Below are positions 1-64,000 of a stretch of DNA of 64,000 nt, one piece after another. The translations under genes were made by a program, and so were the position numbers. The notes under the pieces were generated by a model. That model did no database searches and was not told where the DNA came from. It was given only the letters and a program-made list of their open reading frames with translations. Each line of letters opens with the position of its first letter. The stretch's first letter is position 1. This DNA comes from Oscillospiraceae bacterium (GTDB lineage Bacteria > Bacillota > Clostridia > Oscillospirales > Oscillospiraceae): assembly GCA_021770845.1 (NCBI GenBank), contig JAETQF010000003.1, positions 1-64,000 of the forward strand. The letters are read 5' to 3'.

Positions 1-20
1 TCCTCAAATAATGATTTCAT
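1..20 (-). CDS. Partial 5' end of a gene, possibly TnpV-like
   Basis: Only the first six codons (MKSLFE) fall inside the window, reading off its left edge. A good Shine-Dalgarno GGAGGA lies 7 nt upstream. The start MKSLFE followed by a Gly-rich segment is what I remember of TnpV proteins from clostridial transposons, but six residues cannot prove it. An in-frame alternative ATG at 95 (MVSEDVAKAV...) also has a GAGGT ahead of it. The surrounding 147 bases are clearly poorer in GC than the rest of the window, which fits acquired DNA. Confidence 0.3.
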
Positions 21-147
21 TGCAGATTCCTCCGTTTGTTCAGATTTTCTGCAATACACCGTATTGACTGCCTTTGCTACATCTTCTGAAACCATCGTTA
101 GGGAACCTCATCATGACGCGGGCCGCTGTCTTTTCATCAAACCCTTT

Positions 148-1167
148 TTAGTTGGACGCGGTGTCCAGATCAGAATCTCCGCCCCAAATCATGTTCTTGC
201 GCAGCTCGCCGCCCACGATCTCCATCTGATGCTTCTTGAGCTGCTGGCGCTTGGAGTTGAAGAAGGTGCGGCCGTTCTTGTTCTCGGCGATCCACTTGCC
301 GGCGAAGGTGCCGTCCTGGATGTCGGACAGCACGGCGCGCATACGGGCCTTGGTCTCCTCGTGGGGGATGACCCGGGGGCCGCTGACGTACTCGCCGAAC
401 TCGGCGGTGTCCGAGATGGAGAAGTTCATGGCCGCCACGCCGCCCTTGTTGATCAGGTCGATGATGAGCTTCATCTCGTGGATGCACTCGAAGTAGGCGT
501 TCTCCGGCTCGTACCCGGCCTCCACCAGCACCTCGAAGCCGCAGCGCATCAGATCCACCACGCCGCCGCACAGCACGGTCTGCTCGCCGAACAGGTCGGT
601 CTCCGTCTCGTCGTGGAAGGTGGTCTCCATCACGCCCGCCCGGGCGCCGCCGATGCCCGCGATGTAGGCCAAGGCGATCTGGTAGGCGTGGCCGGTGGCG
701 TCCTGCTCCACGGCCACCAGGCAGGGCACGCCCTTGCCCGCCACGTAGGTGGAGCGGACGGTGTGGCCCGGGCCCTTGGGGGCGGCCATGAACACGTCCA
801 CCCCGGCGGGGGGGACGATCTGCTGGTAGCGGATGTTAAAGCCGTGGGCGAAGGCCAGGGCCTTGCCCTCGGTCATGTAGGGGGCGATGTCCCGGTTGTA
901 GACCTCGGCCTGCACCTCGTCGTTGATCAGGATCATGACGATATCCGCCCACTCAGCGGCGGCGGGGACGGTCTTGACGGCCAGACCGGCCTTCTCGGCG
1001 GCGGGCCAGCTCTTGGAGCCCTCCCGCAGGCCCACGCACACGTCGCAGCCGGAGTCCTTCAGGTTCAGGGCGTGGGCGTGGCCCTGGGAGCCGTAGCCGA
1101 TGATGGCGATCTTCCTGCCCTTCAGCCAGCTCAGGTCGCAGTCCTTCTCATAATACATTTTAGCCAT
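148..1167 (-). CDS. ilvC: Ketol-acid reductoisomerase
   Basis: Converts acetolactate or acetohydroxybutyrate to the dihydroxy acid with NADPH and Mg2+, the second step of valine/isoleucine/leucine synthesis, in the cytoplasm. 339 aa, the normal length of class I enzymes. The Rossmann motif GYGSQGHAH is at about residues 24-32, and the metal-binding stretch [12 protein letters not shown] is in the knotted C-terminal domain. I chose the ATG at 1167 (MAKMYYEK), 8 nt after GAGGAGTG; a GTG 9 bases upstream overlaps the ribosome-binding site. It is the third gene of ilvB-ilvN-ilvC, separated from ilvN by about 190 bp holding a palindromic repeat. Very sure of family and role. Confidence 0.97.
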
Positions 1168-1224
1168 GGTGAACACTCCTCAATATAAAAATTGAATAAT
1201 TGCAAATTCCAAGACGCGGCAACC

Positions 1225-1301
1225 TGTAGGGTGGGACGACCCCGGCCCGCCGCCCTTCATACGGACGGGCCCAGCGGTGCGCCGGGGTCGCCGCACCCTG
1301 C
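1225..1301. repeat. Palindromic repeat family 1, copy 1
   Basis: Begins TGTAGGGTG and ends CACCCTGCC; the two arms (about 27 nt) pair imperfectly around a GC-rich core that includes CATACGGACGGG. It lies between ilvN and ilvC inside the operon. Five similar elements occur at 11812, 20941, 25444, 30162 and 57298. The CATACGGACGGG core word recurs beside the copy at 20941. Confidence 0.7.
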
Positions 1302-1358
1302 CAATCTCCAACGTATCATAGCACAGCGCCGGGAAAAAGAATGATAACCGGGATACAA

Positions 1359-1919
1359 TTACAAAATGTTCTTGCCCAGGTCGAACTCCTCCCGCACCTT
1401 GTTGCCGGAGTTGTTGCGGATGGTGGCCTCGCCCCGCTCCAGGGCCACCATGCCGGTGCGAACCAGCTCCAGTATGCCGAACTCGGCCAGCAGCTTCTCC
1501 AGGGCGTCGTCCTTGGACTCCTGGCCGATGATGGCCAGGGTGAGGCTCTGGGTGGACACGTCGATGATGGAGGCCCGGAAGATGTTGGCGATCTGGATCA
1601 CCTCGTTGCGCACCTCCCGGCTCTCCGCCTTCACCTTGATGAGCACCAGCTCCCGGCGGATGGACTGCTCCGGGGGCAGCAGCCGCACGGAGTAGACGGA
1701 AAACTGCTTGCGCAGCTGGTTGATGATCTGGCCCACCTGCTGCTCGCCGCACAGCACCTCAATGGTGATACGGGACACCGCCGGGTCGTCGGTGGTGCCC
1801 ACCGCCAGGGACTCGATGTTGTAGCCCTTCCGGGAGAACAGCCGGGACACCTGGCTGAGCACGCCGGCGGTGTTCTCCACCAGCACGGACAGGGTGTGGC
1901 GCTTGATCACAGTTAACAT
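1359..1919 (-). CDS. ilvN: Acetolactate synthase, small regulatory subunit
   Basis: Regulatory subunit that confers valine feedback control on IlvB. 186 aa, slightly longer than the usual 160-175. The N-terminal ACT domain is plain (VENTAGVLSQVSRLFSRKG at about residues 14-32), followed by a second ACT-like half. An AAGGAGTG ribosome-binding site precedes the ATG. It lies 130 bp downstream of ilvB; that gap contains a 28-nt perfect palindrome directly after the ilvB stop. It should be co-transcribed with ilvB and ilvC. The symbol ilvH would serve equally well. Confidence 0.95.
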   Translation of the reverse strand: MLTVIKRHTLSVLVENTAGVLSQVSRLFSRKGYNIESLAVGTTDDPAVSRITIEVLCGEQQVGQIINQLRKQFSVYSVRLLPPEQSIRRELVLIKVKAESREVRNEVIQIANIFRASIIDVSTQSLTLAIIGQESKDDALEKLLAEFGILELVRTGMVALERGEATIRNNSGNKVREEFDLGKNIL

Positions 1920-2021
1920 GGAGATCTCTCACTCCTTCTCTGAAAAATTTAAACAACGTCGGTTGTCGTGGGAAAACCTTCCGAATTGGATCGCTTTGGT
2001 AGCGAATTCAAGCTCTTTTTG

Positions 2022-2049
2022 GTTACTTTTTCTCTCGAGAAAAAGTAAC
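2022..2049 (-). repeat. 28-nt palindrome (family 2), copy 1
   Basis: Perfect 13-bp arms (GTTACTTTTTCTC / GAGAAAAAGTAAC) with a 2-nt centre. On the minus strand it begins immediately after the ilvB TAA and is followed by CAAAAAGAGCTTGAA. The same palindrome and tail occur at 63645. Related copies lie at 42069, 44183 and 44910. No T-run follows, so it does not look like a normal terminator. Confidence 0.75.
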
Positions 2050-3759
2050 TTAATGAAGCAGGAAATCGGTGACGGGGGTGCCGCCGTTTACCATGGGGTG
2101 CACCATGGCGTCGATGTCGATGGCGCAGTCGATGACGCAGCCGCAGCCCGCCTCTAAGGCCTGCTTGAAGGCGTCCTCGAATTCCGCCTGGTTCTTGGCC
2201 CGGAAGCCCCGCAGGCCGTAGGCCTCCGCCAGCTTGACGAAGTCGGGGCCCCGATCCAGGGTTGTTTGGGAGAACCGCTTGTCGTAGATCAGGTTCTGCC
2301 ACTGGCGCACCATGCCCAGGGTGCGGTTGTCGAAGATGACGGTGATGATGGGCAGGTGGTAGTGCTCCACCGTGGCCAGCTCGTGGCAGTTCATGCGGAA
2401 GCAGCCGTCCCCGGTGCAGTGCACCACCACCTTGTCCGGGCAGCCCACCTTGGCCCCCATGGCGGCCCCAAGGCCGAAGCCCATGGTGCCGAAGCCGCCG
2501 CTGGTGAGCAGCTGGCCGGGGCGGGAGAAGTGGTAGTACTGGCACGACCACATCTGGTGCTGGCCCACGTCGGTGGCGATGATGGCGTCGCCGTCCGTCA
2601 GGTCGGAGATGGTTTCCAGGATCTCGTGGGCGTGGAGGATGTTGTCCTTCTTCAGGGGCAGCTCCTTCCGGGCGAACACCTGGGCCTTCCAGGCGGTGTA
2701 GTCGTGCTGGGGCAGCGTCTCGTTGAGCAGCTCCAGCACCCGCCTCGCGTCGCCGATGATGTGGTGGTAGGTGAGCACGTTCTTGTCGATCTCCGCCCGG
2801 TCGATGTCGATATGTACGATCTTGGCGTTCTGGGCGAAGGAGGCGGGGTCGGTGGCCACCCGGTCGGAGAACCGGCAGCCGATGGCGATGAGCAGGTCGC
2901 ACTCGGCGGTGGCCATATTGGAGGCGTGGGAGCCGTGCATCCCCACCATGCCGGTGAACAGGGGGTGGTTCCCCGGGCAGGCCCCGCCCCCCATGATGGT
3001 GGAGCCCACCGGGGCGTCCAGCCGCTCCATGAATTTGCGGAACTCGGGCACCGCCCCCTTGGAGCGGATCACGCCGCCCCCCACCAGCACCATGGGCCGC
3101 TGGGACTGGGCGATGAGCTCCAGCAGCTTGTCGATGTCCTCCCGGTTGGGCTCGGGGTTTTTCAGATCCCGGTTGGAGCGGCGCAGCAGGGTGGCCAGCC
3201 GGCCGTGGTTGGGGTGCTCCGCCAGGGGCAGGTACTCGTACTCCCCCTCGATGGCGGTGACGTTCTTGGCGATGTCCACCAGCACCGGGCCGGGGCGGCC
3301 GGAGCGGGCGATGGCGAAGGCCTCCCGGATCACGTCCGCCAGCTCGTTCACGTCCTTCACCAGGAAGTTGCACTTGGTGATGGGCATGGTGATGCCGGTG
3401 ATGTCCACCTCCTGGAAGGAGTCCTTGCCGATGAGGTGCTCAGCCACGTTGCAGGTGATAAACACCACGGGGGAGGAGTCGTAGTAGGCGGTGGCGATGC
3501 CGGTGACCAGGTTGGTGGCCCCGGGGCCGGAGGTGGCAAAGCACACCCCCACCTTCCCGGTGGCCCGGGCGTAGCCGTCGGCGGCGTGGGACGCGCCCTG
3601 CTCGTGGGACGTGAGGTAGTGGTGGATCTTCTGGCCGTAGCCGTGGAGCTCGAACTCGTCGTAGATGTTGAGAATGGTGCCGCCGGGGTAGCCGAACACC
3701 GTGTCCACCCCCTGCTCCAGCAGGCACTCCATGACAATCTGGGATCCGCGCATCCGCAT
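2050..3759 (-). CDS. ilvB: Acetolactate synthase, large catalytic subunit
   Basis: ThDP-dependent condensation of two pyruvates, or pyruvate with 2-ketobutyrate, the first step of branched-chain amino acid synthesis. 569 aa, the normal length. The N-terminal PYR domain has the catalytic Glu in SHEQGASHAADGYAR. The C-terminal ThDP-binding motif begins GDGCFRMNCHEL and ends with the Asn of IFDN. The start (MRMRGSQ) follows AAAAGGAGG. First gene of the ilvBNC operon; a strong sigma-A promoter lies about 100 nt upstream. I saw no T-box and no branched-chain-rich leader peptide. Confidence 0.97.
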   Translation of the reverse strand: MRMRGSQIVMECLLEQGVDTVFGYPGGTILNIYDEFELHGYGQKIHHYLTSHEQGASHAADGYARATGKVGVCFATSGPGATNLVTGIATAYYDSSPVVFITCNVAEHLIGKDSFQEVDITGITMPITKCNFLVKDVNELADVIREAFAIARSGRPGPVLVDIAKNVTAIEGEYEYLPLAEHPNHGRLATLLRRSNRDLKNPEPNREDIDKLLELIAQSQRPMVLVGGGVIRSKGAVPEFRKFMERLDAPVGSTIMGGGACPGNHPLFTGMVGMHGSHASNMATAECDLLIAIGCRFSDRVATDPASFAQNAKIVHIDIDRAEIDKNVLTYHHIIGDARRVLELLNETLPQHDYTAWKAQVFARKELPLKKDNILHAHEILETISDLTDGDAIIATDVGQHQMWSCQYYHFSRPGQLLTSGGFGTMGFGLGAAMGAKVGCPDKVVVHCTGDGCFRMNCHELATVEHYHLPIITVIFDNRTLGMVRQWQNLIYDKRFSQTTLDRGPDFVKLAEAYGLRGFRAKNQAEFEDAFKQALEAGCGCVIDCAIDIDAMVHPMVNGGTPVTDFLLH

Positions 3760-3868
3760 AGTGGGAACCTCCTTTTATGACAAAAAAGCACAGCCGCGTC
3801 CCACACAGGACGAGCCATGCTCCTCGGTGCGTTTGAAACGCGCATACATAATTTAACGTATTGAAGCT

Positions 3869-3897
3869 ATAATAGCTGGTTACGGCGGATTTGTCAA
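3869..3897 (-). promoter_or_regulatory. Promoter of ilvBNC
   Basis: Minus strand TTGACA (3897-3892), 17-nt spacer, TATTAT (3874-3869). Spacing is ideal for the housekeeping sigma factor. The leader to the ilvB ATG is about 100 nt. Confidence 0.7.
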
Positions 3898-3932
3898 TGT
3901 AAAATGCTTGGCGGGCTGGAAATTTCGCCGCT

Positions 3933-3971
3933 CAGACAAAAACCCAGCGGAAACCGCCGGGTTTTTGTCTG
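3933..3971. terminator. A/T-flanked hairpin between the ilv promoter and the DUF1540 gene
   Basis: Perfect 13-bp stem (CAGACAAAAACCC / GGGTTTTTGTCTG) with a 13-nt loop. The T-run sits inside the stem on both strands, so it could stop transcription arriving from the DUF1540 gene before the ilv promoter. Confidence 0.5.
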
Positions 3972-3998
3972 AAACTGTCAACTGCTGGACGCTGTTGT

Positions 3999-4133
3999 CA
4001 CGCTGCGAAGCCTCCGCGACGGGCCATAAGTCCTCCGACTGCGTGGAAACCCATCCGGGGGCCTGCGGCCCCCTCCTTGGGCTTTCCACTCCGCTCCGGA
4101 CTTATGTCCCTGCTCCCGGCTTCTCCGCGCTTC
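3999..4133. repeat. Large nested palindrome after the DUF1540 gene
   Basis: About 135 bp folding back on itself. The arms share CATAAGTCC and GTGGAAA, and a central GGGGGCC/GGCCCCC hairpin closes the structure. It ends exactly at the DUF1540 stop codon. It does not share arms with the other repeat families in the window. A long 3' RNA structure or a MITE-like insertion are both possible. Confidence 0.5.
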
Positions 4134-4319
4134 TCAGTTGCAGCCGCAGGTGGTGCCGTGGTCGCCCAGCTTGAAGGACGCGCACTCCGTCTCCTTGCAG
4201 TCGCACACGCTGTTCTGGCAGTGGCCCACCTGGATCTCGTTGAGGGTGCAGCGTTGATCCTTGTGGTAGGTGCAGCTGTTCACGGAACACTTGATGCTGG
4301 GATTGGTCTGGTTCATCAT
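4134..4319 (-). CDS. DUF1540 Cys-rich small protein
   Basis: 61 aa, with cysteines spaced as in DUF1540 proteins (CSVNSCTYHK, RCTLNEI, CDCKETEC, CGCN). The family is thought to bind metal through these cysteines and is common in sporulating Clostridia; the function is not established. ATG at 4319 after AAGGAGG. It may be co-transcribed with the membrane protein gene 68 bp upstream. The gene is followed directly by the large palindrome at 3999-4133. Family assignment is firm; the role is unknown. Confidence 0.85.
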   Translation of the reverse strand: MMNQTNPSIKCSVNSCTYHKDQRCTLNEIQVGHCQNSVCDCKETECASFKLGDHGTTCGCN

Positions 4320-4387
4320 GATCGTTTCCTCCTTGTATCGCTTGGGATTCCCGAGTACAAGAAGGAGTATGCCCGTTCCCGGTTGGA

Positions 4388-5245
4388 TTATGCGCCGGGA
4401 GGGTCGGGCGGCGTGTCCTCCGCGGCCGGGGCGGCGGGCCTGCGCTGGAAGCGGGGGATGAACCGGGTGGCGAAGCTGCCCTTGCCCCGGCCCTTCACGT
4501 AGAAATAGCCGATGGCGGAGAACACCACCGCCCCGATGAAGTTGACGAACAGATCCTTCATGGTGTCGATGAGGCCCACATCCAGATAGCCGCCCAGGCC
4601 CAGGGGCATCTGGGTGCCGTCCTCCAGCACCAGGATCACGTCCTGAATGCCCTTGACAATGACGGCGGTGGTGCCGTGGTTGGGATCCAGGTTGACGGTG
4701 GAGATGGTGTTGATCACCGTGTCCTTCTGCATATCGAACAGGACGAACTGATCCATGGAGAACTCGAAAAACTCCCACAGCACGCCGATGGTCATGGAGA
4801 AGCAGAAGGCGGTCACCGCCACGAAGAAGGGGGACAGGTGGAGGGACACCTTTTCCTCGCGGTTGAGTATGTCCACCAGGGCGAAGCCGATGGCGGCGCA
4901 CAAAAAGCCGTTCATGGTGTGGAGCATGGTGTCCCAGCCGTGGAAATGGGTATAATAGGACTGGATTTCGCCTAAAATCTCGGCGGCGTAGATGAACAGC
5001 AGGATGATGATCTCCAGCGTGTCCGGCAGATCGATGTGGAGCCGCCGCTCGAAGGCGGAGGGCAGCATGAACAGCACCAGGGTGAGGACGCACAGGAGCA
5101 CGTTTTCATAGTTCCGGTTGAAGAACTGGGCCACCAGCATCCCCACCACCGACAGGCGCAGGACGAAGTAGACGGTGTATACCAGCTTCTTGTTTTCCAC
5201 GTGCCGCCATTCCCAGCCCTTGAGGCCTCTTGTCCGTTTCGGCAT
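4388..5245 (-). CDS. Multi-pass membrane protein, YjdF/DUF2238-like
   Basis: 285 aa with about six hydrophobic segments: residues roughly 18-40, 48-62, 78-95, 108-125, 140-160 and one near 245. A conserved-looking stretch HGWDTMLHTMNGF and the later GVLWEFFEF recall the YjdF/DUF2238 inner-membrane family. A hydrophilic loop lies between the fifth and last segments, and the tail is rich in Pro, Ala and Arg. GAGGAGC precedes the ATG. Upstream it is divergent from the small gene at 5312. No enzymatic motif is visible, so function is unknown. Confidence 0.75.
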   Translation of the reverse strand: MPKRTRGLKGWEWRHVENKKLVYTVYFVLRLSVVGMLVAQFFNRNYENVLLCVLTLVLFMLPSAFERRLHIDLPDTLEIIILLFIYAAEILGEIQSYYTHFHGWDTMLHTMNGFLCAAIGFALVDILNREEKVSLHLSPFFVAVTAFCFSMTIGVLWEFFEFSMDQFVLFDMQKDTVINTISTVNLDPNHGTTAVIVKGIQDVILVLEDGTQMPLGLGGYLDVGLIDTMKDLFVNFIGAVVFSAIGYFYVKGRGKGSFATRFIPRFQRRPAAPAAEDTPPDPPGA

Positions 5246-5311
5246 TTGCGCGCTCCTCTCGTGTCAGACTGCGCCCCTCGGCGCATAGTATGGGGTTGGA
5301 GGTGATACATC

Positions 5312-5524
5312 ATGGATCTGCGTGAAAACAAGATTACGCTGGGCGAGCTGTGGGACAATCCCAACAGCAGGGCGGTGTTCCAGAAGCGCATCCCCATGCT
5401 GGCCAAGCACCCGGTACGGGGCGCGGCCCGGACGGTGACGCTGGAGCAGCTCCGGGATTTCCTGAACGGCTGGGTGCCCGGTATGCTGATCAACGGGGTG
5501 ATGCAGGAGCTGAAGCGGCTGTAA
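5312..5524 (+). CDS. Small hypothetical protein, 70 aa
   Basis: Reads MDLRENKITLGELWDN... and ends MQELKRL. A clear GGAGGTGAT lies ahead of the ATG and a good hairpin terminator lies after it, so it is a real monocistronic gene. The pattern TLGEL-WDNPNSRAVFQK and TLEQLRDFL resembles a short helical tail module I recall on some clostridial glycoside hydrolases; that resemblance is from memory and weak. No transmembrane segment or cysteines. Function unknown. Confidence 0.75.
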   Translation: MDLRENKITLGELWDNPNSRAVFQKRIPMLAKHPVRGAARTVTLEQLRDFLNGWVPGMLINGVMQELKRL

Positions 5525-5559
5525 TCCATGCGATACATCACAGTAAGCATACCAAAAAA

Positions 5560-5589
5560 CGGGCCCGCTGTCAAATGACGGCGGGCCCG
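5560..5589. terminator. Shared terminator of the 5312 gene and sdaAA
   Basis: Stem CGGGCCCGC / GCGGGCCCG with an A-run upstream on the plus strand, which becomes a T-run for the minus-strand sdaAA transcript. Convergent genes flank it. Confidence 0.65.
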
Positions 5590-5606
5590 GATTGTCGAGA
5601 AATGGA

Positions 5607-6470
5607 TCAGCGGGCGTCGGAACGGCCGCCGTGGGCGGCGATCCGCCGCCCGGTGGGGGTGGCGGCCAGCCCCCCCTGCCCCGTCTCCCGCAGGGAGGAG
5701 GGCAGGGCACAGCCCACGGCGCCCATGGCGTCGATGACCTCGTCGCAGGGAATGGGGCTGGTCAGCCCCGCCAGCGCCATGTCCGCGCAGGTCAGGGCGT
5801 TCACCGCCCCCATCACGTTGCGCTTCACGCAGGGGCACTCCACCAGCCCGCCCACCGGGTCGCACACCAGCCCCAGCACGTTTTGCAGGGCCATGGCGCA
5901 GGCGGCGGCCATCTGATCCGGCGTGCCCCTCCGGGCGTGCACCAGCGCGGCGGCAGCCATGCCGGAGGCGGAGCCCACCTCCGCCTGACAGCCGCCCTCC
6001 GCCCCGGAGATGGAGGAGCGCTGGGCGATGACCTGCCCGAACCCTCCGGCCACGTACAGGCACTCCACCATGGCCTCGTCGGACAGCCCCTCCCGGCGCT
6101 GGAGGGGGAGGAGCACCGCGGGCAGCACCCCGCAGGCCCCGGCGGTGGGGGCGGCCACAATCCGGCCCATGCAGGCGTTGTGCTCCCCCATCTTCAGGGC
6201 TACGGAGGCCACCTCCTGGACAAAAGGCCCGGAGATAGGGTCGGCCAGCTCGGCCATTTTGGCCCCCTGCCCCCCGGACAGGCCGCTGGCGGAGCGGCGG
6301 GCGGGGTCGTACTCCGCCTCGGACTGCTTCATGGCCTGCCACAGCCTGCCCATGCGGGCCAGACTGGCGGCGGGATCCGCGTCCCGATCCCGGCAGTCGT
6401 CCTCCAAAACGGCTTTCCACAGGGGCTTGTCCGCCGACGCGGACAGCATCGCTTCTACAGAACCAAACAT
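5607..6470 (-). CDS. sdaAA: L-serine dehydratase, iron-sulfur type, alpha subunit
   Basis: Deaminates L-serine to pyruvate with the beta subunit, using an oxygen-sensitive [4Fe-4S] cluster. 287 aa, the usual length for the two-subunit Firmicute form. Visible are PTAGACG, the GAEGGCQAE box, and the Cys-containing CDPVGGLVECPC that supplies cluster ligands. It starts 1 bp after the sdaAB stop, so the two are translationally coupled. The product feeds pyruvate, next to the pyruvate kinase gene downstream on the map. Confidence 0.95.
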   Translation of the reverse strand: MFGSVEAMLSASADKPLWKAVLEDDCRDRDADPAASLARMGRLWQAMKQSEAEYDPARRSASGLSGGQGAKMAELADPISGPFVQEVASVALKMGEHNACMGRIVAAPTAGACGVLPAVLLPLQRREGLSDEAMVECLYVAGGFGQVIAQRSSISGAEGGCQAEVGSASGMAAAALVHARRGTPDQMAAACAMALQNVLGLVCDPVGGLVECPCVKRNVMGAVNALTCADMALAGLTSPIPCDEVIDAMGAVGCALPSSLRETGQGGLAATPTGRRIAAHGGRSDAR

Positions 6471-6471
6471 T

Positions 6472-7137
6472 TTAATCCTCCGAAAGGTTGAGATAGATGC
6501 AGCGCACCACGCCGCCCAGAAGCTGGATATTGCCGATGATCTCCGGGGTGAGGGGTTGATCGCACTCCAGCACCATGACGGACAGGCCCTCCCGGCGATC
6601 CCGATAGAGCTGCATGGTGGCGATGTTCACCGCATGATGGGCCAGGCAGGAGCTGACCTCGGAGACGATGCCCGGCTTGTCCTGGTTGCGGATGACAAGG
6701 GTGGGCAGGTCGCCGGAGAAGGCGGCGGTCATGCCGTCGATGGAGTTCACCCGGATCCGCCCGCCCCCCAGCGAGGAGGCGTTCACCACCACGGTGCGCC
6801 CCCGCTCCCCGATGAGGGTCATGACGGCGGTGTTGGGATGGGCGTCCCGGAGATCCACCGTCTGGATGCGCACGTCCAGCCGGGCCTCCTTGGCCAGCTG
6901 GAAGCTGCGGGGGATATCGGGGTCGTCGGGCTTCATGGCCAGCAGGCCGGCCACGATGGCCCGGTCGGTGCCGTGGCCCGCGCCGGTGGCGGCAAAGGAG
7001 CCGTGGAGGGCGATGTTGGCCCGGGCGGGCTGGAAGCCCAGCAGCTTCCGGGCCACGTAGCCCATCCGGACGGCCCCGGCGGTGTGGGAGGAGGAGGGGC
7101 CCACCATCACGGGGCCCATGATGTCAAACAGATTCAA
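6472..7137 (-). CDS. sdaAB: L-serine dehydratase, iron-sulfur type, beta subunit
   Basis: 221 aa. The N-terminal part (MGPSSSHTAGAVRMGY-type motif, here VGPSSSHTAGAVRMG) is the SDH beta domain. A C-terminal ACT domain (DKPGIVSEVSSCLAHH) probably senses serine. The start is TTG at 7137 behind GGGAGGC. First gene of the sdaAB-sdaAA pair, with an extended -10 promoter about 35 nt upstream. Confidence 0.95.
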   Translation of the reverse strand: MNLFDIMGPVMVGPSSSHTAGAVRMGYVARKLLGFQPARANIALHGSFAATGAGHGTDRAIVAGLLAMKPDDPDIPRSFQLAKEARLDVRIQTVDLRDAHPNTAVMTLIGERGRTVVVNASSLGGGRIRVNSIDGMTAAFSGDLPTLVIRNQDKPGIVSEVSSCLAHHAVNIATMQLYRDRREGLSVMVLECDQPLTPEIIGNIQLLGGVVRCIYLNLSED

Positions 7138-7172
7138 AAAAACGCCTCCCGAAAGGTCAATTTACAGATCCT

Positions 7173-7182
7173 ATTATAGCAT
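7173..7182 (-). promoter_or_regulatory. Promoter of sdaAB-sdaAA (extended -10)
   Basis: Minus-strand TGCTATAAT (TGn-TATAAT), with TATAAT at 7178-7173. I see no good -35, as is common with extended -10 promoters. Confidence 0.55.
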
Positions 7183-7210
7183 ACGGATCGATTTCCCGCA
7201 AGAGAAAAAG

Positions 7211-7240
7211 CCGGCGGCCCGGGCTGTTCCGGGCCGCCGG
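7211..7240 (-). terminator. Terminator of pyk
   Basis: 13-bp GC-rich stem (CCGGCGGCCCGG / CCGGGCCGCCGG) followed on the minus strand by CTTTTTCTCT, just after the pyk stop. Confidence 0.8.
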
Positions 7241-7245
7241 TGAAT

Positions 7246-8664
7246 TTATTTGACCACCTGCGCCTTGATCAGGTTGGTGGTGCCGCTGCTGCTCAGCGGT
7301 ACGCCCGCCGTGATCACCACGGTGTCCCCGGACTGGATCAGCCCCTCCTTTTTGGCGGTGTCCACGCACAGGGAGAACAGCCGGTCGGTGGAGTCCACAT
7401 TGCCGGACAGGAAGGGGGCCACCCCCCAGGAGATGGCCAGCTGGCGGCGCACCCGCTCCTCGGTGGTAAGGGCGGCCACGGCGCAGCCCGGGCGGAACCG
7501 GGAGATCATCCGGGCGGTATACCCCGACTGGGTGGCGGCGAGGATGGCGGTGGCGCCCAGATCCATGGCGGTGAGGCAGCTGGTATGGCTGATGGCGTCG
7601 GAGATGGCGGCGGTGTGGTCAAAGGCCATGGCCCGGAACCGCTTCCAGTAGTCGATGCCGCCCTCGGCGGCCTCCACGATGCTGGCCATCGTCTGGAGGG
7701 CCTCCAGGGGGTGCTTGCCCGAGGCGGTCTCGCCGGACAGCATGACGCAGCTGGTGCCGTCAAATACGGCGTTGGCCACGTCGGACACCTCGGCCCGGGT
7801 GGGCCGGGGGTTGCGGATCATGGAGTCCAGCATCTGGGTGGCGGTGATCACCACCTTCCCCTTGTGGATGGCGGATTTGATCATCCGCTTTTGGACGCCG
7901 GGCACCTCGTAGGCGGGGATCTCCACCCCCAGGTCGCCCCGGGCCACCATGATCCCGTTGGCGGCGTCGGCGATGGCGTCCAGGTTTTCCACGCCCTCCC
8001 GGTTTTCGATCTTGGCGATGATGCCCACGCCCTGGCCGCCGAAGCTGTCCAGCACCGAGCGGATCTCCGCCACGTCGGCGGCCCGGCGGACGAAGGAGGC
8101 GGCCACAAAGTCAAAGTCGTTGTCCACGGCGAAGCGGAGATCCTCCCGATCCTTGTCGGTGAGGGCGGGCAGGGCGATGGACACGCCGGGGATGTTGATG
8201 CTCTTGTGGTTGGACAGGGGGCCGCCGGTGACCACCTGGCAGAGGATGTCCTGCCCCTGGATCTCCTCCACCTCCAGATCCACCAGCCCGTCGTCGATGA
8301 GGACGTGGCAGCCGGGCTGGAGCTCCCGGTGCAGGTTGCCGTAGGTGACGGACACCTGATGGGCGTCCCCCTCGATCTCACGGGTGGTGAGGGTGAACCG
8401 GCCGCCGTCGGCCAGCTCGACGCGCTCACAGCCGAAGGAGCGGATGCGGATCTCGGGGCCCTTGGTGTCCAGAATGGTGGCCACGGGTCGGCCCAGGCTG
8501 TCCCGCACCCGCTTGAACCGGGTGAGCAGGGCGGCATGGGTCTCATGGGTGCCGTGGGAGAAGTTGAACCGGGCGGCGTCCATGCCGGACAGGATAAGCT
8601 GCTCCAGGGTCTCCTCGCTGTCGCAGGCGGGGCCCAGGGTGCAGATAATTTTGGTTTTTCTCAT
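7246..8664 (-). CDS. pyk: Pyruvate kinase
   Basis: Last step of glycolysis: phosphoenolpyruvate plus ADP to pyruvate plus ATP. 472 aa, the short form without the extra C-terminal phosphohistidine domain of Bacillus Pyk (about 585 aa). Visible are N-terminal TKIICTLGPA, FNFSHG, the metal-site MVARGDLGVE and the allosteric C-domain. A promoter (TTGACT-16-TATCAT) lies upstream and a strong terminator downstream, so it is probably transcribed alone. Confidence 0.97.
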   Translation of the reverse strand: MRKTKIICTLGPACDSEETLEQLILSGMDAARFNFSHGTHETHAALLTRFKRVRDSLGRPVATILDTKGPEIRIRSFGCERVELADGGRFTLTTREIEGDAHQVSVTYGNLHRELQPGCHVLIDDGLVDLEVEEIQGQDILCQVVTGGPLSNHKSINIPGVSIALPALTDKDREDLRFAVDNDFDFVAASFVRRAADVAEIRSVLDSFGGQGVGIIAKIENREGVENLDAIADAANGIMVARGDLGVEIPAYEVPGVQKRMIKSAIHKGKVVITATQMLDSMIRNPRPTRAEVSDVANAVFDGTSCVMLSGETASGKHPLEALQTMASIVEAAEGGIDYWKRFRAMAFDHTAAISDAISHTSCLTAMDLGATAILAATQSGYTARMISRFRPGCAVAALTTEERVRRQLAISWGVAPFLSGNVDSTDRLFSLCVDTAKKEGLIQSGDTVVITAGVPLSSSGTTNLIKAQVVK

Positions 8665-8714
8665 AACAGGGTTCCTCCAAGGTTACAGATTCTGAATTCT
8701 AATTGTCCGTCCAC

Positions 8715-8742
8715 ATGATATACAAGCGGAGGGAAAAGTCAA
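8715..8742 (-). promoter_or_regulatory. Promoter of pyk
   Basis: Minus-strand TTGACT (8742-8737), 16-nt spacer, TATCAT (8720-8715). Confidence 0.55.
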
Positions 8743-8816
8743 GACTTGACGGGGGAACTTTCACGATATGCCGGTTTTCCCCGGAGGGCGGGGGGAAAAG
8801 TTCGGCGAACTTGAGC

Positions 8817-8850
8817 AAAACCGGCGGGGCGCAGCGCGCCCCGCCGGTTT
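8817..8850 (-). terminator. Terminator of the CorC-family gene
   Basis: AAACCGGCGGGGCGC / GCGCCCCGCCGGTTT stem immediately after the stop codon, followed by TTGCTC on the minus strand. The stem is very strong but the T-run is short. Confidence 0.6.
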
Positions 8851-8851
8851 C

Positions 8852-10198
8852 TCACACGTCAGGCCCGTCCTCGGGGGCGGGCGGCCGCCTGGACACCAGG
8901 GCCCACTCCACCCGCCGGTCGGCGAAGCCCAGCACCTCAATGTGCAGCCCGTGGGCGTCCACCTCGATCTGGGCGCCGTCCTCCGGGATGACGGACAGCT
9001 GGGCGAACACCAGCCCGCCCAGGGTGTCGGACTCCTCCTCCTGGGGGAACTCCACCCCCAGGGCTTCCGACACCTGCTCCAGCGGGCAGGAGCCGGACGC
9101 CTTCCACACCCCCGGCTCTACCTCCTCGATGTCCTTCTCCTCCGCCGGGTCGAACTCGTCGTAGATGTTGCCCACGATCTCCTCCAGCAGATCCTCCATG
9201 GTGACAAGGCCGGAGGTGCCGCCGTACTCGTCCACCACAATGGCCATATGTACCTTTTTGCTCTGCATATCCCGGAACAGCACGTCGGTGCGCACCGACT
9301 CCGGCACGAAGTAGGCCGGACGGAGCAGTTCCGTCAGGGGCTTGGGGTCGTCCTCCTGGGCGTTGAGGAGGAAGTCCCGGGTGTTGAGGATGCCCACGAT
9401 GTCGTCCGCGTCCTCCCGGTACACCGGGAAGCGGGAGCGGCCGGAGGTGAGGATGGAATTCAGCACCTCCTCATTGGAGTCGTCCACCCACACCATCACC
9501 ATGTCGGTGCGGTGGATCATCACGTCCTCGGCGGTGGTGTTGTTGAACTCGAAGATGTTCTCGATGAGCTCTTTCTCCGACGTCTCGATGGCGCCCCGCT
9601 CCTCGCCCAGATCCACCATCATGCGGATCTCGTCCTCGCTCACGTCCTGGTTGTCCGCCTTGGGGTCAATGCCCAGCAGGCGCAGCACCCCGTTGGTGGA
9701 CTTGGACAGCAGCCAGATCACCGGCCGGAACACCGCCGCCACCCCGGACACCACCCCCACGGTGAACCGGGCCACCCCCTCGGTTTTCTTCATGGCGATG
9801 CGCTTGGGCACCAGCTCGCCCAGCACCAGGCTGAAGTAGGACAGCACCACGGTGATGAGCACCACCATCAGGTTGTTCAGCGCGGCGGGGGACAGGGCGG
9901 TGACGCCCAGATCGTCCACCAGCCAGCGCACCAGGGGGTCGGAGAAGCTGTCCGCGGCGAAGGCGGAGGACAGGAACCCGGCCAGGGTGATGGCGATCTG
10001 GATGGCGGACAGGAAGTGGTCGGGGGCCTGGGTGAGGGCCAGGAGGCGGGCGGCCTTCTTGTCCCCCTCCTCGGCCTGTTTTTTCAGCTTGGTCTCGGAC
10101 AGGGAGATGACGGCGATCTCCGCCGCGGCAAAGAAGGCGTTGATCAGGATCAGGACGATCAGGATGATCAGCTTCGGTAAGAACGGGTCGTCGGGCAA
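8852..10198 (-). CDS. CNNM/CorC (HlyC) family membrane protein with CBS domains
   Basis: 448 aa. The N-terminal CNNM/DUF21 domain with about four membrane helices occupies residues 1-150. Paired CBS domains lie near 205-330 (MIHRTDMVMVWVDD and VDEYGGTSGLVTMEDLLEE). The CorC_HlyC domain is near 350-430. The family is linked to Mg2+ or Co2+ transport or homeostasis; annotation as 'hemolysin' is historical. The start is TTG at 10198 behind GGGAGGTT. Function as an ion transporter is inferred from family. Confidence 0.92.
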   Translation of the reverse strand: MPDDPFLPKLIILIVLILINAFFAAAEIAVISLSETKLKKQAEEGDKKAARLLALTQAPDHFLSAIQIAITLAGFLSSAFAADSFSDPLVRWLVDDLGVTALSPAALNNLMVVLITVVLSYFSLVLGELVPKRIAMKKTEGVARFTVGVVSGVAAVFRPVIWLLSKSTNGVLRLLGIDPKADNQDVSEDEIRMMVDLGEERGAIETSEKELIENIFEFNNTTAEDVMIHRTDMVMVWVDDSNEEVLNSILTSGRSRFPVYREDADDIVGILNTRDFLLNAQEDDPKPLTELLRPAYFVPESVRTDVLFRDMQSKKVHMAIVVDEYGGTSGLVTMEDLLEEIVGNIYDEFDPAEEKDIEEVEPGVWKASGSCPLEQVSEALGVEFPQEEESDTLGGLVFAQLSVIPEDGAQIEVDAHGLHIEVLGFADRRVEWALVSRRPPAPEDGPDV

Positions 10199-10305
10199 GA
10201 TGGATAACCTCCCATAAAAACAGCGGTCTGTTGAATTTGCCGCTCCATTCTATGCGGCGCAGACCCTAACAAGTTACAGTATATCAGCTTTTCGGGAAAA
10301 AGCAA

Positions 10306-10327
10306 GGGCCGCCCACCGGGGCGGCCC
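10306..10327 (-). terminator. Terminator downstream of trxA
   Basis: GGGCCGCC / GGCGGCCC hairpin followed on the minus strand by TTGCTTTTT. A second hairpin at 10375-10403 (CGCCGGAAAAGGC / GCCTTTTCCGGCG) starts one base after the trxA stop. Confidence 0.6.
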
Positions 10328-10404
10328 AGAAAAAGCCTCGCAGAGTTCGCGCCCGCAGTCGGGCCGCAGTCCCCCGCCGGAAAAGGCTTTGCCTTTTCCG
10401 GCGT

Positions 10405-10713
10405 TTAGTCCAGCAGCTTCAGCAGCTCCGCCTTGGGCCGGGCGCCCACCGCCTTGTTGACGATCTCGCCGCCCTTGAACACCAGGAGTGTGGGTATGCT
10501 CATCACGCCGAAGCGGGCGGCCAGCTCGTTCTGCTCGTCCACGTTTACCTTGCCCACCACGATGTCGTCCCGCTCCCCGGCGATCTCGTCCACCAGGGGG
10601 GACACCATGCGGCAGGGGCCGCACCACGGGGCCCAGAAGTCCACCAGCACTGGCTTGCCGGCCTGGAGCACCACCTGGTCAAAATTTTCCTGCGTAATGG
10701 TCTGTACGGACAT
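10405..10713 (-). CDS. trxA: Thioredoxin
   Basis: Cytoplasmic dithiol-disulfide reductant. 102 aa, the normal length. The active site WCGPC is at residues 30-34 and the cis-proline loop is MSIPTL. An AAAGGAG site precedes the ATG at 10713. It begins 26 bp after the glycosyltransferase stop on the same strand, so read-through from that gene is possible although the functions do not obviously match. Confidence 0.97.
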   Translation of the reverse strand: MSVQTITQENFDQVVLQAGKPVLVDFWAPWCGPCRMVSPLVDEIAGERDDIVVGKVNVDEQNELAARFGVMSIPTLLVFKGGEIVNKAVGARPKAELLKLLD

Positions 10714-10739
10714 GATCTCATTTCTCCTTTTGTGTTGAT

Positions 10740-11768
10740 TTAGTTGAACTTATAGATCTTGCGGGCCAGACGGTACAGCCCCACGGACAGCTTCCGCCCC
10801 TGATAGCCGGGGATGTTGGTGCCCACGTTGGTGGCCTTGTAGCGGCAGCGGCGGTAGAGGGCGGCGTCCTTCTGCCGCAGATACTCCCACAGCTCGGTGC
10901 GCAGGCCCAGGGACTGGGGGGTGTTGGCGATCACCGAGAAGATGGACGAGATGGACATCATCATGGACAGGTAGTTCAGCATATACCGGCCCAGCCGGGG
11001 CTGGGTGGCCTTGATGGCCATGACGTCGTGGGCGGCGATCATCTGCTTGGTGACCCGCACCTGCTGATCGATGCGGCCCGCCATCACCGCCTCGTTGACG
11101 CTCTGATCCGCCCGGCCGATGAAGTAGCGGTACAGATCCAAGTCCATGTAGTACAGCGTTTTGACGTAGGGCAGGGGCTGGTAGACGAAGATGTTGTCCA
11201 CGTAGAAGGTGTGCTTGGGCAGCTCCAGGGCGCAGTCCCGCAGCAGCTGGGTGCGGTAGATTACCGAGTGCATCAGCAGGTACTGGGAGGTGCGGAAGTG
11301 GCGGATGGACTCCCAGGTGAAGATCTGGTTCAGGGGGAACACGTTTTTGTAGCCCATCACCTTCCGGGTGTTGTCCTCCACGTGCTCGTAGACGTAGTTG
11401 GCGATGAACAGATCCACCGGGGCGGGCATGGCGGCGAACTCCCGCAGCTTGGCCATCACCTGCCCAAGGGCGTCGGTGTCCAGCCAGTCGTCCGAGTCCA
11501 CCACCTTGTAGTAGAGGCCCCGGGCGTTGCGGATGCCCTGGTTGACGCCCTCGCCGTGGCCGCCGTTCTCCTGGTGGATGGCCCGGATGATATCGGGGTG
11601 CTTTGCCGCCCATTCGTCGCACTTGGCGGGGGTGTCGTCCCTGGTGGAGCCGTCGTCCACCAGGATGATCTCCGCGTCCTCTCCGGCGGCCAGCAGGGTT
11701 TCAATACAGTGATCCATGTAGGCCGCCGAATTGTAGCAGGGGACGGCGAAGGTGATCAATTTATCCAT
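10740..11768 (-). CDS. Family 2 glycosyltransferase
   Basis: 342 aa. The N-terminal GT-A domain is clear: FAVPCYNSAAYMDHC, the nucleotide-sugar site LVDDGSTRDDT and the metal-binding VDSDDW. The enzyme transfers a sugar to a surface polymer or teichoic acid; acceptor and donor cannot be told. I chose ATG 11768 (MDKLITF), which has AGGAGC 9 nt upstream, over an earlier in-frame ATG. It follows glf on the same strand across a palindromic repeat, suggesting a galactofuranose-related step, but that link is inference. Confidence 0.9.
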   Translation of the reverse strand: MDKLITFAVPCYNSAAYMDHCIETLLAAGEDAEIILVDDGSTRDDTPAKCDEWAAKHPDIIRAIHQENGGHGEGVNQGIRNARGLYYKVVDSDDWLDTDALGQVMAKLREFAAMPAPVDLFIANYVYEHVEDNTRKVMGYKNVFPLNQIFTWESIRHFRTSQYLLMHSVIYRTQLLRDCALELPKHTFYVDNIFVYQPLPYVKTLYYMDLDLYRYFIGRADQSVNEAVMAGRIDQQVRVTKQMIAAHDVMAIKATQPRLGRYMLNYLSMMMSISSIFSVIANTPQSLGLRTELWEYLRQKDAALYRRCRYKATNVGTNIPGYQGRKLSVGLYRLARKIYKFN

Positions 11769-11811
11769 TTCTATCGCGCTCCTGTCTTGTATATGTGTAT
11801 AGGGGAGCATC

Positions 11812-11895
11812 TGTAGGGGCCGACGACTCGGCGGCCCGCCCTTCCCGCAAAGATTTTTCGTATTACGCGGCGCGCCGGGGTCGTCGCGCCCTACA
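11812..11895. repeat. Palindromic repeat family 1, copy 2
   Basis: Begins TGTAGGGGC and ends GCCCTACA, with imperfect arms of about 27 nt. It overlaps the 3' end of glf: the glf stop TAG is the TAG of the TGTAG repeat terminus. Its loop carries an AT-rich word (AAAGATTTTTCG) unlike the other copies. Confidence 0.65.
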
Positions 11896-13066
11896 CCAGC
11901 GCATCCGCCAGGGCCAGCGCCCGGGCCGCGATGGCGTCCATGTTGTAGTATTTGTATTCCGCCAGACGGCCCAGCAGGTGCAGGTTGGGATATTGGGCGG
12001 CCAGATCGGCGTACTTGGCGTACAGGGCGTTGTTCTCCGGGTTGATGATGGCGTAGTAGGGGATCTCAACCTCCGCGCCGGTGTAGGCCCTGGAATACTC
12101 CTTCATGATGGTGGTGACGCCGGGCAGCTCCTGGCCGGTGAGGTGTTTGAACTCGGTGATCCGGGTGTAGGGCTGATCCACGGTGTAGTTCACGGTGCCG
12201 TGGGTTTGGTAAACGTCCCGGGGCAGGGTTTCAAACCCGAAGTCCAGCGTCCGGTAGGGCAGAGGCCCGAACCGGAAGCCGAACAGCTCGTCGGCCTGTC
12301 CGGTGTAGATGACGGTGCCGTCAAAAGCCTGGCTGTCCAGCTTGATCACGCCGTCCGCCAGCTCCAGCCGCTTCAGCGCGTCCACGCCCAGCTCCACGGT
12401 GATGTTGGGGTGATCCAGCATCCTCTCGAACATGGGGGTGTAGCCCTCCAGCGGCATCCCCTGGTAGGCGTCCTGGAAGTACCGGGGATCCCGGGACAGG
12501 AACACAGGCACCCGGGCGGTGGTGTTGGGGTCGATCTCCTCCGGGGTCTGGCCCCACTGCTTCATGGTGTAGTGGACAAACACGTGCTCATACACATAGT
12601 CCGCGATGGCGGCGATTTCGGGATCCGGGTTGTGCCGCAGCTCCAGAATCGTCACCTTTTTCTCCGGGCCGTAGGCGGCGACGAGCTTATCCCCCAGCCG
12701 TTTCCCCTCCTGGGGGCCGAAGGCGATCTCCAGAGAGTCCAGGTTGAAGGGGACGGGGTATTGCAGCCGCTGGTTGGGCGTTCCGCTCTCGCCGGGAATA
12801 TTGGCCACCACCGTGTGCTGGTAGTCCCGCCAGCTTGTGAACCGGGACAGGTAGTCGTACACCCGCTTGTCGTTGGTGTGGAAGATGTGGGGGCCGTACT
12901 GGTGGATCAGCACCCCGGCGCTGTCCGGGCAGTCGTAGGCGTTGCCCGCCACGTGGGGGCGGCGCTCCAGCACCAGCACCTTCTTGCCAGCCTCCTCCGC
13001 CAGCCGTCGGGCGGTCACCGCGCCGGCGTAGCCCGCGCCCACGATCAGCGCATCGTATTGCTTCAA
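11891..13066 (-). CDS. glf: UDP-galactopyranose mutase
   Basis: FAD enzyme that converts UDP-galactopyranose to UDP-galactofuranose for surface glycans. 391 aa, normal length. The N-terminal Rossmann motif is IVGAGYAGAV, followed by RRPHVAGNAYD and YGPHIFHT. Among candidate starts, TTG at 13066 gives MKQYDALIVGAG, placing the FAD fold right at the N-terminus. The open frame continues far upstream only as a shadow of degV. The stop codon lies inside a family 1 repeat. An extended -10 promoter lies about 60 nt upstream. Confidence 0.93.
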   Translation of the reverse strand: MKQYDALIVGAGYAGAVTARRLAEEAGKKVLVLERRPHVAGNAYDCPDSAGVLIHQYGPHIFHTNDKRVYDYLSRFTSWRDYQHTVVANIPGESGTPNQRLQYPVPFNLDSLEIAFGPQEGKRLGDKLVAAYGPEKKVTILELRHNPDPEIAAIADYVYEHVFVHYTMKQWGQTPEEIDPNTTARVPVFLSRDPRYFQDAYQGMPLEGYTPMFERMLDHPNITVELGVDALKRLELADGVIKLDSQAFDGTVIYTGQADELFGFRFGPLPYRTLDFGFETLPRDVYQTHGTVNYTVDQPYTRITEFKHLTGQELPGVTTIMKEYSRAYTGAEVEIPYYAIINPENNALYAKYADLAAQYPNLHLLGRLAEYKYYNMDAIAARALALADALV

Positions 13067-13133
13067 ATTGATCCCAGCTTTCTGTGTCGGACGGGCGGGG
13101 CCCGTCTGCCTTAGTTTGCCAAAAGATGAAACA

Positions 13134-13139
13134 ATTATA
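13134..13139 (-). promoter_or_regulatory. -10 element of the glf promoter
   Basis: Minus-strand TATAAT preceded by TGT (extended -10). The -35 region is weak. Confidence 0.5.
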
Positions 13140-13193
13140 ACATACCCGGCCCGCTGTGGGAAGGGCGAGTTTTTTAAGACTTGCAAAAAAAAC

Positions 13194-13223
13194 AGGGCCG
13201 CGGCAGTCTGATCCGCGGCCCCG
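13194..13223 (-). terminator. Terminator of the DegV gene
   Basis: GGGGCCGCGGAT / CTGCCGCGGCCC hairpin followed on the minus strand by TGTTTTTTTTGC, a textbook intrinsic terminator. Confidence 0.85.
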
Positions 13224-13239
13224 TGTTCAGTTGTACCGG

Positions 13240-14076
13240 TCAATACGCCGCCACAATGCCCCCGGAGTTGGCGTAGAAGGTGCTGATCCCCCTCGTCTCC
13301 TCGATGCGCACGTCGGCGAAGTCGCAGGTCTTGAAGGCCAGCGCCCGCAGGTACTCCGCCCGCTCCCGGCACAGGCAGTGGGAGATGCACAGCAGCTGGC
13401 CCCGGTGGCGCTCGTCCGCCGCCATGATGGCGCACAGCTTGTTCAGCGCCTGCTTGATGGACAGGGCCTGTCCGTGGCGCATGATCTCCCCCTGGGGGGT
13501 GGAGCCCATCACCAGCTTCACCCGCAGCGCCCCGGTGACCAGGGACTGCACCCGGGTGAGCCGCCCCGCCTTGCGCAGCACGTCCAGGTTTTCCAGCACG
13601 AACAGGGTATTCATCCGGGCGATGCGCCGATCCATCTCCGCCACCACCTCGTCGAAGGGCATCCCGGAGCCCGCCAGCTTGGACAGGGTGAGGGCAATTT
13701 TCGTCTCCCCGGCGGAGGCGGAGCAGGAGTTGAACACGTGGAGGTTCCGATCCGGGTGCTCCTCCCGGAAGATCTGGGCGGCCTGCCACGCGCTGTTGTG
13801 GGAGCCGGACAGCAGGGCGGACAGGGTGACCACGTACACGTCCCCCTCCGCCGCCTCGTAGGCCGCCAGGTACTCCGCCGGGGCGGGGCAGGCGGTGTGG
13901 GACGCCTCCTGGCACATGGCCATGGCGTCCACCAGCGCCTCGGTGCGCAGCGTCTCGTCGTCCCGGAACTCGTTCTCCCCCACGTGGATGGTAAGGGGGA
14001 TGCTCTGGTATACCCCGGTGGACAGCACCTCGGGGCTCAGGTCGCAGCAGCTGTCAACGATGATTTTAAAGCTCAT
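13240..14076 (-). CDS. DegV family fatty-acid-binding protein
   Basis: 278 aa. DegV proteins bind a fatty acid and some (FakB) present it to the FakA kinase for phospholipid synthesis. The N-terminus (MSFKIIVDSCCDLSPEV) shows the usual DegV opening, and VTLSALLSGSHNSA matches the ligand-phosphate loop. ATG 14076 has GGAG 9 nt upstream; a TTG five codons earlier would sit on that site. It has its own promoter (TTGACT-17-TATGAT) and terminator. No fakA gene is in the window. Confidence 0.92.
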   Translation of the reverse strand: MSFKIIVDSCCDLSPEVLSTGVYQSIPLTIHVGENEFRDDETLRTEALVDAMAMCQEASHTACPAPAEYLAAYEAAEGDVYVVTLSALLSGSHNSAWQAAQIFREEHPDRNLHVFNSCSASAGETKIALTLSKLAGSGMPFDEVVAEMDRRIARMNTLFVLENLDVLRKAGRLTRVQSLVTGALRVKLVMGSTPQGEIMRHGQALSIKQALNKLCAIMAADERHRGQLLCISHCLCRERAEYLRALAFKTCDFADVRIEETRGISTFYANSGGIVAAY

Positions 14077-14110
14077 ACAAAAAAACTCCAAATATCATTT
14101 TGATAATTAC

Positions 14111-14139
14111 ATCATAGCAGAGCCCCTTGGGAAAGTCAA
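14111..14139 (-). promoter_or_regulatory. Promoter of the DegV gene
   Basis: Minus-strand TTGACT (14139-14134), 17-nt spacer, TATGAT (14116-14111). Confidence 0.65.
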
Positions 14140-14172
14140 GGGAAAACCGCCGGAATCTGGGCAAATTGCCGC

Positions 14173-14201
14173 TTGACGGGAGGGGCCGTCCATAGTAAAA
14201 T
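14173..14201 (+). promoter_or_regulatory. Promoter of the FprA gene
   Basis: TTGACG (14173-14178), 17-nt spacer, TAAAAT (14196-14201). It is divergent from the DegV promoter, about 35 bp away. Confidence 0.6.
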
Positions 14202-14247
14202 CGGGGGATGAATCGAACTACTATTGAATAGGAAGGCTGTGACACAT

Positions 14248-15414
14248 ATGAGCGCTGCGTTTGACCCGGCAATCCGCCCGGTGGGGTGCTTTGACGGGGA
14301 TCTGGATCTATTTGAAAGCCAATACGCCGTCCCCAACGGGGTGAGCTACAATTCCTGGGTGATTCTGGACGAGAAGGTGGCCGTGCTGGACTCGGTGGAT
14401 CCCCGGAAAACAGGGGAGTGGCTGTCCAACCTGGCGGGGGCGCTGGAGGGCCGGGAGCCGGACTACCTGATCATCCACCACATGGAGCCCGACCACGCGG
14501 GCAGCATTTCCGCCCTGGCGGACAAGTATCCCGCCATGACCCTGGTGGGCAACGCCAAGACCTTCCCCATGCTGGCCGCCTTCACCGGGCGGGACTTTGC
14601 CCACCGCTCCCTCATCGTGAAGGAGGGAGAGGAGCTGGCCCTGGGCACCCATACCCTGACCTTCTGCATGGCCCCCATGGTGCACTGGCCGGAGGTGATG
14701 GTGTCCTTTGAAAAGAGCGGCGGGACGCTGTTCTCCGCCGACGGCTTCGGCCGGTTCGGGGACGCGGATCCCGCCGCCCCCTGGGTGGACGAGGCCCGGC
14801 GGTACTATCTGAACATTGTGGGCAAGTACGGTGTGCAGGTGCAGGCCCTGCTGAAGAAGGCGGCGGCGCTGGACATCAAGCGGATCTGCCCCCTCCACGG
14901 CCCGGTGCTGTCCGGGGAGGGGCTGGCCCTGGCCCTGGAGAAGTACGATCTGTGGAGCCGGTACGTGCCGGAGGAGAAGGGCGTGCTGGTGGCCTACGCC
15001 TCCATCCACGGCAACACCGCCCGGGCGGCGCTGGAGCTGGCGGACAAGCTGCGGGGAGAGGGACTGGCCGTGGACGCCATCGATCTGGCCCGGCGGGACT
15101 GGGCGGAGGCGGTGGCTGGGGCCTTCCGGTACAGCGGGCTGATGCTGGCGGCGTCCAGCTATGACGCGGGGGTGTTCCCGCCCATGGCCCAGTTCCTGGC
15201 CCGGCTGAAGTCCAAGGGCTTCCGGGATCGGACGGTGGGGCTGATGGAAAACGGCTCCTGGGGCCCCTCCGCCCTGAAAACCATGCTGGGCGAGCTGGAG
15301 GCCATGAAGGGGCTGACCATCCTGGATCCGAAGATCACCATCCGCTCCGCCGCCACGGAGGAAAACCGGGCGCAGATGGGTGAGCTGGCAAAGGCGTTTG
15401 CGGCGGCGCTTTGA
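14248..15414 (+). CDS. FprA-family flavodiiron protein
   Basis: 388 aa. The N-terminal metallo-beta-lactamase domain carries the diiron ligands of flavodiiron proteins (HHMEPDHAGS, then MVHWPEVM and SADGFGRFG). The C-terminal flavodoxin domain begins near residue 250 with the FMN loop YASIHGNTARAA. Such proteins reduce O2 to water, or NO to N2O, and protect anaerobes. Start ATG 14248 (MSAAFD) follows AGGAAGG; an upstream in-frame ATG lacks a site. Monocistronic, with a shared terminator downstream. Confidence 0.95.
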   Translation: MSAAFDPAIRPVGCFDGDLDLFESQYAVPNGVSYNSWVILDEKVAVLDSVDPRKTGEWLSNLAGALEGREPDYLIIHHMEPDHAGSISALADKYPAMTLVGNAKTFPMLAAFTGRDFAHRSLIVKEGEELALGTHTLTFCMAPMVHWPEVMVSFEKSGGTLFSADGFGRFGDADPAAPWVDEARRYYLNIVGKYGVQVQALLKKAAALDIKRICPLHGPVLSGEGLALALEKYDLWSRYVPEEKGVLVAYASIHGNTARAALELADKLRGEGLAVDAIDLARRDWAEAVAGAFRYSGLMLAASSYDAGVFPPMAQFLARLKSKGFRDRTVGLMENGSWGPSALKTMLGELEAMKGLTILDPKITIRSAATEENRAQMGELAKAFAAAL

Positions 15415-15480
15415 TCCGCTCCTGCAAAGGGGGAAAGGCCAACTTTTGAGGCGTTTTTAGACAAACATATGGGGTAAAAA

Positions 15481-15509
15481 AATCCCGTCCGGCCCAGCCG
15501 GACGGGATT
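15481..15509. terminator. Bidirectional terminator, FprA / sugar kinase
   Basis: AATCCCGTCCGGC / CCGGACGGGATT stem with an A-run before and a T-run after it, between convergent genes. Confidence 0.85.
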
Positions 15510-15517
15510 TTTGCGCT

Positions 15518-16483
15518 TCAGGGCAGCAGGGCCTCCACCTCCGCCCGCTCCGGCATGGAGCGGATGGCCCCCTTCCGGGTGGTGACCAGGTAGGCCGCCG
15601 TGTTGGCGAAGCGGAGCATCCCGGTGAGATCCGCCTGGGTGAGGCCGTCCAGGCCCCGCTCCAGCACGAAGCTCAGCACGCAGGCGCAGAAGGTGTCCCC
15701 GGCCCCGGTGGTTTCGATGGTGCCGCCCAGCTGGCAGGCGGGGACGAACACCCGCTTGTCCTCATAATAGGAGTAGCTGCCCTCCGCCCCGGCGGTGACG
15801 TTGCATAGTTTAATGTTGGGGTATTTGCCCCGCAGCAGGGCCGCGCCCCTGTCGAAGTCCGTCTCGCCGGTCATGAACTCCAGCTCGTTGTCGGCGATTT
15901 TCAAGATATCACAGTGGGCCAGGCCGTAGGAGATCTGGGCCCGGGCATCCTCCAGACTGGCCCAAAGGGGCGGGCGGAGGTTGGGGTCGAAGGAGATCAG
16001 CGCGCCGCCCTCCCGGGCGCAGTCGATGGCGCTGGTGGTGGCCTTCCGCACCCCCTCGTGGGTCATGGACAGGGTGCCGAAGTGGAAGATCCGGCTGTTG
16101 GCGATGACGTCCAGGGGCAGCTCGTCCTCTGTCAGCAGCATATCCGCGCCGGGGCTGCGGTAGAAGGAGAAGTCCCGGTCGCCGTTGGCAAAGGTTTTCA
16201 CGAAGGCCAGGGTGGTGCGGGCGTCCCGGTCGAACACCAGGTGATCCATGCAGATCCCCGCCTCCGCCGCCACGTCCCGGAGCAGGCGGCCGAACAGATC
16301 CTCCCCCACCTTGCCCACGAAGGCGCAGGAGCGGCCCAGCTTCTTCAGCATGGCCAGCACGTTGCAGGGCGCGCCGCCGGGGTTGGCCTCAAAGAGGGTG
16401 TTGCCCTGGCCGCTGAGCCCATTCTCCGTAAAGTCGATGAGCAGCTCCCCCAGGGCGGTGACGTCGAACCGGTTCTCAGTCAT
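15518..16483 (-). CDS. PfkB-family sugar kinase, probably fructokinase
   Basis: 321 aa. The ribokinase/PfkB fold is clear: N-terminal ALGELLIDFTENG, NPGGAPCNVLAML, and the catalytic GAGDTFCA near residue 240. The opening residues resemble bacterial fructokinases, so ATP-dependent phosphorylation of fructose is the best guess. GAGGAGG lies ahead of ATG 16483. It lies downstream of malQ but a hairpin separates them, so membership in the maltodextrin operon is uncertain. Confidence 0.9.
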   Translation of the reverse strand: MTENRFDVTALGELLIDFTENGLSGQGNTLFEANPGGAPCNVLAMLKKLGRSCAFVGKVGEDLFGRLLRDVAAEAGICMDHLVFDRDARTTLAFVKTFANGDRDFSFYRSPGADMLLTEDELPLDVIANSRIFHFGTLSMTHEGVRKATTSAIDCAREGGALISFDPNLRPPLWASLEDARAQISYGLAHCDILKIADNELEFMTGETDFDRGAALLRGKYPNIKLCNVTAGAEGSYSYYEDKRVFVPACQLGGTIETTGAGDTFCACVLSFVLERGLDGLTQADLTGMLRFANTAAYLVTTRKGAIRSMPERAEVEALLP

Positions 16484-16554
16484 AGGGCATCCTCCTCGTG
16501 GTATCCTGTTTAGGCTATATCATACCCCTTTTGCCCAGGGCTGTCAATGCTGAA

Positions 16555-16588
16555 AGCGCCCGTCCCTCCGGTTCGAGGGGCGGGCGCT
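16555..16588 (-). terminator. Terminator of malQ
   Basis: AGCGCCCGCCCCTCG / CGGAGGGACGGGCGCT stem directly after malQ, followed by a short TTT on the minus strand. Confidence 0.6.
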
Positions 16589-16593
16589 GGAGG

Positions 16594-18087
16594 CTATGGG
16601 TTCTGTTCCGGCAGGCGCTGGTATACCTCCGTCTCCCGGCGCAGGCGGCGGGCCAGCCGGGGGGAGAAGGAGCCGGGCAGAGCCCGCCACTGCCAGTTGC
16701 CCCCCAGGGTGGAGGGGGTGTTCATCCGGGCCTCGCTGCCCAGGCCCAGCAGATCCTGGGCCTGGATCACCGCCAGATCGGCGGGGGAGGCCCAGGCCGC
16801 GCGCATCATGCCCCAGTGGTAGCCCTCCCGCTTGCTGAGGCGCAGGTACGCCTTGGCGAAGGCGGCGTCCTCGGGGGCGGCGGAGGCCAGCCAGCCCTGG
16901 ATGGTGTCGTTGTCGTGGGTGCCGGGGTAGGCCACGCAGTTGGCGGGGTAGCAGTGGGGCAGGTAGCCGGGGGCGGGATCCCGGCTGTCGAAGGCCAGCT
17001 CCAGCACCTTCATGCCGGGGTAGCCCGTCTCCCGCAGCAGCTCCCGCACCGAGTCGGTGAGGAAGCCCAGATCCTCGGCGATGATGTTCTGCCGCCCCAG
17101 CTTCTGGTTGACGGCCCGGAAGAAGTCCATGCCGGGGCCGGGCCGCCAGCGGCCGTTCCGGGCGGTGTCGTCCCCGTAGGGGATGGCGTAGTAGGCGTCA
17201 AAGGCCCGGAAGTGGTCGATGCGCAGCACGTCGTAGATTTTCAACTGGAAAGCGATGCGCCGCAGCCACCACTGGTAGCCGTCCTGCTTCATCCGATCCC
17301 AGTCAAAGAGGGGGTTGCCCCAGAGCTGGCCGTCGGCGGCGAAGCCGTCGGGGGGGCAGCCGGACACCTCGGTGGGCATGAAGTTCTCGTCCAGCTGGAA
17401 CTGGGACTGATTGGCCCACACGTCGGCGCTGTCCCCTGCCACATAGATGGGCAGGTCGCCGATGATGGACACGCCCTGGCCGTTGGCGTACTCCTTCAGG
17501 TTCCACCACTGGGTGAAAAAGAGGTACTGGACGGCCTTCCAGAACAATATGTCCTGGACCAGCTCCTGCCCGGCGGCCTTCAGCGCGGCGGGATCCCGCC
17601 GGCGCAGCTCCTCTGGCCATTGGAACCAGGACACGCCGCCGAATTTGTCCTTCAGCGCCATGAACAGGGCGTAGTCCTCCAGCCAGTCCGCGTTGTCCGC
17701 CAGGAAGGGGGCGAAGTCCGCCGGGGGGGCGGCCAGCAGCCGCTGGACGGCACGGCGCAGCACCGGGTAGCGCCGCTCATAGAGCAGGGCGTAGTCCACA
17801 CGCTTGGGGTCGTCCCCCCAGTCAAGCTCCTGGTACTCCCGCCGCTGGAGAAAGCCCCAGTCCGCCAGGGTGTCCAGGTCGATGAAATAGGGGTTGCCGG
17901 CGCAGGAGGAGAAGGACTGGTAGGGGGAGTCGCCGTAGCTGGTGGGGCAGATGGGCAGGATCTGCCAGCAGGACTGCCCCCCGGCGGCGAGGAAGTCCAC
18001 AAATTCCCGGGCGGCGGCGCCCAGGGTGCCGATGCCGCAGGGAGAGGGTAGAGAGGAGATGGGCATTAAGATGCCGGCGGATCTCAT
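16594..18087 (-). CDS. malQ: 4-alpha-glucanotransferase (amylomaltase)
   Basis: GH77 enzyme that moves glucan segments between maltodextrins and releases glucose. 497 aa, the usual length. Catalytic motifs are visible: LRIDHFRAFDAYY (nucleophile Asp), IAEDLGFLTD (acid Glu) and GTHDND. ATG 18087 gives MRSAGILMPISSLPSP, the typical family start, behind AAAGGTGG. The long frame upstream is a shadow of lacI. It is the fifth gene after the ABC transporter and LacI regulator, which points to maltodextrin or starch-derived oligosaccharides as substrate. Confidence 0.96.
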   Translation of the reverse strand: MRSAGILMPISSLPSPCGIGTLGAAAREFVDFLAAGGQSCWQILPICPTSYGDSPYQSFSSCAGNPYFIDLDTLADWGFLQRREYQELDWGDDPKRVDYALLYERRYPVLRRAVQRLLAAPPADFAPFLADNADWLEDYALFMALKDKFGGVSWFQWPEELRRRDPAALKAAGQELVQDILFWKAVQYLFFTQWWNLKEYANGQGVSIIGDLPIYVAGDSADVWANQSQFQLDENFMPTEVSGCPPDGFAADGQLWGNPLFDWDRMKQDGYQWWLRRIAFQLKIYDVLRIDHFRAFDAYYAIPYGDDTARNGRWRPGPGMDFFRAVNQKLGRQNIIAEDLGFLTDSVRELLRETGYPGMKVLELAFDSRDPAPGYLPHCYPANCVAYPGTHDNDTIQGWLASAAPEDAAFAKAYLRLSKREGYHWGMMRAAWASPADLAVIQAQDLLGLGSEARMNTPSTLGGNWQWRALPGSFSPRLARRLRRETEVYQRLPEQNP

Positions 18088-18119
18088 CACAAGGTTCCAC
18101 CTTTCTGGGGGTTGATAGG

Positions 18120-19130
18120 TCAGGCCGTCCGGGGCGATGCTACGCTTCCACCGGAGATGAGCTGGAAGGGCACCACGTTGTGGACGGGGGGACAGGGCCG
18201 CTGGATACCGCGCAGCAGCAGCTCCACCCCCTGCTCCGCCAGCAGCTGGGTGTCCTGCCGGACGGTGGCCAGCCGGGGGACGGAGAACTGGGACAGAGGG
18301 ATGCCGTCGTAGCCCACCACAGACACGTCCTCCGGGATCTTGCGGCCCAGATCCCGGATGGCCCGGATGGCGCCCATGGCCATCACGTCGCTGAGGCAGA
18401 ACAGGGCGGTGAGCTCCGGACACCGGGCCAGCAGCCGCTTGGTGGTGTCGTAGGCGTCGGACAGGGAGTAGCGGCAGGGCTCGCACCGCCGGGGGTCAAA
18501 GGGCAGGCCCAGCTCGTCGAAGGCCCGCTGGCAGCCCCGCACCCGGCGGTAGCTGATCTGGGTGCACGACCAGTTGCCCCCCACCAGGCCGATGTGCCGG
18601 TGGCCCTGGCCGGCCAGGAGGCGGATCACCTGCCGGGCGGCTTCCTCGTCGTCGGTGGTGAGGGAGGACAGGTTGGCGAAGCCCAGCTCCCGGGCGGAGT
18701 TTGTCAGCAGGACGCAGGGCACGCTGATCCCGCCGAACTCCGCCTGGAAAAACTCCAGGTCGCCCCCCAAAAAGAGGATCCCCTGGGGCTTGCGCTCCCG
18801 GCAGAGCTGGAGGGCGTAGGCCACCTCGTTGGCGTCCTCGTCCAGGTAATACACCGCCGCGTCCCGGCCCGCGTCCTGCAGCAGCTGCTGGCACCGCTCC
18901 ACCAGATCGGCAAAGAGCATATTCATGGTGCCCTTGACGATGAGGGCCACGGAGGCGCTGGTCTGCTGCTTGAGGTGCTTGGCGTTGGTGTTGGGCTGGA
19001 AGCCCTGCTCCTCCACCACCGCCAGCACCTTCCGGCGGGTGTCCTCCGACACGTCGGGGTGGTCGTTCAATACCCGGGACACGGTGGCCACGCCCACGCC
19101 CGACAGCCGCGCGATATCCTTGATGGTCAT
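18120..19130 (-). CDS. LacI-family transcriptional regulator
   Basis: 336 aa. The N-terminal LacI helix-turn-helix (MTIKDIARLSGVGVATVSRVLN) spans residues 1-50 and the hinge follows. The periplasmic-binding-like effector domain fills the rest. It lies within the sugar transporter operon, after the permease genes and before malQ. The imperfect palindrome at 22493-22532, beside the operon promoter, is the obvious operator. It probably represses the operon until a maltodextrin-type inducer binds; the inducer is inferred from neighbours. Confidence 0.94.
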   Translation of the reverse strand: MTIKDIARLSGVGVATVSRVLNDHPDVSEDTRRKVLAVVEEQGFQPNTNAKHLKQQTSASVALIVKGTMNMLFADLVERCQQLLQDAGRDAAVYYLDEDANEVAYALQLCRERKPQGILFLGGDLEFFQAEFGGISVPCVLLTNSARELGFANLSSLTTDDEEAARQVIRLLAGQGHRHIGLVGGNWSCTQISYRRVRGCQRAFDELGLPFDPRRCEPCRYSLSDAYDTTKRLLARCPELTALFCLSDVMAMGAIRAIRDLGRKIPEDVSVVGYDGIPLSQFSVPRLATVRQDTQLLAEQGVELLLRGIQRPCPPVHNVVPFQLISGGSVASPRTA

Positions 19131-19151
19131 CCGTATCCCTCCTTTCGAGGA

Positions 19152-20012
19152 TCAGCCCTTCACAGCTCCTGCGGCCACGCCCTTGATGATGTGCTTCTGG
19201 CAGGTGAGGTAGAACACGATCACCGGGATGATGGACAGCAGGATCAGGGCCATGGTGGCGCCCAGATCCACGGTGCCGTAGCTGCCCTTCAGGTACTGGA
19301 TGTGGATGGGGATGGTGCGGTACTTGGTGATGTTCAGCACCAGGGAGGGCAGCAGGTAGTCGTTCCACACCCACATGATCTCCAGGATGCCCACGGAGAT
19401 CATGGTGGGCTTGAGCATGGGCAGCACCACGGAGAAGTAGGTGCGCAGCGGCCCGCAGCCGTCGATGGCGGCGGCCTCCTCAATCTCCAGGGGGATGGAC
19501 TTGACGAAGCCCACGAACATGAAGATGGCCAGCCCCGCGCCGAAGCCCAGATAGACGATGGGGATCGTCCAGGGGGTGTTCAGCTTCAGCCTGTCGGCGG
19601 TCTTGGACAGGGTGTACATCACCATCTGGAAGGGAACCACCATGGAGAACACGCACAGGAAGTAGAGCACCTTGCAGAAGAAGGAGTTCACCCGGGCGAT
19701 GTACCAGGCGGCCATGGAGGTGCACAGCAGGATCAGGGCGGTGGACAGCACGGTGATGATGACGCTGTACTTCACGCTGTCCGCAAAGGGGTAGTTGCCG
19801 AAGGTCATGCCCTTGATGAAGTTGTCGAAGCCGGCCCACATCTCACCGGTGGGCAGGGCGAAGGTGTCGGTCTTGACGTAGGTGTTCAGCTTGAAGGAGT
19901 TGATCACCACCGCCAGCACGGGCAGCACGTAGATGATGCAGATCACGGCCAGCACCACGGACAGGATGGCCTTCCGGCGGCGTTCGGGGGACATGGTTTT
20001 CTTGTTGTTCAT
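19152..20012 (-). CDS. Sugar ABC transporter permease, MalG-like
   Basis: 286 aa with six membrane segments. The cytoplasmic EAA loop that docks on the ATPase is visible (IEEAAAIDGCGPLRTYF). Its ATG overlaps the stop of the preceding permease gene by 1 base, so the two are translationally coupled. It pairs with the MalF-like subunit to form the channel for the sugar bound by the lipoprotein encoded at 21095. No ATPase gene is in the cluster; a shared MsmK-type ATPase elsewhere is likely. Confidence 0.94.
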   Translation of the reverse strand: MNNKKTMSPERRRKAILSVVLAVICIIYVLPVLAVVINSFKLNTYVKTDTFALPTGEMWAGFDNFIKGMTFGNYPFADSVKYSVIITVLSTALILLCTSMAAWYIARVNSFFCKVLYFLCVFSMVVPFQMVMYTLSKTADRLKLNTPWTIPIVYLGFGAGLAIFMFVGFVKSIPLEIEEAAAIDGCGPLRTYFSVVLPMLKPTMISVGILEIMWVWNDYLLPSLVLNITKYRTIPIHIQYLKGSYGTVDLGATMALILLSIIPVIVFYLTCQKHIIKGVAAGAVKG

Positions 20013-20917
20013 TACTGCTGCACCTCCCGTTTGCGGGTGTAGGCCAGCTGGGCCAGGCCCAGACCGGCCACCAGTACGAAGAAGATAACCGCCTTGGCCT
20101 GGGCGGTGCCCTGGGATGTGGCGCTGGGGGTGTTGAAGGTGTTGAAGATGTTCAGGGCCAGCATCTCGGTCTGCTTGACGGTGGTGCCGTCAGGCAGGAT
20201 GGTGAAGGGCTGGCCGGCGGTGAGGGCCAGGTTCTGATCGAACAGCTTGAAGCCGTTGGTCAGGGACAGGAACATACAGATGGTGATGGAGGGCATCACG
20301 TTGGGGATGGTGACCTTGAACAGGGTCTGCCAGCGGGTGGCCCCGTCGATGCGGGCGGCCTCCAGCATCTCGCCGGGGACGTTCTGGAGTCCGGCGATGT
20401 AAATGATCATCATGTAGCCGATCTGCTGCCAGCACATGAGGATGATCAGGCCCCAGAAGCCGAATTTGCTGTCCATCAGGATGGAGGTGGACCAGCGGCT
20501 GAGGATGCCGTCAAAGATCATGGACCAGATGTAGCCCAGCACGATGCCGCCGATGAGGTTGGGCATGAAGAACACGGTGCGGAACAGGTTGCTGCCCTTG
20601 ATCCCCTGGGTCAGGACGTAGGCCACGGCGAAGGCCAGCACGTTGATGATCACCAGGGACACGATGGCGAACAGGGCGGTGTACCAGAAGGCGTGGCGGA
20701 AGGAGGCGTCCTGGAAGGCCTTGACATAGTTGCCGAAGCCGATGAACTTGGCGTCGGAAATCGTCTTGAACTGGCACAGGGACAGCCAGATACCCTGGAG
20801 GAAGGGCCAGACAAAGCCGATGCAGAAGGCGATGACCACAGGCCCCAGGAACAGCGGGCTCCACATCCGGGTGGCGCGCCGGAGGGAGTTGTTGTTGGTG
20901 TGTTTCGCTTTTTTCAA
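20012..20917 (-). CDS. Sugar ABC transporter permease, MalF-like
   Basis: 301 aa from the TTG at 20917 (MKKAKHTNNN), which has AAGAGGAGC at the right distance; the longer frame upstream runs through a palindromic repeat and is not credible. About six membrane segments, with the EAA loop MLEAARIDGATRWQTLF. Partner of the MalG-like permease, overlapping it by 1 base. About 180 bp with two strong hairpins separates it from the binding-protein gene upstream, which could lower permease expression relative to the binding protein. Confidence 0.93.
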   Translation of the reverse strand: MKKAKHTNNNSLRRATRMWSPLFLGPVVIAFCIGFVWPFLQGIWLSLCQFKTISDAKFIGFGNYVKAFQDASFRHAFWYTALFAIVSLVIINVLAFAVAYVLTQGIKGSNLFRTVFFMPNLIGGIVLGYIWSMIFDGILSRWSTSILMDSKFGFWGLIILMCWQQIGYMMIIYIAGLQNVPGEMLEAARIDGATRWQTLFKVTIPNVMPSITICMFLSLTNGFKLFDQNLALTAGQPFTILPDGTTVKQTEMLALNIFNTFNTPSATSQGTAQAKAVIFFVLVAGLGLAQLAYTRKREVQQ

Positions 20918-20940
20918 GATATCAGCTCCTCTTGAGGTTT

Positions 20941-21011
20941 TGCAGGGGCGCACATTGTGCGCCCGCGGGAGGCGGGGGAGGCTGTGCGGGCGCACAATGT
21001 CCGCCCCTGCA
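20941..21011. repeat. Palindromic repeat family 1, copy 3
   Basis: Arms of 26 nt (20941-20966 and 20986-21011) pair with one mismatch; the element begins TGCAGGGGCG. It sits between the sugar-binding protein gene and the MalF-like gene in one operon. Confidence 0.75.
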
Positions 21012-21028
21012 TACGGACGGGAAGGAAA

Positions 21029-21057
21029 GCCGGGGCGGGCGACGCGCCCGCCCCGGC
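21029..21057. other. Strong GC hairpin between malE-like and malF-like genes
   Basis: Perfect 13-bp stem GCCGGGGCGGGCG / CGCCCGCCCCGGC with a 3-nt loop, followed on the minus strand by TTTCC. It could attenuate transcription or protect the upstream mRNA end. Confidence 0.6.
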
Positions 21058-21094
21058 CTGATGTCAAAGCGTAAGGGTTAAAGCGGAGGGGGAA

Positions 21095-22462
21095 TCAGCC
21101 GTTGACGGCCTGGTACTGGACGGCCCAGCCGTCCACAAAGGCGGTCTTGACGGTCTCCCAGTTGGCGTCGGACTGATCGCTGTTGTACTGGTTCAGAGCG
21201 GCAACCAGAGTGGCGCGGTAGGCGTCCACGTTGGGCTGGTAGTTGGTGACCCAGGGCATCACGTAGTTGCCGGCGGCGGTGTAGTCGGCGGCGTTCTTCA
21301 GGAAGCCGTTGGTGGACTCGGGGGCGTTCTTATAGGGCAGGATGCCCAGCTCGGCCACCATCTTGGCGGAGGCGTCGGGGTCGGACACCAGCCACACCAT
21401 GAAGTCCATGGTGGCCTTCTGGTCGGCCTCGGAGACCTTGGAGTTGATGGCCCAGCAGTTCTCGGTGCCGCAGTTCAGGCCGGCCTTCTCCTCGCCTTCC
21501 ACGCCGCAGTAGTAGGGGATCATCACGGCGTTGGGCACCTTCTCGGCGTACTTGGCGTACTCCCAGGAGCCCTGGACGGTGAAGGCGGCCTTGCCGTCCA
21601 TGAACTCCTGGGCGGCGTCATGGCCGCCGGTGGCCAGCTCATTGGGGGAGGTCAGGCTGTTGTTGATGCACAGGTCGTACAGGTTCTTGAAGTTCTCCAT
21701 ATACGCGCCGGTGAGGGAGGGGGGGCACTCGGTCCAGGGATCGTCCTTCTGCTCATAGAAGTACTCCAGGTTGGCCATGTGGCCGGTGAAGCGCCAGGAG
21801 GAGTTGCCGTCCATGTCGCAGGAGGTGAAGGCGTCGAAGCCCAGCTCGCCGGCCCGGGCGTGGATGTCCTCCACCACGGTCTTGAGGGTCTCAAAGTTCT
21901 TGATGTCCTCCACCTTGTGGCCGGCCTGCTCCACCAGGGTGGGGTTGACGATGATGCCGTAGCACTCGTAGCAGTAGCCGATGGACACCAGCTTGCCGGT
22001 CTCGTCATAGAGGTTATAGGCGTCGGTGTTCAGCTCGGCCTCGATGGCGGTGCCCTTCAGATCCAGGGCGTAGTCCTTCCAGTCCTTCACGCCGGCGGTG
22101 TTGCCGATGACGAACAGGGTGGGAGCCTCGGTCTTATCCATCTCGGCGATGAGGGTCTGGCTGTAGGTGCCGGCGGCGGCGGTGACGACCTGGACGGGCA
22201 CGCCGGTCTTGGCGGTGTAGGTCTGGGCCAGCTCCTGAGCGGTGGTGTCCAGCTCGGGCTTGAAGTTCAGCCAGTAGACGCGGCCCTCGCCGGCGGGGGC
22301 GGGATCCTTGTTGTCATCGGGCGCCTTGGTCTCGGTGCCGGCCTGGGACTCGGGGGGGGTGCTGCCTTCCGTGCCGGGGTTGCTGGCGCAGCCAGCAAGC
22401 AGCATGGCCATGGCCATGCTGAGGGCCAGTACCAGCGCAATGAGCTTCTTGGTCATTTTCAT
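21095..22462 (-). CDS. Sugar ABC transporter substrate-binding lipoprotein
   Basis: 455 aa. Lipoprotein signal peptide of 24 residues with the lipobox LLAGC (Cys25), then a Gly/Thr/Pro-rich linker of about 35 residues. The rest is a cluster 1 extracellular solute-binding protein, MalE/UgpB type. First gene of the operon with permeases, LacI regulator and MalQ, so the ligand is probably a maltodextrin or another alpha-glucoside. TAGGAGG precedes ATG 22462. A LacI-like operator and sigma-A promoter lie just upstream. Confidence 0.94.
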   Translation of the reverse strand: MKMTKKLIALVLALSMAMAMLLAGCASNPGTEGSTPPESQAGTETKAPDDNKDPAPAGEGRVYWLNFKPELDTTAQELAQTYTAKTGVPVQVVTAAAGTYSQTLIAEMDKTEAPTLFVIGNTAGVKDWKDYALDLKGTAIEAELNTDAYNLYDETGKLVSIGYCYECYGIIVNPTLVEQAGHKVEDIKNFETLKTVVEDIHARAGELGFDAFTSCDMDGNSSWRFTGHMANLEYFYEQKDDPWTECPPSLTGAYMENFKNLYDLCINNSLTSPNELATGGHDAAQEFMDGKAAFTVQGSWEYAKYAEKVPNAVMIPYYCGVEGEEKAGLNCGTENCWAINSKVSEADQKATMDFMVWLVSDPDASAKMVAELGILPYKNAPESTNGFLKNAADYTAAGNYVMPWVTNYQPNVDAYRATLVAALNQYNSDQSDANWETVKTAFVDGWAVQYQAVNG

Positions 22463-22492
22463 TTCCTCCTACTAAATTTTGAATACCAGGTA

Positions 22493-22532
22493 CTGGAAAG
22501 GTTACCGGTAAGGTTACCGGGAACGTTTCCAG
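22493..22532 (-). promoter_or_regulatory. LacI-type operator of the sugar operon
   Basis: Imperfect inverted repeat with 17-nt arms: CTGGAAAGGTTACCGGT (22493-22509) and ACCGGGAACGTTTCCAG (22516-22532), two mismatches, 6-nt centre. It lies just downstream of the -10, where bound repressor would block transcription. Confidence 0.65.
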
Positions 22533-22545
22533 TCCCTATGCACAC

Positions 22546-22574
22546 ATAATAACCACATTGTACCCAGTTTGCAA
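22546..22574 (-). promoter_or_regulatory. Promoter of the sugar operon
   Basis: Minus-strand TTGCAA (22574-22569), 17-nt spacer, TATTAT (22551-22546). Confidence 0.6.
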
Positions 22575-22665
22575 GTAAAAATTTGCCGAACCCTACAAGT
22601 TCAGAGGATTGCAAAAAAACCCTCCGCCTTTTTTGTGCACAACGCCCAAGATCTTCCTGGGCCGC

Positions 22666-22694
22666 GCATGATCTCCCGGCGGCGGGGCATACTG
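22666..22694 (+). promoter_or_regulatory. Possible forespore (sigma-G type) promoter of spoVAC
   Basis: GCATG, 17-nt spacer, CATACTG. This compares with the sigma-G pattern (GHATR, about 18, CATNMTA) as I recall it; the last base of the -10 differs. It lies 20 nt before the spoVAC start. Confidence 0.4.
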
Positions 22695-22713
22695 GGAACG
22701 AGGTGAAGCGCGC

Positions 22714-23157
22714 ATGGACATGAACAATCAGGAGTACAATAAATATGTGAGCGACCGGGCGGATCCCTCCCCGCTGTGGAAGGATCTGCTGTGGGCCTTC
22801 TGCGTGGGGGGCGCCATCTGCGCCGGCGGCCAGGGGCTGTCCGCCCTCTACCAGGGCCTTGGGGCGGGGAAGGAGGACGCGGGGACGTGGGCCTCCGTCA
22901 CGTTGATCTTCCTGGCCTCCCTGCTCACCGGCCTGGGGGTGTTCGACAACATCGCCAAGCACGCCGGGGCGGGCACCCTGGTGCCCATCACCGGCTTCTC
23001 CAACGCCATGGTGTCCCCGGCGCTGGAGTTCAAGAGCGAGGGGCTGGTCACCGGCACCGGGGCCAAGCTGTTCACCGTGGCGGGGCCCGTGCTGGCCTAC
23101 GGGATCTCAGCCAGCGTGATCTACGGGATCATCATTTACGCGCTGGGGCTGTTCTGA
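22714..23157 (+). CDS. spoVAC: Stage V sporulation protein AC
   Basis: 147 aa membrane protein, part of the channel that moves dipicolinic acid into the forespore and out at germination. Typical stretches are GGAICAGGQGLSALYQ, FLASLLTGLGVFDNIAKHAGAG and FSNAMVSPALEFKSEG. Four or five membrane helices. GAGGTGA lies ahead of ATG 22714. It stands alone, whereas spoVAC normally sits in a spoVAC-D-E cluster. A hairpin follows the gene, so it is probably monocistronic. Confidence 0.92.
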   Translation: MDMNNQEYNKYVSDRADPSPLWKDLLWAFCVGGAICAGGQGLSALYQGLGAGKEDAGTWASVTLIFLASLLTGLGVFDNIAKHAGAGTLVPITGFSNAMVSPALEFKSEGLVTGTGAKLFTVAGPVLAYGISASVIYGIIIYALGLF

Positions 23158-23163
23158 CGGATG

Positions 23164-23202
23164 GAAAGCGGGAGAGGGCTTTTTAGGCCCCTTCCGCTTT
23201 TC
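23164..23202 (+). terminator. Terminator of spoVAC
   Basis: GAAAGCGGGAGAGGGC pairs imperfectly with GCCCCTTCCGCTTTT; a T-rich stretch follows. Confidence 0.5.
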
Positions 23203-23266
23203 CTTTGCGCAGCCGGGAAAAATGTGGTATACTGTCCCCACATCCCAACAAGCAAAGGAGATCAAC

Positions 23267-25423
23267 ATGGAGCGCATCACAGAACTGCTGGCCCGGGAGC
23301 TGGATCGCCCGGTGCAGCACGTGGAAAACATTATCACCCTGCTGGACGAGGGGAACACCGTCCCCTTCATCGCCCGCTACCGCAAGGAGCTCCACGGGGC
23401 CATGGACGACCAGCTCATCCGGCAGCTGGCCGACCGCCTGCAATACCTGCGCAATTTGCAGGATCGCCGGGACGAGGTGAAGCAGGCCGTCGAAAACCAG
23501 GGGAAGCTGACGGAGGAGCTGGCCGCCGCCATTGACAATGCCGCCACCCTGGCGGAGGTGGAGGATCTGTACCGGCCCTATAAGCAGAAGCGCCGCACCC
23601 GGGCCACCATGGCGCGGGAAAAGGGGCTGGAGCCCCTGGCAGAGCTGGCCTTCGCCATCGGCCCGGCGGTGGACGTGGAGCAGGCGGCGGAGGACTACAT
23701 CGACCCCGAAAAAGGGGTGGAGACAAGGGAGGACGCTTTACAGGGCGCGTCCGACATCATCGCCGAGTGGATCTCCGACGACGCGGACATCCGCAAGCTG
23801 CTGCGGGAGCTGTACTGGCGGCGGGCGTCCGTCGTCTCCAAGGCCGCGGCCAAGGAGCCGGAGGACAGCGTATACCGCCTCTACTACGAGTTTTTCAGCC
23901 CGGTGTCCAAAACCCAGGGGCATCAGGTGCTGGCCATGAACCGGGGGGAGCGGGAGGAGATCCTGAAGGTGTCCGTGGAGATGGATCGGGAGACGGCCCT
24001 GGTGGCCCTGCGGCGGAAGGTGGTGCCGGGGCGGGCGGCCATGGAGTTCGTGAAAACCGCCGCCGAGGACGCCTATGACCGGCTGATTGCCCCCTCTCTG
24101 GAGCGGGAGGTGCGCTCCGAGCTGACGGACAGGGCCAATGAGGGGGCCATCGGGCAGTTTGCCCTGAACCTGAAGCCGCTGCTTATGCAGCCGCCGGTGA
24201 AGGGCTTCGTCACCATGGGACTGGATCCGGGCTACCGCATGGGGTGTAAAGTGGCGGTGGTTGATCCCACCGGCAAGGTGCTGGACACCACGGTAGTCTA
24301 CCCCACCCACGGGGAGCGGGGCAAGCAGGAGGCCATCGACAAGTTGGCCGTCCTCATCAAAAAGCACAAGGTGGCCCACATCGCCATCGGCAACGGCACC
24401 GCCAGCCGGGAGACGGAGCAGATGGCGGTGGAGCTCATCCGGAAAGTGGGGGGCGGGGTCAGCTACGCCATGGTGAACGAGGCGGGGGCGTCGGTATACT
24501 CCGCCTCCAAGCTGGCGGCGGAGGAGTTCCCCGACTTCGACGTGAACCTGCGCTCCGCCGTGTCCATTGCCAGGAGGTTGCAGGATCCCCTGGCGGAGCT
24601 GGTGAAGATCGACCCGAAGTCCATCGGCGTGGGCCAGTATCAGCACGATATGCCCCAGGCCCGGCTGGGCGAGGCCCTGGACGGGGTGGTGGAGGACTGC
24701 GTCAACGCCGTGGGGGTGGACGTGAACACCGCCTCCGCGCCGCTGCTCACAAGGGTGGCGGGGCTCAACGGCACCACGGCGAAGAATATCGTCAAGTACC
24801 GGGAGGACAACGGGCCCTTCACCACCCGGAAGCAGATCTTGAAGGTGCCCAAGCTGGGCCCCAAGGCCTTCGAGCAGTGCGCGGGCTTCCTGCGGGTGCC
24901 GGAGAGCAATTCCCCCCTGGACAACACCGCCGTCCACCCGGAGAGCTACGGGGCGGCGGAACAGCTGCTGGCCCTGTGCGGCCACGACATGGCGGACGTG
25001 CGGGCCGGGAAGCTGGGCGGCTTGAAGGCGGAGCTGGCCGCCTATGGCGAGGACAGGGCGGCGGCGGAGTGCGGGGTGGGGGTGCCCACCCTGCGGGACG
25101 TGGCGGCGGAGCTGATGAAGCCGGGGCGGGATCCCCGGGACGAGCTGCCCGCGCCGGTGCTGCGCACCGACGTGCTGGACGTGAAGGATCTGAAGCCGGG
25201 GATGGAGCTGAAGGGGACGGTTCGCAACGTCATCGACTTCGGGGCCTTTGTGGATATCGGCGTCCACCAGGACGGGCTGGTGCACATCAGCCAGATCTGC
25301 GACCGCTACCTCAAGCACCCCTCCGAGGTGCTGAGCGTGGGGGACGTGGTGACGGTGTGGGTAAAGGAAGTGGACGAGAAGAAGAAGCGGATCTCTCTGA
25401 CTATGCGGAAAGATCGGCTGTGA
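23267..25423 (+). CDS. tex: Tex family RNA-binding transcription accessory protein
   Basis: 718 aa from ATG 23267 (MERITELLAREL) behind AAAGGAG; an in-frame ATG 15 codons earlier has no site. Domain order as in Tex: N-terminal helical region, YqgF-like nuclease fold (TMGLDPGYRMGCKVAVVD near 325), helix-hairpin-helix repeats (about 490-560) and a C-terminal S1 RNA-binding domain (GTVRNVIDFGAFVDIG near 650). Tex is an essential or accessory factor in transcription and decay; its exact role is not settled. Confidence 0.96.
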   Translation: MERITELLARELDRPVQHVENIITLLDEGNTVPFIARYRKELHGAMDDQLIRQLADRLQYLRNLQDRRDEVKQAVENQGKLTEELAAAIDNAATLAEVEDLYRPYKQKRRTRATMAREKGLEPLAELAFAIGPAVDVEQAAEDYIDPEKGVETREDALQGASDIIAEWISDDADIRKLLRELYWRRASVVSKAAAKEPEDSVYRLYYEFFSPVSKTQGHQVLAMNRGEREEILKVSVEMDRETALVALRRKVVPGRAAMEFVKTAAEDAYDRLIAPSLEREVRSELTDRANEGAIGQFALNLKPLLMQPPVKGFVTMGLDPGYRMGCKVAVVDPTGKVLDTTVVYPTHGERGKQEAIDKLAVLIKKHKVAHIAIGNGTASRETEQMAVELIRKVGGGVSYAMVNEAGASVYSASKLAAEEFPDFDVNLRSAVSIARRLQDPLAELVKIDPKSIGVGQYQHDMPQARLGEALDGVVEDCVNAVGVDVNTASAPLLTRVAGLNGTTAKNIVKYREDNGPFTTRKQILKVPKLGPKAFEQCAGFLRVPESNSPLDNTAVHPESYGAAEQLLALCGHDMADVRAGKLGGLKAELAAYGEDRAAAECGVGVPTLRDVAAELMKPGRDPRDELPAPVLRTDVLDVKDLKPGMELKGTVRNVIDFGAFVDIGVHQDGLVHISQICDRYLKHPSEVLSVGDVVTVWVKEVDEKKKRISLTMRKDRL

Positions 25424-25443
25424 TACGATTTTTGAGGAAAACC

Positions 25444-25520
25444 GTAGGGGAGGGGCTTGCCCCTCCCGTGGGAAAGGGTATCTGCCCCTTCAAGGCGGGA
25501 GGGGCAAGCCCCTCCCCTAC
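25444..25520. repeat. Palindromic repeat family 1, copy 4
   Basis: Perfect 25-nt arms starting GTAGGGGAGGGGCTTGCC (25444-25468) and their reverse complement (25496-25520). The arms are the same as in the copy at 30162, but the loop is different. Confidence 0.8.
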
Positions 25521-25549
25521 AAAATATTTTCCTTTTTTCAAAAAACCTC

Positions 25550-25580
25550 TTGACTGTGAAGGAACTTGACAGGTTAGCAT
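25550..25580 (+). promoter_or_regulatory. MerR-type promoter and operator
   Basis: TTGACT (25550-25555) and TAGCAT (25575-25580) are 19 bp apart, the over-long spacer of MerR-regulated promoters. The spacer region holds the dyad CTGTGAAG-GAA-CTTGACAG (25554-25572). It lies 20 nt before the MerR-RDD gene, suggesting autoregulation. Confidence 0.65.
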
Positions 25581-25599
25581 AGCCCTGGGAGGTGGTTCC

Positions 25600-27147
25600 A
25601 TGACCATCAAGGAGCTGGAAGAAAAGACGGGCATGACCCGTGCCAACATTCGCTTTTACGAGGGGGAGGGCCTGCTGGCCCCCAAACGGCTGGGCAACGG
25701 CTACCGGGACTACTCGGAGGAGGACGCCCGGACGCTGGAAAAGATCAAGCTGCTGCGGCAGCTCCAGCTTGACCTGGACACCATCCGCAAGGTGCAGCAG
25801 GGGACGCTGACCCTGGATCAGGCCCTGTTCGTCCAGCAGACAAAGCTGGAGGGAGACCGGGTGCTGATCGAGCGGGCGTCGGAGGTGTGCCGGGAGCTGG
25901 GGGAGAGCGGCGTGGAGTACGGCGCGCTGGATCCCAAGCCCTACCTGGCGCGGCTGGACGCGCCCCCCGCCACCCGGCCGGTGCTGCCCAACCCGCCGCC
26001 TCCCACCCCAAAGGAGGAGGCGGCCATGGACACCGCGCCCAAGGCGTGCTACCACCCCTGGATGCGGTGTTTTGCCCGGGGGCTGGACATGGCGCTGTAC
26101 GACACCCTTATCAACGTGGTATGGCTGGTGATCTTCCGGGACTGGGGCTTCCTCCGTCTGCAGACGGCCAACCTGATCACCACCACGCTGTCCGGCGTGG
26201 CGCTGCTGTTCCTCACCCTGGCGCTGGAGCCGCTGTGGCTCCACTTCTGGGGCTGGACGCCGGGGAAGTGGGTGTTCGGCCTGAAGCTCCGGGACAAGGA
26301 TGGGGGGAAGCTGCCCATCGACTGGGGGATCGACCGGAGCAAAACGCTGGCCTGGGAGGGGTACGGCTGGAACATCCCGCTCTACAGCCTGTGGCGGTTC
26401 TGGAAGAACCGTCAGGACGCCCTGGACGGCAGGGACGGCTGCTGGAACAGTGAGCGGTGCTTTCGCTACACCAAGGAGGAGCGGCGGTTCAGCGTCCAGA
26501 TCTTCGTGGGGCTCCGGGCGGCCCTGGGGGCGGCGCTGGTGCTGGTGATGCTGTGGAGCTTGCTGCCTCCCTGCCGGGGGTTGCTGGACTTGCCGGAGTT
26601 CGCCCGGAACTACAACCACTGCCTGCGGATGATGGAGCAGGGCGGCGAGACCCTCACCCCCACCCTGGACGACCAGGGCCGGTGGGTGGAGCGGGAGCAG
26701 CACGGCGGCGTGGTGATCCCCATCTTTGGCGACACCACGGTGTATGAGAGGCCGAAGTACACCATGGAGGGCGGGGTGGCGGCGGTGACGCTGCACATGA
26801 GCAGTCAGGACAAGGCGGTGGGGGGCGCCGCCCGGGAGTATTTGACGCTGCTGTCCCTGTGCCGCTCGGCGGGGGAGCTGAACCCGTTCAATATCCTGTT
26901 CGCCCAGCGGGACGCCGAGGAGCTGCTGGATCGCTGGGAGGACTTTGATGAGGACTTCCTGGGCGTGCACGTCAGCCAGCGGGTGGAGGCGGTGGGCTAT
27001 GAGCGCACCGAGGCCTTCGGCGCATGGCTGTGGTGCGAGGACGAGGAGCTGCCCCACCACTGCGAAAAGACGGTGACCTTTACCATCGTCAACGGACGGG
27101 ACGGCGTGTTCAGCCCGTCCCCGGGGACGGCCCACGAGCCGGAATGA
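25600..27147 (+). CDS. MerR-family regulator fused to an RDD membrane domain
   Basis: 515 aa. Residues 1-75 are a MerR winged helix (MTIKELEEKTGMTRANIRFYE), followed by a coiled-coil-like helix to about 110. A Pro-rich linker lies at 122-140. Residues 150-280 match the RDD membrane family: RCFARGLDMALYDTL, hydrophobic helices near 165-180 and 190-215, then TPGKWVFGLKLRDKDGG. Another helix lies near 310-330, and about 185 residues follow that are probably outside the cell. So it looks like a membrane-tethered transcription factor. It precedes rsmI by 16 bp. Signal and targets are unknown, apart from its likely own promoter. Confidence 0.85.
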   Translation: MTIKELEEKTGMTRANIRFYEGEGLLAPKRLGNGYRDYSEEDARTLEKIKLLRQLQLDLDTIRKVQQGTLTLDQALFVQQTKLEGDRVLIERASEVCRELGESGVEYGALDPKPYLARLDAPPATRPVLPNPPPPTPKEEAAMDTAPKACYHPWMRCFARGLDMALYDTLINVVWLVIFRDWGFLRLQTANLITTTLSGVALLFLTLALEPLWLHFWGWTPGKWVFGLKLRDKDGGKLPIDWGIDRSKTLAWEGYGWNIPLYSLWRFWKNRQDALDGRDGCWNSERCFRYTKEERRFSVQIFVGLRAALGAALVLVMLWSLLPPCRGLLDLPEFARNYNHCLRMMEQGGETLTPTLDDQGRWVEREQHGGVVIPIFGDTTVYERPKYTMEGGVAAVTLHMSSQDKAVGGAAREYLTLLSLCRSAGELNPFNILFAQRDAEELLDRWEDFDEDFLGVHVSQRVEAVGYERTEAFGAWLWCEDEELPHHCEKTVTFTIVNGRDGVFSPSPGTAHEPE

Positions 27148-27163
27148 AAAGGAGGGGCCTGAC

Positions 27164-28012
27164 ATGGCCGGGACGCTCTACTTAGTACCCACCCCCATCG
27201 GCAACCTGGGGGATATCAGCCGCAGGGCGGCGGAAACCCTGGCGGCGGCGGACTTCCTCGCCGCCGAGGACACAAGGGTGACGGTGAAGCTGCTCAACCA
27301 CCTGGGGCTGAAAAAGCCCATGGTGACCTACCACCGCCACAACTGCGACACGGCGGGGCCCGCCATCCTCCGCCGGATTGAGGAGGGGGAGACGTGCGCT
27401 CTGGTGACCGACGCGGGCACCCCCGCCATCTCCGACCCCGGCGAGGAGCTGGTGGCCCTGTGCGCCGCCGCCGGGATCGAAGTGGTGTCCATCCCCGGGC
27501 CCTGCGCCCTGACGGTGGCCCTGTCCGTGTCCGGCCTGCCCACGGGGCGGTTCACCTTTGAGGGCTTCCTGCCCCTGAACAAAAAGAACCGCCGGGCCCA
27601 GCTGGAGGGCCTGGCGGACGAGGAGCGCACCATGATCTTCTACGAGGCCCCCCACAAGCTGCGCTCCACCCTGGACGATCTGGCGGACACCTTTGGCCCA
27701 GACCGCCCCCTGGCGGTGTGCCGGGAGCTGACCAAGCTCCACGAGGAGGTGCTGCGGCTCACCGTCGGCGAGGCGGTGGCGCACTACGCCGCCCAGGAGC
27801 CCCGGGGGGAGTTCGTGCTGGTGGTGGGGGGCCGCCCCGCCGGCGCGGAGCCGGTGGAGGGGAACGAGGACGCCGCCCTGGCCCGGGTGGCCCAGCTGCG
27901 CCGGGAGGGGACGCCCCTGAAGGCGGCGGCGGCCCAGGCGGCGGAGGAGTTCGGTGTCAAGCGGCGGGCGCTGTACAATCGGGCGCTGAAGGAGGAGGAC
28001 GGGGGCGGCTGA
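27164..28012 (+). CDS. rsmI: 16S rRNA 2'-O-ribose methyltransferase (C1402)
   Basis: 282 aa. SAM-dependent methylation of ribose at 16S C1402, in the decoding centre. The tetrapyrrole-methylase fold is evident from LYLVPTPIGNLGDIS at the start, AAEDTRVT, SDAGTPAISDPG and FYEAPHKLR. GGAGG lies ahead of ATG 27164. Probably co-transcribed with the MerR-RDD gene (16-bp gap), which is a chance arrangement as far as function goes. Length and motifs are normal. Confidence 0.96.
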   Translation: MAGTLYLVPTPIGNLGDISRRAAETLAAADFLAAEDTRVTVKLLNHLGLKKPMVTYHRHNCDTAGPAILRRIEEGETCALVTDAGTPAISDPGEELVALCAAAGIEVVSIPGPCALTVALSVSGLPTGRFTFEGFLPLNKKNRRAQLEGLADEERTMIFYEAPHKLRSTLDDLADTFGPDRPLAVCRELTKLHEEVLRLTVGEAVAHYAAQEPRGEFVLVVGGRPAGAEPVEGNEDAALARVAQLRREGTPLKAAAAQAAEEFGVKRRALYNRALKEEDGGG

Positions 28013-28216
28013 TAACAAACAGTATATAATATTTGGTAAATTATGGAGTTGGCGAAAGAAGGGGATTTTGTCGAAAAAAGTTCAAACCACAAAAAATTGT
28101 GGAATTTTCGTGGGAAGGGAACAAAACCTTGAAAAAATCCCCCAAGGTAGGAAGAAAATACCTATTTCAAGATGTAAACTGGAATATAATAGGAAAACTG
28201 GAAAAAAGGGTACAAA
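28013..28216. other. AT-rich intergenic island with Spo0A-box-like words
   Basis: About 200 bp of clearly low-GC sequence between the convergent rsmI and AbrB genes. TGGCGAA (28050-28056) and TGTCGAA (28069-28075) match the Spo0A box core TGNCGAA. TATAAT occurs at 28025-28030 without a good -35. A CCACAAAAAATTGTGG hairpin starts near 28087. I found no convincing gene. Confidence 0.35.
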
Positions 28217-28247
28217 AAAGAGCCTTCCGTTTATCCGAAGGCTCTTT
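28217..28247 (-). terminator. Terminator of the AbrB-type gene
   Basis: AAAGAGCCTTCGG / CCGTTTATCCGAAGGCTCTTT-type hairpin followed by TTTTTTG on the minus strand. Confidence 0.8.
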
Positions 28248-28266
28248 CTGCCGTTCTATCCACCCA

Positions 28267-28509
28267 TCACTTGCTGTTGAGGTCGTTTAGACACACATTG
28301 CAGATATTTTTCCCCTTGAAGGAGACGATGTCTCGAGAATCCCCACAGAAAATACAGGCGGGCTGGTACTTGTTGAGGATGATCGAGGAGCCGTCGACAT
28401 AGATCTCAAGGGGGTCGCGCTCCGCAATGTCCAAGGTCCGGCGGAGCTCGATGGGTAGAACGATACGTCCCAGTTCATCGACCTTACGAACAATTCCGGT
28501 TGCTTTCAT
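28267..28509 (-). CDS. AbrB/SpoVT-family transition-state regulator
   Basis: 80 aa. The N-terminal swapped-hairpin DNA-binding domain (MKATGIVRKVDELGRIVLP) is typical of AbrB/Abh. The C-terminal part carries two CxxC pairs (CIFCGD and CNVCLN), a zinc-ribbon-like tail seen in some clostridial members. It probably controls growth-to-sporulation transition genes. ATG 28509 is preceded by AAGGAGG, and a near-perfect sigma-A promoter lies 50 nt upstream. I would not commit to abrB over a paralogue. Confidence 0.92.
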   Translation of the reverse strand: MKATGIVRKVDELGRIVLPIELRRTLDIAERDPLEIYVDGSSIILNKYQPACIFCGDSRDIVSFKGKNICNVCLNDLNSK

Positions 28510-28557
28510 AAGTGATTCCTCCTTGCGCTTTCGCTGATATAGTATCACGGCACCTTC

Positions 28558-28585
28558 ATTATAACACATGGTATACCGTTGTCAA
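28558..28585 (-). promoter_or_regulatory. Promoter of the AbrB-type gene
   Basis: Minus-strand TTGACA (28585-28580), 16-nt spacer, TATAAT (28563-28558) with an extended TGT. One of the strongest promoters in the window. Confidence 0.75.
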
Positions 28586-28678
28586 TCAAAATAATGGAGA
28601 TTTCAAGGTTTTTTTGGGATACCTGTCAAAGTGTCCCGAAACTGGGGGAATTTCCCTGGCCCCGGGGCCGGAATGGGG

Positions 28679-28707
28679 GCATATCCCCGGCCTTTGGCCC
28701 GTATAGA
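28679..28707 (+). promoter_or_regulatory. Possible sigma-E type promoter of spmAB
   Basis: GCATATC, 14-nt spacer, CGTATAGA. It resembles the mother-cell sigma-E pattern (KMATATT, 14, CATACAHT) with a few mismatches, 25 nt before spmA. Confidence 0.4.
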
Positions 28708-28731
28708 TAGGGGGACAAGGGGGGCTTTGGG

Positions 28732-29307
28732 ATGGCGATGTCCTGGATCTGGACGGTGATGGTGGCCGCGGCGGTGCTGTGCGGCCTGGCTACGGGGAAC
28801 GGCCCGGCGGTGGCCAAGGGGGCGCTGGACGGCGCCGCCGCCGGGGTGGAGCTGTGCCTGTCCATGATGGGGGTGCTGTGCCTGTGGATGGGGGTAATGG
28901 AGGTGATGGAGCGGTCGGGACTGGCGGCGGGGCTGTCCCGGCTGCTGCGGCCCGCCCTGCGGCGGCTGTACCCGGACTTCGCCCGGGACAAAAAGGTGAT
29001 GGACGCGGTGAGCGCCAACCTGTCCGCCAACCTGCTGGGGCTGGGCAACGCCGCCACCCCCCTGGGGCTGGAGGCGGCCCGGCTCATGGCGGAGCGCACC
29101 CCCGGGGTGGCGTCGGACGGCCTTTGTATGCTGGTGGTGACCAACACTGCCTCCCTCCAGCTCATCCCCACCACGGTGGCCTCCCTGCGGGCGGCGGCGG
29201 GGAGCGCCAACCCCTTCGACATCCTGCCGGCGGTGTGGCTGGCGTCGGTGATCTCGGTGGCGGTGGGGATCACGGCGGCCAAGCTGCTCTCCCGGGTGTG
29301 GAGGTAG
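28732..29307 (+). CDS. spmA: Spore maturation protein A
   Basis: 191 aa membrane protein of the nucleoside-recognition (Gate) domain family. With SpmB it is needed for proper spore core dehydration. Typical features are the N-terminal helices, MGVMEVMERSGLA, NLSANLLGLGNAATPLG and VTNTASLQLIPTT. A G-rich ribosome-binding site lies 7 nt before ATG 28732. It is followed by spmB after 4 bp. A sigma-E-like promoter is a candidate upstream. Confidence 0.94.
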   Translation: MAMSWIWTVMVAAAVLCGLATGNGPAVAKGALDGAAAGVELCLSMMGVLCLWMGVMEVMERSGLAAGLSRLLRPALRRLYPDFARDKKVMDAVSANLSANLLGLGNAATPLGLEAARLMAERTPGVASDGLCMLVVTNTASLQLIPTTVASLRAAAGSANPFDILPAVWLASVISVAVGITAAKLLSRVWR

Positions 29308-29311
29308 GGCC

Positions 29312-29839
29312 ATGGATCTGCTGTTCACCATGCTGGTGCCCTTCCTCATGCTGGCGGTGGCCCTGTGGGGGCTGGTACGCCGGGTGGATCTGTGGGGCGC
29401 CCTCACCGACGGGGCGGAGAAGGGGCTGAAGGTGTCCCTGCGGATCATGCCGCCCCTCATCGGGCTGCTGACGGCGGTGTATATGCTCCGCTCATCCGGG
29501 GCGCTGGAGCTGCTGGGGGAGCTGGTGGGCCCGCTGCTGACGGCGGTGGGCATCCCGGCGGAGACCATCGGCCTGCTGCTGGTGCGGCCGGTGAGCGGCT
29601 CGGCGGCTTTAGGCGTGGGGGCGGAGCTCATCCAGACCTACGGCCCCGACTCCCCGGTGGGCCGGACGGCGGCGGTGATGCTGGGCTCTACCGAGACGAC
29701 CTTTTACACCATCGCGGTGTACTTCGGCGCGGCGAAAATCGGCAAGACCCGGTACGCCGTGCCGGCGGCGCTGTGCGCGGATATCGCCGGCTTCTTAGCC
29801 GCCTCCTGGGCGGTCAAACTGCTTTTCACCACCCCGTAG
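29312..29839 (+). CDS. spmB: Spore maturation protein B
   Basis: 175 aa, the partner of SpmA and of the same Gate-domain type. Hallmarks are LRIMPPLIGLLTAVYMLR, VRPVSGSAALG and MLGSTETTFYT. The ribosome-binding site GGAGGT overlaps the end of spmA, so translation is coupled. A large imperfect palindrome starts at its stop codon. Needed for spore core dehydration and heat resistance in Bacillus; the same role is expected here. Confidence 0.94.
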   Translation: MDLLFTMLVPFLMLAVALWGLVRRVDLWGALTDGAEKGLKVSLRIMPPLIGLLTAVYMLRSSGALELLGELVGPLLTAVGIPAETIGLLLVRPVSGSAALGVGAELIQTYGPDSPVGRTAAVMLGSTETTFYTIAVYFGAAKIGKTRYAVPAALCADIAGFLAASWAVKLLFTTP

Positions 29840-29930
29840 CCCCCGGGCGCGCCGTGCCTCCCCGCGGCGGGCCGTAGGGGGGGAGTGGTTGGCACGGCCC
29901 AGAGCGGGGAGGTGCGGCGTGACCGGGGGC
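29839..29930. repeat. Imperfect palindrome after spmB
   Basis: 27-nt arms at 29839-29865 and 29904-29930 pair with a few mismatches (both carry GCCCCCGG and CTCCCCGC), with an inner GGGCCGT/ACGGCCC hairpin. It may be the spmAB terminator or an insertion; it does not share ends with repeat family 1. Confidence 0.5.
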
Positions 29931-29943
29931 GGGAATACTGCGC

Positions 29944-30135
29944 TCAGCCCCCTTCCACCTCTTTGGCCTCCCAATATGAGCAGTGCTCCTCCGCCCGGCG
30001 CTTTTTGAGCATCGGGTGGACGCAATGGCCGTACTGTAAAGGCCAATAATGCCCCCTGGATGACCGGGTATAATGTTGGCGAAAGTGTTTGCAGTTGCCA
30101 CAGCGCTCCTCCGGCAGGGCCTGGTAACCTTTCAT
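29944..30135 (-). CDS. Small Cys-rich protein, 63 aa
   Basis: Four or five cysteines arranged as CGNCKHF, GHCVHP and HCSYW suggest a small zinc-binding fold. GAGGTGAT precedes ATG 30135. It is flanked by two palindromic repeats and convergent to spmB. I do not recognise a named family; similar CGNC-GHCVHP-CSYW proteins occur in gut Clostridia as far as I recall. Function unknown. Confidence 0.65.
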   Translation of the reverse strand: MKGYQALPEERCGNCKHFRQHYTRSSRGHYWPLQYGHCVHPMLKKRRAEEHCSYWEAKEVEGG

Positions 30136-30161
30136 CCTGTATCACCTCATAATCATGGATG

Positions 30162-30238
30162 TGTAGGGGAGGGGCTTGCCCCTCCCGGGGAACAGAGAGC
30201 ACATCGGGACGGCGGGAGGGGCAAGCCCCTCCCCTACA
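30162..30238. repeat. Palindromic repeat family 1, copy 5
   Basis: Perfect 26-nt arms starting TGTAGGGGAGGGGCTTGCC, the same arms as the copy at 25444 with a different loop. It lies between the small Cys-rich gene and the ribbon-helix-helix gene. Confidence 0.8.
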
Positions 30239-30240
30239 TA

Positions 30241-30269
30241 TGCTAATCAAAGTTTAGCAAAGATTAGCA
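30241..30269 (+). promoter_or_regulatory. Possible operator of the ribbon-helix-helix gene
   Basis: Perfect 8-bp inverted repeat TGCTAATC / GATTAGCA with a 13-nt spacer, just upstream of a TATAAT at 30291-30296. Ribbon-helix-helix proteins often repress their own genes from such sites. Confidence 0.4.
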
Positions 30270-30327
30270 TTCATTGTCAAGCATTTGTTATATAATGTTT
30301 CACAATGATAAACAGGGAGGGTTACGG

Positions 30328-30489
30328 ATGGTAAAGAACGAAACACAGATTGGGATTCGAGTGACCAATGAGTTCAAGGCCCGCCTTGAAGCACAAGCCG
30401 ATAAGGAACGCCGTTCTGTTGCAAATTTAGTCCGCACAGTGATGGAAGAATACCTGGAACAGCACGAAAACCAGGATGAACAGCCATAA
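30328..30489 (+). CDS. Arc/CopG-like ribbon-helix-helix protein, 53 aa
   Basis: Starts MVKNETQIGIRVTNEFKARL; the beta strand QIGIRV followed by two helices is the RHH_1 pattern. ATG 30328 follows AGGGAGGG; an upstream in-frame ATG has no site. Codon use is more AT-rich than the neighbours, which suggests recent arrival. Proteins of this size are often plasmid copy or antitoxin repressors. No toxin gene is beside it. It ends at a bidirectional terminator. Confidence 0.8.
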   Translation: MVKNETQIGIRVTNEFKARLEAQADKERRSVANLVRTVMEEYLEQHENQDEQP

Positions 30490-30494
30490 AAAAT

Positions 30495-30516
30495 CCCCAC
30501 CCGAAACCGGGTGGGG
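30495..30516. terminator. Bidirectional terminator, RHH gene / EF-G-like gene
   Basis: CCCCACCCG / CGGGTGGGG with an A-run before and TCTTTT after, between convergent genes. Confidence 0.8.
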
Positions 30517-30532
30517 TCTTTTCATATCCGGA

Positions 30533-32602
30533 TTATTCCTCCGCCATAGCCTTCGCCGCGGCGATGGCCTTCTCCTGGGCGGGGCCGGGGCACTCCTCGT
30601 ACCGCACGAAGTGCAGGGTGAAGGAGCCCCTGGACTGGGTCATGGCCCGCAGGTCGATGGCGTAGGTCATCAGCTCGGCCATGGGGGCCTCGGCGGTGAT
30701 CACCTGCTGGCCGCCGCCGATGGGCTGCATATCCATGACGCGGCCCCGGCGCTTGTTCAGGTCGCCCAGCACGTCGCCCATGTAGCTGTCGGGCACCGTG
30801 ACCTTCAGCTCGCCCACCGGCTCCAGCAGCACGGGGGACGCCTCGGGCAGGGCGGCCTTATAGGCCAGCTGCGCCGCCGTCTTGAAGGCGATTTCGGAGG
30901 AGTCCACGGGGTGGTAGGATCCGTCGTACAGGGTGGCCTTCAGATTCACCATGGGGTAGCCCGCCAGCACGCCGTGGACGCAGGCCTCCCGCAGGCCCTT
31001 TTCCACCGCGGGGAAGAAATTCTTGGGCACCGCGCCGCCCACCACTTCCTCGCAGAACTCCAGGGACTCGCTGTCGCAGGGCTCGAAGCGGATCCACACG
31101 TCGCCGAACTGGCCGGAGCCGCCGGTCTGCTTCTTGTGGCGGCCCTGCTTGGACACCGGCTTGCGGATTTTCTCCCGATACGCGACGCGGGGCTCGGACA
31201 GCTCCACGTCCACGTTGAAGCGGGACTTCAGCTTGTTCACCAGCACGTCCATCTGGATGTCGCCGGCGGTGGTCACCACCATCTGGTGGGTCTCGGCGTT
31301 GTTCACCACGGTGAAGGTGGGATCTTCCTCGTTGAGGCGGCCCAGGCCGGCGGCGATCTTGTCCTCCTGGCCCCGGGTCTTGGGGGCGATGGCCCGGGAG
31401 AAGTTGGGCTCGGCGAAGGGGATGGGATCCAGCTTGATGAACTTCCGGGCGTCGCACAGGGTGTCGCCGGTCTTGACCTTGTCCATCTTGCCGATGGCGC
31501 CGATGTCGCCGCACAGCAGCTCCTTGACCTCCTCGCTCTTTTTGCCCTTCATGACGTACAGGCGGCCCAGCTTCTCCATCTGGCCGGTGGTGGCGTTCAC
31601 CAGGGTCATGTCGGAGGTGATGTCGCCGGACAGCACCTTGATAAAGGAGAATTTGCCGTACTGATCGGCCACGGTCTTAAAGACGAAGGCGGCGGGAACC
31701 GCGCCCTGGGAGGTGATGAACTCCTCCCGCTCGCCGTCCTTGTTGACGCCGGTGGGGGGCACGCCCTCCAGGGGGTCGGGCAGCAGATCCACGATGATGT
31801 CCAGCAGCATCAGGGTGCCCAGCCCGTTCAGGGCGGAGCCGCACACCACGGGCACCATGGAGCAGTCCTTCACGCCGGCCCGCAGGCCCTGCATGATCTC
31901 GGCGTAGGTGAAGGCCTCACCGCCGAAGAACTTCTCCATGAACTCCTCGCTGGTCTCGGCCACGGACTCCATGAGCTGGTCGTAGATCTCGTTGATCACG
32001 TCCACCTTGTCGGCGGGGATGGGGATCTCCTTGCGCTTGTTGCCGGCGGGCTCGAAGGCCCGCTTGTGGAGCACGTCCACCACGCCGGTGACCTTCTTGT
32101 TCTCGTCCCAGATGGGCACCACCAGGGGGGCCACGCTCTTGCCGAAGGTCTCCCGCAGGGTGTCAAAGGCGGAGTTGAAGTCGATGTTGTCCTCGTCCAT
32201 CTTGGAGATGTAGACGATCCGGGGCATCTTGCGCTCGTCCAGCAGGCGCCAGGCCCGCTCGGTGCCCACGGACAGGCCGCCCTTGGCGGCGCACACCAGC
32301 ACGCCCGCGTCCGCCACGGACAGGCACTCGGCCACCTCGCCGGCGAAGTCGAAGTTGCCGGGGGCGTCCAGCACGTTGATCTTGCAGCCGTTATACTCCA
32401 CCGGCGCCACGGCGGCGGAGATGGAGATCTGGCGCTTGATCTCCTCGGGGTCGTAGTCACAGACGGTGGATCCGTCGGTGGTTTTGCCCATACGGGCGAT
32501 GGCGCCGGTCATGTGCAGAAAACTCTCGACCAGGGTGGTTTTACCGTTGCCGCCGTGGCCTAACAGACAGATATTTCGGATACTGTGGGGAGAATAGCTC
32601 AT
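30533..32602 (-). CDS. EF-G-like translational GTPase (FusA paralogue)
   Basis: 689 aa with the five-domain EF-G layout. The GTPase P-loop reads GHGGNGKT instead of the AHIDAGKT of canonical EF-G; the G3 motif is DAPGNFDFAGE and the G4 motif is SKMD instead of NKxD. These are marks of the EF-G-like second paralogue of Firmicutes. The gene is not near ribosomal protein or tuf genes. It has its own promoter (TTGCCA-17-TATAAT). Its role may be ribosome recycling, stress or something else; it is not the main elongation factor. Confidence 0.92.
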   Translation of the reverse strand: MSYSPHSIRNICLLGHGGNGKTTLVESFLHMTGAIARMGKTTDGSTVCDYDPEEIKRQISISAAVAPVEYNGCKINVLDAPGNFDFAGEVAECLSVADAGVLVCAAKGGLSVGTERAWRLLDERKMPRIVYISKMDEDNIDFNSAFDTLRETFGKSVAPLVVPIWDENKKVTGVVDVLHKRAFEPAGNKRKEIPIPADKVDVINEIYDQLMESVAETSEEFMEKFFGGEAFTYAEIMQGLRAGVKDCSMVPVVCGSALNGLGTLMLLDIIVDLLPDPLEGVPPTGVNKDGEREEFITSQGAVPAAFVFKTVADQYGKFSFIKVLSGDITSDMTLVNATTGQMEKLGRLYVMKGKKSEEVKELLCGDIGAIGKMDKVKTGDTLCDARKFIKLDPIPFAEPNFSRAIAPKTRGQEDKIAAGLGRLNEEDPTFTVVNNAETHQMVVTTAGDIQMDVLVNKLKSRFNVDVELSEPRVAYREKIRKPVSKQGRHKKQTGGSGQFGDVWIRFEPCDSESLEFCEEVVGGAVPKNFFPAVEKGLREACVHGVLAGYPMVNLKATLYDGSYHPVDSSEIAFKTAAQLAYKAALPEASPVLLEPVGELKVTVPDSYMGDVLGDLNKRRGRVMDMQPIGGGQQVITAEAPMAELMTYAIDLRAMTQSRGSFTLHFVRYEECPGPAQEKAIAAAKAMAEE

Positions 32603-32656
32603 AGTTGTTCCACTCCTTAACGATTACGGTCTGGCGCAGAAACGCCGCTAAAGACA

Positions 32657-32685
32657 ATTATACAATAAATACCGCCGCTTGGCAA
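32657..32685 (-). promoter_or_regulatory. Promoter of the EF-G-like gene
   Basis: Minus-strand TTGCCA (32685-32680), 17-nt spacer, TATAAT (32662-32657). Confidence 0.65.
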
Positions 32686-32709
32686 CGGTTATTTGAGGAT
32701 TTTGACGAA

Positions 32710-33708
32710 TTATTTTCCTGCCGCTGGAAGCGGCCCGTCGGACAGATCCCGTTTGATCCCCGCGATCACCGACTCGAAGTCCTCCGCCGTTTGGATCTTG
32801 CAGGCCCGCTCCTTCCAGTAGGAGGCGTAGGGCACCCCCTTCAGATACCAGGCCAGATGCTTGCGCATCTCCAGGCAGGCGATCTTCTCCCCCTTGTGGG
32901 CCAGGGCCAATTCAAATTGGCGGGCGGCCGTGTCCATCCGTTGGGACAGGGGGGGCAGGGGCGGGATGTCCCGGCCCTCCAGGGCGGCGGCGCACTGCTC
33001 CAGCAGCCAGGGGTTGCCAAAGGCCCCCCGGCCCACCATGGCCATGTCCGCCCCGGTGACCTTCAGAATCCGCACCGCGTCCCGGGGGGAGAACACGTCC
33101 CCGTTGGCGATGACCGGGATGGACACCGCCTCCTTCACCTGGCGGATATAGTCCCAGTTGGCGCTGCCGGAATACATCTGGGTCTTGGTGCGGCCGTGGA
33201 CGGCCACGGCGGACACACCGGCGTCCTCCATCCGTTTGGCGAACTCCACGCAGTTGATGGAGCCCTTGTCCCAGCCCAGCCGGAACTTCACGGTGACGGG
33301 CTTCCCCTGGGCCCCCCGCACCACGGCGGCCGCCGCCCGCTGGGCCTTGTCCGGATCCCGCATGAGGGCGGAGCCGTCCCCGGAGTTGGCCACCTTGGGC
33401 ACGGGGCAGCCCATGTTGATGTCGATGATATCCGCCCCCGAGCCTTCCAGGGCCAGGGCCGCCCCCTTCTCCAGAAAGGGCTCGTCGCTGCCGAAGATCT
33501 GGACGGCGGCGGGGTGCTCGCCCTCCCCCAGCTTTAATAGGGTGGGGGTCTTTTTGTCCCCGTAGCACAGGGCCTTGGCGCTCACCATCTCGGTGACGGT
33601 GTAGCAGCCCGACAGCTCCCGGCACACCGCCCGGAAGGCCAGATCCGTCACCCCCGCCATGGGGCCCAGGGCCAGCCGGGTATTCAGTTCCACAGTACCG
33701 ATTTTCAT
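32710..33708 (-). CDS. tRNA-dihydrouridine synthase
   Basis: 332 aa. FMN- and NADPH-dependent reduction of uridines in the tRNA D-loop. The TIM-barrel start LALGPMAGVTDLAFR and the signature DINMGCPVPKV with catalytic Cys are plain, followed by VKFRLGWDKG and VHGRTKTQ. DusB-type in the Firmicutes sense. GGGAGC precedes ATG 33708, and a promoter (TTGCCT-17-TATGAT) lies upstream. Confidence 0.95.
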   Translation of the reverse strand: MKIGTVELNTRLALGPMAGVTDLAFRAVCRELSGCYTVTEMVSAKALCYGDKKTPTLLKLGEGEHPAAVQIFGSDEPFLEKGAALALEGSGADIIDINMGCPVPKVANSGDGSALMRDPDKAQRAAAAVVRGAQGKPVTVKFRLGWDKGSINCVEFAKRMEDAGVSAVAVHGRTKTQMYSGSANWDYIRQVKEAVSIPVIANGDVFSPRDAVRILKVTGADMAMVGRGAFGNPWLLEQCAAALEGRDIPPLPPLSQRMDTAARQFELALAHKGEKIACLEMRKHLAWYLKGVPYASYWKERACKIQTAEDFESVIAGIKRDLSDGPLPAAGK

Positions 33709-33741
33709 GGAATATGCTCCCGCTTCGTAGATTTGCCCTAT

Positions 33742-33770
33742 ATCATACCAAATTACGCCCCAAAAGGCAA
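33742..33770 (-). promoter_or_regulatory. Promoter of the dus gene
   Basis: Minus-strand TTGCCT (33770-33765), 17-nt spacer, TATGAT (33747-33742). Confidence 0.6.
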
Positions 33771-33870
33771 GACAGGTTCCGACTGCCTTTTTTCCCCCGC
33801 CGCCCTATAATAACATAGTTACCATAATATGGTTATTCTACCCATGATATCTTCCACGGAGGGATGCACT

Positions 33871-36207
33871 ATGACGGCAAACGAGGGTACCAGGCGGGAG
33901 AAGCGGGGACGGCGGCTGTCCGTCTCCATGGCCATGCGCCTGTCGGACTGGGCGGTGCGGTTCCTGCTCACGGCGGTGCTGGCCGGGGCGGAGCTGATGG
34001 GGGGCCACGCCCCCTTCGCCCTGGCGCTGGTGGGGGTGTGCCCCCCGGGCGGGGAGGGCTTTGCCGCCCTCTTGGGCGCGGCCCTGGGCTATCTGTCCTT
34101 CCGGGGGGTCATCGGCGGGCTGCGGTACATCGCCGCGGCCATGATGGTGTACGCCGTGGCCCTGGCCCTGGGCGAGTTTGAGCTGTACCGCCGGCGGTGG
34201 TTCATGCCCGGGGTGGCCGCCTTTGTCAACGGGGTGGTGGGCTTTGTCTACCAGTCCGCGGCGGGCTGGGGCCGGGGGGACTGGGTGGGCTTCGCCACCG
34301 AGGTGGTGCTCACCGCCGGGACGGTGTACCTGTTCCGGGAGGGCTTCGACGGCGTGGAGAAGCGCCGCCCCGGCGGAGGCTTCACCGTGTCCCAGGGGGC
34401 GGGGCTGCTGGCCCTGGCGGCGGCGCTGATGATGGCCCTGGCCCGGGTGACGGTGGCGGGGGACTACTCCCTGGGGCGGGTGCTGTGCGTGCCGGTGGTG
34501 GCGCTGTGCGCCTGGAAGGGAGGGCCTGGGGCGGGGGCCGCCGCCGGGGTGGCGGCGGGGCTGGCCATGGGCTTCACCGCCGGGCTGCCCGCCTGGTATA
34601 CCCTGATGTACGCCCTGCCCGGGCTGTTCACCGGCATCTTCTGCAAGCAGGGGCGGCTGATGTGCGCCGCGGCTTACGGCCTGTGCGGGGCGGCGGCCAT
34701 CCTGTGGACGTGGGAGAGCGGAACCGGGGCGGCCTTCGGCTGGGAGACGGCGGCGGGGCTGGCGGTGTTTTTAGTGCTGCCGGACAAGCTGCTCCGGCGG
34801 CTGTCGGGGCTGGCCAAGCAGGAGGAGCCCGAGGGGGAGGACGCCCGGGCCCGGGAGCTGGCCGCCAAGCGGCTGCGGCAGACCGCCGAGGCCTTCCGGT
34901 CGGTGTCAACGGGGCTGCGGCTGGCCTTCCAGCCCGTCCCCCCCAACGACGGGGACGCGGCCCGGATCTTCGACCGGGCGGCGGATCGGGTGTGCGCCAA
35001 ATGCAAGCAGAAGGAGCGCTGCTGGCAGCGGGAGTACCAGGCCACCAAGACCGCCCTGGCCGACGCCCTGCCCGCCATGCTGGATCGGGGGGCGGGGGCC
35101 ATGGAGGACTTCCCGCCCCACTTCTCCAGCCGGTGCATCCGGTTCGACACCTTCCTGGTGGCGGCAAACGGGGAGCTGTCCGCCCTGCTCAGCCGCAGGC
35201 AGTATGACAGCCGGGTGCGGGAGAGCCGGGCGGCGGTGTGCGCCCAGTACGGCCACATGGCGGCGGTGCTGGATCGGACGGCGGCGGAGCTGGCCCAGGA
35301 GCCTGCCCTGGATGTGCGCCGCCAGCGGCTCATCAAGCAGCGCATGGCAGCCCTGGGGCTGGAGGGGCGGTGCACCGTGTACTCCGACCCCTTCGGCCAC
35401 CTCCAGATCGAGGTGGAGGGCCAGGGGGCGGAGCAGCTTTGCCGGGAGGGGGAGATCGGGCGGCTGTCCGCCCTGGTGGGCTGCCCCCTCCGGGAGGTGG
35501 ACAGCGGCCGGGGCCACGCTCATCTGGGCCAGCGGGAGCCGTTGATGGCGGTGGCGGGGGTGGCCTCCTCCAACCGGGAGGGCCAGGCCGTCAGCGGGGA
35601 CGCGGGGGTGTGGTTCAAGGACGGCGGGGGGAAGCTGAACTTCCTGCTGTGCGACGGCATGGGCAGCGGCCCCGCCGCCCGGGAGGACAGCGACACCGCC
35701 CTGCGCCTGCTGGAGAAGTTCCTCCGGGCGGGGCTGGAGCCGGAGGAGGCCCTGGAGACGGTGGGGGAGGCCCTGGCCCTCCGGGGGGAGGAGCAGGGGG
35801 GCTTCACCACGGTGGATCTGCTGCAAATCGACCTGTTCAGCGGCAAGGGCGCGGTGTACAAGCTGGGGGCGGCCCCCACCTATCTGCGCCGGGGGGGCGC
35901 GGTGGAGCGGCTGGCTGGGGAGTCCCTGCCCGCCGGGGTGCCCGCCGGATCGGGGAGCGGGCCGGACGCCTTTGAGCTGGCCCTGGACGCGGGGGACTGC
36001 GTGCTGCTGGTGAGCGACGGCGTCACCACCGGCCGGGACGACCGCTGGGTGCGGCAGCTGTTGTCGGAGTTTGACGGCCTGTCCCCCCAGGAGCTGGCGG
36101 GCCGGGTGCTGAAGGAGAGCGGCGGCAAAGGGGGCGGCGGCGATGACCGCACGGTCATCGCCATCAAGCTGGACGTGCGCAGCCGCCCCGCCCAGGCCCA
36201 GGTGTGA
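33871..36207 (+). CDS. spoIIE: Stage II sporulation protein E (SpoIIE phosphatase)
   Basis: 778 aa from ATG 33871 (MTANEGTRR) behind GGAGGGA. The N-terminal half has about ten membrane helices (residues 30-300). A regulatory region follows with the Cys cluster CAKCKQKERCW. The C-terminal PP2C phosphatase domain (about 555-775) has the metal motifs FLLCDGMGSG and LVSDGV. SpoIIE dephosphorylates SpoIIAA to activate sigma-F in the forespore and helps place the polar septum. Upstream AT-rich DNA contains a TATAAT at 33806 but no clear Spo0A boxes. Confidence 0.96.
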   Translation: MTANEGTRREKRGRRLSVSMAMRLSDWAVRFLLTAVLAGAELMGGHAPFALALVGVCPPGGEGFAALLGAALGYLSFRGVIGGLRYIAAAMMVYAVALALGEFELYRRRWFMPGVAAFVNGVVGFVYQSAAGWGRGDWVGFATEVVLTAGTVYLFREGFDGVEKRRPGGGFTVSQGAGLLALAAALMMALARVTVAGDYSLGRVLCVPVVALCAWKGGPGAGAAAGVAAGLAMGFTAGLPAWYTLMYALPGLFTGIFCKQGRLMCAAAYGLCGAAAILWTWESGTGAAFGWETAAGLAVFLVLPDKLLRRLSGLAKQEEPEGEDARARELAAKRLRQTAEAFRSVSTGLRLAFQPVPPNDGDAARIFDRAADRVCAKCKQKERCWQREYQATKTALADALPAMLDRGAGAMEDFPPHFSSRCIRFDTFLVAANGELSALLSRRQYDSRVRESRAAVCAQYGHMAAVLDRTAAELAQEPALDVRRQRLIKQRMAALGLEGRCTVYSDPFGHLQIEVEGQGAEQLCREGEIGRLSALVGCPLREVDSGRGHAHLGQREPLMAVAGVASSNREGQAVSGDAGVWFKDGGGKLNFLLCDGMGSGPAAREDSDTALRLLEKFLRAGLEPEEALETVGEALALRGEEQGGFTTVDLLQIDLFSGKGAVYKLGAAPTYLRRGGAVERLAGESLPAGVPAGSGSGPDAFELALDAGDCVLLVSDGVTTGRDDRWVRQLLSEFDGLSPQELAGRVLKESGGKGGGGDDRTVIAIKLDVRSRPAQAQV

Positions 36208-36307
36208 CAACAGGTTCCAAGCCCGCGGTTGACTTTGGGGGAAGGGCGGGGTAAAATGGGGGAAAACGCCCCGTTCCGCCCGGAATGGGGGAGAGGAGGC
36301 GCCCCCG

Positions 36308-37831
36308 ATGGTGTGCAATGTGATCTCCCTGGGGCTGTACGGCGTGGAGGGCTACCCCGTCACCGCCGAGTGCGCCCTGTCCGGCGGCCTGCCCGCCTTC
36401 GACGTGGTGGGCCTGCCCGACGCCGCCGTGAAGGAGGCCCGGGAGCGGGTGCGCTCCGCCGTGAAGTCCAGCGGCTTTGACTTTCCCGTGTCCCGGATCA
36501 CGGTGAACCTGGCCCCCGCCGACCGGCGGAAGGGGGGCACGGTGTACGATCTGCCCATTTTGGTGGGCATCCTGGCGGCGGGGGGACAGCTCGCCCTGGG
36601 GAACGAGCGGGACGCCGCCTTTTTGGGGGAGCTGTCCCTGGACGGGCGGCTGCGGCCGGTGTCCGGGGTGCTGCCCATGGCGCTGGCGGCCCGGCAGGCG
36701 GGGATCCGCCGCCTGTTCGTCCCCGCCGACAACGCCCCGGAGGCCACCCTGGCGGACGGGCTGGAGGTGTTCCCGGTCAACTCCGTGGAGGAGCTGGCCG
36801 CCCACCTGTCCGGGGAGGCCCCCATCCCGCCCGCCCCGGTGTGGCAGGGGGAATTTGTCCCCGTCTCCGGCCCGGACTTTGCCGAGGTGAAGGGCCAGGA
36901 GCACACCAAGCGGGCGCTGGAGGTGGCCGCCGCCGGAGGGCACCACGTGCTCATGTCCGGCTCCCCCGGCTCGGGCAAGTCCATGATGGCCAAGCGCCTG
37001 CCGGGAATACTCCCCGATCTGACCCGGGCGGAGGCCCTGGCCTGCACGGAGATCTACTCCGTTATGGGCCTCACCTCCCGGGAGCACCCCATGGTGCGCC
37101 GCCGCCCCTTCCGCTCACCCCACCACACCATCTCCGCCGCGGGGATGACCGGGGGCGGCTCCACCCCCCGGCCGGGGGAGATCTCCCTGGCCCACAACGG
37201 GGTGCTGTTCCTGGACGAACTGCCCGAGTTCCACTCCGACGTGCTGGAGGTGCTCCGCCAGCCCCTGGAGGACGGGCAGACCCAGATCTCCCGGGTGTCC
37301 GGCTCGGTGACCTATCCCAGCCGGTTCATGCTGGTGTGCGCCATGAACCCCTGCAAGTGCGGCTGGTACGGCCACCCCTCGGGGCGGTGCACCTGCACGG
37401 AGCAGGCGGTGCGGCGGTACTTATCCCGTCTGTCCGGGCCCATGCTGGATCGGATCGACATCTGCGTGGACGTGCCCGCCCTGGACTATGACGAGCTGTC
37501 CGGTGCTTCCGCCCCGGCGGAGCCGTCGGAGGCCATCCGGGCGCGGGTGAACGCCGCCCGGAAGATCCAGACGGAACGGTACGGCCCGGACGGCCCCGCC
37601 TGCAACGCCCAGATGGGGCCCCGCGAGCTGCGGGCCTACTGCAAGCTGGACGAGCCCTGCCAGAAGCTGATCCGGGGGGCCTACGACCGGCTGGGGCTGA
37701 CGGCCCGGGGGTATGACCGGATCCTGCGGGTGGCCCGAACCATCGCCGACCTGGACGGGGCGGAGGATATCCAGGTGCACCACCTTGCCGAGGCATTGCA
37801 GTACAGGCCGCCGGAGCATCTCAGAACATAA
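36308..37831 (+). CDS. YifB/ComM family Mg-chelatase-like AAA+ ATPase
   Basis: 507 aa. N-terminal ChlI-type domain, then the AAA+ core with Walker A GSPGSGKSMMAKRLPG and Walker B GVLFLDELPEF, and a C-terminal domain with zinc-like cysteines (CNPCKCGWYGHPSGRCTC, shown here in part). The family member ComM is a branch-migration helicase in natural transformation, which fits comEC nearby; the role in Clostridia is untested. AGGAGG precedes ATG 36308. Confidence 0.94.
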   Translation: MVCNVISLGLYGVEGYPVTAECALSGGLPAFDVVGLPDAAVKEARERVRSAVKSSGFDFPVSRITVNLAPADRRKGGTVYDLPILVGILAAGGQLALGNERDAAFLGELSLDGRLRPVSGVLPMALAARQAGIRRLFVPADNAPEATLADGLEVFPVNSVEELAAHLSGEAPIPPAPVWQGEFVPVSGPDFAEVKGQEHTKRALEVAAAGGHHVLMSGSPGSGKSMMAKRLPGILPDLTRAEALACTEIYSVMGLTSREHPMVRRRPFRSPHHTISAAGMTGGGSTPRPGEISLAHNGVLFLDELPEFHSDVLEVLRQPLEDGQTQISRVSGSVTYPSRFMLVCAMNPCKCGWYGHPSGRCTCTEQAVRRYLSRLSGPMLDRIDICVDVPALDYDELSGASAPAEPSEAIRARVNAARKIQTERYGPDGPACNAQMGPRELRAYCKLDEPCQKLIRGAYDRLGLTARGYDRILRVARTIADLDGAEDIQVHHLAEALQYRPPEHLRT

Positions 37832-37832
37832 A

Positions 37833-37867
37833 AACGCCGCCCCCGGATCCTGCCCGGGGGCGGCGTT
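37833..37867. terminator. Bidirectional terminator, YifB / HAD gene
   Basis: AACGCCGCCCCCGG / CCGGGGGCGGCGTT stem, with A-run before and TCTTTT after. Confidence 0.8.
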
Positions 37868-37870
37868 CTT

Positions 37871-38500
37871 TTAGTTTACCAGCTCCTCCAGCGAGGCCAC
37901 GTACCGGCGGCACACCGCTTTCAGCTCGTCCTGCCGGTGGGCGTAGTAGGCGTCGTACACCCCCACCGTGTCCATCCCCGCTTTGGCGGCGGTGGCGCAG
38001 TTGTCCGGGCTGTCGTCAAACAGGGTGCAGTCCGGCAGCGGCGCACCCACCAGCTGGCTCAGCCGGACAAAGCACTGGGGATCCCGCTTTTCCAGGCCGA
38101 TCTCCTCGGCGAAGATCACGCGGTCAAACAGTTTCGTCAACTGGAACCGCTCCAGCACGATCCGGCACAGGGCGGGGCGGCAGGCGGTGAACAGGGCCAT
38201 GGGGATGCCCTCCTCCCGGCACTGGCGGAGGAAGGCCTCCGCCCCCGGCTTCAGGGGGGCCAGATCCCGGTAGTGGTGGAGGGCCAGGGCGTCCCACTCC
38301 GCCATAATCTCCTCCGGGCTGTCGGGGAGCTGGTAGTAGTCCCGGGTGAATTGGGCCGCGATGGGGTAGATGGAACAGGAGACCACCTTTTCATACTCCG
38401 GGGTGTTGGCCAGCCCCCGGCGGGCCAGGAACTCCCGATCCACCTCCGCCCACAGGCCGTTGGTGTCGGTGATGGTGCCGTCCAGATCGAATAAGTACAC
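37871..38500 (-). CDS. HAD-superfamily phosphatase, phosphoglycolate phosphatase-like
   Basis: 209 aa. Motif I FDLDGTITDTNG at the N-terminus (nucleophile Asp), a helical cap after it, motif II FTACRP, then motif III Lys near EKRDP and motif IV FDDSPDN. It hydrolyses a small phosphate ester; the substrate is not predictable. The start is GTG 38500 behind AAGGAG. Monocistronic, with a bidirectional terminator downstream. Confidence 0.9.
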   Translation of the reverse strand: MYLFDLDGTITDTNGLWAEVDREFLARRGLANTPEYEKVVSCSIYPIAAQFTRDYYQLPDSPEEIMAEWDALALHHYRDLAPLKPGAEAFLRQCREEGIPMALFTACRPALCRIVLERFQLTKLFDRVIFAEEIGLEKRDPQCFVRLSQLVGAPLPDCTLFDDSPDNCATAAKAGMDTVGVYDAYYAHRQDELKAVCRRYVASLEELVN

Positions 38501-38634
38501 GGGATCAACTCCTTATATCTATGGGGATAGCATACCAGATCCCGGCCCGTTGGGCAAGCTGTTTTTTCCGCCGTTGACTTGTCCTCCCGGATTGGATAAA
38601 ATAGGAGGAGTATTTCAGGAGAGGGGGCGGCGAT

Positions 38635-41004
38635 ATGCGGAAGCTGGCATGGTTCGCGGGCGGCTTCGGGGCCGCCTGCCTATGGGCGTGCTACCGGGAT
38701 ACGGGGCTGGGCCCCCTGATCGCCGCCGCTCTCCTGCTGGGGCTGGCGCTGGCGGGATGGCTCCCCACCCGGCCCAAGGCGGGGGAACACCCTATCCTCC
38801 TGCGCCGGGGAGCGGACAAAAGGCGGTACGGGCTGTACCAGATCTCCCGGCGGGCACTGGCCCTGGGGCTGGGGGCGGTGTTGGCTCTGCTGTGGACGGG
38901 GGCCTACTCCGCCCTGTTCCGCGCCCCGGCGGAGGGGCTGGCGGGGGAGGAGGTCGCCATCTCCGGCGAGGTGGCCTCCTATCCCGTGGCCACCTCCATC
39001 GGCGGGTACTCCGTCACCCTGCGGCTGGGGGAGGGGCTGCTGGCCCCGGACGCCCTGGCCTTCGGGCCGGAGGACTGGGCGGAGCTGAAGCCCGGGGACA
39101 GGCTGTCCTTCACGGGCCGCCTGCGGCCCTCCGATCGGGCCTTTGGGGATGAGACCACCTACTACACCGCCAAGGGCGTGTACCTGATGGCCTACTGCCG
39201 GGGGGAAGCGGAGCTTGTCCCCGCCCCGTCTGTGCCGCCCCGGTACTGGCCCGCCCTGTGCGCCCGGGCCCTCCGGGACGGGATCTACGCCGCCTTTGAC
39301 GAGACCGCCGCCCCTGTCGCCGCCGCCGTGACCCTGGGGGACAAGAGCGGGCTGGACGACACGCTGTACTCCGCCCTCAACCGGGCGGGGCTGATGCACG
39401 CCGCGGTGGTGTCCGGCCTGCACATCTCGTTTTTGATGGGGGCGGCGCTGGCCCTGTTCGGGCGGAACCGGAGGACAGCCCTGGCCCTGCTGCCCCTGCT
39501 GGTGTTTTACGCCCTGATGGCCGGAGGCACGCCCTCCGCCTTCCGGGCGGTGATCATGGACAGCGCCCTGCTGTTCGCGCCCCTGGCCCGCCGGGAGGGG
39601 GACGGGCCGTCGGCGCTGGCCTTTGCCCTGCTGATCCTGCTGTTCCAGAACCCCTTCGCCGCGGCCAGCGTGGGGCTGCAGCTCTCCTTCGCGTCGGTGG
39701 CGGGCATCCTGCTGGCGGCGGAGCCCCTGTTCCGGTGGATGTACCGGCCCCTCAGAGCCCGGAAGCCGGGAAAGGATCGGCGGATCGCCAGGAAGCTGTG
39801 GGAGGCGGGGCGGTACGCCCTGTCCAGCGCCTCCGTCTCCCTGGGGGCCGGGTTGTTCACCGCGCCGCTCATCGCGCTGTACTTCGGGCAGATTTTGCTG
39901 CTGTCGCCCCTGTCGGGGATTCTGGCCCTGTGGGCGCTGTCCCTGCTGGTGGTGTGCGCCCTAACGCTGGGGACGCTGGCGGTGTTCCTGCCGGGGGCGG
40001 CGGCCCTGCTGGGGGCGGCTGCGGGGCTGCTGGCCCATTATGCCCGGTGGGTGGCCCTTGCCCTGGGAAGGTTCCCCTTTGCCTCCCTCAGCACGGACAG
40101 CGTGTACTGCGTGATCTGGCTGGCGGCGGTGTATCTGGTTCTGGCCGCGGCCTTTCTGGGGAAGGAGCGGCCCCGGCGGCCCCTGCTTGGGGTGGGGGCG
40201 CTGGCCCTGCTGCTGTGCGCCGCCATCGGCCTGGGCAGGCTGGAGGCGGACGGGGCGGATCTGTCCGTGGCCGCCCTGGACGTGGGGCAGGGCTCGGCCA
40301 CGGTGCTGCAGTCTGGGGGCCGGACGGCCCTGGTGGACTGCGGCGGCAGCGGCTCCCGCAGCGCCGGGGATGCGGCCGCCGACTACTTCGCCGCTCAGGG
40401 GCGCACCCGGCTGGATCTGCTGGTGCTCACCCATTTTGACAGCGATCACTGCAACGGGGTGGAGCAGCTGTTCTACCGGATGCGGGTGGAAACGGTGGCC
40501 GTTCCAGGCGGCGAGGCCGACCCCGGGGAGCTGGCGCGCGTTGCGGAGCTGGCCGGTTGGGAGGGGGCGGAGCTGCTGGTGGTGGACGACACGCGGGCCC
40601 TGCCCTTGGGCGGGGCAGAGGTCACCCTGTTCCCGCCGCTGGGCGGGGGCACGTCCAACGAGTCGGGGCTGTTCGCCCTGTGCTCGGCGGGGGAGTTCGA
40701 CGCGCTGATCACCGGGGACGCGGACGCCTTCGTGGAGAAGATGCTGGTGAAATACTGCCCCATCCCGGACGTAGAGCTGCTGATCGTGGGCCACCACGGC
40801 GCCAAGAGCTCCAGCTGCGAGGAATTTTTGCAGGCCGCGGCCCCGGAGATCGCCCTGATCTCGGCGGGGGCCAACAACTCCTACGGCCACCCGGCCCCGG
40901 AGACGCTGGAGCGGCTGGAGGCGCTGGGCGCCCGGATCCGCCGCACCGATCAGGAGGGCACCGTCACCGTCCAGGTGCGGGACGGCCGGGTGGGCATTTC
41001 ATGA
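38635..41004 (+). CDS. comEC: ComEC/Rec2 DNA-uptake channel protein
   Basis: 789 aa. N-terminal hydrophobic helices and an OB-like domain, then the competence domain with many helices (AAVVSGLHISFLMG near 270), then a C-terminal metallo-beta-lactamase domain (LDVGQGSATVLQ, LTHFDSDHCNG and VGHHGAKSS). Moves single-stranded DNA through the membrane in natural transformation. AGGAGAGG precedes ATG 38635. It is followed directly by holA, as in many Firmicutes. No comEA is beside it. Confidence 0.95.
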   Translation: MRKLAWFAGGFGAACLWACYRDTGLGPLIAAALLLGLALAGWLPTRPKAGEHPILLRRGADKRRYGLYQISRRALALGLGAVLALLWTGAYSALFRAPAEGLAGEEVAISGEVASYPVATSIGGYSVTLRLGEGLLAPDALAFGPEDWAELKPGDRLSFTGRLRPSDRAFGDETTYYTAKGVYLMAYCRGEAELVPAPSVPPRYWPALCARALRDGIYAAFDETAAPVAAAVTLGDKSGLDDTLYSALNRAGLMHAAVVSGLHISFLMGAALALFGRNRRTALALLPLLVFYALMAGGTPSAFRAVIMDSALLFAPLARREGDGPSALAFALLILLFQNPFAAASVGLQLSFASVAGILLAAEPLFRWMYRPLRARKPGKDRRIARKLWEAGRYALSSASVSLGAGLFTAPLIALYFGQILLLSPLSGILALWALSLLVVCALTLGTLAVFLPGAAALLGAAAGLLAHYARWVALALGRFPFASLSTDSVYCVIWLAAVYLVLAAAFLGKERPRRPLLGVGALALLLCAAIGLGRLEADGADLSVAALDVGQGSATVLQSGGRTALVDCGGSGSRSAGDAAADYFAAQGRTRLDLLVLTHFDSDHCNGVEQLFYRMRVETVAVPGGEADPGELARVAELAGWEGAELLVVDDTRALPLGGAEVTLFPPLGGGTSNESGLFALCSAGEFDALITGDADAFVEKMLVKYCPIPDVELLIVGHHGAKSSSCEEFLQAAAPEIALISAGANNSYGHPAPETLERLEALGARIRRTDQEGTVTVQVRDGRVGIS

Positions 41005-41024
41005 GAGGAAAGGGGGGCGGGGCC

Positions 41025-42083
41025 ATGCCGCCCAAGAAGAAAGCGGTGGACAACACCGCCATGCGGGAGCTGAAGCGGGCCATCAAGGAGGGCGCGCCCA
41101 AGGGGCTGTACCTCTTTTACGGGGAGGAGGCCTTCCTGCGGGACGACTGCCTGGCCCGGCTGAAGGCGGCCCTCCTGCCCCCGGGGCTGGAGGACTTCAA
41201 CCTCCACACCGCCCAGGGGAAGGAGTGCTCGGTGGACTGGATTGAGCAGGCGGTGGACTGCCTGCCCGTGATGAGTGAGCGCACCCTGGTGGTGGTCACC
41301 GACTTCGACCTGTTCGGCCAGGGGGATAAGAATAAGGAGCGGCTGGCGGAGATCCTGTCCGACCTGCCGGACTACTGCTGCCTGGTGTTTGTCTACGATC
41401 TGCTGGCCTACAAGCCGGACAAATCCAAGTTGGCCGCCCTGCTGAAACAGGAGGGGGCGGCGGTGAACTTCCAGCGGCAGGAGCAAAAGACGCTGGCGGC
41501 GTGGATCTGCCGCCAGTTTGAGAAGGCGGGCAAGTCGGTGGATTCCTCTGACGCGGAGTATCTCATCTTCCTGGTGGGGGATCTGATGCACGACCTGTCC
41601 GCCGAGATCGGCAAGATCGCCGCCTACGCCCCCAACCAGCGGGTGACAAGGGCTGACATGGATGCGGTGGCCATCCCCAAGGTGGAGGCGGTGGTGTACC
41701 AGATGACCGACGCCATGGCCCGGAAGGACTTCGACAAGGCCGCGTCGGTGCTGGCCGACCTGCTCCACAGCCGGGAGCCGGGGGTGATGATCCTGTCGGT
41801 GATGGGGAAGTATTTCCGGCAGCTCTACACCGCGCGGCTGTTCCTCGCGGCGGGCAAAAGCCGGGAGGAGTTCATGGAGTTGTGGGCCATGAAAAGCGGC
41901 TATCAGGCGGACAAGCTGCTGGGGGCGGCCAGGGGCTTCTCCCTGCCCTGGTGCCGGTACGCCGTGCGGCGGTGCGCCGAGACGGATATCCTCTTAAAAA
42001 ACTCCTACGGGCAGGAGGGCGAGGTGCTCACCGGCCTGCTTATGGAGCTGGCCTCTGGCCGTCGGGTTGTTCCTTTTTCTTGA
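41025..42083 (+). CDS. holA: DNA polymerase III delta subunit
   Basis: 352 aa. Clamp-loader subunit that opens the sliding clamp. The N-terminal AAA+-like domain shows LYLFYGEEAFLRDDCL, and the rest follows HolA. I chose ATG 41025 (MPPKKKAV) with GGGGGGC ahead; ATG 41001, which overlaps the comEC stop, is also possible. The last residues (GRRVVPFS) are encoded by a 28-nt palindromic repeat: the stop TGA lies near the centre of that palindrome, so the C-terminus seems to have been reshaped by the repeat. Confidence 0.94.
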   Translation: MPPKKKAVDNTAMRELKRAIKEGAPKGLYLFYGEEAFLRDDCLARLKAALLPPGLEDFNLHTAQGKECSVDWIEQAVDCLPVMSERTLVVVTDFDLFGQGDKNKERLAEILSDLPDYCCLVFVYDLLAYKPDKSKLAALLKQEGAAVNFQRQEQKTLAAWICRQFEKAGKSVDSSDAEYLIFLVGDLMHDLSAEIGKIAAYAPNQRVTRADMDAVAIPKVEAVVYQMTDAMARKDFDKAASVLADLLHSREPGVMILSVMGKYFRQLYTARLFLAAGKSREEFMELWAMKSGYQADKLLGAARGFSLPWCRYAVRRCAETDILLKNSYGQEGEVLTGLLMELASGRRVVPFS

Positions 42084-42096
42084 AAGAAAAAGGAAC
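42069..42096 (+). repeat. 28-nt palindrome (family 2), copy 2
   Basis: GTTCCTTTTTCTT / AAGAAAAAGGAAC-type arms (12 bp plus centre), followed by CGAAAAAGAACTTGAAG. It contains the holA stop codon. The same length, layout and tail occur in the copies at 2022 and 63645. Confidence 0.75.
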
Positions 42097-42184
42097 CGAA
42101 AAAGAACTTGAAGCCGTTACTACCGGGGGCGTGATCGTTCCGTTTCCGGTCGGCAACGGAACGGGTTAATATCGGGAGATTACT

Positions 42185-42769
42185 ATGAAAATCCAAGAAG
42201 CGATTGTGGTGGAGGGCCGGTACGACAAGGCGGCGCTGGCGGGGGTGGTGGACACCCTGATCCTGGACACCGCCGGGTTCGGCGTGTTCAAGGATGGGGA
42301 GCGGCTGGCCCTGCTGCGGCGGCTGGCGGCCAAGCGGGGGCTCATCGTGCTCACCGACTCCGACGGGGCGGGCTTTGTCATCCGCAACTATTTGAAGGGG
42401 GCCATCCCCAAGGGGCAGGTGAAGCACGCCTACATCCCCGACGTGTACGGCAAGGAACGCCGCAAGCGCGCCCCCGGCAGGGAGGGAAAGCTGGGGGTGG
42501 AGGGGATGCCCCCGGACGTGCTGCGGCAGGCGGTGCTCAACGCCGGGGCCACGGTGCTGGACGGGGAGGCGCCCGCCCGGGAGCAGGGGAACCTGACCCC
42601 GGCGGATCTGGTCGCTCTGGGGCTGTCCGGGGCAGCCGACGCGGGGTCGCGGCGGGCGGAACTCCTGCGGAAGCTGGAGCTGCCCGAGCACATGAGCGCC
42701 AAGGCCCTGCTGGCGGCGCTGAACGCGCTGTATACCCCGTCGGAGCTGGAGGAGCTGCTGGGGAAATAA
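42185..42769 (+). CDS. rnmV: Ribonuclease M5
   Basis: 194 aa. Toprim-domain endonuclease that matures 5S rRNA. The acidic motif VVEGRYDK and the DxD in LTDSDGAGF are visible; a DUF4093 C-terminal domain follows. CGGGAG precedes ATG 42185. The usual neighbour rsmA (ksgA) is not present. A CGTTCCGTT / AACGGAACG hairpin lies just upstream. A terminator follows the gene. Confidence 0.94.
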   Translation: MKIQEAIVVEGRYDKAALAGVVDTLILDTAGFGVFKDGERLALLRRLAAKRGLIVLTDSDGAGFVIRNYLKGAIPKGQVKHAYIPDVYGKERRKRAPGREGKLGVEGMPPDVLRQAVLNAGATVLDGEAPAREQGNLTPADLVALGLSGAADAGSRRAELLRKLELPEHMSAKALLAALNALYTPSELEELLGK

Positions 42770-42776
42770 AACACAG

Positions 42777-42807
42777 CAAGGAGTGCGCCGAACAGGCACA
42801 CTCCTTG
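42777..42807. terminator. Terminator of rnmV
   Basis: CAAGGAGTG / CACTCCTTG stem followed by TTGTTT, between convergent rnmV and rpiB. Confidence 0.65.
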
Positions 42808-42851
42808 TTGTTTGATGGGAAACTATAACTATCTACCTGGAACGGGAGCGT

Positions 42852-43289
42852 TCACCGCTCCGTCTCCATCATCTTGTCGATGCGGCGCTGGTGGCGGCCG
42901 CCCTCGAACCCGGTGGACAGGAACACGTCTAAAATCCGCTCTGCCAGATTGCCCCCGGTGACCCCCGCCCCCATGGCCAGCACGTTGGCGTCGTTGTGGC
43001 GGCGGGTCATCTCGGCGGACAGGGGCTCGTGGCACAGGGCGCACCGCACCCCCCTCACCTTGTTGGCCGCCATGCTCATGCCGATGCCGGTGGTGCACAG
43101 CACCACGCCCTTGTCACACATCCCGTCCGCCACCAGCTTGGCGGCGGCCACGCCGAAGTCGGGGTAGTCGCAGCTCTCGGTGCTGTGGGTGCCGCAGTCG
43201 GTGACCTCGTGGCCCTGCTCCAGCAGGTGGGCCTTCAGCCGCTCCTTCAGATCAAAAGCCCCGTGATCGCAGGCAATGGAAATCTTCAT
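42852..43289 (-). CDS. rpiB: Ribose-5-phosphate isomerase B
   Basis: 145 aa. Interconverts ribose 5-phosphate and ribulose 5-phosphate in the pentose phosphate pathway. The N-terminus ISIACDHGAFDLKERL and GTHSTESCDYPDF match RpiB; the catalytic Cys lies in LCTTGIGMSMAANKV. A LacA/RpiB sugar-phosphate isomerase with a different substrate is the alternative. I chose ATG 43289 (MKISIACDH). The PHP phosphatase gene lies immediately upstream with a 19-bp gap. Confidence 0.94.
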   Translation of the reverse strand: MKISIACDHGAFDLKERLKAHLLEQGHEVTDCGTHSTESCDYPDFGVAAAKLVADGMCDKGVVLCTTGIGMSMAANKVRGVRCALCHEPLSAEMTRRHNDANVLAMGAGVTGGNLAERILDVFLSTGFEGGRHQRRIDKMMETER

Positions 43290-43308
43290 ATTGTCAAGTC
43301 CTTTCACT

Positions 43309-44124
43309 TTACAGTTTGTGAAGCACAGGCTTTCGCCCGGCGAAGGTGGTGACGGAGGCGAACCCCGCCGCCCGGATCATCTCCAGGGCCTGGGGGATGC
43401 CCTTGCCCACGTCCTGGGGCCGGTGGGCATCCGCCCCTACGGTGACAAGCTCACCGCCGCACTCCTTGAACCAGCGCAGCAGGGGGGGCCAGCAGTCCAG
43501 ATCCTGGCCCCGGCACACGTTCACCTCCAGGGCGTGATCCGTTTTGGCTACCTCGGTGAAGATCCGCCGCACCTCTCCCTCGTAGTCTGCCAGGGTGAGG
43601 GAGACCCCGTCCCGGTGGATGTACCGCAGGGGGTAGACGATGTGGGCCAGGCTGTCGTAGCAGTCGGGACAGCGGCTCACCAGCGCCCAGGTGTGGCCCA
43701 GGGTGCTCTCCACCGCTTTTCGGGCCAGGGCCGGATCCCTGCCGTAGTCGGAGAAGTAGAGATCCCGGCCCCCCTCCACGCCGATCCAGTTGTGGAGGGA
43801 GCCCAGCACGAAGTCCAGCTGGTCGCCGCCCTGGGTCAGGATGGCGCGGGCCCCCTCCGGATCGGCGGGGGCGGAGCCCAGCTCCAGTCCAAGACGGAGG
43901 GTGAGGCTGTCCCCAAGCTCCTTCTGGACGGCCTGGAACTGGGCCTTGGCGGCGGGCCAGTCAAAGGAGACCTGGGGGCCGCCGTCCATGTCCAGGAGAT
44001 CGCAGTGGTCGGTGACGCAGAACTCCTGGAGGCGGTTGGCCCGGGCGGCCCGGGCCATGTCAAGGAGCTCGGCTTTACTGTCCGGGGACAGCTTGGTGTG
44101 GCTGTGAATATCGCATAAATACAC
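43309..44124 (-). CDS. PHP-domain phosphatase, histidinol-phosphatase-like
   Basis: 271 aa. The PHP domain metal ligands are visible: CDIHSHTKLSPDS at the start, TDHCDL and later HRPQD. HisK-type histidinol-phosphate phosphatases have this form, so the last but one step of histidine synthesis is a fair guess, but many PHP proteins of this size have other substrates. No other his gene is in the window. The start is GTG 44124 behind AGGTGAT. Probably co-transcribed with rpiB. Confidence 0.85.
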   Translation of the reverse strand: MYLCDIHSHTKLSPDSKAELLDMARAARANRLQEFCVTDHCDLLDMDGGPQVSFDWPAAKAQFQAVQKELGDSLTLRLGLELGSAPADPEGARAILTQGGDQLDFVLGSLHNWIGVEGGRDLYFSDYGRDPALARKAVESTLGHTWALVSRCPDCYDSLAHIVYPLRYIHRDGVSLTLADYEGEVRRIFTEVAKTDHALEVNVCRGQDLDCWPPLLRWFKECGGELVTVGADAHRPQDVGKGIPQALEMIRAAGFASVTTFAGRKPVLHKL

Positions 44125-44170
44125 GTTAGATCACCTACGGTATGAGTTTTTGCCCTCTTGGGCAGGGGGC

Positions 44171-44953
44171 CCTGCCGGGGGCGTTCCTTTCTGCTCGTGC
44201 AGAAAGGAACCGAAAGACACGCTTAGGGGGAGGCCCGCCGGTTTGGCTCCGGGCCGAAGGGCGGCCCTGCGCTCACAGGCGGGCCTCCCCCTAAGAACCC
44301 CCTTTTTACGGGGGCTGTCAGATCGGGGGGCTTTCTGTGACCCTTTCGGCGCGGAGCGGATACCGACGCGGGAGCCCCTGTCGCCGCTGCCGCTGAGTGT
44401 GTGGGTACTGAGAAGTGGGTGGGATCCACGTCAGATGCGCCTGGGTGTCGTGTGGTGCTTCACGGGTGCGTATTGGGTGCGCTGTTTGCGGCGGGGTGGT
44501 TAGCCTGAGAGGCTTAGGCGCTGGAAAGAGAACCCCATATTTTCAGTGCTTGAGAAAGTCAGGCCCGGTGTGGGCCGGAAAAAGAAGGGAAGCCCATTCG
44601 TCACCCGCAATAGCCGGTCACTCTCCGACCACTCAAAATCGACGGTGCACCTCCCAGCGCCCCGAAACATCCACCGCACCACTTAGGCGCCAACCGAGGG
44701 AACCACCCAGGGGTTGTCCCACACACGGGCGGCAGCACCAATGGGGAGCCCACCAGTCCAGCTCCCGCGCGCCGATCACTCCCCCACCACGTAAAATCGG
44801 CGTGCCCTTGACCTTAACGGGGGTTCTTAGGGGGTGGCCAACCTGTGAGCGCAGGGCCGCCCTTCGGCCCGGAGCCGAACCGGTGGCCACCCCCTAAGCG
44901 TTCTCTTTGGTTACTTTCTCTCACGCGAGAGAAAGTAACGCCCCCAGCAGGGG
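44171..44953. repeat. Non-coding island bounded by inverted repeats
   Basis: About 780 bp between the PHP gene and the PMT gene. Left arm 44171-44312 and right arm 44818-44953 are inverted copies. From outside in, each arm has a 28-30 nt palindrome of family 2 (44183-44210 and 44910-44939), then a long stem-loop that starts CTTAGGGGG and ends CCCCCTAAG, with a well-conserved GGCTCCGGGCCGAAGGGC loop. The 505-bp interior has no credible gene on either strand and contains a degenerate 35-bp direct repeat. I can name no known element like it. Confidence 0.7.
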
Positions 44954-45008
44954 CGCCCCCCGGGGGCAGGGGGATCGGGGAAGGGGGGAGCACCCCCTCC
45001 CGGAAAAC

Positions 45009-47342
45009 CTACAATGGCCAGCTGGGGAACCACCGCAGGAAATAGGAGGCGTACCAGTTGGGCACGTACAGGCCGGTGAGCTCCGGGTAGAACACCGCGT
45101 ACAACAGGACGACGCAGCCCGTGAAGCCGTACACCGCCAGCCGGCCGCCCTCCCGCTTCCGGGTGAGCATATCGTCCATCAGGTAGGCGATGGCGAAGCA
45201 CAGGAACAGCACCGTGGGGAAATAGTGGTAGGCGAACAGGGTGCGCCCGATGGGCAGCCAGGGCACCAGCTGGGACAGGATGGCGATGAGGATGAACAGC
45301 GCCTTCCCGCACCGGCGGCGCACCATCTGGACAGCCACGCCCACAAGGGCCAGCAGCCCCGCCCAGGACACCAGCGGGTTGTTAAAGGAGGCGAACAGGC
45401 TGCGCATCCCCGGTGTCTCCAGATCCCGGTAGTAGAGGATGGGACGGGCATCCAGGATCCACTGGTACCAGTTGGATTGGTAGGGGTGCTCGGCTGTGAC
45501 GCCCTGGTGGTAGGTGAGCATGAAATACTGGTTGCGGAGCATGATGTCCACCGGGTTGTCGCTCTTGTCCGGAATGGCCTGGAAGAAGGCCCCCAGCTTG
45601 TCCCCCAGGCCGGGGGTCTTGTCCTGGGCCGCCAGCGTTTCCGTCACCCGCTCCAACTGCTCCGGGTACTTGTCCAGATGCTCCGGCAGGCGCTCCCAGA
45701 ACCAGCTCACCGACTCCGCCGCCATGCCGGGGAAGCCGCCCTCATTGCCCTTGGCCGCAGCGTAGGGGAAGTAGGACATGGTATAGATGATGACCGGGAT
45801 CACCACGAAACATACCACCGACAGGCCGATGGTGCCCCAGACATGGGCGGCGAAGGAGGGAATGTGGGGGGGCGTCCAGACGGGGGTCTCCTCCCGGAAC
45901 ATGGCCTCCGCCACCTCCTGACGGATCTCCGGGGAGACGGGCTGCTCCTGGGCCTGGTGCTCCGCCTCCCGCCAGTCCCCGGCCTTGAAGATCAGGCCCA
46001 GCAGCCACAGCAGGGCCAGCCCCGCCCCGGCGTATACCACCGTCCATTTGGAGGCGCAGCCGATGCCCCAGAACAGGCCGCTGAGGAACAGGGGCAGAAT
46101 ATAGTGCCGCAGCTTCTGTCCCGCCGGCACCGTGAGCCAGCGGTACATGAAGTAGTAGGACACCAGGATGAAGAACACGCCGTAGGTGTCGATGGTGGCG
46201 ATGCGGGTCTGCACCAGGTGCATGAAGTCGAAGGCGAACAGGGCCGTGCCGCACAGGGCCACCGGGGTCTTGCCGAACAGGTTTTTCAGGAAAATATAGA
46301 GGATAGGCACCATCAGCACGCCGAACAGGGTGCCCATAAACCGCCAGCCGAAGGGCACCATGCCGAATATGCTGATGCCGATGGAGAGGATCAGCTTGCC
46401 CAGGGGCGGGTGGGACACCTCGTAGGGATAGACGTTGTTCAGGTGCTCCAGGGCGGTGCGGGGGTGGTAGATCTCGTCGAAGTAGGAGGAGTTCAGGTAG
46501 GTGTACTTGTCCGTCCACAGCTCGTGCTCGTCAAACAGGGCGGCCGCGCCCTCGTCCACGTGATCCGGGGCGGAGTGGAACGTGGGCCCTGTCTCCTCTT
46601 TGCCGCCCTGGATCTCGGTGTACGTCCCGGCCCGCAGGGCCAGCTCCGCCAGCCACAGGCCCTCCTCCCGGTGGACGCTGCCGGCGGTGAGGCGGAAGCG
46701 GGAGGCGGTGATGGGGCCCAGGGGCTCGCTGTCCAGATTCTTGTTGTCCTTCGTCATCTCCAGGCCGTTCTGATCCACCTGGGCGCTGAGATCCAGCACC
46801 TTCCACTTCAGCAGGGAGTTGTAGGGCTGCTCCAGCCGGATGCTGTGCCACGCCCCGTCCTCCCCCTCCCACTCCAGGGTGTAGGAGCCGGTGCCCAGAG
46901 AGGTGTAGAAGGAGATCTCGTCCACCCAGATGGGCTCGTCGTAGGAGAACTCATAGCTGTCCCCCTGCTGAAACTTCACCACGCTCTGAGGGGTGTGGAG
47001 ATCCCCCAGTTGGAAGAAGGCGGTGAAGGCGTACACAATGGTCAGGGCAGCGATGGGGAGGATATCCCGTTTTTCCATGGGGTGGCGCTTGAGGGTGAGG
47101 GTGAGCCGGCGGCCGGCTTTCGCCTCCGCCATGGCGATCCACTCCAGGCTGTGGGGCCGGGGGCGCAGGCACCACCAGTAATAGACGAAAAAGGCAATGC
47201 AGATCAAAAGCCCCAGCAGCGCCCACACAAAGGCGGGGGACAGATTGGTGAAAAACCAGGACACGCCCTTGCGCACCTGCTCCCAGGTGAGGGGCTCCGG
47301 ACTGGGGGAGGGCGAGGCGGTCAGGGACAGCAGATTGATCAT
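45009..47342 (-). CDS. PMT-family protein mannosyltransferase
   Basis: 777 aa membrane protein. ATG 47342 (MINLLSL) follows GGAGGT. After two N-terminal helices (about 30-55 and 100-118) a soluble stretch of about 160 residues (120-285) reads like a beta-sandwich of discoidin type (YEFSYDEPIWVDEISFYTS, SRFRLTA). The PMT catalytic loop (YFDEIYHPRTA, HPPLGK) follows, then eight or more helices. The family transfers mannose from a polyprenyl-phosphate carrier to proteins, or a sugar to a glycan. Acceptor unknown. The order of domains is unusual. Confidence 0.88.
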   Translation of the reverse strand: MINLLSLTASPSPSPEPLTWEQVRKGVSWFFTNLSPAFVWALLGLLICIAFFVYYWWCLRPRPHSLEWIAMAEAKAGRRLTLTLKRHPMEKRDILPIAALTIVYAFTAFFQLGDLHTPQSVVKFQQGDSYEFSYDEPIWVDEISFYTSLGTGSYTLEWEGEDGAWHSIRLEQPYNSLLKWKVLDLSAQVDQNGLEMTKDNKNLDSEPLGPITASRFRLTAGSVHREEGLWLAELALRAGTYTEIQGGKEETGPTFHSAPDHVDEGAAALFDEHELWTDKYTYLNSSYFDEIYHPRTALEHLNNVYPYEVSHPPLGKLILSIGISIFGMVPFGWRFMGTLFGVLMVPILYIFLKNLFGKTPVALCGTALFAFDFMHLVQTRIATIDTYGVFFILVSYYFMYRWLTVPAGQKLRHYILPLFLSGLFWGIGCASKWTVVYAGAGLALLWLLGLIFKAGDWREAEHQAQEQPVSPEIRQEVAEAMFREETPVWTPPHIPSFAAHVWGTIGLSVVCFVVIPVIIYTMSYFPYAAAKGNEGGFPGMAAESVSWFWERLPEHLDKYPEQLERVTETLAAQDKTPGLGDKLGAFFQAIPDKSDNPVDIMLRNQYFMLTYHQGVTAEHPYQSNWYQWILDARPILYYRDLETPGMRSLFASFNNPLVSWAGLLALVGVAVQMVRRRCGKALFILIAILSQLVPWLPIGRTLFAYHYFPTVLFLCFAIAYLMDDMLTRKREGGRLAVYGFTGCVVLLYAVFYPELTGLYVPNWYASYFLRWFPSWPL

Positions 47343-47558
47343 GGGGGGAACCTCCAATAACGCGGGGAAGGAACGCCCGCGGACTTCGCATACATTTGTA
47401 TATCATACTACGATTGGAGCGGAAAAGAAAGCCCCTTTTTCCAGCCCTTGCACACAGAGGGGCAACTGGGGGCGGCAAGCAATCCCGGGGATGGTGTGCA
47501 AAATCGGCTGGGCTTTTTAGCGGGGGAAACCATTCACATTTAATTTACAACTGGCCTA

Positions 47559-47618
47559 TTGACAATTTGAAAGGGTGGTGGTAGAGTATCTTTAGCACTC
47601 GGGGAGTATGAGTGCTAA
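47559..47618 (+). promoter_or_regulatory. Promoter and CIRCE operator of hrcA-grpE-dnaK-dnaJ
   Basis: TTGACA (47559-47564), 17-nt spacer, TAGAGT (47582-47587). A perfect CIRCE, TTAGCACTC-N9-GAGTGCTAA, lies at 47592-47618. HrcA bound here blocks initiation; heat inactivates it. Confidence 0.9.
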
Positions 47619-47640
47619 ACCCGTGGAAGGGGGGCTGGCC

Positions 47641-48708
47641 TTGGAGCTGAGTGAGCGCAAGAAGAAAATCCTGCGGGCCGTGGTGGAAAGCTACATCCAG
47701 ACCGCGGAGCCGGTGGGCTCCAAGGCGCTGGCGGAGCTGACGGGACTGAAGGTGTCCTCCGCCACCATCCGCAACGACCTGGCCGACCTGACGGAGCAGG
47801 GCTATCTGGAGCAGCCCCACACCTCCGCCGGGCGGATCCCCTCCCCCAAGGGCTACCGCCTCTATGTGAACGAGCTGATGGAGGAGCAGCGGCTGAGCCT
47901 GGAGGAGACCAAGCAGATCAACGAGGCCCTGCACCTCAAGATGCAGGAGCTGGACAAGGTCATCGGCCAGGCGGGCCGCATGGTGTCCCAGCTCACCAAC
48001 TACCCGGCCTTCGCCCTGGCGGAGGGCTCCCGGCGGCTGACCATCAAGCGGTTCGACCTGATTTTGGTGGACTCCGCGTCCTTCATCGCCGTGGTGATGA
48101 CGGACAGCAGCGTGGTGAAGAACAAGCTGTTCCGCCTGCCCGCCGATCTCAGCGAGCCCCAGCTTCAGCTGCTCACCACCCTGCTGAACACCGCCTTCGT
48201 GGGCAAGACGCTGGATCAGCTCACCCCGGAGCTGATGCGGGTGGCGGAGCACGCGGCGGGCAGCTCCTACGGGCTGATTTCCCTGGTGGTGTCCTTCGCC
48301 ATGGAGGTGCTGGAGGCGCTGGAGAACAGCCCCGTGTACACCGCCGGAACCAGCCACATCCTGGATCACCCGGAATACCAGGACGTGGGCAAGGCCCAGA
48401 AGCTGATGAGCTATCTGACGGAGGATCACGCCCTGGCCCAGGCGCTGGCCCTGCCCGCCCTGGAGGGGGACGACACCAAGATCCTCATCGGCCCGGAGAA
48501 CGTGGCCGACGAGCTGAAGGACACCAGCGTGGTGCTGGCAAGCTATGACATCGGGGACGGCATGAAGGGGGTCATCGGCGTGGTGGGCCCCACCCGGATG
48601 GACTACGCCAAGGTGGCCGCCAAGCTGTCCTATGTGGCGGACGGGCTGTCCAAGCTGTTCGGGCAGCCGGAGCTGCCCCCGGCCGCGCCGGAAAAGGAGG
48701 AAGAATAG
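47641..48708 (+). CDS. hrcA: Heat-inducible transcription repressor HrcA
   Basis: 355 aa. N-terminal winged helix (LSERKKKILRAVVESYI, then SSATIRNDLADL), GAF-like domain after it. Binds the CIRCE operator. I chose TTG 47641, giving MELSERKKK, the common HrcA start, with GGAAGGGGGG ahead. The ATG at 47608 lies inside the CIRCE itself and would place operator bases in the coding region, so it is less likely. First gene of the heat-shock operon. Confidence 0.96.
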   Translation: MELSERKKKILRAVVESYIQTAEPVGSKALAELTGLKVSSATIRNDLADLTEQGYLEQPHTSAGRIPSPKGYRLYVNELMEEQRLSLEETKQINEALHLKMQELDKVIGQAGRMVSQLTNYPAFALAEGSRRLTIKRFDLILVDSASFIAVVMTDSSVVKNKLFRLPADLSEPQLQLLTTLLNTAFVGKTLDQLTPELMRVAEHAAGSSYGLISLVVSFAMEVLEALENSPVYTAGTSHILDHPEYQDVGKAQKLMSYLTEDHALAQALALPALEGDDTKILIGPENVADELKDTSVVLASYDIGDGMKGVIGVVGPTRMDYAKVAAKLSYVADGLSKLFGQPELPPAAPEKEEE

Positions 48709-48711
48709 TCC

Positions 48712-49299
48712 ATGGCTGACAAGAAGAACAAGCAGAATCCCATCCCGGAGGAGGCCCGGCCCGAGGCGGAGCCCGTCCCCGAGCAGGAGGCCCAGCCGGC
48801 TCCCGACCAGGAGCAGGCCGCCGACACCCCCGGCACGGAGGCCGCCCCGTCCCAGGAGGGGGCCGAGACCCCCGGTACGGAGCAGCTGCTGGCGGAGGCG
48901 GCGGACAAGTACCTCCGGCTGGCGGCGGAATACGACAACTACCGCAAGCGCACCGCCAAGGAGAAGGAGTCCATCTGGAGCGAGGCCAAGGCCCAGACCG
49001 TGGCGGCCTTCCTCCCGGTGTTCGACAACCTGGAGCGGGCGCTGAAGCAGGAGACCGCCGACGAGGCCTACAAGAAGGGCGTGGAGATGACCATGAAGGG
49101 CCTCCAGGACGCCCTGACGGGGCTGGGCGTGGAGCAGATCCCCGCCCTGGGCGAGACCTTCGACCCCAACCGCCACAACGCCGTCATGCACTGTGAGGAC
49201 GAGACGGCCGGGGAGAACACCATTGTGGAGGTGTTCCAGCAGGGGTTTATCTGCGGAGAGAAGGTCATCCGGTTCTCCATGGTGAAGGTGGCGAATTAG
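48712..49299 (+). CDS. grpE: Nucleotide exchange factor GrpE
   Basis: 195 aa. Promotes ADP release from DnaK. The first 55 residues are a long acidic, Pro/Glu/Ala-rich tail (PEQEAQPAPDQEQA region), followed by the coiled coil (YLRLAAEYDNYRKRTAKEKE) and the C-terminal beta domain (LGETFDPNRHNAVMH). It starts 3 bp after hrcA. Second gene of hrcA-grpE-dnaK-dnaJ under CIRCE control. Confidence 0.96.
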   Translation: MADKKNKQNPIPEEARPEAEPVPEQEAQPAPDQEQAADTPGTEAAPSQEGAETPGTEQLLAEAADKYLRLAAEYDNYRKRTAKEKESIWSEAKAQTVAAFLPVFDNLERALKQETADEAYKKGVEMTMKGLQDALTGLGVEQIPALGETFDPNRHNAVMHCEDETAGENTIVEVFQQGFICGEKVIRFSMVKVAN

Positions 49300-49355
49300 G
49301 GCCGCCCCGTATCATTTGTATAAAACAATCTTTACAATAAATTGGAGGAATTATT

Positions 49356-51203
<1,848 letters not shown>

Positions 51204-51269
51204 CAAGCCTGACGGGACACAGCGGGGCCGGGGGCCCCGCCGTTCCCGCGTAAAGAGGTGATTCCATAT

Positions 51270-52421
51270 ATGGCAGATCAGAAACGAGATTATTATGAAG
51301 TGCTGGGCGTGGCCAAAACCGCGTCCGACGATGAATTGAAAAAAGCCTACCGCAAGCTGGCCAAGCAGTACCACCCGGACATGAACCCGGGCAACGCCGA
51401 GGCGGAGGCCAAGTTCAAGGAGATCAACGAGGCCTATGAGGTGCTGTCCGACAAGGACAAGCGGGCCAAGTATGACCAGTTCGGCCACGCCGGGGTGGAT
51501 CCCAACTTCGGGGGCGGCGGCTTCGGCGGCGGCTTCGACATGGGCGACATCGACCTGGGGGATATCTTCGGCTCCTTCTTTGGCGGAGGGTTCGGCGGCG
51601 GCTTCGGCGGACAGCGCCGGGCCGACCCCAACGCCCCCCAGCGGGGCTCCTCCCTCCGGGCCAGCATCACCATCTCCTTCGCGGAGGCCATGGCGGGCTG
51701 CTCCAAGGAGCTGTCCCTCACCCGGACGGAGAGCTGCGACACCTGCCACGGCACCGGCTGCGCCCCGGGTACCACCGCCGAGGTGTGCTCCACCTGCCGG
51801 GGCACCGGCCAGGTTCGCATCCAGCGGGGGGCGGGGGGCTTTGCCTTCAGCACCTCCGCGCCCTGCTCCAAGTGCCGGGGGACGGGCAAGATCATCCATC
51901 AGCCCTGCGCCGACTGCCGGGGGGCGGGCCAGATGCGCCGCCAGCGCAAGATCAAGGTGCGGGTGCCCGCGGGCATCGACCACGGCCAGACCATCTCCAT
52001 GCGGGGCCAGGGCAACGGCGGCCTCAACGGCGGCCCCGCCGGGGATCTGCTGGTGGTGGTGGCGGTCACCCCGGATCCCCGGTTCGAGCGGGACGGGTCG
52101 GATCTGTACACCGTCCACACGGTGAGCTTCACCCAGGCGGTGCTGGGCGGCGAGATCCAGATCGAGGGCATCGACGGCGCCATCAAGCACAACCTGCCCG
52201 CCGGCACCCAGCCCGGGAGCCGGATCACCCTCCGGGGCAAGGGGGCGCCCAATGTCAACGGCCGGGGCCGGGGGGATCTGTACGTCACCATCCAGGTGCA
52301 GGTGCCCACCAACCTCACCGGGCAGCAGAAGGACGCCCTGCTGGCCTACGCCGAGGCCATGGGGGAGGGCTCGCCAGCCCCCACGCCGGTGAAGGACTTC
52401 TTCAAGAAAAAGAAAAAGTAA
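51270..52421 (+). CDS. dnaJ: Chaperone DnaJ (Hsp40)
   Basis: 383 aa from ATG 51270 ([13 protein letters not shown]) behind GAGGTG. The J domain contains HPD at about residues 35-37. Then come a Gly/Phe-rich region ([11 protein letters not shown]), four zinc-binding CxxCxGxG repeats ([32 protein letters not shown]), the substrate-binding beta domains and a basic tail of lysines. Last gene of the hrcA operon; a terminator follows. Confidence 0.98.
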
Positions 52422-52434
52422 GGGAACATGGACA

Positions 52435-52461
52435 GGGCCGCAGGCATTCCGCCTGCGGCCC
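52435..52461. terminator. Terminator of the hrcA-dnaJ operon
   Basis: GGGCCGCAGGC / GCCTGCGGCCC stem followed by CCTTTCTC, between convergent dnaJ and the DUF4177 gene. Confidence 0.75.
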
Positions 52462-52466
52462 CTTTC

Positions 52467-52649
52467 TCATACTTCCCGCTCAAAGATCAGGTCGAATTGT
52501 ACGATATCGCCGCCGGAGATGTGGGACGGCACCCATCCGGCGTACCGCCAGCCCTCTTTGGCGCGGCGGTCGATGATCTCCCGGTGCTCCCGGTACTTGG
52601 TGACCGAGACGCCCTCGCCCACCACGGTGGTGTATTCGTATTCGTACAT
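52467..52649 (-). CDS. DUF4177 small protein
   Basis: 60 aa, MYEYEYTTVVGEG... with REIIDRRAKEGWRYAGWVP, the DUF4177 pattern. Function unknown. It starts 3 bp after the SPFH gene, so it is almost surely co-transcribed and may act with that membrane scaffold. No signal peptide or transmembrane segment. Confidence 0.85.
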   Translation of the reverse strand: MYEYEYTTVVGEGVSVTKYREHREIIDRRAKEGWRYAGWVPSHISGGDIVQFDLIFEREV

Positions 52650-52652
52650 GGC

Positions 52653-53651
52653 TTACTTACCGGGTTTGGGCTGGTTGGGCTCCACGGTGTCGAACACGCT
52701 CTTGGCGCTGGCGCACAGGCCCGCCAGGCCCTGGAGCTCGCTGGGGATGATGATCTTGGTGGCCCGGCCGTCGGCGGCCTTCTGGAAGGCCTCCAGCGCC
52801 TTGATCTTGATCACGCCCTCGCCGGGGGCGGCCTCATTGATGAGCTTGATGGCGTCGGCGGTGGCCTGCTGCACCTTCATGATGGCCTGGGCCTCCGCCT
52901 CCGCCTCCAGGATTTTGGCCTGCTTGGCGCCCTCCGCCTGGAGGACGGCGGCCTGCTTGGCGGCGTCGGCCCGGAGGATGGCGGACTGCTTCTCGCCCTC
53001 GGCCACCAGGATCTGGGCCTGCTTCTGGCCCTCGGCCTGAAGGATGGCCTCCCGGCGCTCGCGCTCAGCCCGCATCTGCTTCTCCATGGAGTCCTGGATG
53101 TCCCGGGGCGGCATGATGTTCTTCAGCTCCACCCGGTTGACCTTGATGCCCCAGGGGTCGGTGGCCTCGTCCAGAATGGAGCGCATCTGGGTGTTGATGT
53201 GATCCCGGCTGGTGAGGGACTGATCCAGCTCCAGATCGCCGATGATGTTGCGCAGGGTGGTGGCGGTGAGGTTCTCAATGGCGGACAGGGGGTGCTCCAC
53301 GCCGTAAGTATACAGCTTGGGGTCGGTGATCTGGAAGTAGATCACGGTGTCGATCTGCATGGTGACGTTGTCCTTGGTGATGACGGGCTGGGGATCGAAG
53401 TCCACCACCTGCTCCTTCAGGGAGACGGTCTTGGCCACCCGCTCCAGGAAGGGGATCTTCAGGTGCAGGCCCACGCCCCACACCGCGTGGAACGCGCCCA
53501 GCCGCTCGATGACCACGGCCTTGGACTGCTGCACCACCTTGATGTTGGAGGCGATGATGGCCAGGATGAGGATCACCAGGGCCAAGGGGATGGCGAAGGT
53601 GAGGATGGCCCCCAGATCGGGAACCGAGGCGGACAGAGCCAGTGCTTTCAT
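52653..53651 (-). CDS. SPFH/Band 7 (stomatin/QmcA-like) membrane protein
   Basis: 332 aa. One N-terminal membrane helix (residues 12-35), then the SPFH domain (QSKAVVIERLGAFHAVW to about 190) and a long Ala/Glu/Gln-rich coiled coil (repeats of AEGxKQAxIL, about 200-260). Such proteins form large oligomers at membrane microdomains and often partner NfeD proteins. An NfeD gene indeed lies upstream on the same strand, separated by a MITE-like insertion. A DUF4177 gene follows. Confidence 0.95.
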   Translation of the reverse strand: MKALALSASVPDLGAILTFAIPLALVILILAIIASNIKVVQQSKAVVIERLGAFHAVWGVGLHLKIPFLERVAKTVSLKEQVVDFDPQPVITKDNVTMQIDTVIYFQITDPKLYTYGVEHPLSAIENLTATTLRNIIGDLELDQSLTSRDHINTQMRSILDEATDPWGIKVNRVELKNIMPPRDIQDSMEKQMRAERERREAILQAEGQKQAQILVAEGEKQSAILRADAAKQAAVLQAEGAKQAKILEAEAEAQAIMKVQQATADAIKLINEAAPGEGVIKIKALEAFQKAADGRATKIIIPSELQGLAGLCASAKSVFDTVEPNQPKPGK

Positions 53652-53734
53652 GTGTGTTCCTCCTTATATGTCATACTATGTCATACTTCTGGTTTCCTGA
53701 ACAAAAGAGCGGATCGTTTGAAAGAGGACGGTTT

Positions 53735-53899
53735 ATACTAATTCTTCATAAAACAGTTTACTGTTTTATGGGGCCGCATTCTGCGGCCCGGCGGCGCAGC
53801 CGTCAAGAATGTTGTCAATACTTTTCTTGTGCGCCGCAGGCGCGGCGGCGGTACGCCGCCATAAAAAGATTTTTAAATCTTTTTATCAAGAAATAGTAT
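53735..53899. mobile_element. 165-bp MITE-like element
   Basis: Terminal inverted repeats of 19 nt (ATACTAATTCTTCATAAAA, and at the other end the complement of ATACTATTTCTTGATAAAA; 17/19 match). Inside are four hairpins: CATAAAACAG/CTGTTTTATG, GGGCCGCA/TGCGGCCC, a GCGCCGC-rich pair, and AAAAAGATTT/AAATCTTTTT. No open reading frame. It lies between the SPFH and nfeD genes and its end touches the nfeD stop codon. Confidence 0.6.
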
Positions 53900-54378
53900 T
53901 ACCAGTTCTCCTGCCTGGGAGAGGCCCCGGCGGGCACCCGCTCCACGAATACCTTGACCCCCTCGATGCGCAGCACCTTGACCATGGTTCCGGTGGGGAT
54001 ATCGGCGCCGTCCTCGCTGCGGGCGGTCCAGGTGACGCCCCGGATGATGACGGCGCCCTTGCCCTGGATGTTGTCGATGTCCTCGGTGACCAGGGCCTCC
54101 TGGCCGATGGCCCGGTCGGCGTTGGTGTGCTCCACTTTGTTGTTCAAATGCCTTTTGGCCAGGGGCCGCACCGCGGCCAGGCACAGCAGGCTCACCGCCA
54201 GGAACAGGGTGATCTGGATCCACAGCGCCCCGCCCAGCAGAGCGGCGATCAGCGCCGCCAGCGCCCCGGCGGCAAACCAGATGGAGGTCAGCCCCACGGT
54301 GGCGGCCTCCCCGCCCGCAAAGAGCAGCAGCAGCACCAGCCAGACAATTTTCTGCATGGATTCCGCGTCAAACGGCAT
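53899..54378 (-). CDS. NfeD-family membrane protein
   Basis: 159 aa from ATG 54378 (MPFDAESMQK) behind AAAGGAGTG. Two or three N-terminal membrane helices (residues 8-70), then the C-terminal OB-fold typical of NfeD (IGQEALVTEDIDNIQGKGAV at about 90-110). NfeD proteins pair with SPFH proteins such as the one encoded downstream. The stop codon is at the edge of a MITE-like element. The start of the operon carries AT-rich DNA with possible promoters. Confidence 0.92.
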   Translation of the reverse strand: MPFDAESMQKIVWLVLLLLFAGGEAATVGLTSIWFAAGALAALIAALLGGALWIQITLFLAVSLLCLAAVRPLAKRHLNNKVEHTNADRAIGQEALVTEDIDNIQGKGAVIIRGVTWTARSEDGADIPTGTMVKVLRIEGVKVFVERVPAGASPRQENW

Positions 54379-54706
54379 AATCGGCACTCCTTTCTCTCGT
54401 CCGTTCCAGCCCCGGTTTGGGCTTCCAATAAATTGTACCACAAAAGCGGCCCAAGGGAAAGAAGTTTTTCAGGGCCGGTGCCATATTATTGTTGCCATCC
54501 CTTCCATTTTACATTATACTATGGAATGGCAAGGAAATCGGCCGGGTTCCTTCCCTTGTGACACAATGCTACACCCTGCACCCAATGGAAGGTCAAGGGG
54601 TTTTTTCAAAAAAGTTCAGGCCCCCGTCCGGCCGTCGGAGGGCCTGAAACCGGGAACCGGATGGAAGGTTAAGCGGCCTTTCAAAATAATTTTAACGGAG
54701 CGTTTT
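54379..54706. other. Intergenic region, nfeD / RNA methyltransferase
   Basis: 328 bp between divergent genes. It holds an imperfect palindrome (TTGCCAT...ATGGCAA around 54495-54535), promoter-like AT-rich words on both strands (TATTAT near 54485, TATACT near 54518) and a strong hairpin TTCAGGCCC / GGGCCTGAA near 54611-54645. No gene seen. Confidence 0.5.
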
Positions 54707-55828
54707 ATGGATCAAACCTTACAGTTTGTCATACCCGCCCTCATGGGGGTGGAGAGCACGGTGGCCTGGGAGCTGAAAAAGCTGGGTCTGCCGGACGTGC
54801 GGGCGGAAAACGGCCGGGTGCTGTGCCGGGGGGACGCCGGGGACATCCCCCGGATGAACCTGAATCTGCGGTGCGGGGCCCGGGTGCTGCTGGAGCTGGG
54901 GCGGTTCCCCGCCCGCTCCTTCGAGGAGCTGTTCCAGGGGGTGCTGTCCATCCCCTGGGAGGACTACATCCCCCGGGAGGGCCGCTTCCCGGTGAAGGGG
55001 TACTCCATCAGCTCCACCCTGCACTCGGTGCCCGCCTGCCAGTCTATTGTGAAGAAGGCGCTGTGCACGCGGCTGGGGCGGGCCTATGGGCTGGAGACCC
55101 TGCCGGAGACGGGAACTTTATACCAGGTGCAGTTCTCCATTTTGAAGGATGAAGCCACTCTAATGCTGGACACCTCCGGGGACAGCCTGTACAAGCGGGG
55201 CTACCGGGCCCAAAACATGGGCGCGCCCCTGCGGGAGACGCTGGCGGCGGCGCTGGTGCTGCTGTCCCGGTACAAGGGGCGGGATCCCTTCTGCGACCCC
55301 TTCTGCGGCTCGGGCACCATCCCCATCGAGGCCGCCCTCATCGCCAAGAACCGGGCCCCGGGGCTGAACCGCTCCTTTGCCGCCCAGCGGTGGGGGTGGG
55401 TGCCCTCCAGGCTGTGGATGGCGGCGGCGGACGAGGCCATGGATCACGAGTTCCACGGGGACTACGACATCTGGGGCGGGGACATCGACCCCGCCGCCGT
55501 GGAGCTGTCCCGCCACAACGCCGAGCTGGCCGGGGTGGAGGACACGGTGCGGTTTGAGACGGCGGACGCGGCGAGGTTCCACCGGGATTCTTCCCGGGGC
55601 CGGGTGGTGACCAACCCGCCCTACGGGGAGCGGCTGCTGGAGAAGAAGGAGGCGGAGGAGCTGTACCGCGCCTTTGGAAAGGCGGCCCGGGGGCTGCCCC
55701 CCGGCTGGGAGGTGGACGTGCTGTCCTCCCACACCGAGTTCGAGCGGGCCTTCGGCCGTCCGGCGGACAAAAAGCGAAAATTATATAACGGCATGATCAA
55801 GTGTGATTTCTTTATGTACGGCTTATAA
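54707..55828 (+). CDS. THUMP-domain class I RNA methyltransferase (RlmL N-terminal type)
   Basis: 373 aa from ATG 54707 (MDQTLQFVIP); the longer upstream frame is a shadow. THUMP RNA-binding domain (residues 50-150), then a Rossmann SAM domain with DPFCGSGTIPIEAALIA and the catalytic NPPYGERL, as in N2-guanine methyltransferases of 23S rRNA. The likely target is 23S G2445 or an equivalent; the Bacillus homologue is YpsC. GGAG precedes the start. Confidence 0.93.
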   Translation: MDQTLQFVIPALMGVESTVAWELKKLGLPDVRAENGRVLCRGDAGDIPRMNLNLRCGARVLLELGRFPARSFEELFQGVLSIPWEDYIPREGRFPVKGYSISSTLHSVPACQSIVKKALCTRLGRAYGLETLPETGTLYQVQFSILKDEATLMLDTSGDSLYKRGYRAQNMGAPLRETLAAALVLLSRYKGRDPFCDPFCGSGTIPIEAALIAKNRAPGLNRSFAAQRWGWVPSRLWMAAADEAMDHEFHGDYDIWGGDIDPAAVELSRHNAELAGVEDTVRFETADAARFHRDSSRGRVVTNPPYGERLLEKKEAEELYRAFGKAARGLPPGWEVDVLSSHTEFERAFGRPADKKRKLYNGMIKCDFFMYGL

Positions 55829-55879
55829 GGAACGAATCGAAGCGCCCAGAGGAATATTTTGAGAGAGAGGGTCTGGGGC

Positions 55880-56791
55880 ATGAAGCATATATTCATCATC
55901 AACCCCATGGCGGGAAAAAGGGGCGGCGCCCAAAAGCTGGAGGAGAACATCCGGGCGCTGGGCATACCCGCTGAGATCGTGTATACCCGGGAGACGGGGG
56001 ACGCCCGCCGGATCGCCCGGGAGGCGGCGGAGGGCGGGGAGCCGGTGCGCCTGTACGCCTGCGGCGGGGACGGCACGCTGAACGAGGTGGTAAACGGCGC
56101 GGCGGGCTTTGTCAACGCCGCCGTCACCAACGTGCCCATCGGCACGGGCAACGACTTTTTGAAGATCTTCGGCCCGGATTACCGGGCCCGGTTTTCCGAT
56201 CTGCGGGCCCTGTCCCAGGGGCCCCAGGCCGCCATGGATCTCATCGACTGCAACGGCCTGCTGGGCATCGACATCGTGTGCACCGGGGTGGACGCCCGGA
56301 TCGCCGTGGACAAGGACAGCTACAAGGTGCTGCCCCTGGTGAGCGGCATCGGGGCCTACATCCTGTCCCTGATGGTCAACGTGCTGTTCAAGCCCATCTC
56401 CGTGCCCACGGTGGTGGACTGCGGCGACCTCCACTTCCAGGGGGAGACCACCATCGTCTGCGTGTGCAGCGGGCGGTATTACGGCGGCGGCTTCATGCCC
56501 GTGGGGGACAACAGGCCGGACGACGGCGTGCTGGAGACGCTGGTGATCCCCAAGGTGAGCCGGTTCACCTTCTTCCGGCTGGTGGGGAAGTACGCCAAGG
56601 GAAAGTACCGGGACTATCCCGAGCTCATCTACCACCGCCGGGGGGAGGGCGTCACCGTCCGCGGGGAGCGGGAGCTGGTGGCGGTGGTGGACGGCGAGCC
56701 GGTGCGGGCGAAAGAACTCAACATCCGGCTGTCGGACAAAAAGGTGAATTTCTTCTATCCCGGGGGAATGAGCTACGATCCGGTGGGATAG
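55880..56791 (+). CDS. Diacylglycerol/lipid kinase (DagK/YegS type)
   Basis: 303 aa. ATG 55880 gives MKHIFIINPMAGKRGG, the standard start. The DAGK catalytic domain shows ACGGDGTLNEVVNGA and VPIGTGNDF. Phosphorylates diacylglycerol or undecaprenol, a lipid-recycling step at the membrane. 50 bp after the methyltransferase, probably co-transcribed. A strong terminator follows before the groES promoter. Confidence 0.93.
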   Translation: MKHIFIINPMAGKRGGAQKLEENIRALGIPAEIVYTRETGDARRIAREAAEGGEPVRLYACGGDGTLNEVVNGAAGFVNAAVTNVPIGTGNDFLKIFGPDYRARFSDLRALSQGPQAAMDLIDCNGLLGIDIVCTGVDARIAVDKDSYKVLPLVSGIGAYILSLMVNVLFKPISVPTVVDCGDLHFQGETTIVCVCSGRYYGGGFMPVGDNRPDDGVLETLVIPKVSRFTFFRLVGKYAKGKYRDYPELIYHRRGEGVTVRGERELVAVVDGEPVRAKELNIRLSDKKVNFFYPGGMSYDPVG

Positions 56792-56812
56792 GGGCTCCAG
56801 ATTCTGCCGAAA

Positions 56813-56821
56813 TTAGCACTC
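56813..56821. other. Lone CIRCE half-site
   Basis: TTAGCACTC, an exact left half of CIRCE, without the matching right half. About 110 bp upstream of the full CIRCE of groES. Confidence 0.4.
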
Positions 56822-56859
56822 CCGGCATCCGATTGTGAACGAAGGGTGAATTTTTTGGG

Positions 56860-56893
56860 ATCAACCCCTGTTTTTTTTAAAATAGGGGTTGAT
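56860..56893 (+). terminator. Terminator of the lipid kinase gene
   Basis: ATCAACCCCT / AGGGGTTGAT stem with an A/T loop, followed by TTTTTTT. It overlaps the -35 of the groES promoter. Confidence 0.85.
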
Positions 56894-56955
56894 TTTTTTG
56901 CGCGGAGGGGGTATTATCATACTTGTGGTTGGCACTCAGGGCAAAGGAGTGCTAA
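56889..56955 (+). promoter_or_regulatory. Promoter and CIRCE operator of groES-groEL
   Basis: TTGATT (56889-56894), 17-nt spacer, TATTAT (56912-56917). CIRCE at 56929-56955 reads TTGGCACTC-N9-GAGTGCTAA, one mismatch from perfect. Confidence 0.88.
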
Positions 56956-57006
56956 CCCATCTGATTTGGTTAATACGTAAACTATAGATTTAAGGAGGAA
57001 CCAGCT

Positions 57007-57291
57007 ATGAATCTCAAACCCCTGTCCGACCGCGTGATCCTGAAGGCCCTGGAGGCCGAGGAGAAGACCAAGGGCGGCATCATCCTCACCGGCGACGCCA
57101 AGGAGAAGCCCGAGATGGCCGAGGTGGTGGCCGTAGGCCCCGGCGGCATGGTGGACGGCAAGGAGGTCGTCATGACCGTGAAGCCCGGCGACAAGGTGCT
57201 CACCAGCAAGTATTCCGGCACCGAGGTCAAGGTGGACGGCGAGAAGTACAACATCGTCCGGCAGAACGATATTCTGGCCATTGTGGAATAA
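57007..57291 (+). CDS. groES: Co-chaperonin GroES (Hsp10)
   Basis: 94 aa. Lid of the GroEL chamber. The N-terminus MNLKPLSDRVILKALEAEE and mobile loop (EKTKGGIILTGDAKEK, in part) are typical, as is the final ILAIVE. AAGGAGGAA lies ahead of ATG 57007. First gene of groES-groEL, under CIRCE/HrcA control. The gap to groEL carries a palindromic repeat. Confidence 0.98.
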   Translation: MNLKPLSDRVILKALEAEEKTKGGIILTGDAKEKPEMAEVVAVGPGGMVDGKEVVMTVKPGDKVLTSKYSGTEVKVDGEKYNIVRQNDILAIVE

Positions 57292-57297
57292 AACGAC

Positions 57298-57373
57298 TGC
57301 AGGGGGCGATGTCCCCATCGCCCCGCGAGACCTGGCCTGTAAGAAAGGGCCGATGAGGACATCGGCCCCTGCG
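57298..57373. repeat. Palindromic repeat family 1, copy 6
   Basis: Begins TGCAGGGGGCGATGTCCCC; its 26-nt arms pair imperfectly. It lies between groES (7 bp after its stop) and groEL. Confidence 0.7.
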
Positions 57374-57416
57374 GATTCCATTCGATCCGATTTGCATTTG
57401 AATATTTTGGAGGTAA

Positions 57417-59048
<1,632 letters not shown>

Positions 59049-59069
59049 TAGGCTCCAAACGGAATGAAC

Positions 59070-59102
59070 AAAGCGCCCCGGACTTCCTGTCCGGGGCGCT
59101 TT
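59070..59102. terminator. Bidirectional terminator, groEL / mpg
   Basis: AAAGCGCCCCGGAC / GTCCGGGGCGCTTT stem between convergent genes. Confidence 0.75.
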
Positions 59103-59109
59103 CGCGTCC

Positions 59110-59721
59110 TTACAGATAGAACCGCCAGGGGAAGTCCACCGCCTCCTCCGCGTAGTCGATGCCGATGCGTTTTCCCACCTTGATATTCAACGGCCCGCTG
59201 TCCTGGGGGCAGGGGGGCAGGCCCGCGTCCTCCGGCCGGCCGCAGACAAAGAGGGCCTGGGAGCCCCAGGGCAGGCCGTTGAGGGCCCGGTCGATGTTCA
59301 TGCCGGCGCACACCTTGCCGGGGCCGTTGAGAAAATTCTTTTTCTGGTAGGGGCTCATGTCCCGGCACTTGCAATGGAAGCGGTTTTCTGCTATGATATC
59401 AGGGTTATGCCTGGGGGCCAGGCCCCGCACCAGGACGGCCGCCGGCTCGCCCTCCGCTTCGGTGACGAAGTTCAGGCAGCAGTGCATCCCGTAGATCAGA
59501 TAGACGTAGGTCGTCCCCGGCGGGGCGTAGAGCACTTTGGTGCGCTCCGTTTTCCGGCCGCCGTAGGCGTGGCAGGCCTTGTCCATCCGGCCCACGTAGG
59601 CCTCCGTCTCGGTGATCCGGGCGCACAGGGTGATCCCGCCGTACCGGCGCACCAGGTACCTGCCCACCAGATCCCGGGCGGCCTCCACCGTGTCCCGGTC
59701 AAAAAACGACTGCGGCAGCAT
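59110..59721 (-). CDS. DNA-3-methyladenine glycosylase (AAG/MPG type)
   Basis: 203 aa, the normal length. Removes alkylated purines from DNA. ATG 59721 (MLPQSFFDRDT) is the family start, behind AAAGGGGG; the longer frame is a shadow of the EamA gene. Motifs include ETEAYVG (catalytic Glu), RTKVLYAPPGTTYVYLIYGMH and NGPGKVCAGM. Divergent from the EamA-type transporter gene. Confidence 0.95.
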   Translation of the reverse strand: MLPQSFFDRDTVEAARDLVGRYLVRRYGGITLCARITETEAYVGRMDKACHAYGGRKTERTKVLYAPPGTTYVYLIYGMHCCLNFVTEAEGEPAAVLVRGLAPRHNPDIIAENRFHCKCRDMSPYQKKNFLNGPGKVCAGMNIDRALNGLPWGSQALFVCGRPEDAGLPPCPQDSGPLNIKVGKRIGIDYAEEAVDFPWRFYL

Positions 59722-59770
59722 CCGCCCGCCCCCTTTCCAAGGATTATCATGACCCGGAGTTGAGCTTGCT

Positions 59771-60667
59771 ATGAATGAATCCATGATGAAAAAACTGGCC
59801 AAGCCCATGATCGTGTTCGCCACCATGATCTGGGGCTCCACCTTCTTCATTTTGAAGGACGCCCTGGACGATGTGGATCTCATGTTCCTGATGGCCTTCC
59901 GCTTCGGCTTCGCGGCGGTGCTGCTGGGGCTGGTGTTCTGGAAGCGGTGGAGGATCATCGACCGCTCCTACTGGTGGCGGGGCGGGCTGCTGGGCCTGTT
60001 CATGTTTATTGCCTACGCGGTGCAGAACTACGGCCTGATGGACACCACCCCGGGGAAGAACGCCTTCTTCACCGCCGTGTACTGCGTCATCGTCCCCTTC
60101 CTGTACTGGGCGGTGGACAAGCTGCGGCCCAGCCGGTTCAACGTGCTGGCGGCGGTGCTGTGCGTGGCGGGCATCGGCCTGGTGTCCTGGGACGGGGGGA
60201 TCGCCCTCACCCGGGGGGATCTGATGACCCTGTGCGCCGGGTTCGTGTACGCCTGCCACATCGTGGCGGTGGCCAAGTTCTCCAGGGACAGGGACGCGGT
60301 GCTGCTGAGCATCCTCCAGTTCGCCTCCGCCGCCCTGTGCTTCTGCGTGGGCACCGCCTTCACCCACGGCGTGCCCACACAGGGGCTGTCCCTCAACGCC
60401 TGGCTGGTGCTGCTGTACCTGGCGGTGTTCGGCACCACCATCGGCCAGCTGTTCCAGAACGTGGGGCAGAAGTACACCGATCCGTCCTCCGCCGCCCTGC
60501 TGCTCAGCCTGGAGGCCCCCTTTGGGGTGGCCTTCTCAGTGGCCTTCGGCGCGGAGAGCCCCGGCGGGCTGATGTACCTGGGCTTCGCCCTGATCTTCCT
60601 GGCGGTGGTGTGCTCCGAGACGCAGTTCAAGTTTCTGCGCCCCAAGCCCGCCCCGGAGGCGAAATAG
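59771..60667 (+). CDS. EamA/DMT-family transporter
   Basis: 298 aa with about ten membrane helices in two EamA repeats (FATMIWGSTFFILK at the start; LAVFGTTIGQLFQNVGQKY in the second half). Exports or imports a small metabolite such as an amino acid; the substrate is not predictable. Starts MNESMMKKLAKP. It converges with the hydrolase gene (6-bp gap). Confidence 0.93.
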   Translation: MNESMMKKLAKPMIVFATMIWGSTFFILKDALDDVDLMFLMAFRFGFAAVLLGLVFWKRWRIIDRSYWWRGGLLGLFMFIAYAVQNYGLMDTTPGKNAFFTAVYCVIVPFLYWAVDKLRPSRFNVLAAVLCVAGIGLVSWDGGIALTRGDLMTLCAGFVYACHIVAVAKFSRDRDAVLLSILQFASAALCFCVGTAFTHGVPTQGLSLNAWLVLLYLAVFGTTIGQLFQNVGQKYTDPSSAALLLSLEAPFGVAFSVAFGAESPGGLMYLGFALIFLAVVCSETQFKFLRPKPAPEAK

Positions 60668-60673
60668 GCCCCC

Positions 60674-61600
60674 TCAGATGTGCCGCTCCAGCCAGGCCAG
60701 CACGTCGGCGTACACCTCGCCCTTGTTGATCTCGTTGAGCATCTCGTGCCGCCCGCCGGGGTAGAGCTTCATGGTGAGATCCGCGGTGCCGTGGTCTTTG
60801 AAGAAGCCGTACACCGTTTTGACCCCCGCTCCGTTGGAGCCCACCGGATCCTGATCCCCGGAGAACAGATAGACCGGGGTGCGGGGATCCATGTTGGACA
60901 GCCCCTCCTCGCTGGAGATGTACTGGAGGCCCCCCATCATGTCCCGGAACATTCCGGCGGTGGGCTTGAAGGTGCAGAAGGGATCCCGCAGGTACCTGTC
61001 CACCACCGCCTCGTCCCGGCAGATCCAGTCCGCCGTGGTGCGGTTGGGCTTGAACTGCTTGTTGTAGGCCCCCAGGGACAGCTTGTCGATGAGGCCGCTC
61101 ACCGCCTCCGGCCCCCGCAGGGCGCACACGGCGTTAGCCACCGCCTTGCCGGCGGCCACCAGGGCGGGCTTCTCCTGGCCGGTGCCGGACAGAATGCAGC
61201 CGTCCACCGTGCCGGGGTACTTGCAGAGGTAGGTGCGGGCCAGGAAGGAGCCCATGGAGTGGCCCAGCAGGAAGTAGGGCAGGCCGGGGAATTTCTCCCC
61301 CATGAGTATGCGGAGCTGCCGCACGTCGGCGGTCACCAGCGTCCAGCCATCCTTCCTGCCGAAGTAGCCGTATTTGCCGTCGTCCACCGTCTTGCCGTGG
61401 CCCAGGTGATCCTCGCCGCAGACGGCGAAGCCGTGCTCTGTGAGATAGCGGGCGAAGGCGTCGTACCGCCCCGCGTACTCCGCCACGCCGTGGACGATCT
61501 GCACCACCGCCCGGGGCTGGCCCTCCGGGAGCCAGAGGCTGGCGTGTATGCTGTGGACGCCGTCCTTGGAGGGGAAGGAAAATTCCGTAAAGTCTGCCAT
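60674..61600 (-). CDS. Alpha/beta hydrolase, monoacylglycerol lipase-like
   Basis: 308 aa. Hydrolase_4 (lysophospholipase) pattern: VHGVAEYAGRYDAFARYL, the HGKTVDD oxyanion part, the nucleophile elbow LLGHSMGS, and late Asp (GDQDPVG) and His (GGRHEML). Cleaves a lipid ester; the substrate is open. A promoter (TTGACA-17-TACACT) lies upstream. Cytoplasmic, no signal peptide. Confidence 0.92.
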   Translation of the reverse strand: MADFTEFSFPSKDGVHSIHASLWLPEGQPRAVVQIVHGVAEYAGRYDAFARYLTEHGFAVCGEDHLGHGKTVDDGKYGYFGRKDGWTLVTADVRQLRILMGEKFPGLPYFLLGHSMGSFLARTYLCKYPGTVDGCILSGTGQEKPALVAAGKAVANAVCALRGPEAVSGLIDKLSLGAYNKQFKPNRTTADWICRDEAVVDRYLRDPFCTFKPTAGMFRDMMGGLQYISSEEGLSNMDPRTPVYLFSGDQDPVGSNGAGVKTVYGFFKDHGTADLTMKLYPGGRHEMLNEINKGEVYADVLAWLERHI

Positions 61601-61639
61601 AACAAATCACTCCGTTCCTGTCAGTTTGTGGTATACTTC

Positions 61640-61668
61640 AGTGTAATAGATCCCGGCCCATTTGTCAA
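61640..61668 (-). promoter_or_regulatory. Promoter of the hydrolase gene
   Basis: Minus-strand TTGACA (61668-61663), 17-nt spacer, TACACT (61645-61640). Confidence 0.6.
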
Positions 61669-61708
61669 TTTACAAAACCTTTGCCGTGCATAGCACAAGG
61701 AGAACGCC

Positions 61709-63604
61709 ATGAAAAAGCATCTGTCCCGCCTGCTGGCCCTGATCCTGGCCCTGTTCCTGCTGGTCGCCCCCGCCTCCGCCCTCACGGTGGATCAGGCGCT
61801 GGAGCTGCTGGAGGAGCTGTATTACTACGACATCCCCGACGAGGCCTATGAGGCCGAAACCTTGGATGAGCTGATGGCTCTGCTGGAGGATCCCTACACC
61901 ACCTACATGACCGCCGAGGAGTACGAGGCGTTTCTGAAGCTGCTGGAGGGGGACTCCAACGTGGTGGGCATCGGCGTGTCCTGCCGGTACACGGAGGAGG
62001 GCATCCTGGTTCTGGACACCATCTCCGGCGGCAGCGCCCGCCAGGCGGGGCTGAAGGCCGGGGATCTGATCGTGGAGATCGACGGCCAGTCCTGCGTCCC
62101 GGCCAATGAGGAGAACGCCGGCCGCCTCACCGGGGCGGAGGGCACCCAGGTCACCATCACCGTCCTCCGGGACGGGCAGACCAGCCAGTACACCCTCACC
62201 CGCCGCCCGGTGGTGGAGCCCAACCTGGAGCTGAACATACAGGGCCGGGTGGGGTACATCGACTGCAACAGCTTCGGCCAGAACACCGGCAGGGAGTTTG
62301 CCAAGCTGGTGAAGGACAACGACGGCCAGGTGGACATCTGGGTGGTGGATCTCCGGGGGAACGGCGGAGGGTACACCAAGGCGGCGGTGGATCTGCTGGG
62401 GGCGCTGATGGGCCCGGGCTACCACCTGTATTTTGAGGCGGCGGGGGGCGCGGTGGAGGCCCAGCCCTCCCTGGATCGGGCGGCCACCGCCAAGCCGGTG
62501 ATCGTCCTCACCGACGGTTCCAGCGCCAGCGCCTCCGAGCTCACCGCGGGCAGCCTCCGGGACGGGGATCGGGGCCTGCTGGTGGGCGGGCGCACCTACG
62601 GCAAGGGCGTGGCCCAGATCATCCTGGATCAGGAGGCGCTGTCCCGGCTGCCCGGATATGAGGACTATTTCCAGGGGGACGGCCTGAAGGTCACTGTCTA
62701 CCGCTTCTACACGGAAGGGGCCAACAGCCCGGACAGAACCGGCGTGATCCCCACCCTGCTGGTGGACGACGAGGACGCCGCGGCGGTGGCCCTGGCCCTG
62801 TGCGGCAGCCAGAAGGACGCCAGGCTGTGCGTCATGGTGGGGGCCACCCCCTACTACGTGGATCCCAACGCCGGGACGGACACCCTGGCCGCGCTGCTGG
62901 CCGCCCTGCCGCCCCAGGCCACCCTGTTCTACTCCGACGGCGGGGACTTTGAGCAGACAACCGTGACGGAGGCGGCGGACAAGCTGGGGGTAAGCTACCA
63001 CAGCCGCTGGTTCACCGACGTGGGGGACAGCCGGTACGCCGCCGCCATCAACGCCATGGGCACCTACAAGCTGCTCCAGGGGGACGGCAGGGGGCACTTC
63101 AGCCCCAAGGACGGCCTGACCCGGGCGGAACTGTGCACCATGCTGGCCAATGTGCTGAACGTGTCCTACCGGGGGGAGAGCCTGTTTAACGACGTGGATC
63201 AGGCCGCTTGGTACGGCCCCGCGGTCAACGCCATGGCCTACCTGGGCATTGTGGAGGGCGTGGGCGGCGGACGGTTCAACCCCGGCGGCGCCCTCACCCA
63301 GGAGGAGTTCCACACCATCCTGGGCCGGGTGGCCCGGTTCTTCAACCTCCAGCTGGACGCCTTTGCCGACTGGGTGGAGGAGGGCAACCTGACCCTGGGC
63401 CAGCGCGCCGCCCTGAACGGCTACTCGGATTGGGCCCGGAACAGCATGGCGGTGCTGGCCTGGGGGCTGGAGGACGCGCTGAACGGCACGGGGGATCTGC
63501 TGTTTGCGTCGCTGAAAGACCTGTCCCCCAAGGCCCCCATGCTCCGGGAGGAGGCCGCCGCCGGGATGTACGCGGTGCTGTCCGGCTTGGAGATTTTACC
63601 CTGA
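61709..63604 (+). CDS. Secreted S41 protease with PDZ and SLH domains
   Basis: 631 aa. Signal peptide of about 24 residues (MKKHLSRLLALILALFLL, cut near ASA). PDZ domain about 85-160 (GSARQAGLKAGDLIVEIDG). S41 C-terminal-processing protease core 180-345 with Ser in DGSSASASELTAG and catalytic Lys in TYGKGVAQ. Three SLH repeats about 450-630 (FTDVGDSRYAAAIN, FNDVDQAAWYGPAV, and a weaker third). The SLH region should anchor it to the cell wall, unlike typical CtpA. Substrate unknown. Confidence 0.93.
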   Translation: MKKHLSRLLALILALFLLVAPASALTVDQALELLEELYYYDIPDEAYEAETLDELMALLEDPYTTYMTAEEYEAFLKLLEGDSNVVGIGVSCRYTEEGILVLDTISGGSARQAGLKAGDLIVEIDGQSCVPANEENAGRLTGAEGTQVTITVLRDGQTSQYTLTRRPVVEPNLELNIQGRVGYIDCNSFGQNTGREFAKLVKDNDGQVDIWVVDLRGNGGGYTKAAVDLLGALMGPGYHLYFEAAGGAVEAQPSLDRAATAKPVIVLTDGSSASASELTAGSLRDGDRGLLVGGRTYGKGVAQIILDQEALSRLPGYEDYFQGDGLKVTVYRFYTEGANSPDRTGVIPTLLVDDEDAAAVALALCGSQKDARLCVMVGATPYYVDPNAGTDTLAALLAALPPQATLFYSDGGDFEQTTVTEAADKLGVSYHSRWFTDVGDSRYAAAINAMGTYKLLQGDGRGHFSPKDGLTRAELCTMLANVLNVSYRGESLFNDVDQAAWYGPAVNAMAYLGIVEGVGGGRFNPGGALTQEEFHTILGRVARFFNLQLDAFADWVEEGNLTLGQRAALNGYSDWARNSMAVLAWGLEDALNGTGDLLFASLKDLSPKAPMLREEAAAGMYAVLSGLEILP

Positions 63605-63784
63605 TTTTTCCGACAGCCAAGACCGGGATCGGCCTTGGCTGCTCGTTACTTTTTCTCGAGAGAAAAAGTAACCAAAAAGAGCTTGAAGCTCGCTGACGAT
63701 AAGTGTCCGGCGACATACGTTTACGCCCGGTGACGGACGGCGGATGTGTGCGGGAAGCATTTTGATTTTAGGAGGGGCGGTTGT
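63605..63784. other. Intergenic region after the S41 protease gene
   Basis: Holds a CAGCCAAG/CTTGGCTG hairpin (63614-63641), a family 2 palindrome (63645-63672) and, near 63770, the ribosome-binding site of queH (AGGAGG). Nothing else seen. Confidence 0.6.
63645..63672 (+). repeat. 28-nt palindrome (family 2), copy 5
   Basis: GTTACTTTTTCTCG / CGAGAAAAAGTAAC-type perfect palindrome, followed by CAAAAAGAGCTTGAAG. Its arms match those of the copy at 2022. Confidence 0.75.
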
Positions 63785-64000
63785 ATGTCTGTTCTGCTCC
63801 ACATCTGCTGCGCCCCCTGCTCCGTGGGCTGTATCAAGCTGCTGCGGGAGGAGGGGGTGGAGCCCGTCGGGTTCTGGTATAACCCCAATATCCACCCCTT
63901 CCAGGAGTACAAGGCCCGCCGGGACACCCTGCGGCAGTACGCCCAGGACATCGGCCTGGAGCTGCGGGAGGAGGATTTCTACGGCCTGCGGCAGTTCACC
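63785..64000 (+). CDS. queH: Epoxyqueuosine reductase QueH, 5' part
   Basis: The first 72 codons are in the window; the gene runs off the right edge. MSVLLHICCAPCSVGCIKLL matches QueH (DUF208), the non-B12 enzyme that makes queuosine in tRNA, with the CCAPCS cysteine motif that helps bind iron-sulfur. AGGAGG precedes ATG 63785. The rest cannot be judged. Confidence 0.88.
   Translation, partial: MSVLLHICCAPCSVGCIKLLREEGVEPVGFWYNPNIHPFQEYKARRDTLRQYAQDIGLELREEDFYGLRQFT

Follow-up and report, generated by a model that had tools for sequence, protein, structure and literature searches.

We analysed a window of 64,000 nucleotides, positions 1-64,000 of contig JAETQF010000003.1 in the Oscillospiraceae bacterium assembly GCA_021770845.1. 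At 44169-44953 the window holds an element in which two inverted arms of ~137 bp, 86% alike, enclose ~510 bp without a preserved ORF. A repeat search paired 44204-44305 with 44816-44917 (102 nt, 80% complementary, 510 nt apart) and, further out, 44165-44192 with 44930-44957 (28 nt, 86%). BLAST with the left arm returned the right arm at 44816-44952 (86%), and a covariance model built from 24 arms of the host genome placed the arms at 44169-44305 on the plus strand and 44816-44953 on the minus strand. The best distal inverted match reached 148 bits; when the same 1.6 kb was shuffled 100 times with dinucleotides preserved, no match exceeded 31.9 bits. The two inverted arms reported in a preliminary description of this DNA are thus real, and the order it gave, a short palindrome followed by a long stem-loop, is correct in both, with a small GC hairpin additionally outermost. 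Read from the outside inward, each arm consists of hp1 (the small GC hairpin), hp2 (a perfect hairpin of 12-15 bp), a short spacer and hp3 (the long stem-loop), as follows.

44169-44305, plus strand: left arm (hp1, hp2, spacer and hp3, read inward); covariance model score 147 bits, copies genome-wide
44169-44182, plus strand: hp1 of the left arm, the outer GC hairpin, from the DNA fold
44183-44210, plus strand: hp2 of the left arm, a perfect 12-bp stem, from the DNA fold and pair counts over copies
44196-44199, plus strand: CGTG on the loop side of left-arm hp2
44211-44221, plus strand: left-arm spacer, with an AAA run equal in length to the run in the hp2 stem (permutation tests over arms)
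44218-44221, plus strand: CACG of the left-arm spacer, complementary to the CGTG of hp2 (permutation tests over arms)
44222-44295, plus strand: hp3 of the left arm, a long stem-loop with exchangeable loop types (repeat search, DNA fold, arm alignment)
44306-44815, no strand: interior, homologous among copies, with no preserved ORF; the place of the small genes in gene-carrying copies
44816-44953, minus strand: right arm, the inverted copy of the left arm; covariance model score 159 bits
44826-44898, minus strand: hp3 of the right arm (repeat pair 44826-44859/44865-44898)
44899-44909, minus strand: right-arm spacer, reading CAAAGAGAACG inward, with ACGC/GCGT complementarity to the hp2 loop
44910-44939, minus strand: hp2 of the right arm
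44940-44953, minus strand: hp1 of the right arm (sequence, alignment)

The left arm folds with z = -7.1 and the whole sequence of 793 nt with z = -26.6, a value that we read as owed mainly to the arms; the interior by itself is weakly structured (z = -2.0, slightly better than shuffles). In agreement with the preliminary description, which saw no credible gene between the arms, none of five interior ORFs tracked over eight geneless copies was open throughout. A 60-aa ORF on the minus strand was open in five of the eight; stop codons interrupt it in L009 and L014, and in L016 it is frameshifted. The window gave no match to the 4227 Rfam families at gathering score and no tRNA, and a known RNA family was likewise rejected for the element, over which a permissive Rfam search returned six matches with E-values of 0.065 or worse, none near the gathering score. 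Elsewhere in the window, at 1990-2080, 42046-42130 and 63620-63700, lie three single hairpins of the hp2 type that belong to a related family. They have CTTTTTC stems, with an A-run of five in the stem as well as in the spacer, and are followed by GAGCTTGAA or GAACTTGAA; no partner arm was noticed for them.

Arms at different sites, which the preliminary description had named, together with clean empty sites, as a sign of mobility, are numerous in the host genome. BLAST with the left arm in the host MAG (2.48 Mb, 82% complete) gave at least 47 matches, with 40 of 66 candidates scored and some matches being partial self-matches of palindromes. The 19 loci examined contain at least 34 arms, which form 13 two-arm elements of 589-1434 bp and one element cut by a contig end (L005), together with six arms that have no partner, two of which lie at contig ends. 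The figure of 34 is a lower bound, and a pattern search showed hp2 copies outside the 19 loci (C9:76425 and C18:272646). Interiors have homologous segments in common, and the five other geneless full-length copies are 86-91% identical to the window copy.

Five of the 14 paired elements carry small regulator-type genes: two outward-reading genes each in L004, L008, L010 and L013, and one RHH-like gene in L005. By likeness the cargo would fall into XRE helix-turn-helix, DUF6809 and RHH-like classes. The XRE proteins match Pfam HTH_3; of two DUF6809 copies from relatives, one lies above the Pfam cut-off (L039) and one below it (L033); and of two RHH-like proteins, one is below the cut-off and the other has no Pfam match. 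The RHH-like class has weak matches to Arc repressor. At the L010 site, dN/dS among three species was ~0.03-0.09 for XRE and ~0.12-0.44 for DUF6809. Models of defence systems, run against four cargo proteins, matched only the HTH part of one. No transposase was seen by eye among the translated ORFs of 18 arm pairs from the host and its relatives, and none of the arm pairs inspected in the host and its relatives was an autonomous partner with the same ends. In the genus, DUF6809 genes occur in multiple copies; hp2 hairpins were present at none of the high-scoring DUF6809 loci examined and at several lower-scoring ones.

We compared host sites with homologous flanks in relatives after masking the element. 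In the closest relative used, the sister genome G044, arms were present at eight of 13 sites, with both flanks matched at L004, L008, L009, L010 and L014 and one flank at L005, L012 and L015, so many copies are inherited in place. The element was absent at the window, L007 and L016 sites, where flanks were 91-98% identical, and at the L003 site, where flanks were 87-89% identical with 139 bp between them. At the L002 site the sister carries a single chimeric hp2 whose halves are of two different types, which we read as a deletion scar. The preliminary description had looked to clean empty sites as support for mobility. The element is indeed missing at four of the 13 sister sites, but these sites are not clean, as the neighbouring GC-rich sequence also differs. 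No target-site duplication was seen at the compared sites, and no transposition event was observed.

The window site was sought in 42 genomes of the genus, of which 41 matched. In 15 relatives the gap between the PHP and PMT genes contained one arm in five, an arm-less remnant in one, an unrelated repeat in five, a 149-bp sequence of another kind in one, and 12-29 bp in three (29 bp in G044). The unrelated repeat, of ~100 bp (CCAAATCGAAGCCCAGCG...GGAGCTTGCGT or similar), was found in L072, L076, L079, L081 and L084, in tandem in L084. Cargo also differs between genomes at one site: at L004 the host carries DUF6809 and XRE, and the corresponding loci L065 and L069 carry XRE and RHH. By eye, the RHH protein of L065 closely resembles that at the L008/L051 site. 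At shared sites the elements have mostly diverged further than the flanking sequence, one segment of the L010 element being the exception. From the differing L004 gene pairs, the RHH likeness and this excess divergence, we infer that interiors and cargo have probably been exchanged by recombination between copies.

The preliminary description had left open a transposon, an integration or regulatory structure, and a large RNA. A non-autonomous repeat of the mobile type is best supported, because many copies occupy different sites, four of 13 sister sites lack the element and no transposase was seen. Two observations speak against a simple transposon: no target-site duplication was seen, and the sister has the element at eight of the 13 sites. 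Our main reading, to which we give a probability of about 0.72, is that the region is a copy of a dispersed, non-coding, probably non-autonomous MITE-like element, bounded by two inward-facing structured modules and spread in trans. The element family is real, repeated and MITE-like, and its end structure is unusual and widespread. The copies would be spread by a trans-acting factor for which the recognition target is the module in its folded form (hairpin, loop pseudoknot and in-register third strand), probably in single-stranded DNA. They would be retained in intergenic positions, mostly right after stop codons, where the arms may double as transcript ends, and recombination between copies would reshuffle interiors and cargo.

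The new part is the arm design, that is, the pseudoknot and mirror rule described next; gene-carrying copies also go beyond the preliminary description. The hp2 loop is complementary to bases just beyond the foot of the hairpin, past the spacer, a pairing that would have the geometry of an H-type pseudoknot. The mean longest match between loop and spacer was 3.72, compared with 2.51 ± 0.19 after permutation (0 of 5000; 46 distinct combinations from 128 arms), and 3.88 compared with 2.44 ± 0.19 in a wider set of 58 variants (0 of 2000); since variants share descent, these permutation tests and the one below overstate independence, and their probabilities are not literal. In the same 58 distinct variants, a set that required a spacer A-run of 3-5, the spacer A-run equalled the A-run of the 3' strand of the stem in 57, and the single exception comes from a truncated arm at L008, on its outer side. 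Within A-run classes the mirror match reached past the A-run (6.64 compared with 5.72 ± 0.11, 0 of 2000).

A check without any spacer condition used 11 loci of other genomes, found by a covariance model blind to the spacer rule, and the window. It gave 42 hairpin readings over both strands, and the A-runs were equal in all 21 readings that had a spacer A-run. Without one likely chance hairpin and the two arms of the window element itself, they were equal in 18 of 18, of which 15 come from other genomes and three are the single window hairpins, some of the 18 resembling variants among the 58. In eight further hairpin readings of the check set the spacer lacked an A-run. The spacer of an H-type pseudoknot folds back alongside the stem, antiparallel to the stem's 3' strand, and a mirror repeat in register with the stem would fit that course. 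It is a real possibility that the end structure represents a new type of recognition fold. Tentatively, and with the odds somewhat against us, we go further and propose an undescribed fold that crosses phyla, in which the loop would pair beyond the foot and the spacer would lie in register with the purine strand in a triplex-like manner; pairs of such folds facing each other, together with a factor that reads the fold and not the sequence, would define a class of elements, mobile or regulatory, some carrying regulator genes and others not.

Second copies of the arms in relatives, whose absence the preliminary description had named as counter-evidence, are plentiful. BLAST found the arm in 14 of 40 relatives including the host, all of the same genus, and the covariance model, whose E-values are rough, found it in 20 of the 197 genomes searched across the order, the host included (11 of 110 genera), with several of these genomes at or near 16 scored arm candidates each, as lower bounds. 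When the best 11 loci of other genomes and L142 were rescanned, seven of the 12 had an inward-facing partner arm within ~0.4-0.7 kb; by eye, the interiors of L192 and L198 have no evident likeness to that of the window. Close copies also occur in MAG and isolate records labelled Oscillospiraceae, Bacillota, uncultured bacterium and, once, Selenomonadales. A phylum-wide pattern search was set aside: it matched six of 299 genomes, and outside the genus only four genomes with one match each, which look like chance.

A typed consensus of the module matched 11 plasmid or megaplasmid records: five of Caballeronia, two of Pseudoalteromonas and one each of Paraburkholderia, Variovorax, Chitinibacter and Ilyobacter. 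The full design, with GC hairpin, hp2, loop-complementary spacer and an inverted copy ~0.5 kb away, is present in the Burkholderiaceae, in Caballeronia (L137 and L140, the latter with one mismatch in the hp2 stem) and Paraburkholderia (L168); most of these records carry no annotation. The Caballeronia element occurs at no fewer than 324 places in 14 records; in Ilyobacter the module stands alone at the one place inspected of seven. The short module query had no match in phages or E. coli genomes. A plasmid or phage origin was rejected, as the element query had no matches in plasmid or phage collections and two module patterns had none in viral contigs. Two further candidates failed in Paraburkholderia. 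An apparent autonomous 2-kb copy (L167, 22955-24877) turned out to hold a Mutator-family transposase gene (Pfam Transposase_mut) apparently inserted in one arm, and clean empty sites were not found, the L168 element being at the same site in four of five other replicons. An insertion splits the element at this site in L188, and in the fifth replicon, from P. phymatum, only the left flank matched. In L186 and L187 (Paraburkholderia caribensis) the orientation of the element relative to its flanks is opposite to that in P. largidicola, the outcome that recombination between arms would be expected to give.

We consider it rather unlikely that the arms work as RNA, either as 3'-end stabilisers or terminators of neighbouring genes or as the ends of a large structured RNA, with their spread being secondary. 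Elements do abut stop codons: by a simple coding-frame heuristic applied to 28 flanks, a gene lay within 130 bp at 18, and in 14 of these its 3' end faced the element (19 across all 28). The H-type pseudoknot geometry of the loop pairing would also suit RNA, as would the position of the Pseudoalteromonas module beside the Rfam TwoAYGGAY RNA. Against this stand the lack of any match in the window to an Rfam family at gathering score, the weak fold of the interior and the composition of the hp2 stem. RNA stems this variable normally pass through G-U pairs. In 24 arms that we chose from the 34, 98.3% of 593 cells were paired and three were G-U; cells changed on both sides numbered 37, compared with 10.9 ± 2.3 in shuffles (0 of 500), a signal that was mostly gone when pairing partners were slid; further pair types were no higher than in shuffles (339 of 500). 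Over 162 distinct arm rows, drawn from the host and from related loci, 1572 of 1588 hp2 cells were Watson-Crick, with four G-U and four A-C. Covariation almost without G-U pairs suggests that hp2 is constrained, or corrected, at the DNA level, and palindrome-perfecting template switching could be the source of part of the covariation signal.

The other stems leave more room for RNA. Over the same 162 rows, hp3 was Watson-Crick in 1218 of 1330 cells, with 14 G-U and 32 A-C when read inward and 32 G-U and 14 A-C when read outward, and the P1 pairing, read inward, in 446 of 503, with eight A-C and 22 G-U, almost all of the latter in a single column. These hp3 and P1 counts are compatible with RNA. 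For the large RNA of the preliminary description, the few G-U pairs in hp2 thus argue against RNA as the selected form, and the pseudoknot argues for a real single-strand fold.

Improbable, in our view, is a REPIN-like element moved by a RAYT/TIRYT (HUH, Y1) transposase. Inverted hairpin pairs that are extragenic and downstream of genes recall REP dimers and the long TIRs of TIRtrons, as far as these are treated in the part of PMC3733652 consulted. Y1_Tnp was matched in 16 of 42 genus genomes, among them, with one match each, the arm-bearing G007, G011, G015, G020, G044 and G048, but it was absent from 10 of the 14 arm-bearing genomes of the BLAST set, including the host MAG (G000, 82% complete), and of the 14 Y1 loci examined in the genus, some of them truncated at a contig end, none had an hp2-type hairpin or a distal inverted repeat. 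Highly improbable is a cassette system in which the two hp2 palindromes of an element serve as recombination sites for site-specific exchange of the interior: the chimeric hp2 at the L002 site of the sister and the differing cargo at the L004 site speak for it, but the scar pattern (one hp2 between GGGC and GCCC) occurred only in that one case in 42 genus genomes, on which ground routine excision at hp2 was rejected, and the scar is explained by ordinary deletion between two CACGTG centres.

The MITE-like reading places the element close to known bacterial MITEs and palindromic repeats (RUP, NEMIS, Bcr1, ERIC and RU), which are likewise dispersed and extragenic with inverted ends and no transposase of their own. 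Such repeats measure 70-300 bp with TIRs of 15-30 bp, according to the portion of PMC3733652 consulted. Unlike them, the elements here span 0.6-1.4 kb and have ~137-bp multi-hairpin arms, the pseudoknot rule and gene-carrying copies. With REP/BIME/REPIN sequences and their RAYTs, and with TIRtrons, they share hairpin units that are arranged as inverted pairs and lie mostly downstream of genes; they differ in being much larger, in showing no GTAG/CGTC tag by eye, and in that no arm-flanked Y1 gene was found. The arm design was not described in the sections seen of PMC3733652, PMC2864571, PMC4333381 and PMC11701678, nor elsewhere in the literature searched, in which subscription papers were mostly beyond reach. 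If the rule holds in the laboratory, a module of intergenic repeats recurs in Bacillota, Pseudomonadota and Fusobacteriota without a name, as far as searched. This would raise two questions: what factor recognises the pseudoknotted hairpin at the ends of an element, and how transposase-free elements gather and swap small regulator genes. Equal A-runs combined with loop-spacer complementarity make a simple signature for scanning any genome.

Two RNA families touch the module in other bacteria. The Burkholderia sRNA candidate Bp1_684 (RF02421) coincides in part with the Caballeronia zhejiangensis element, at its outer end only and at one locus; we know of no link between this candidate and the module design. 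In Pseudoalteromonas (L138) the hp2 module lies directly beside a TwoAYGGAY RNA (RF01731) at 1535-1698, a family without a match in the window or the scanned Oscillospiraceae loci. TwoAYGGAY RNA has been proposed to bind CsrA, as stated in the part of PMC4333381 consulted. A second, partial TwoAYGGAY match lies in L138 at 1961-2027, in the opposite orientation.
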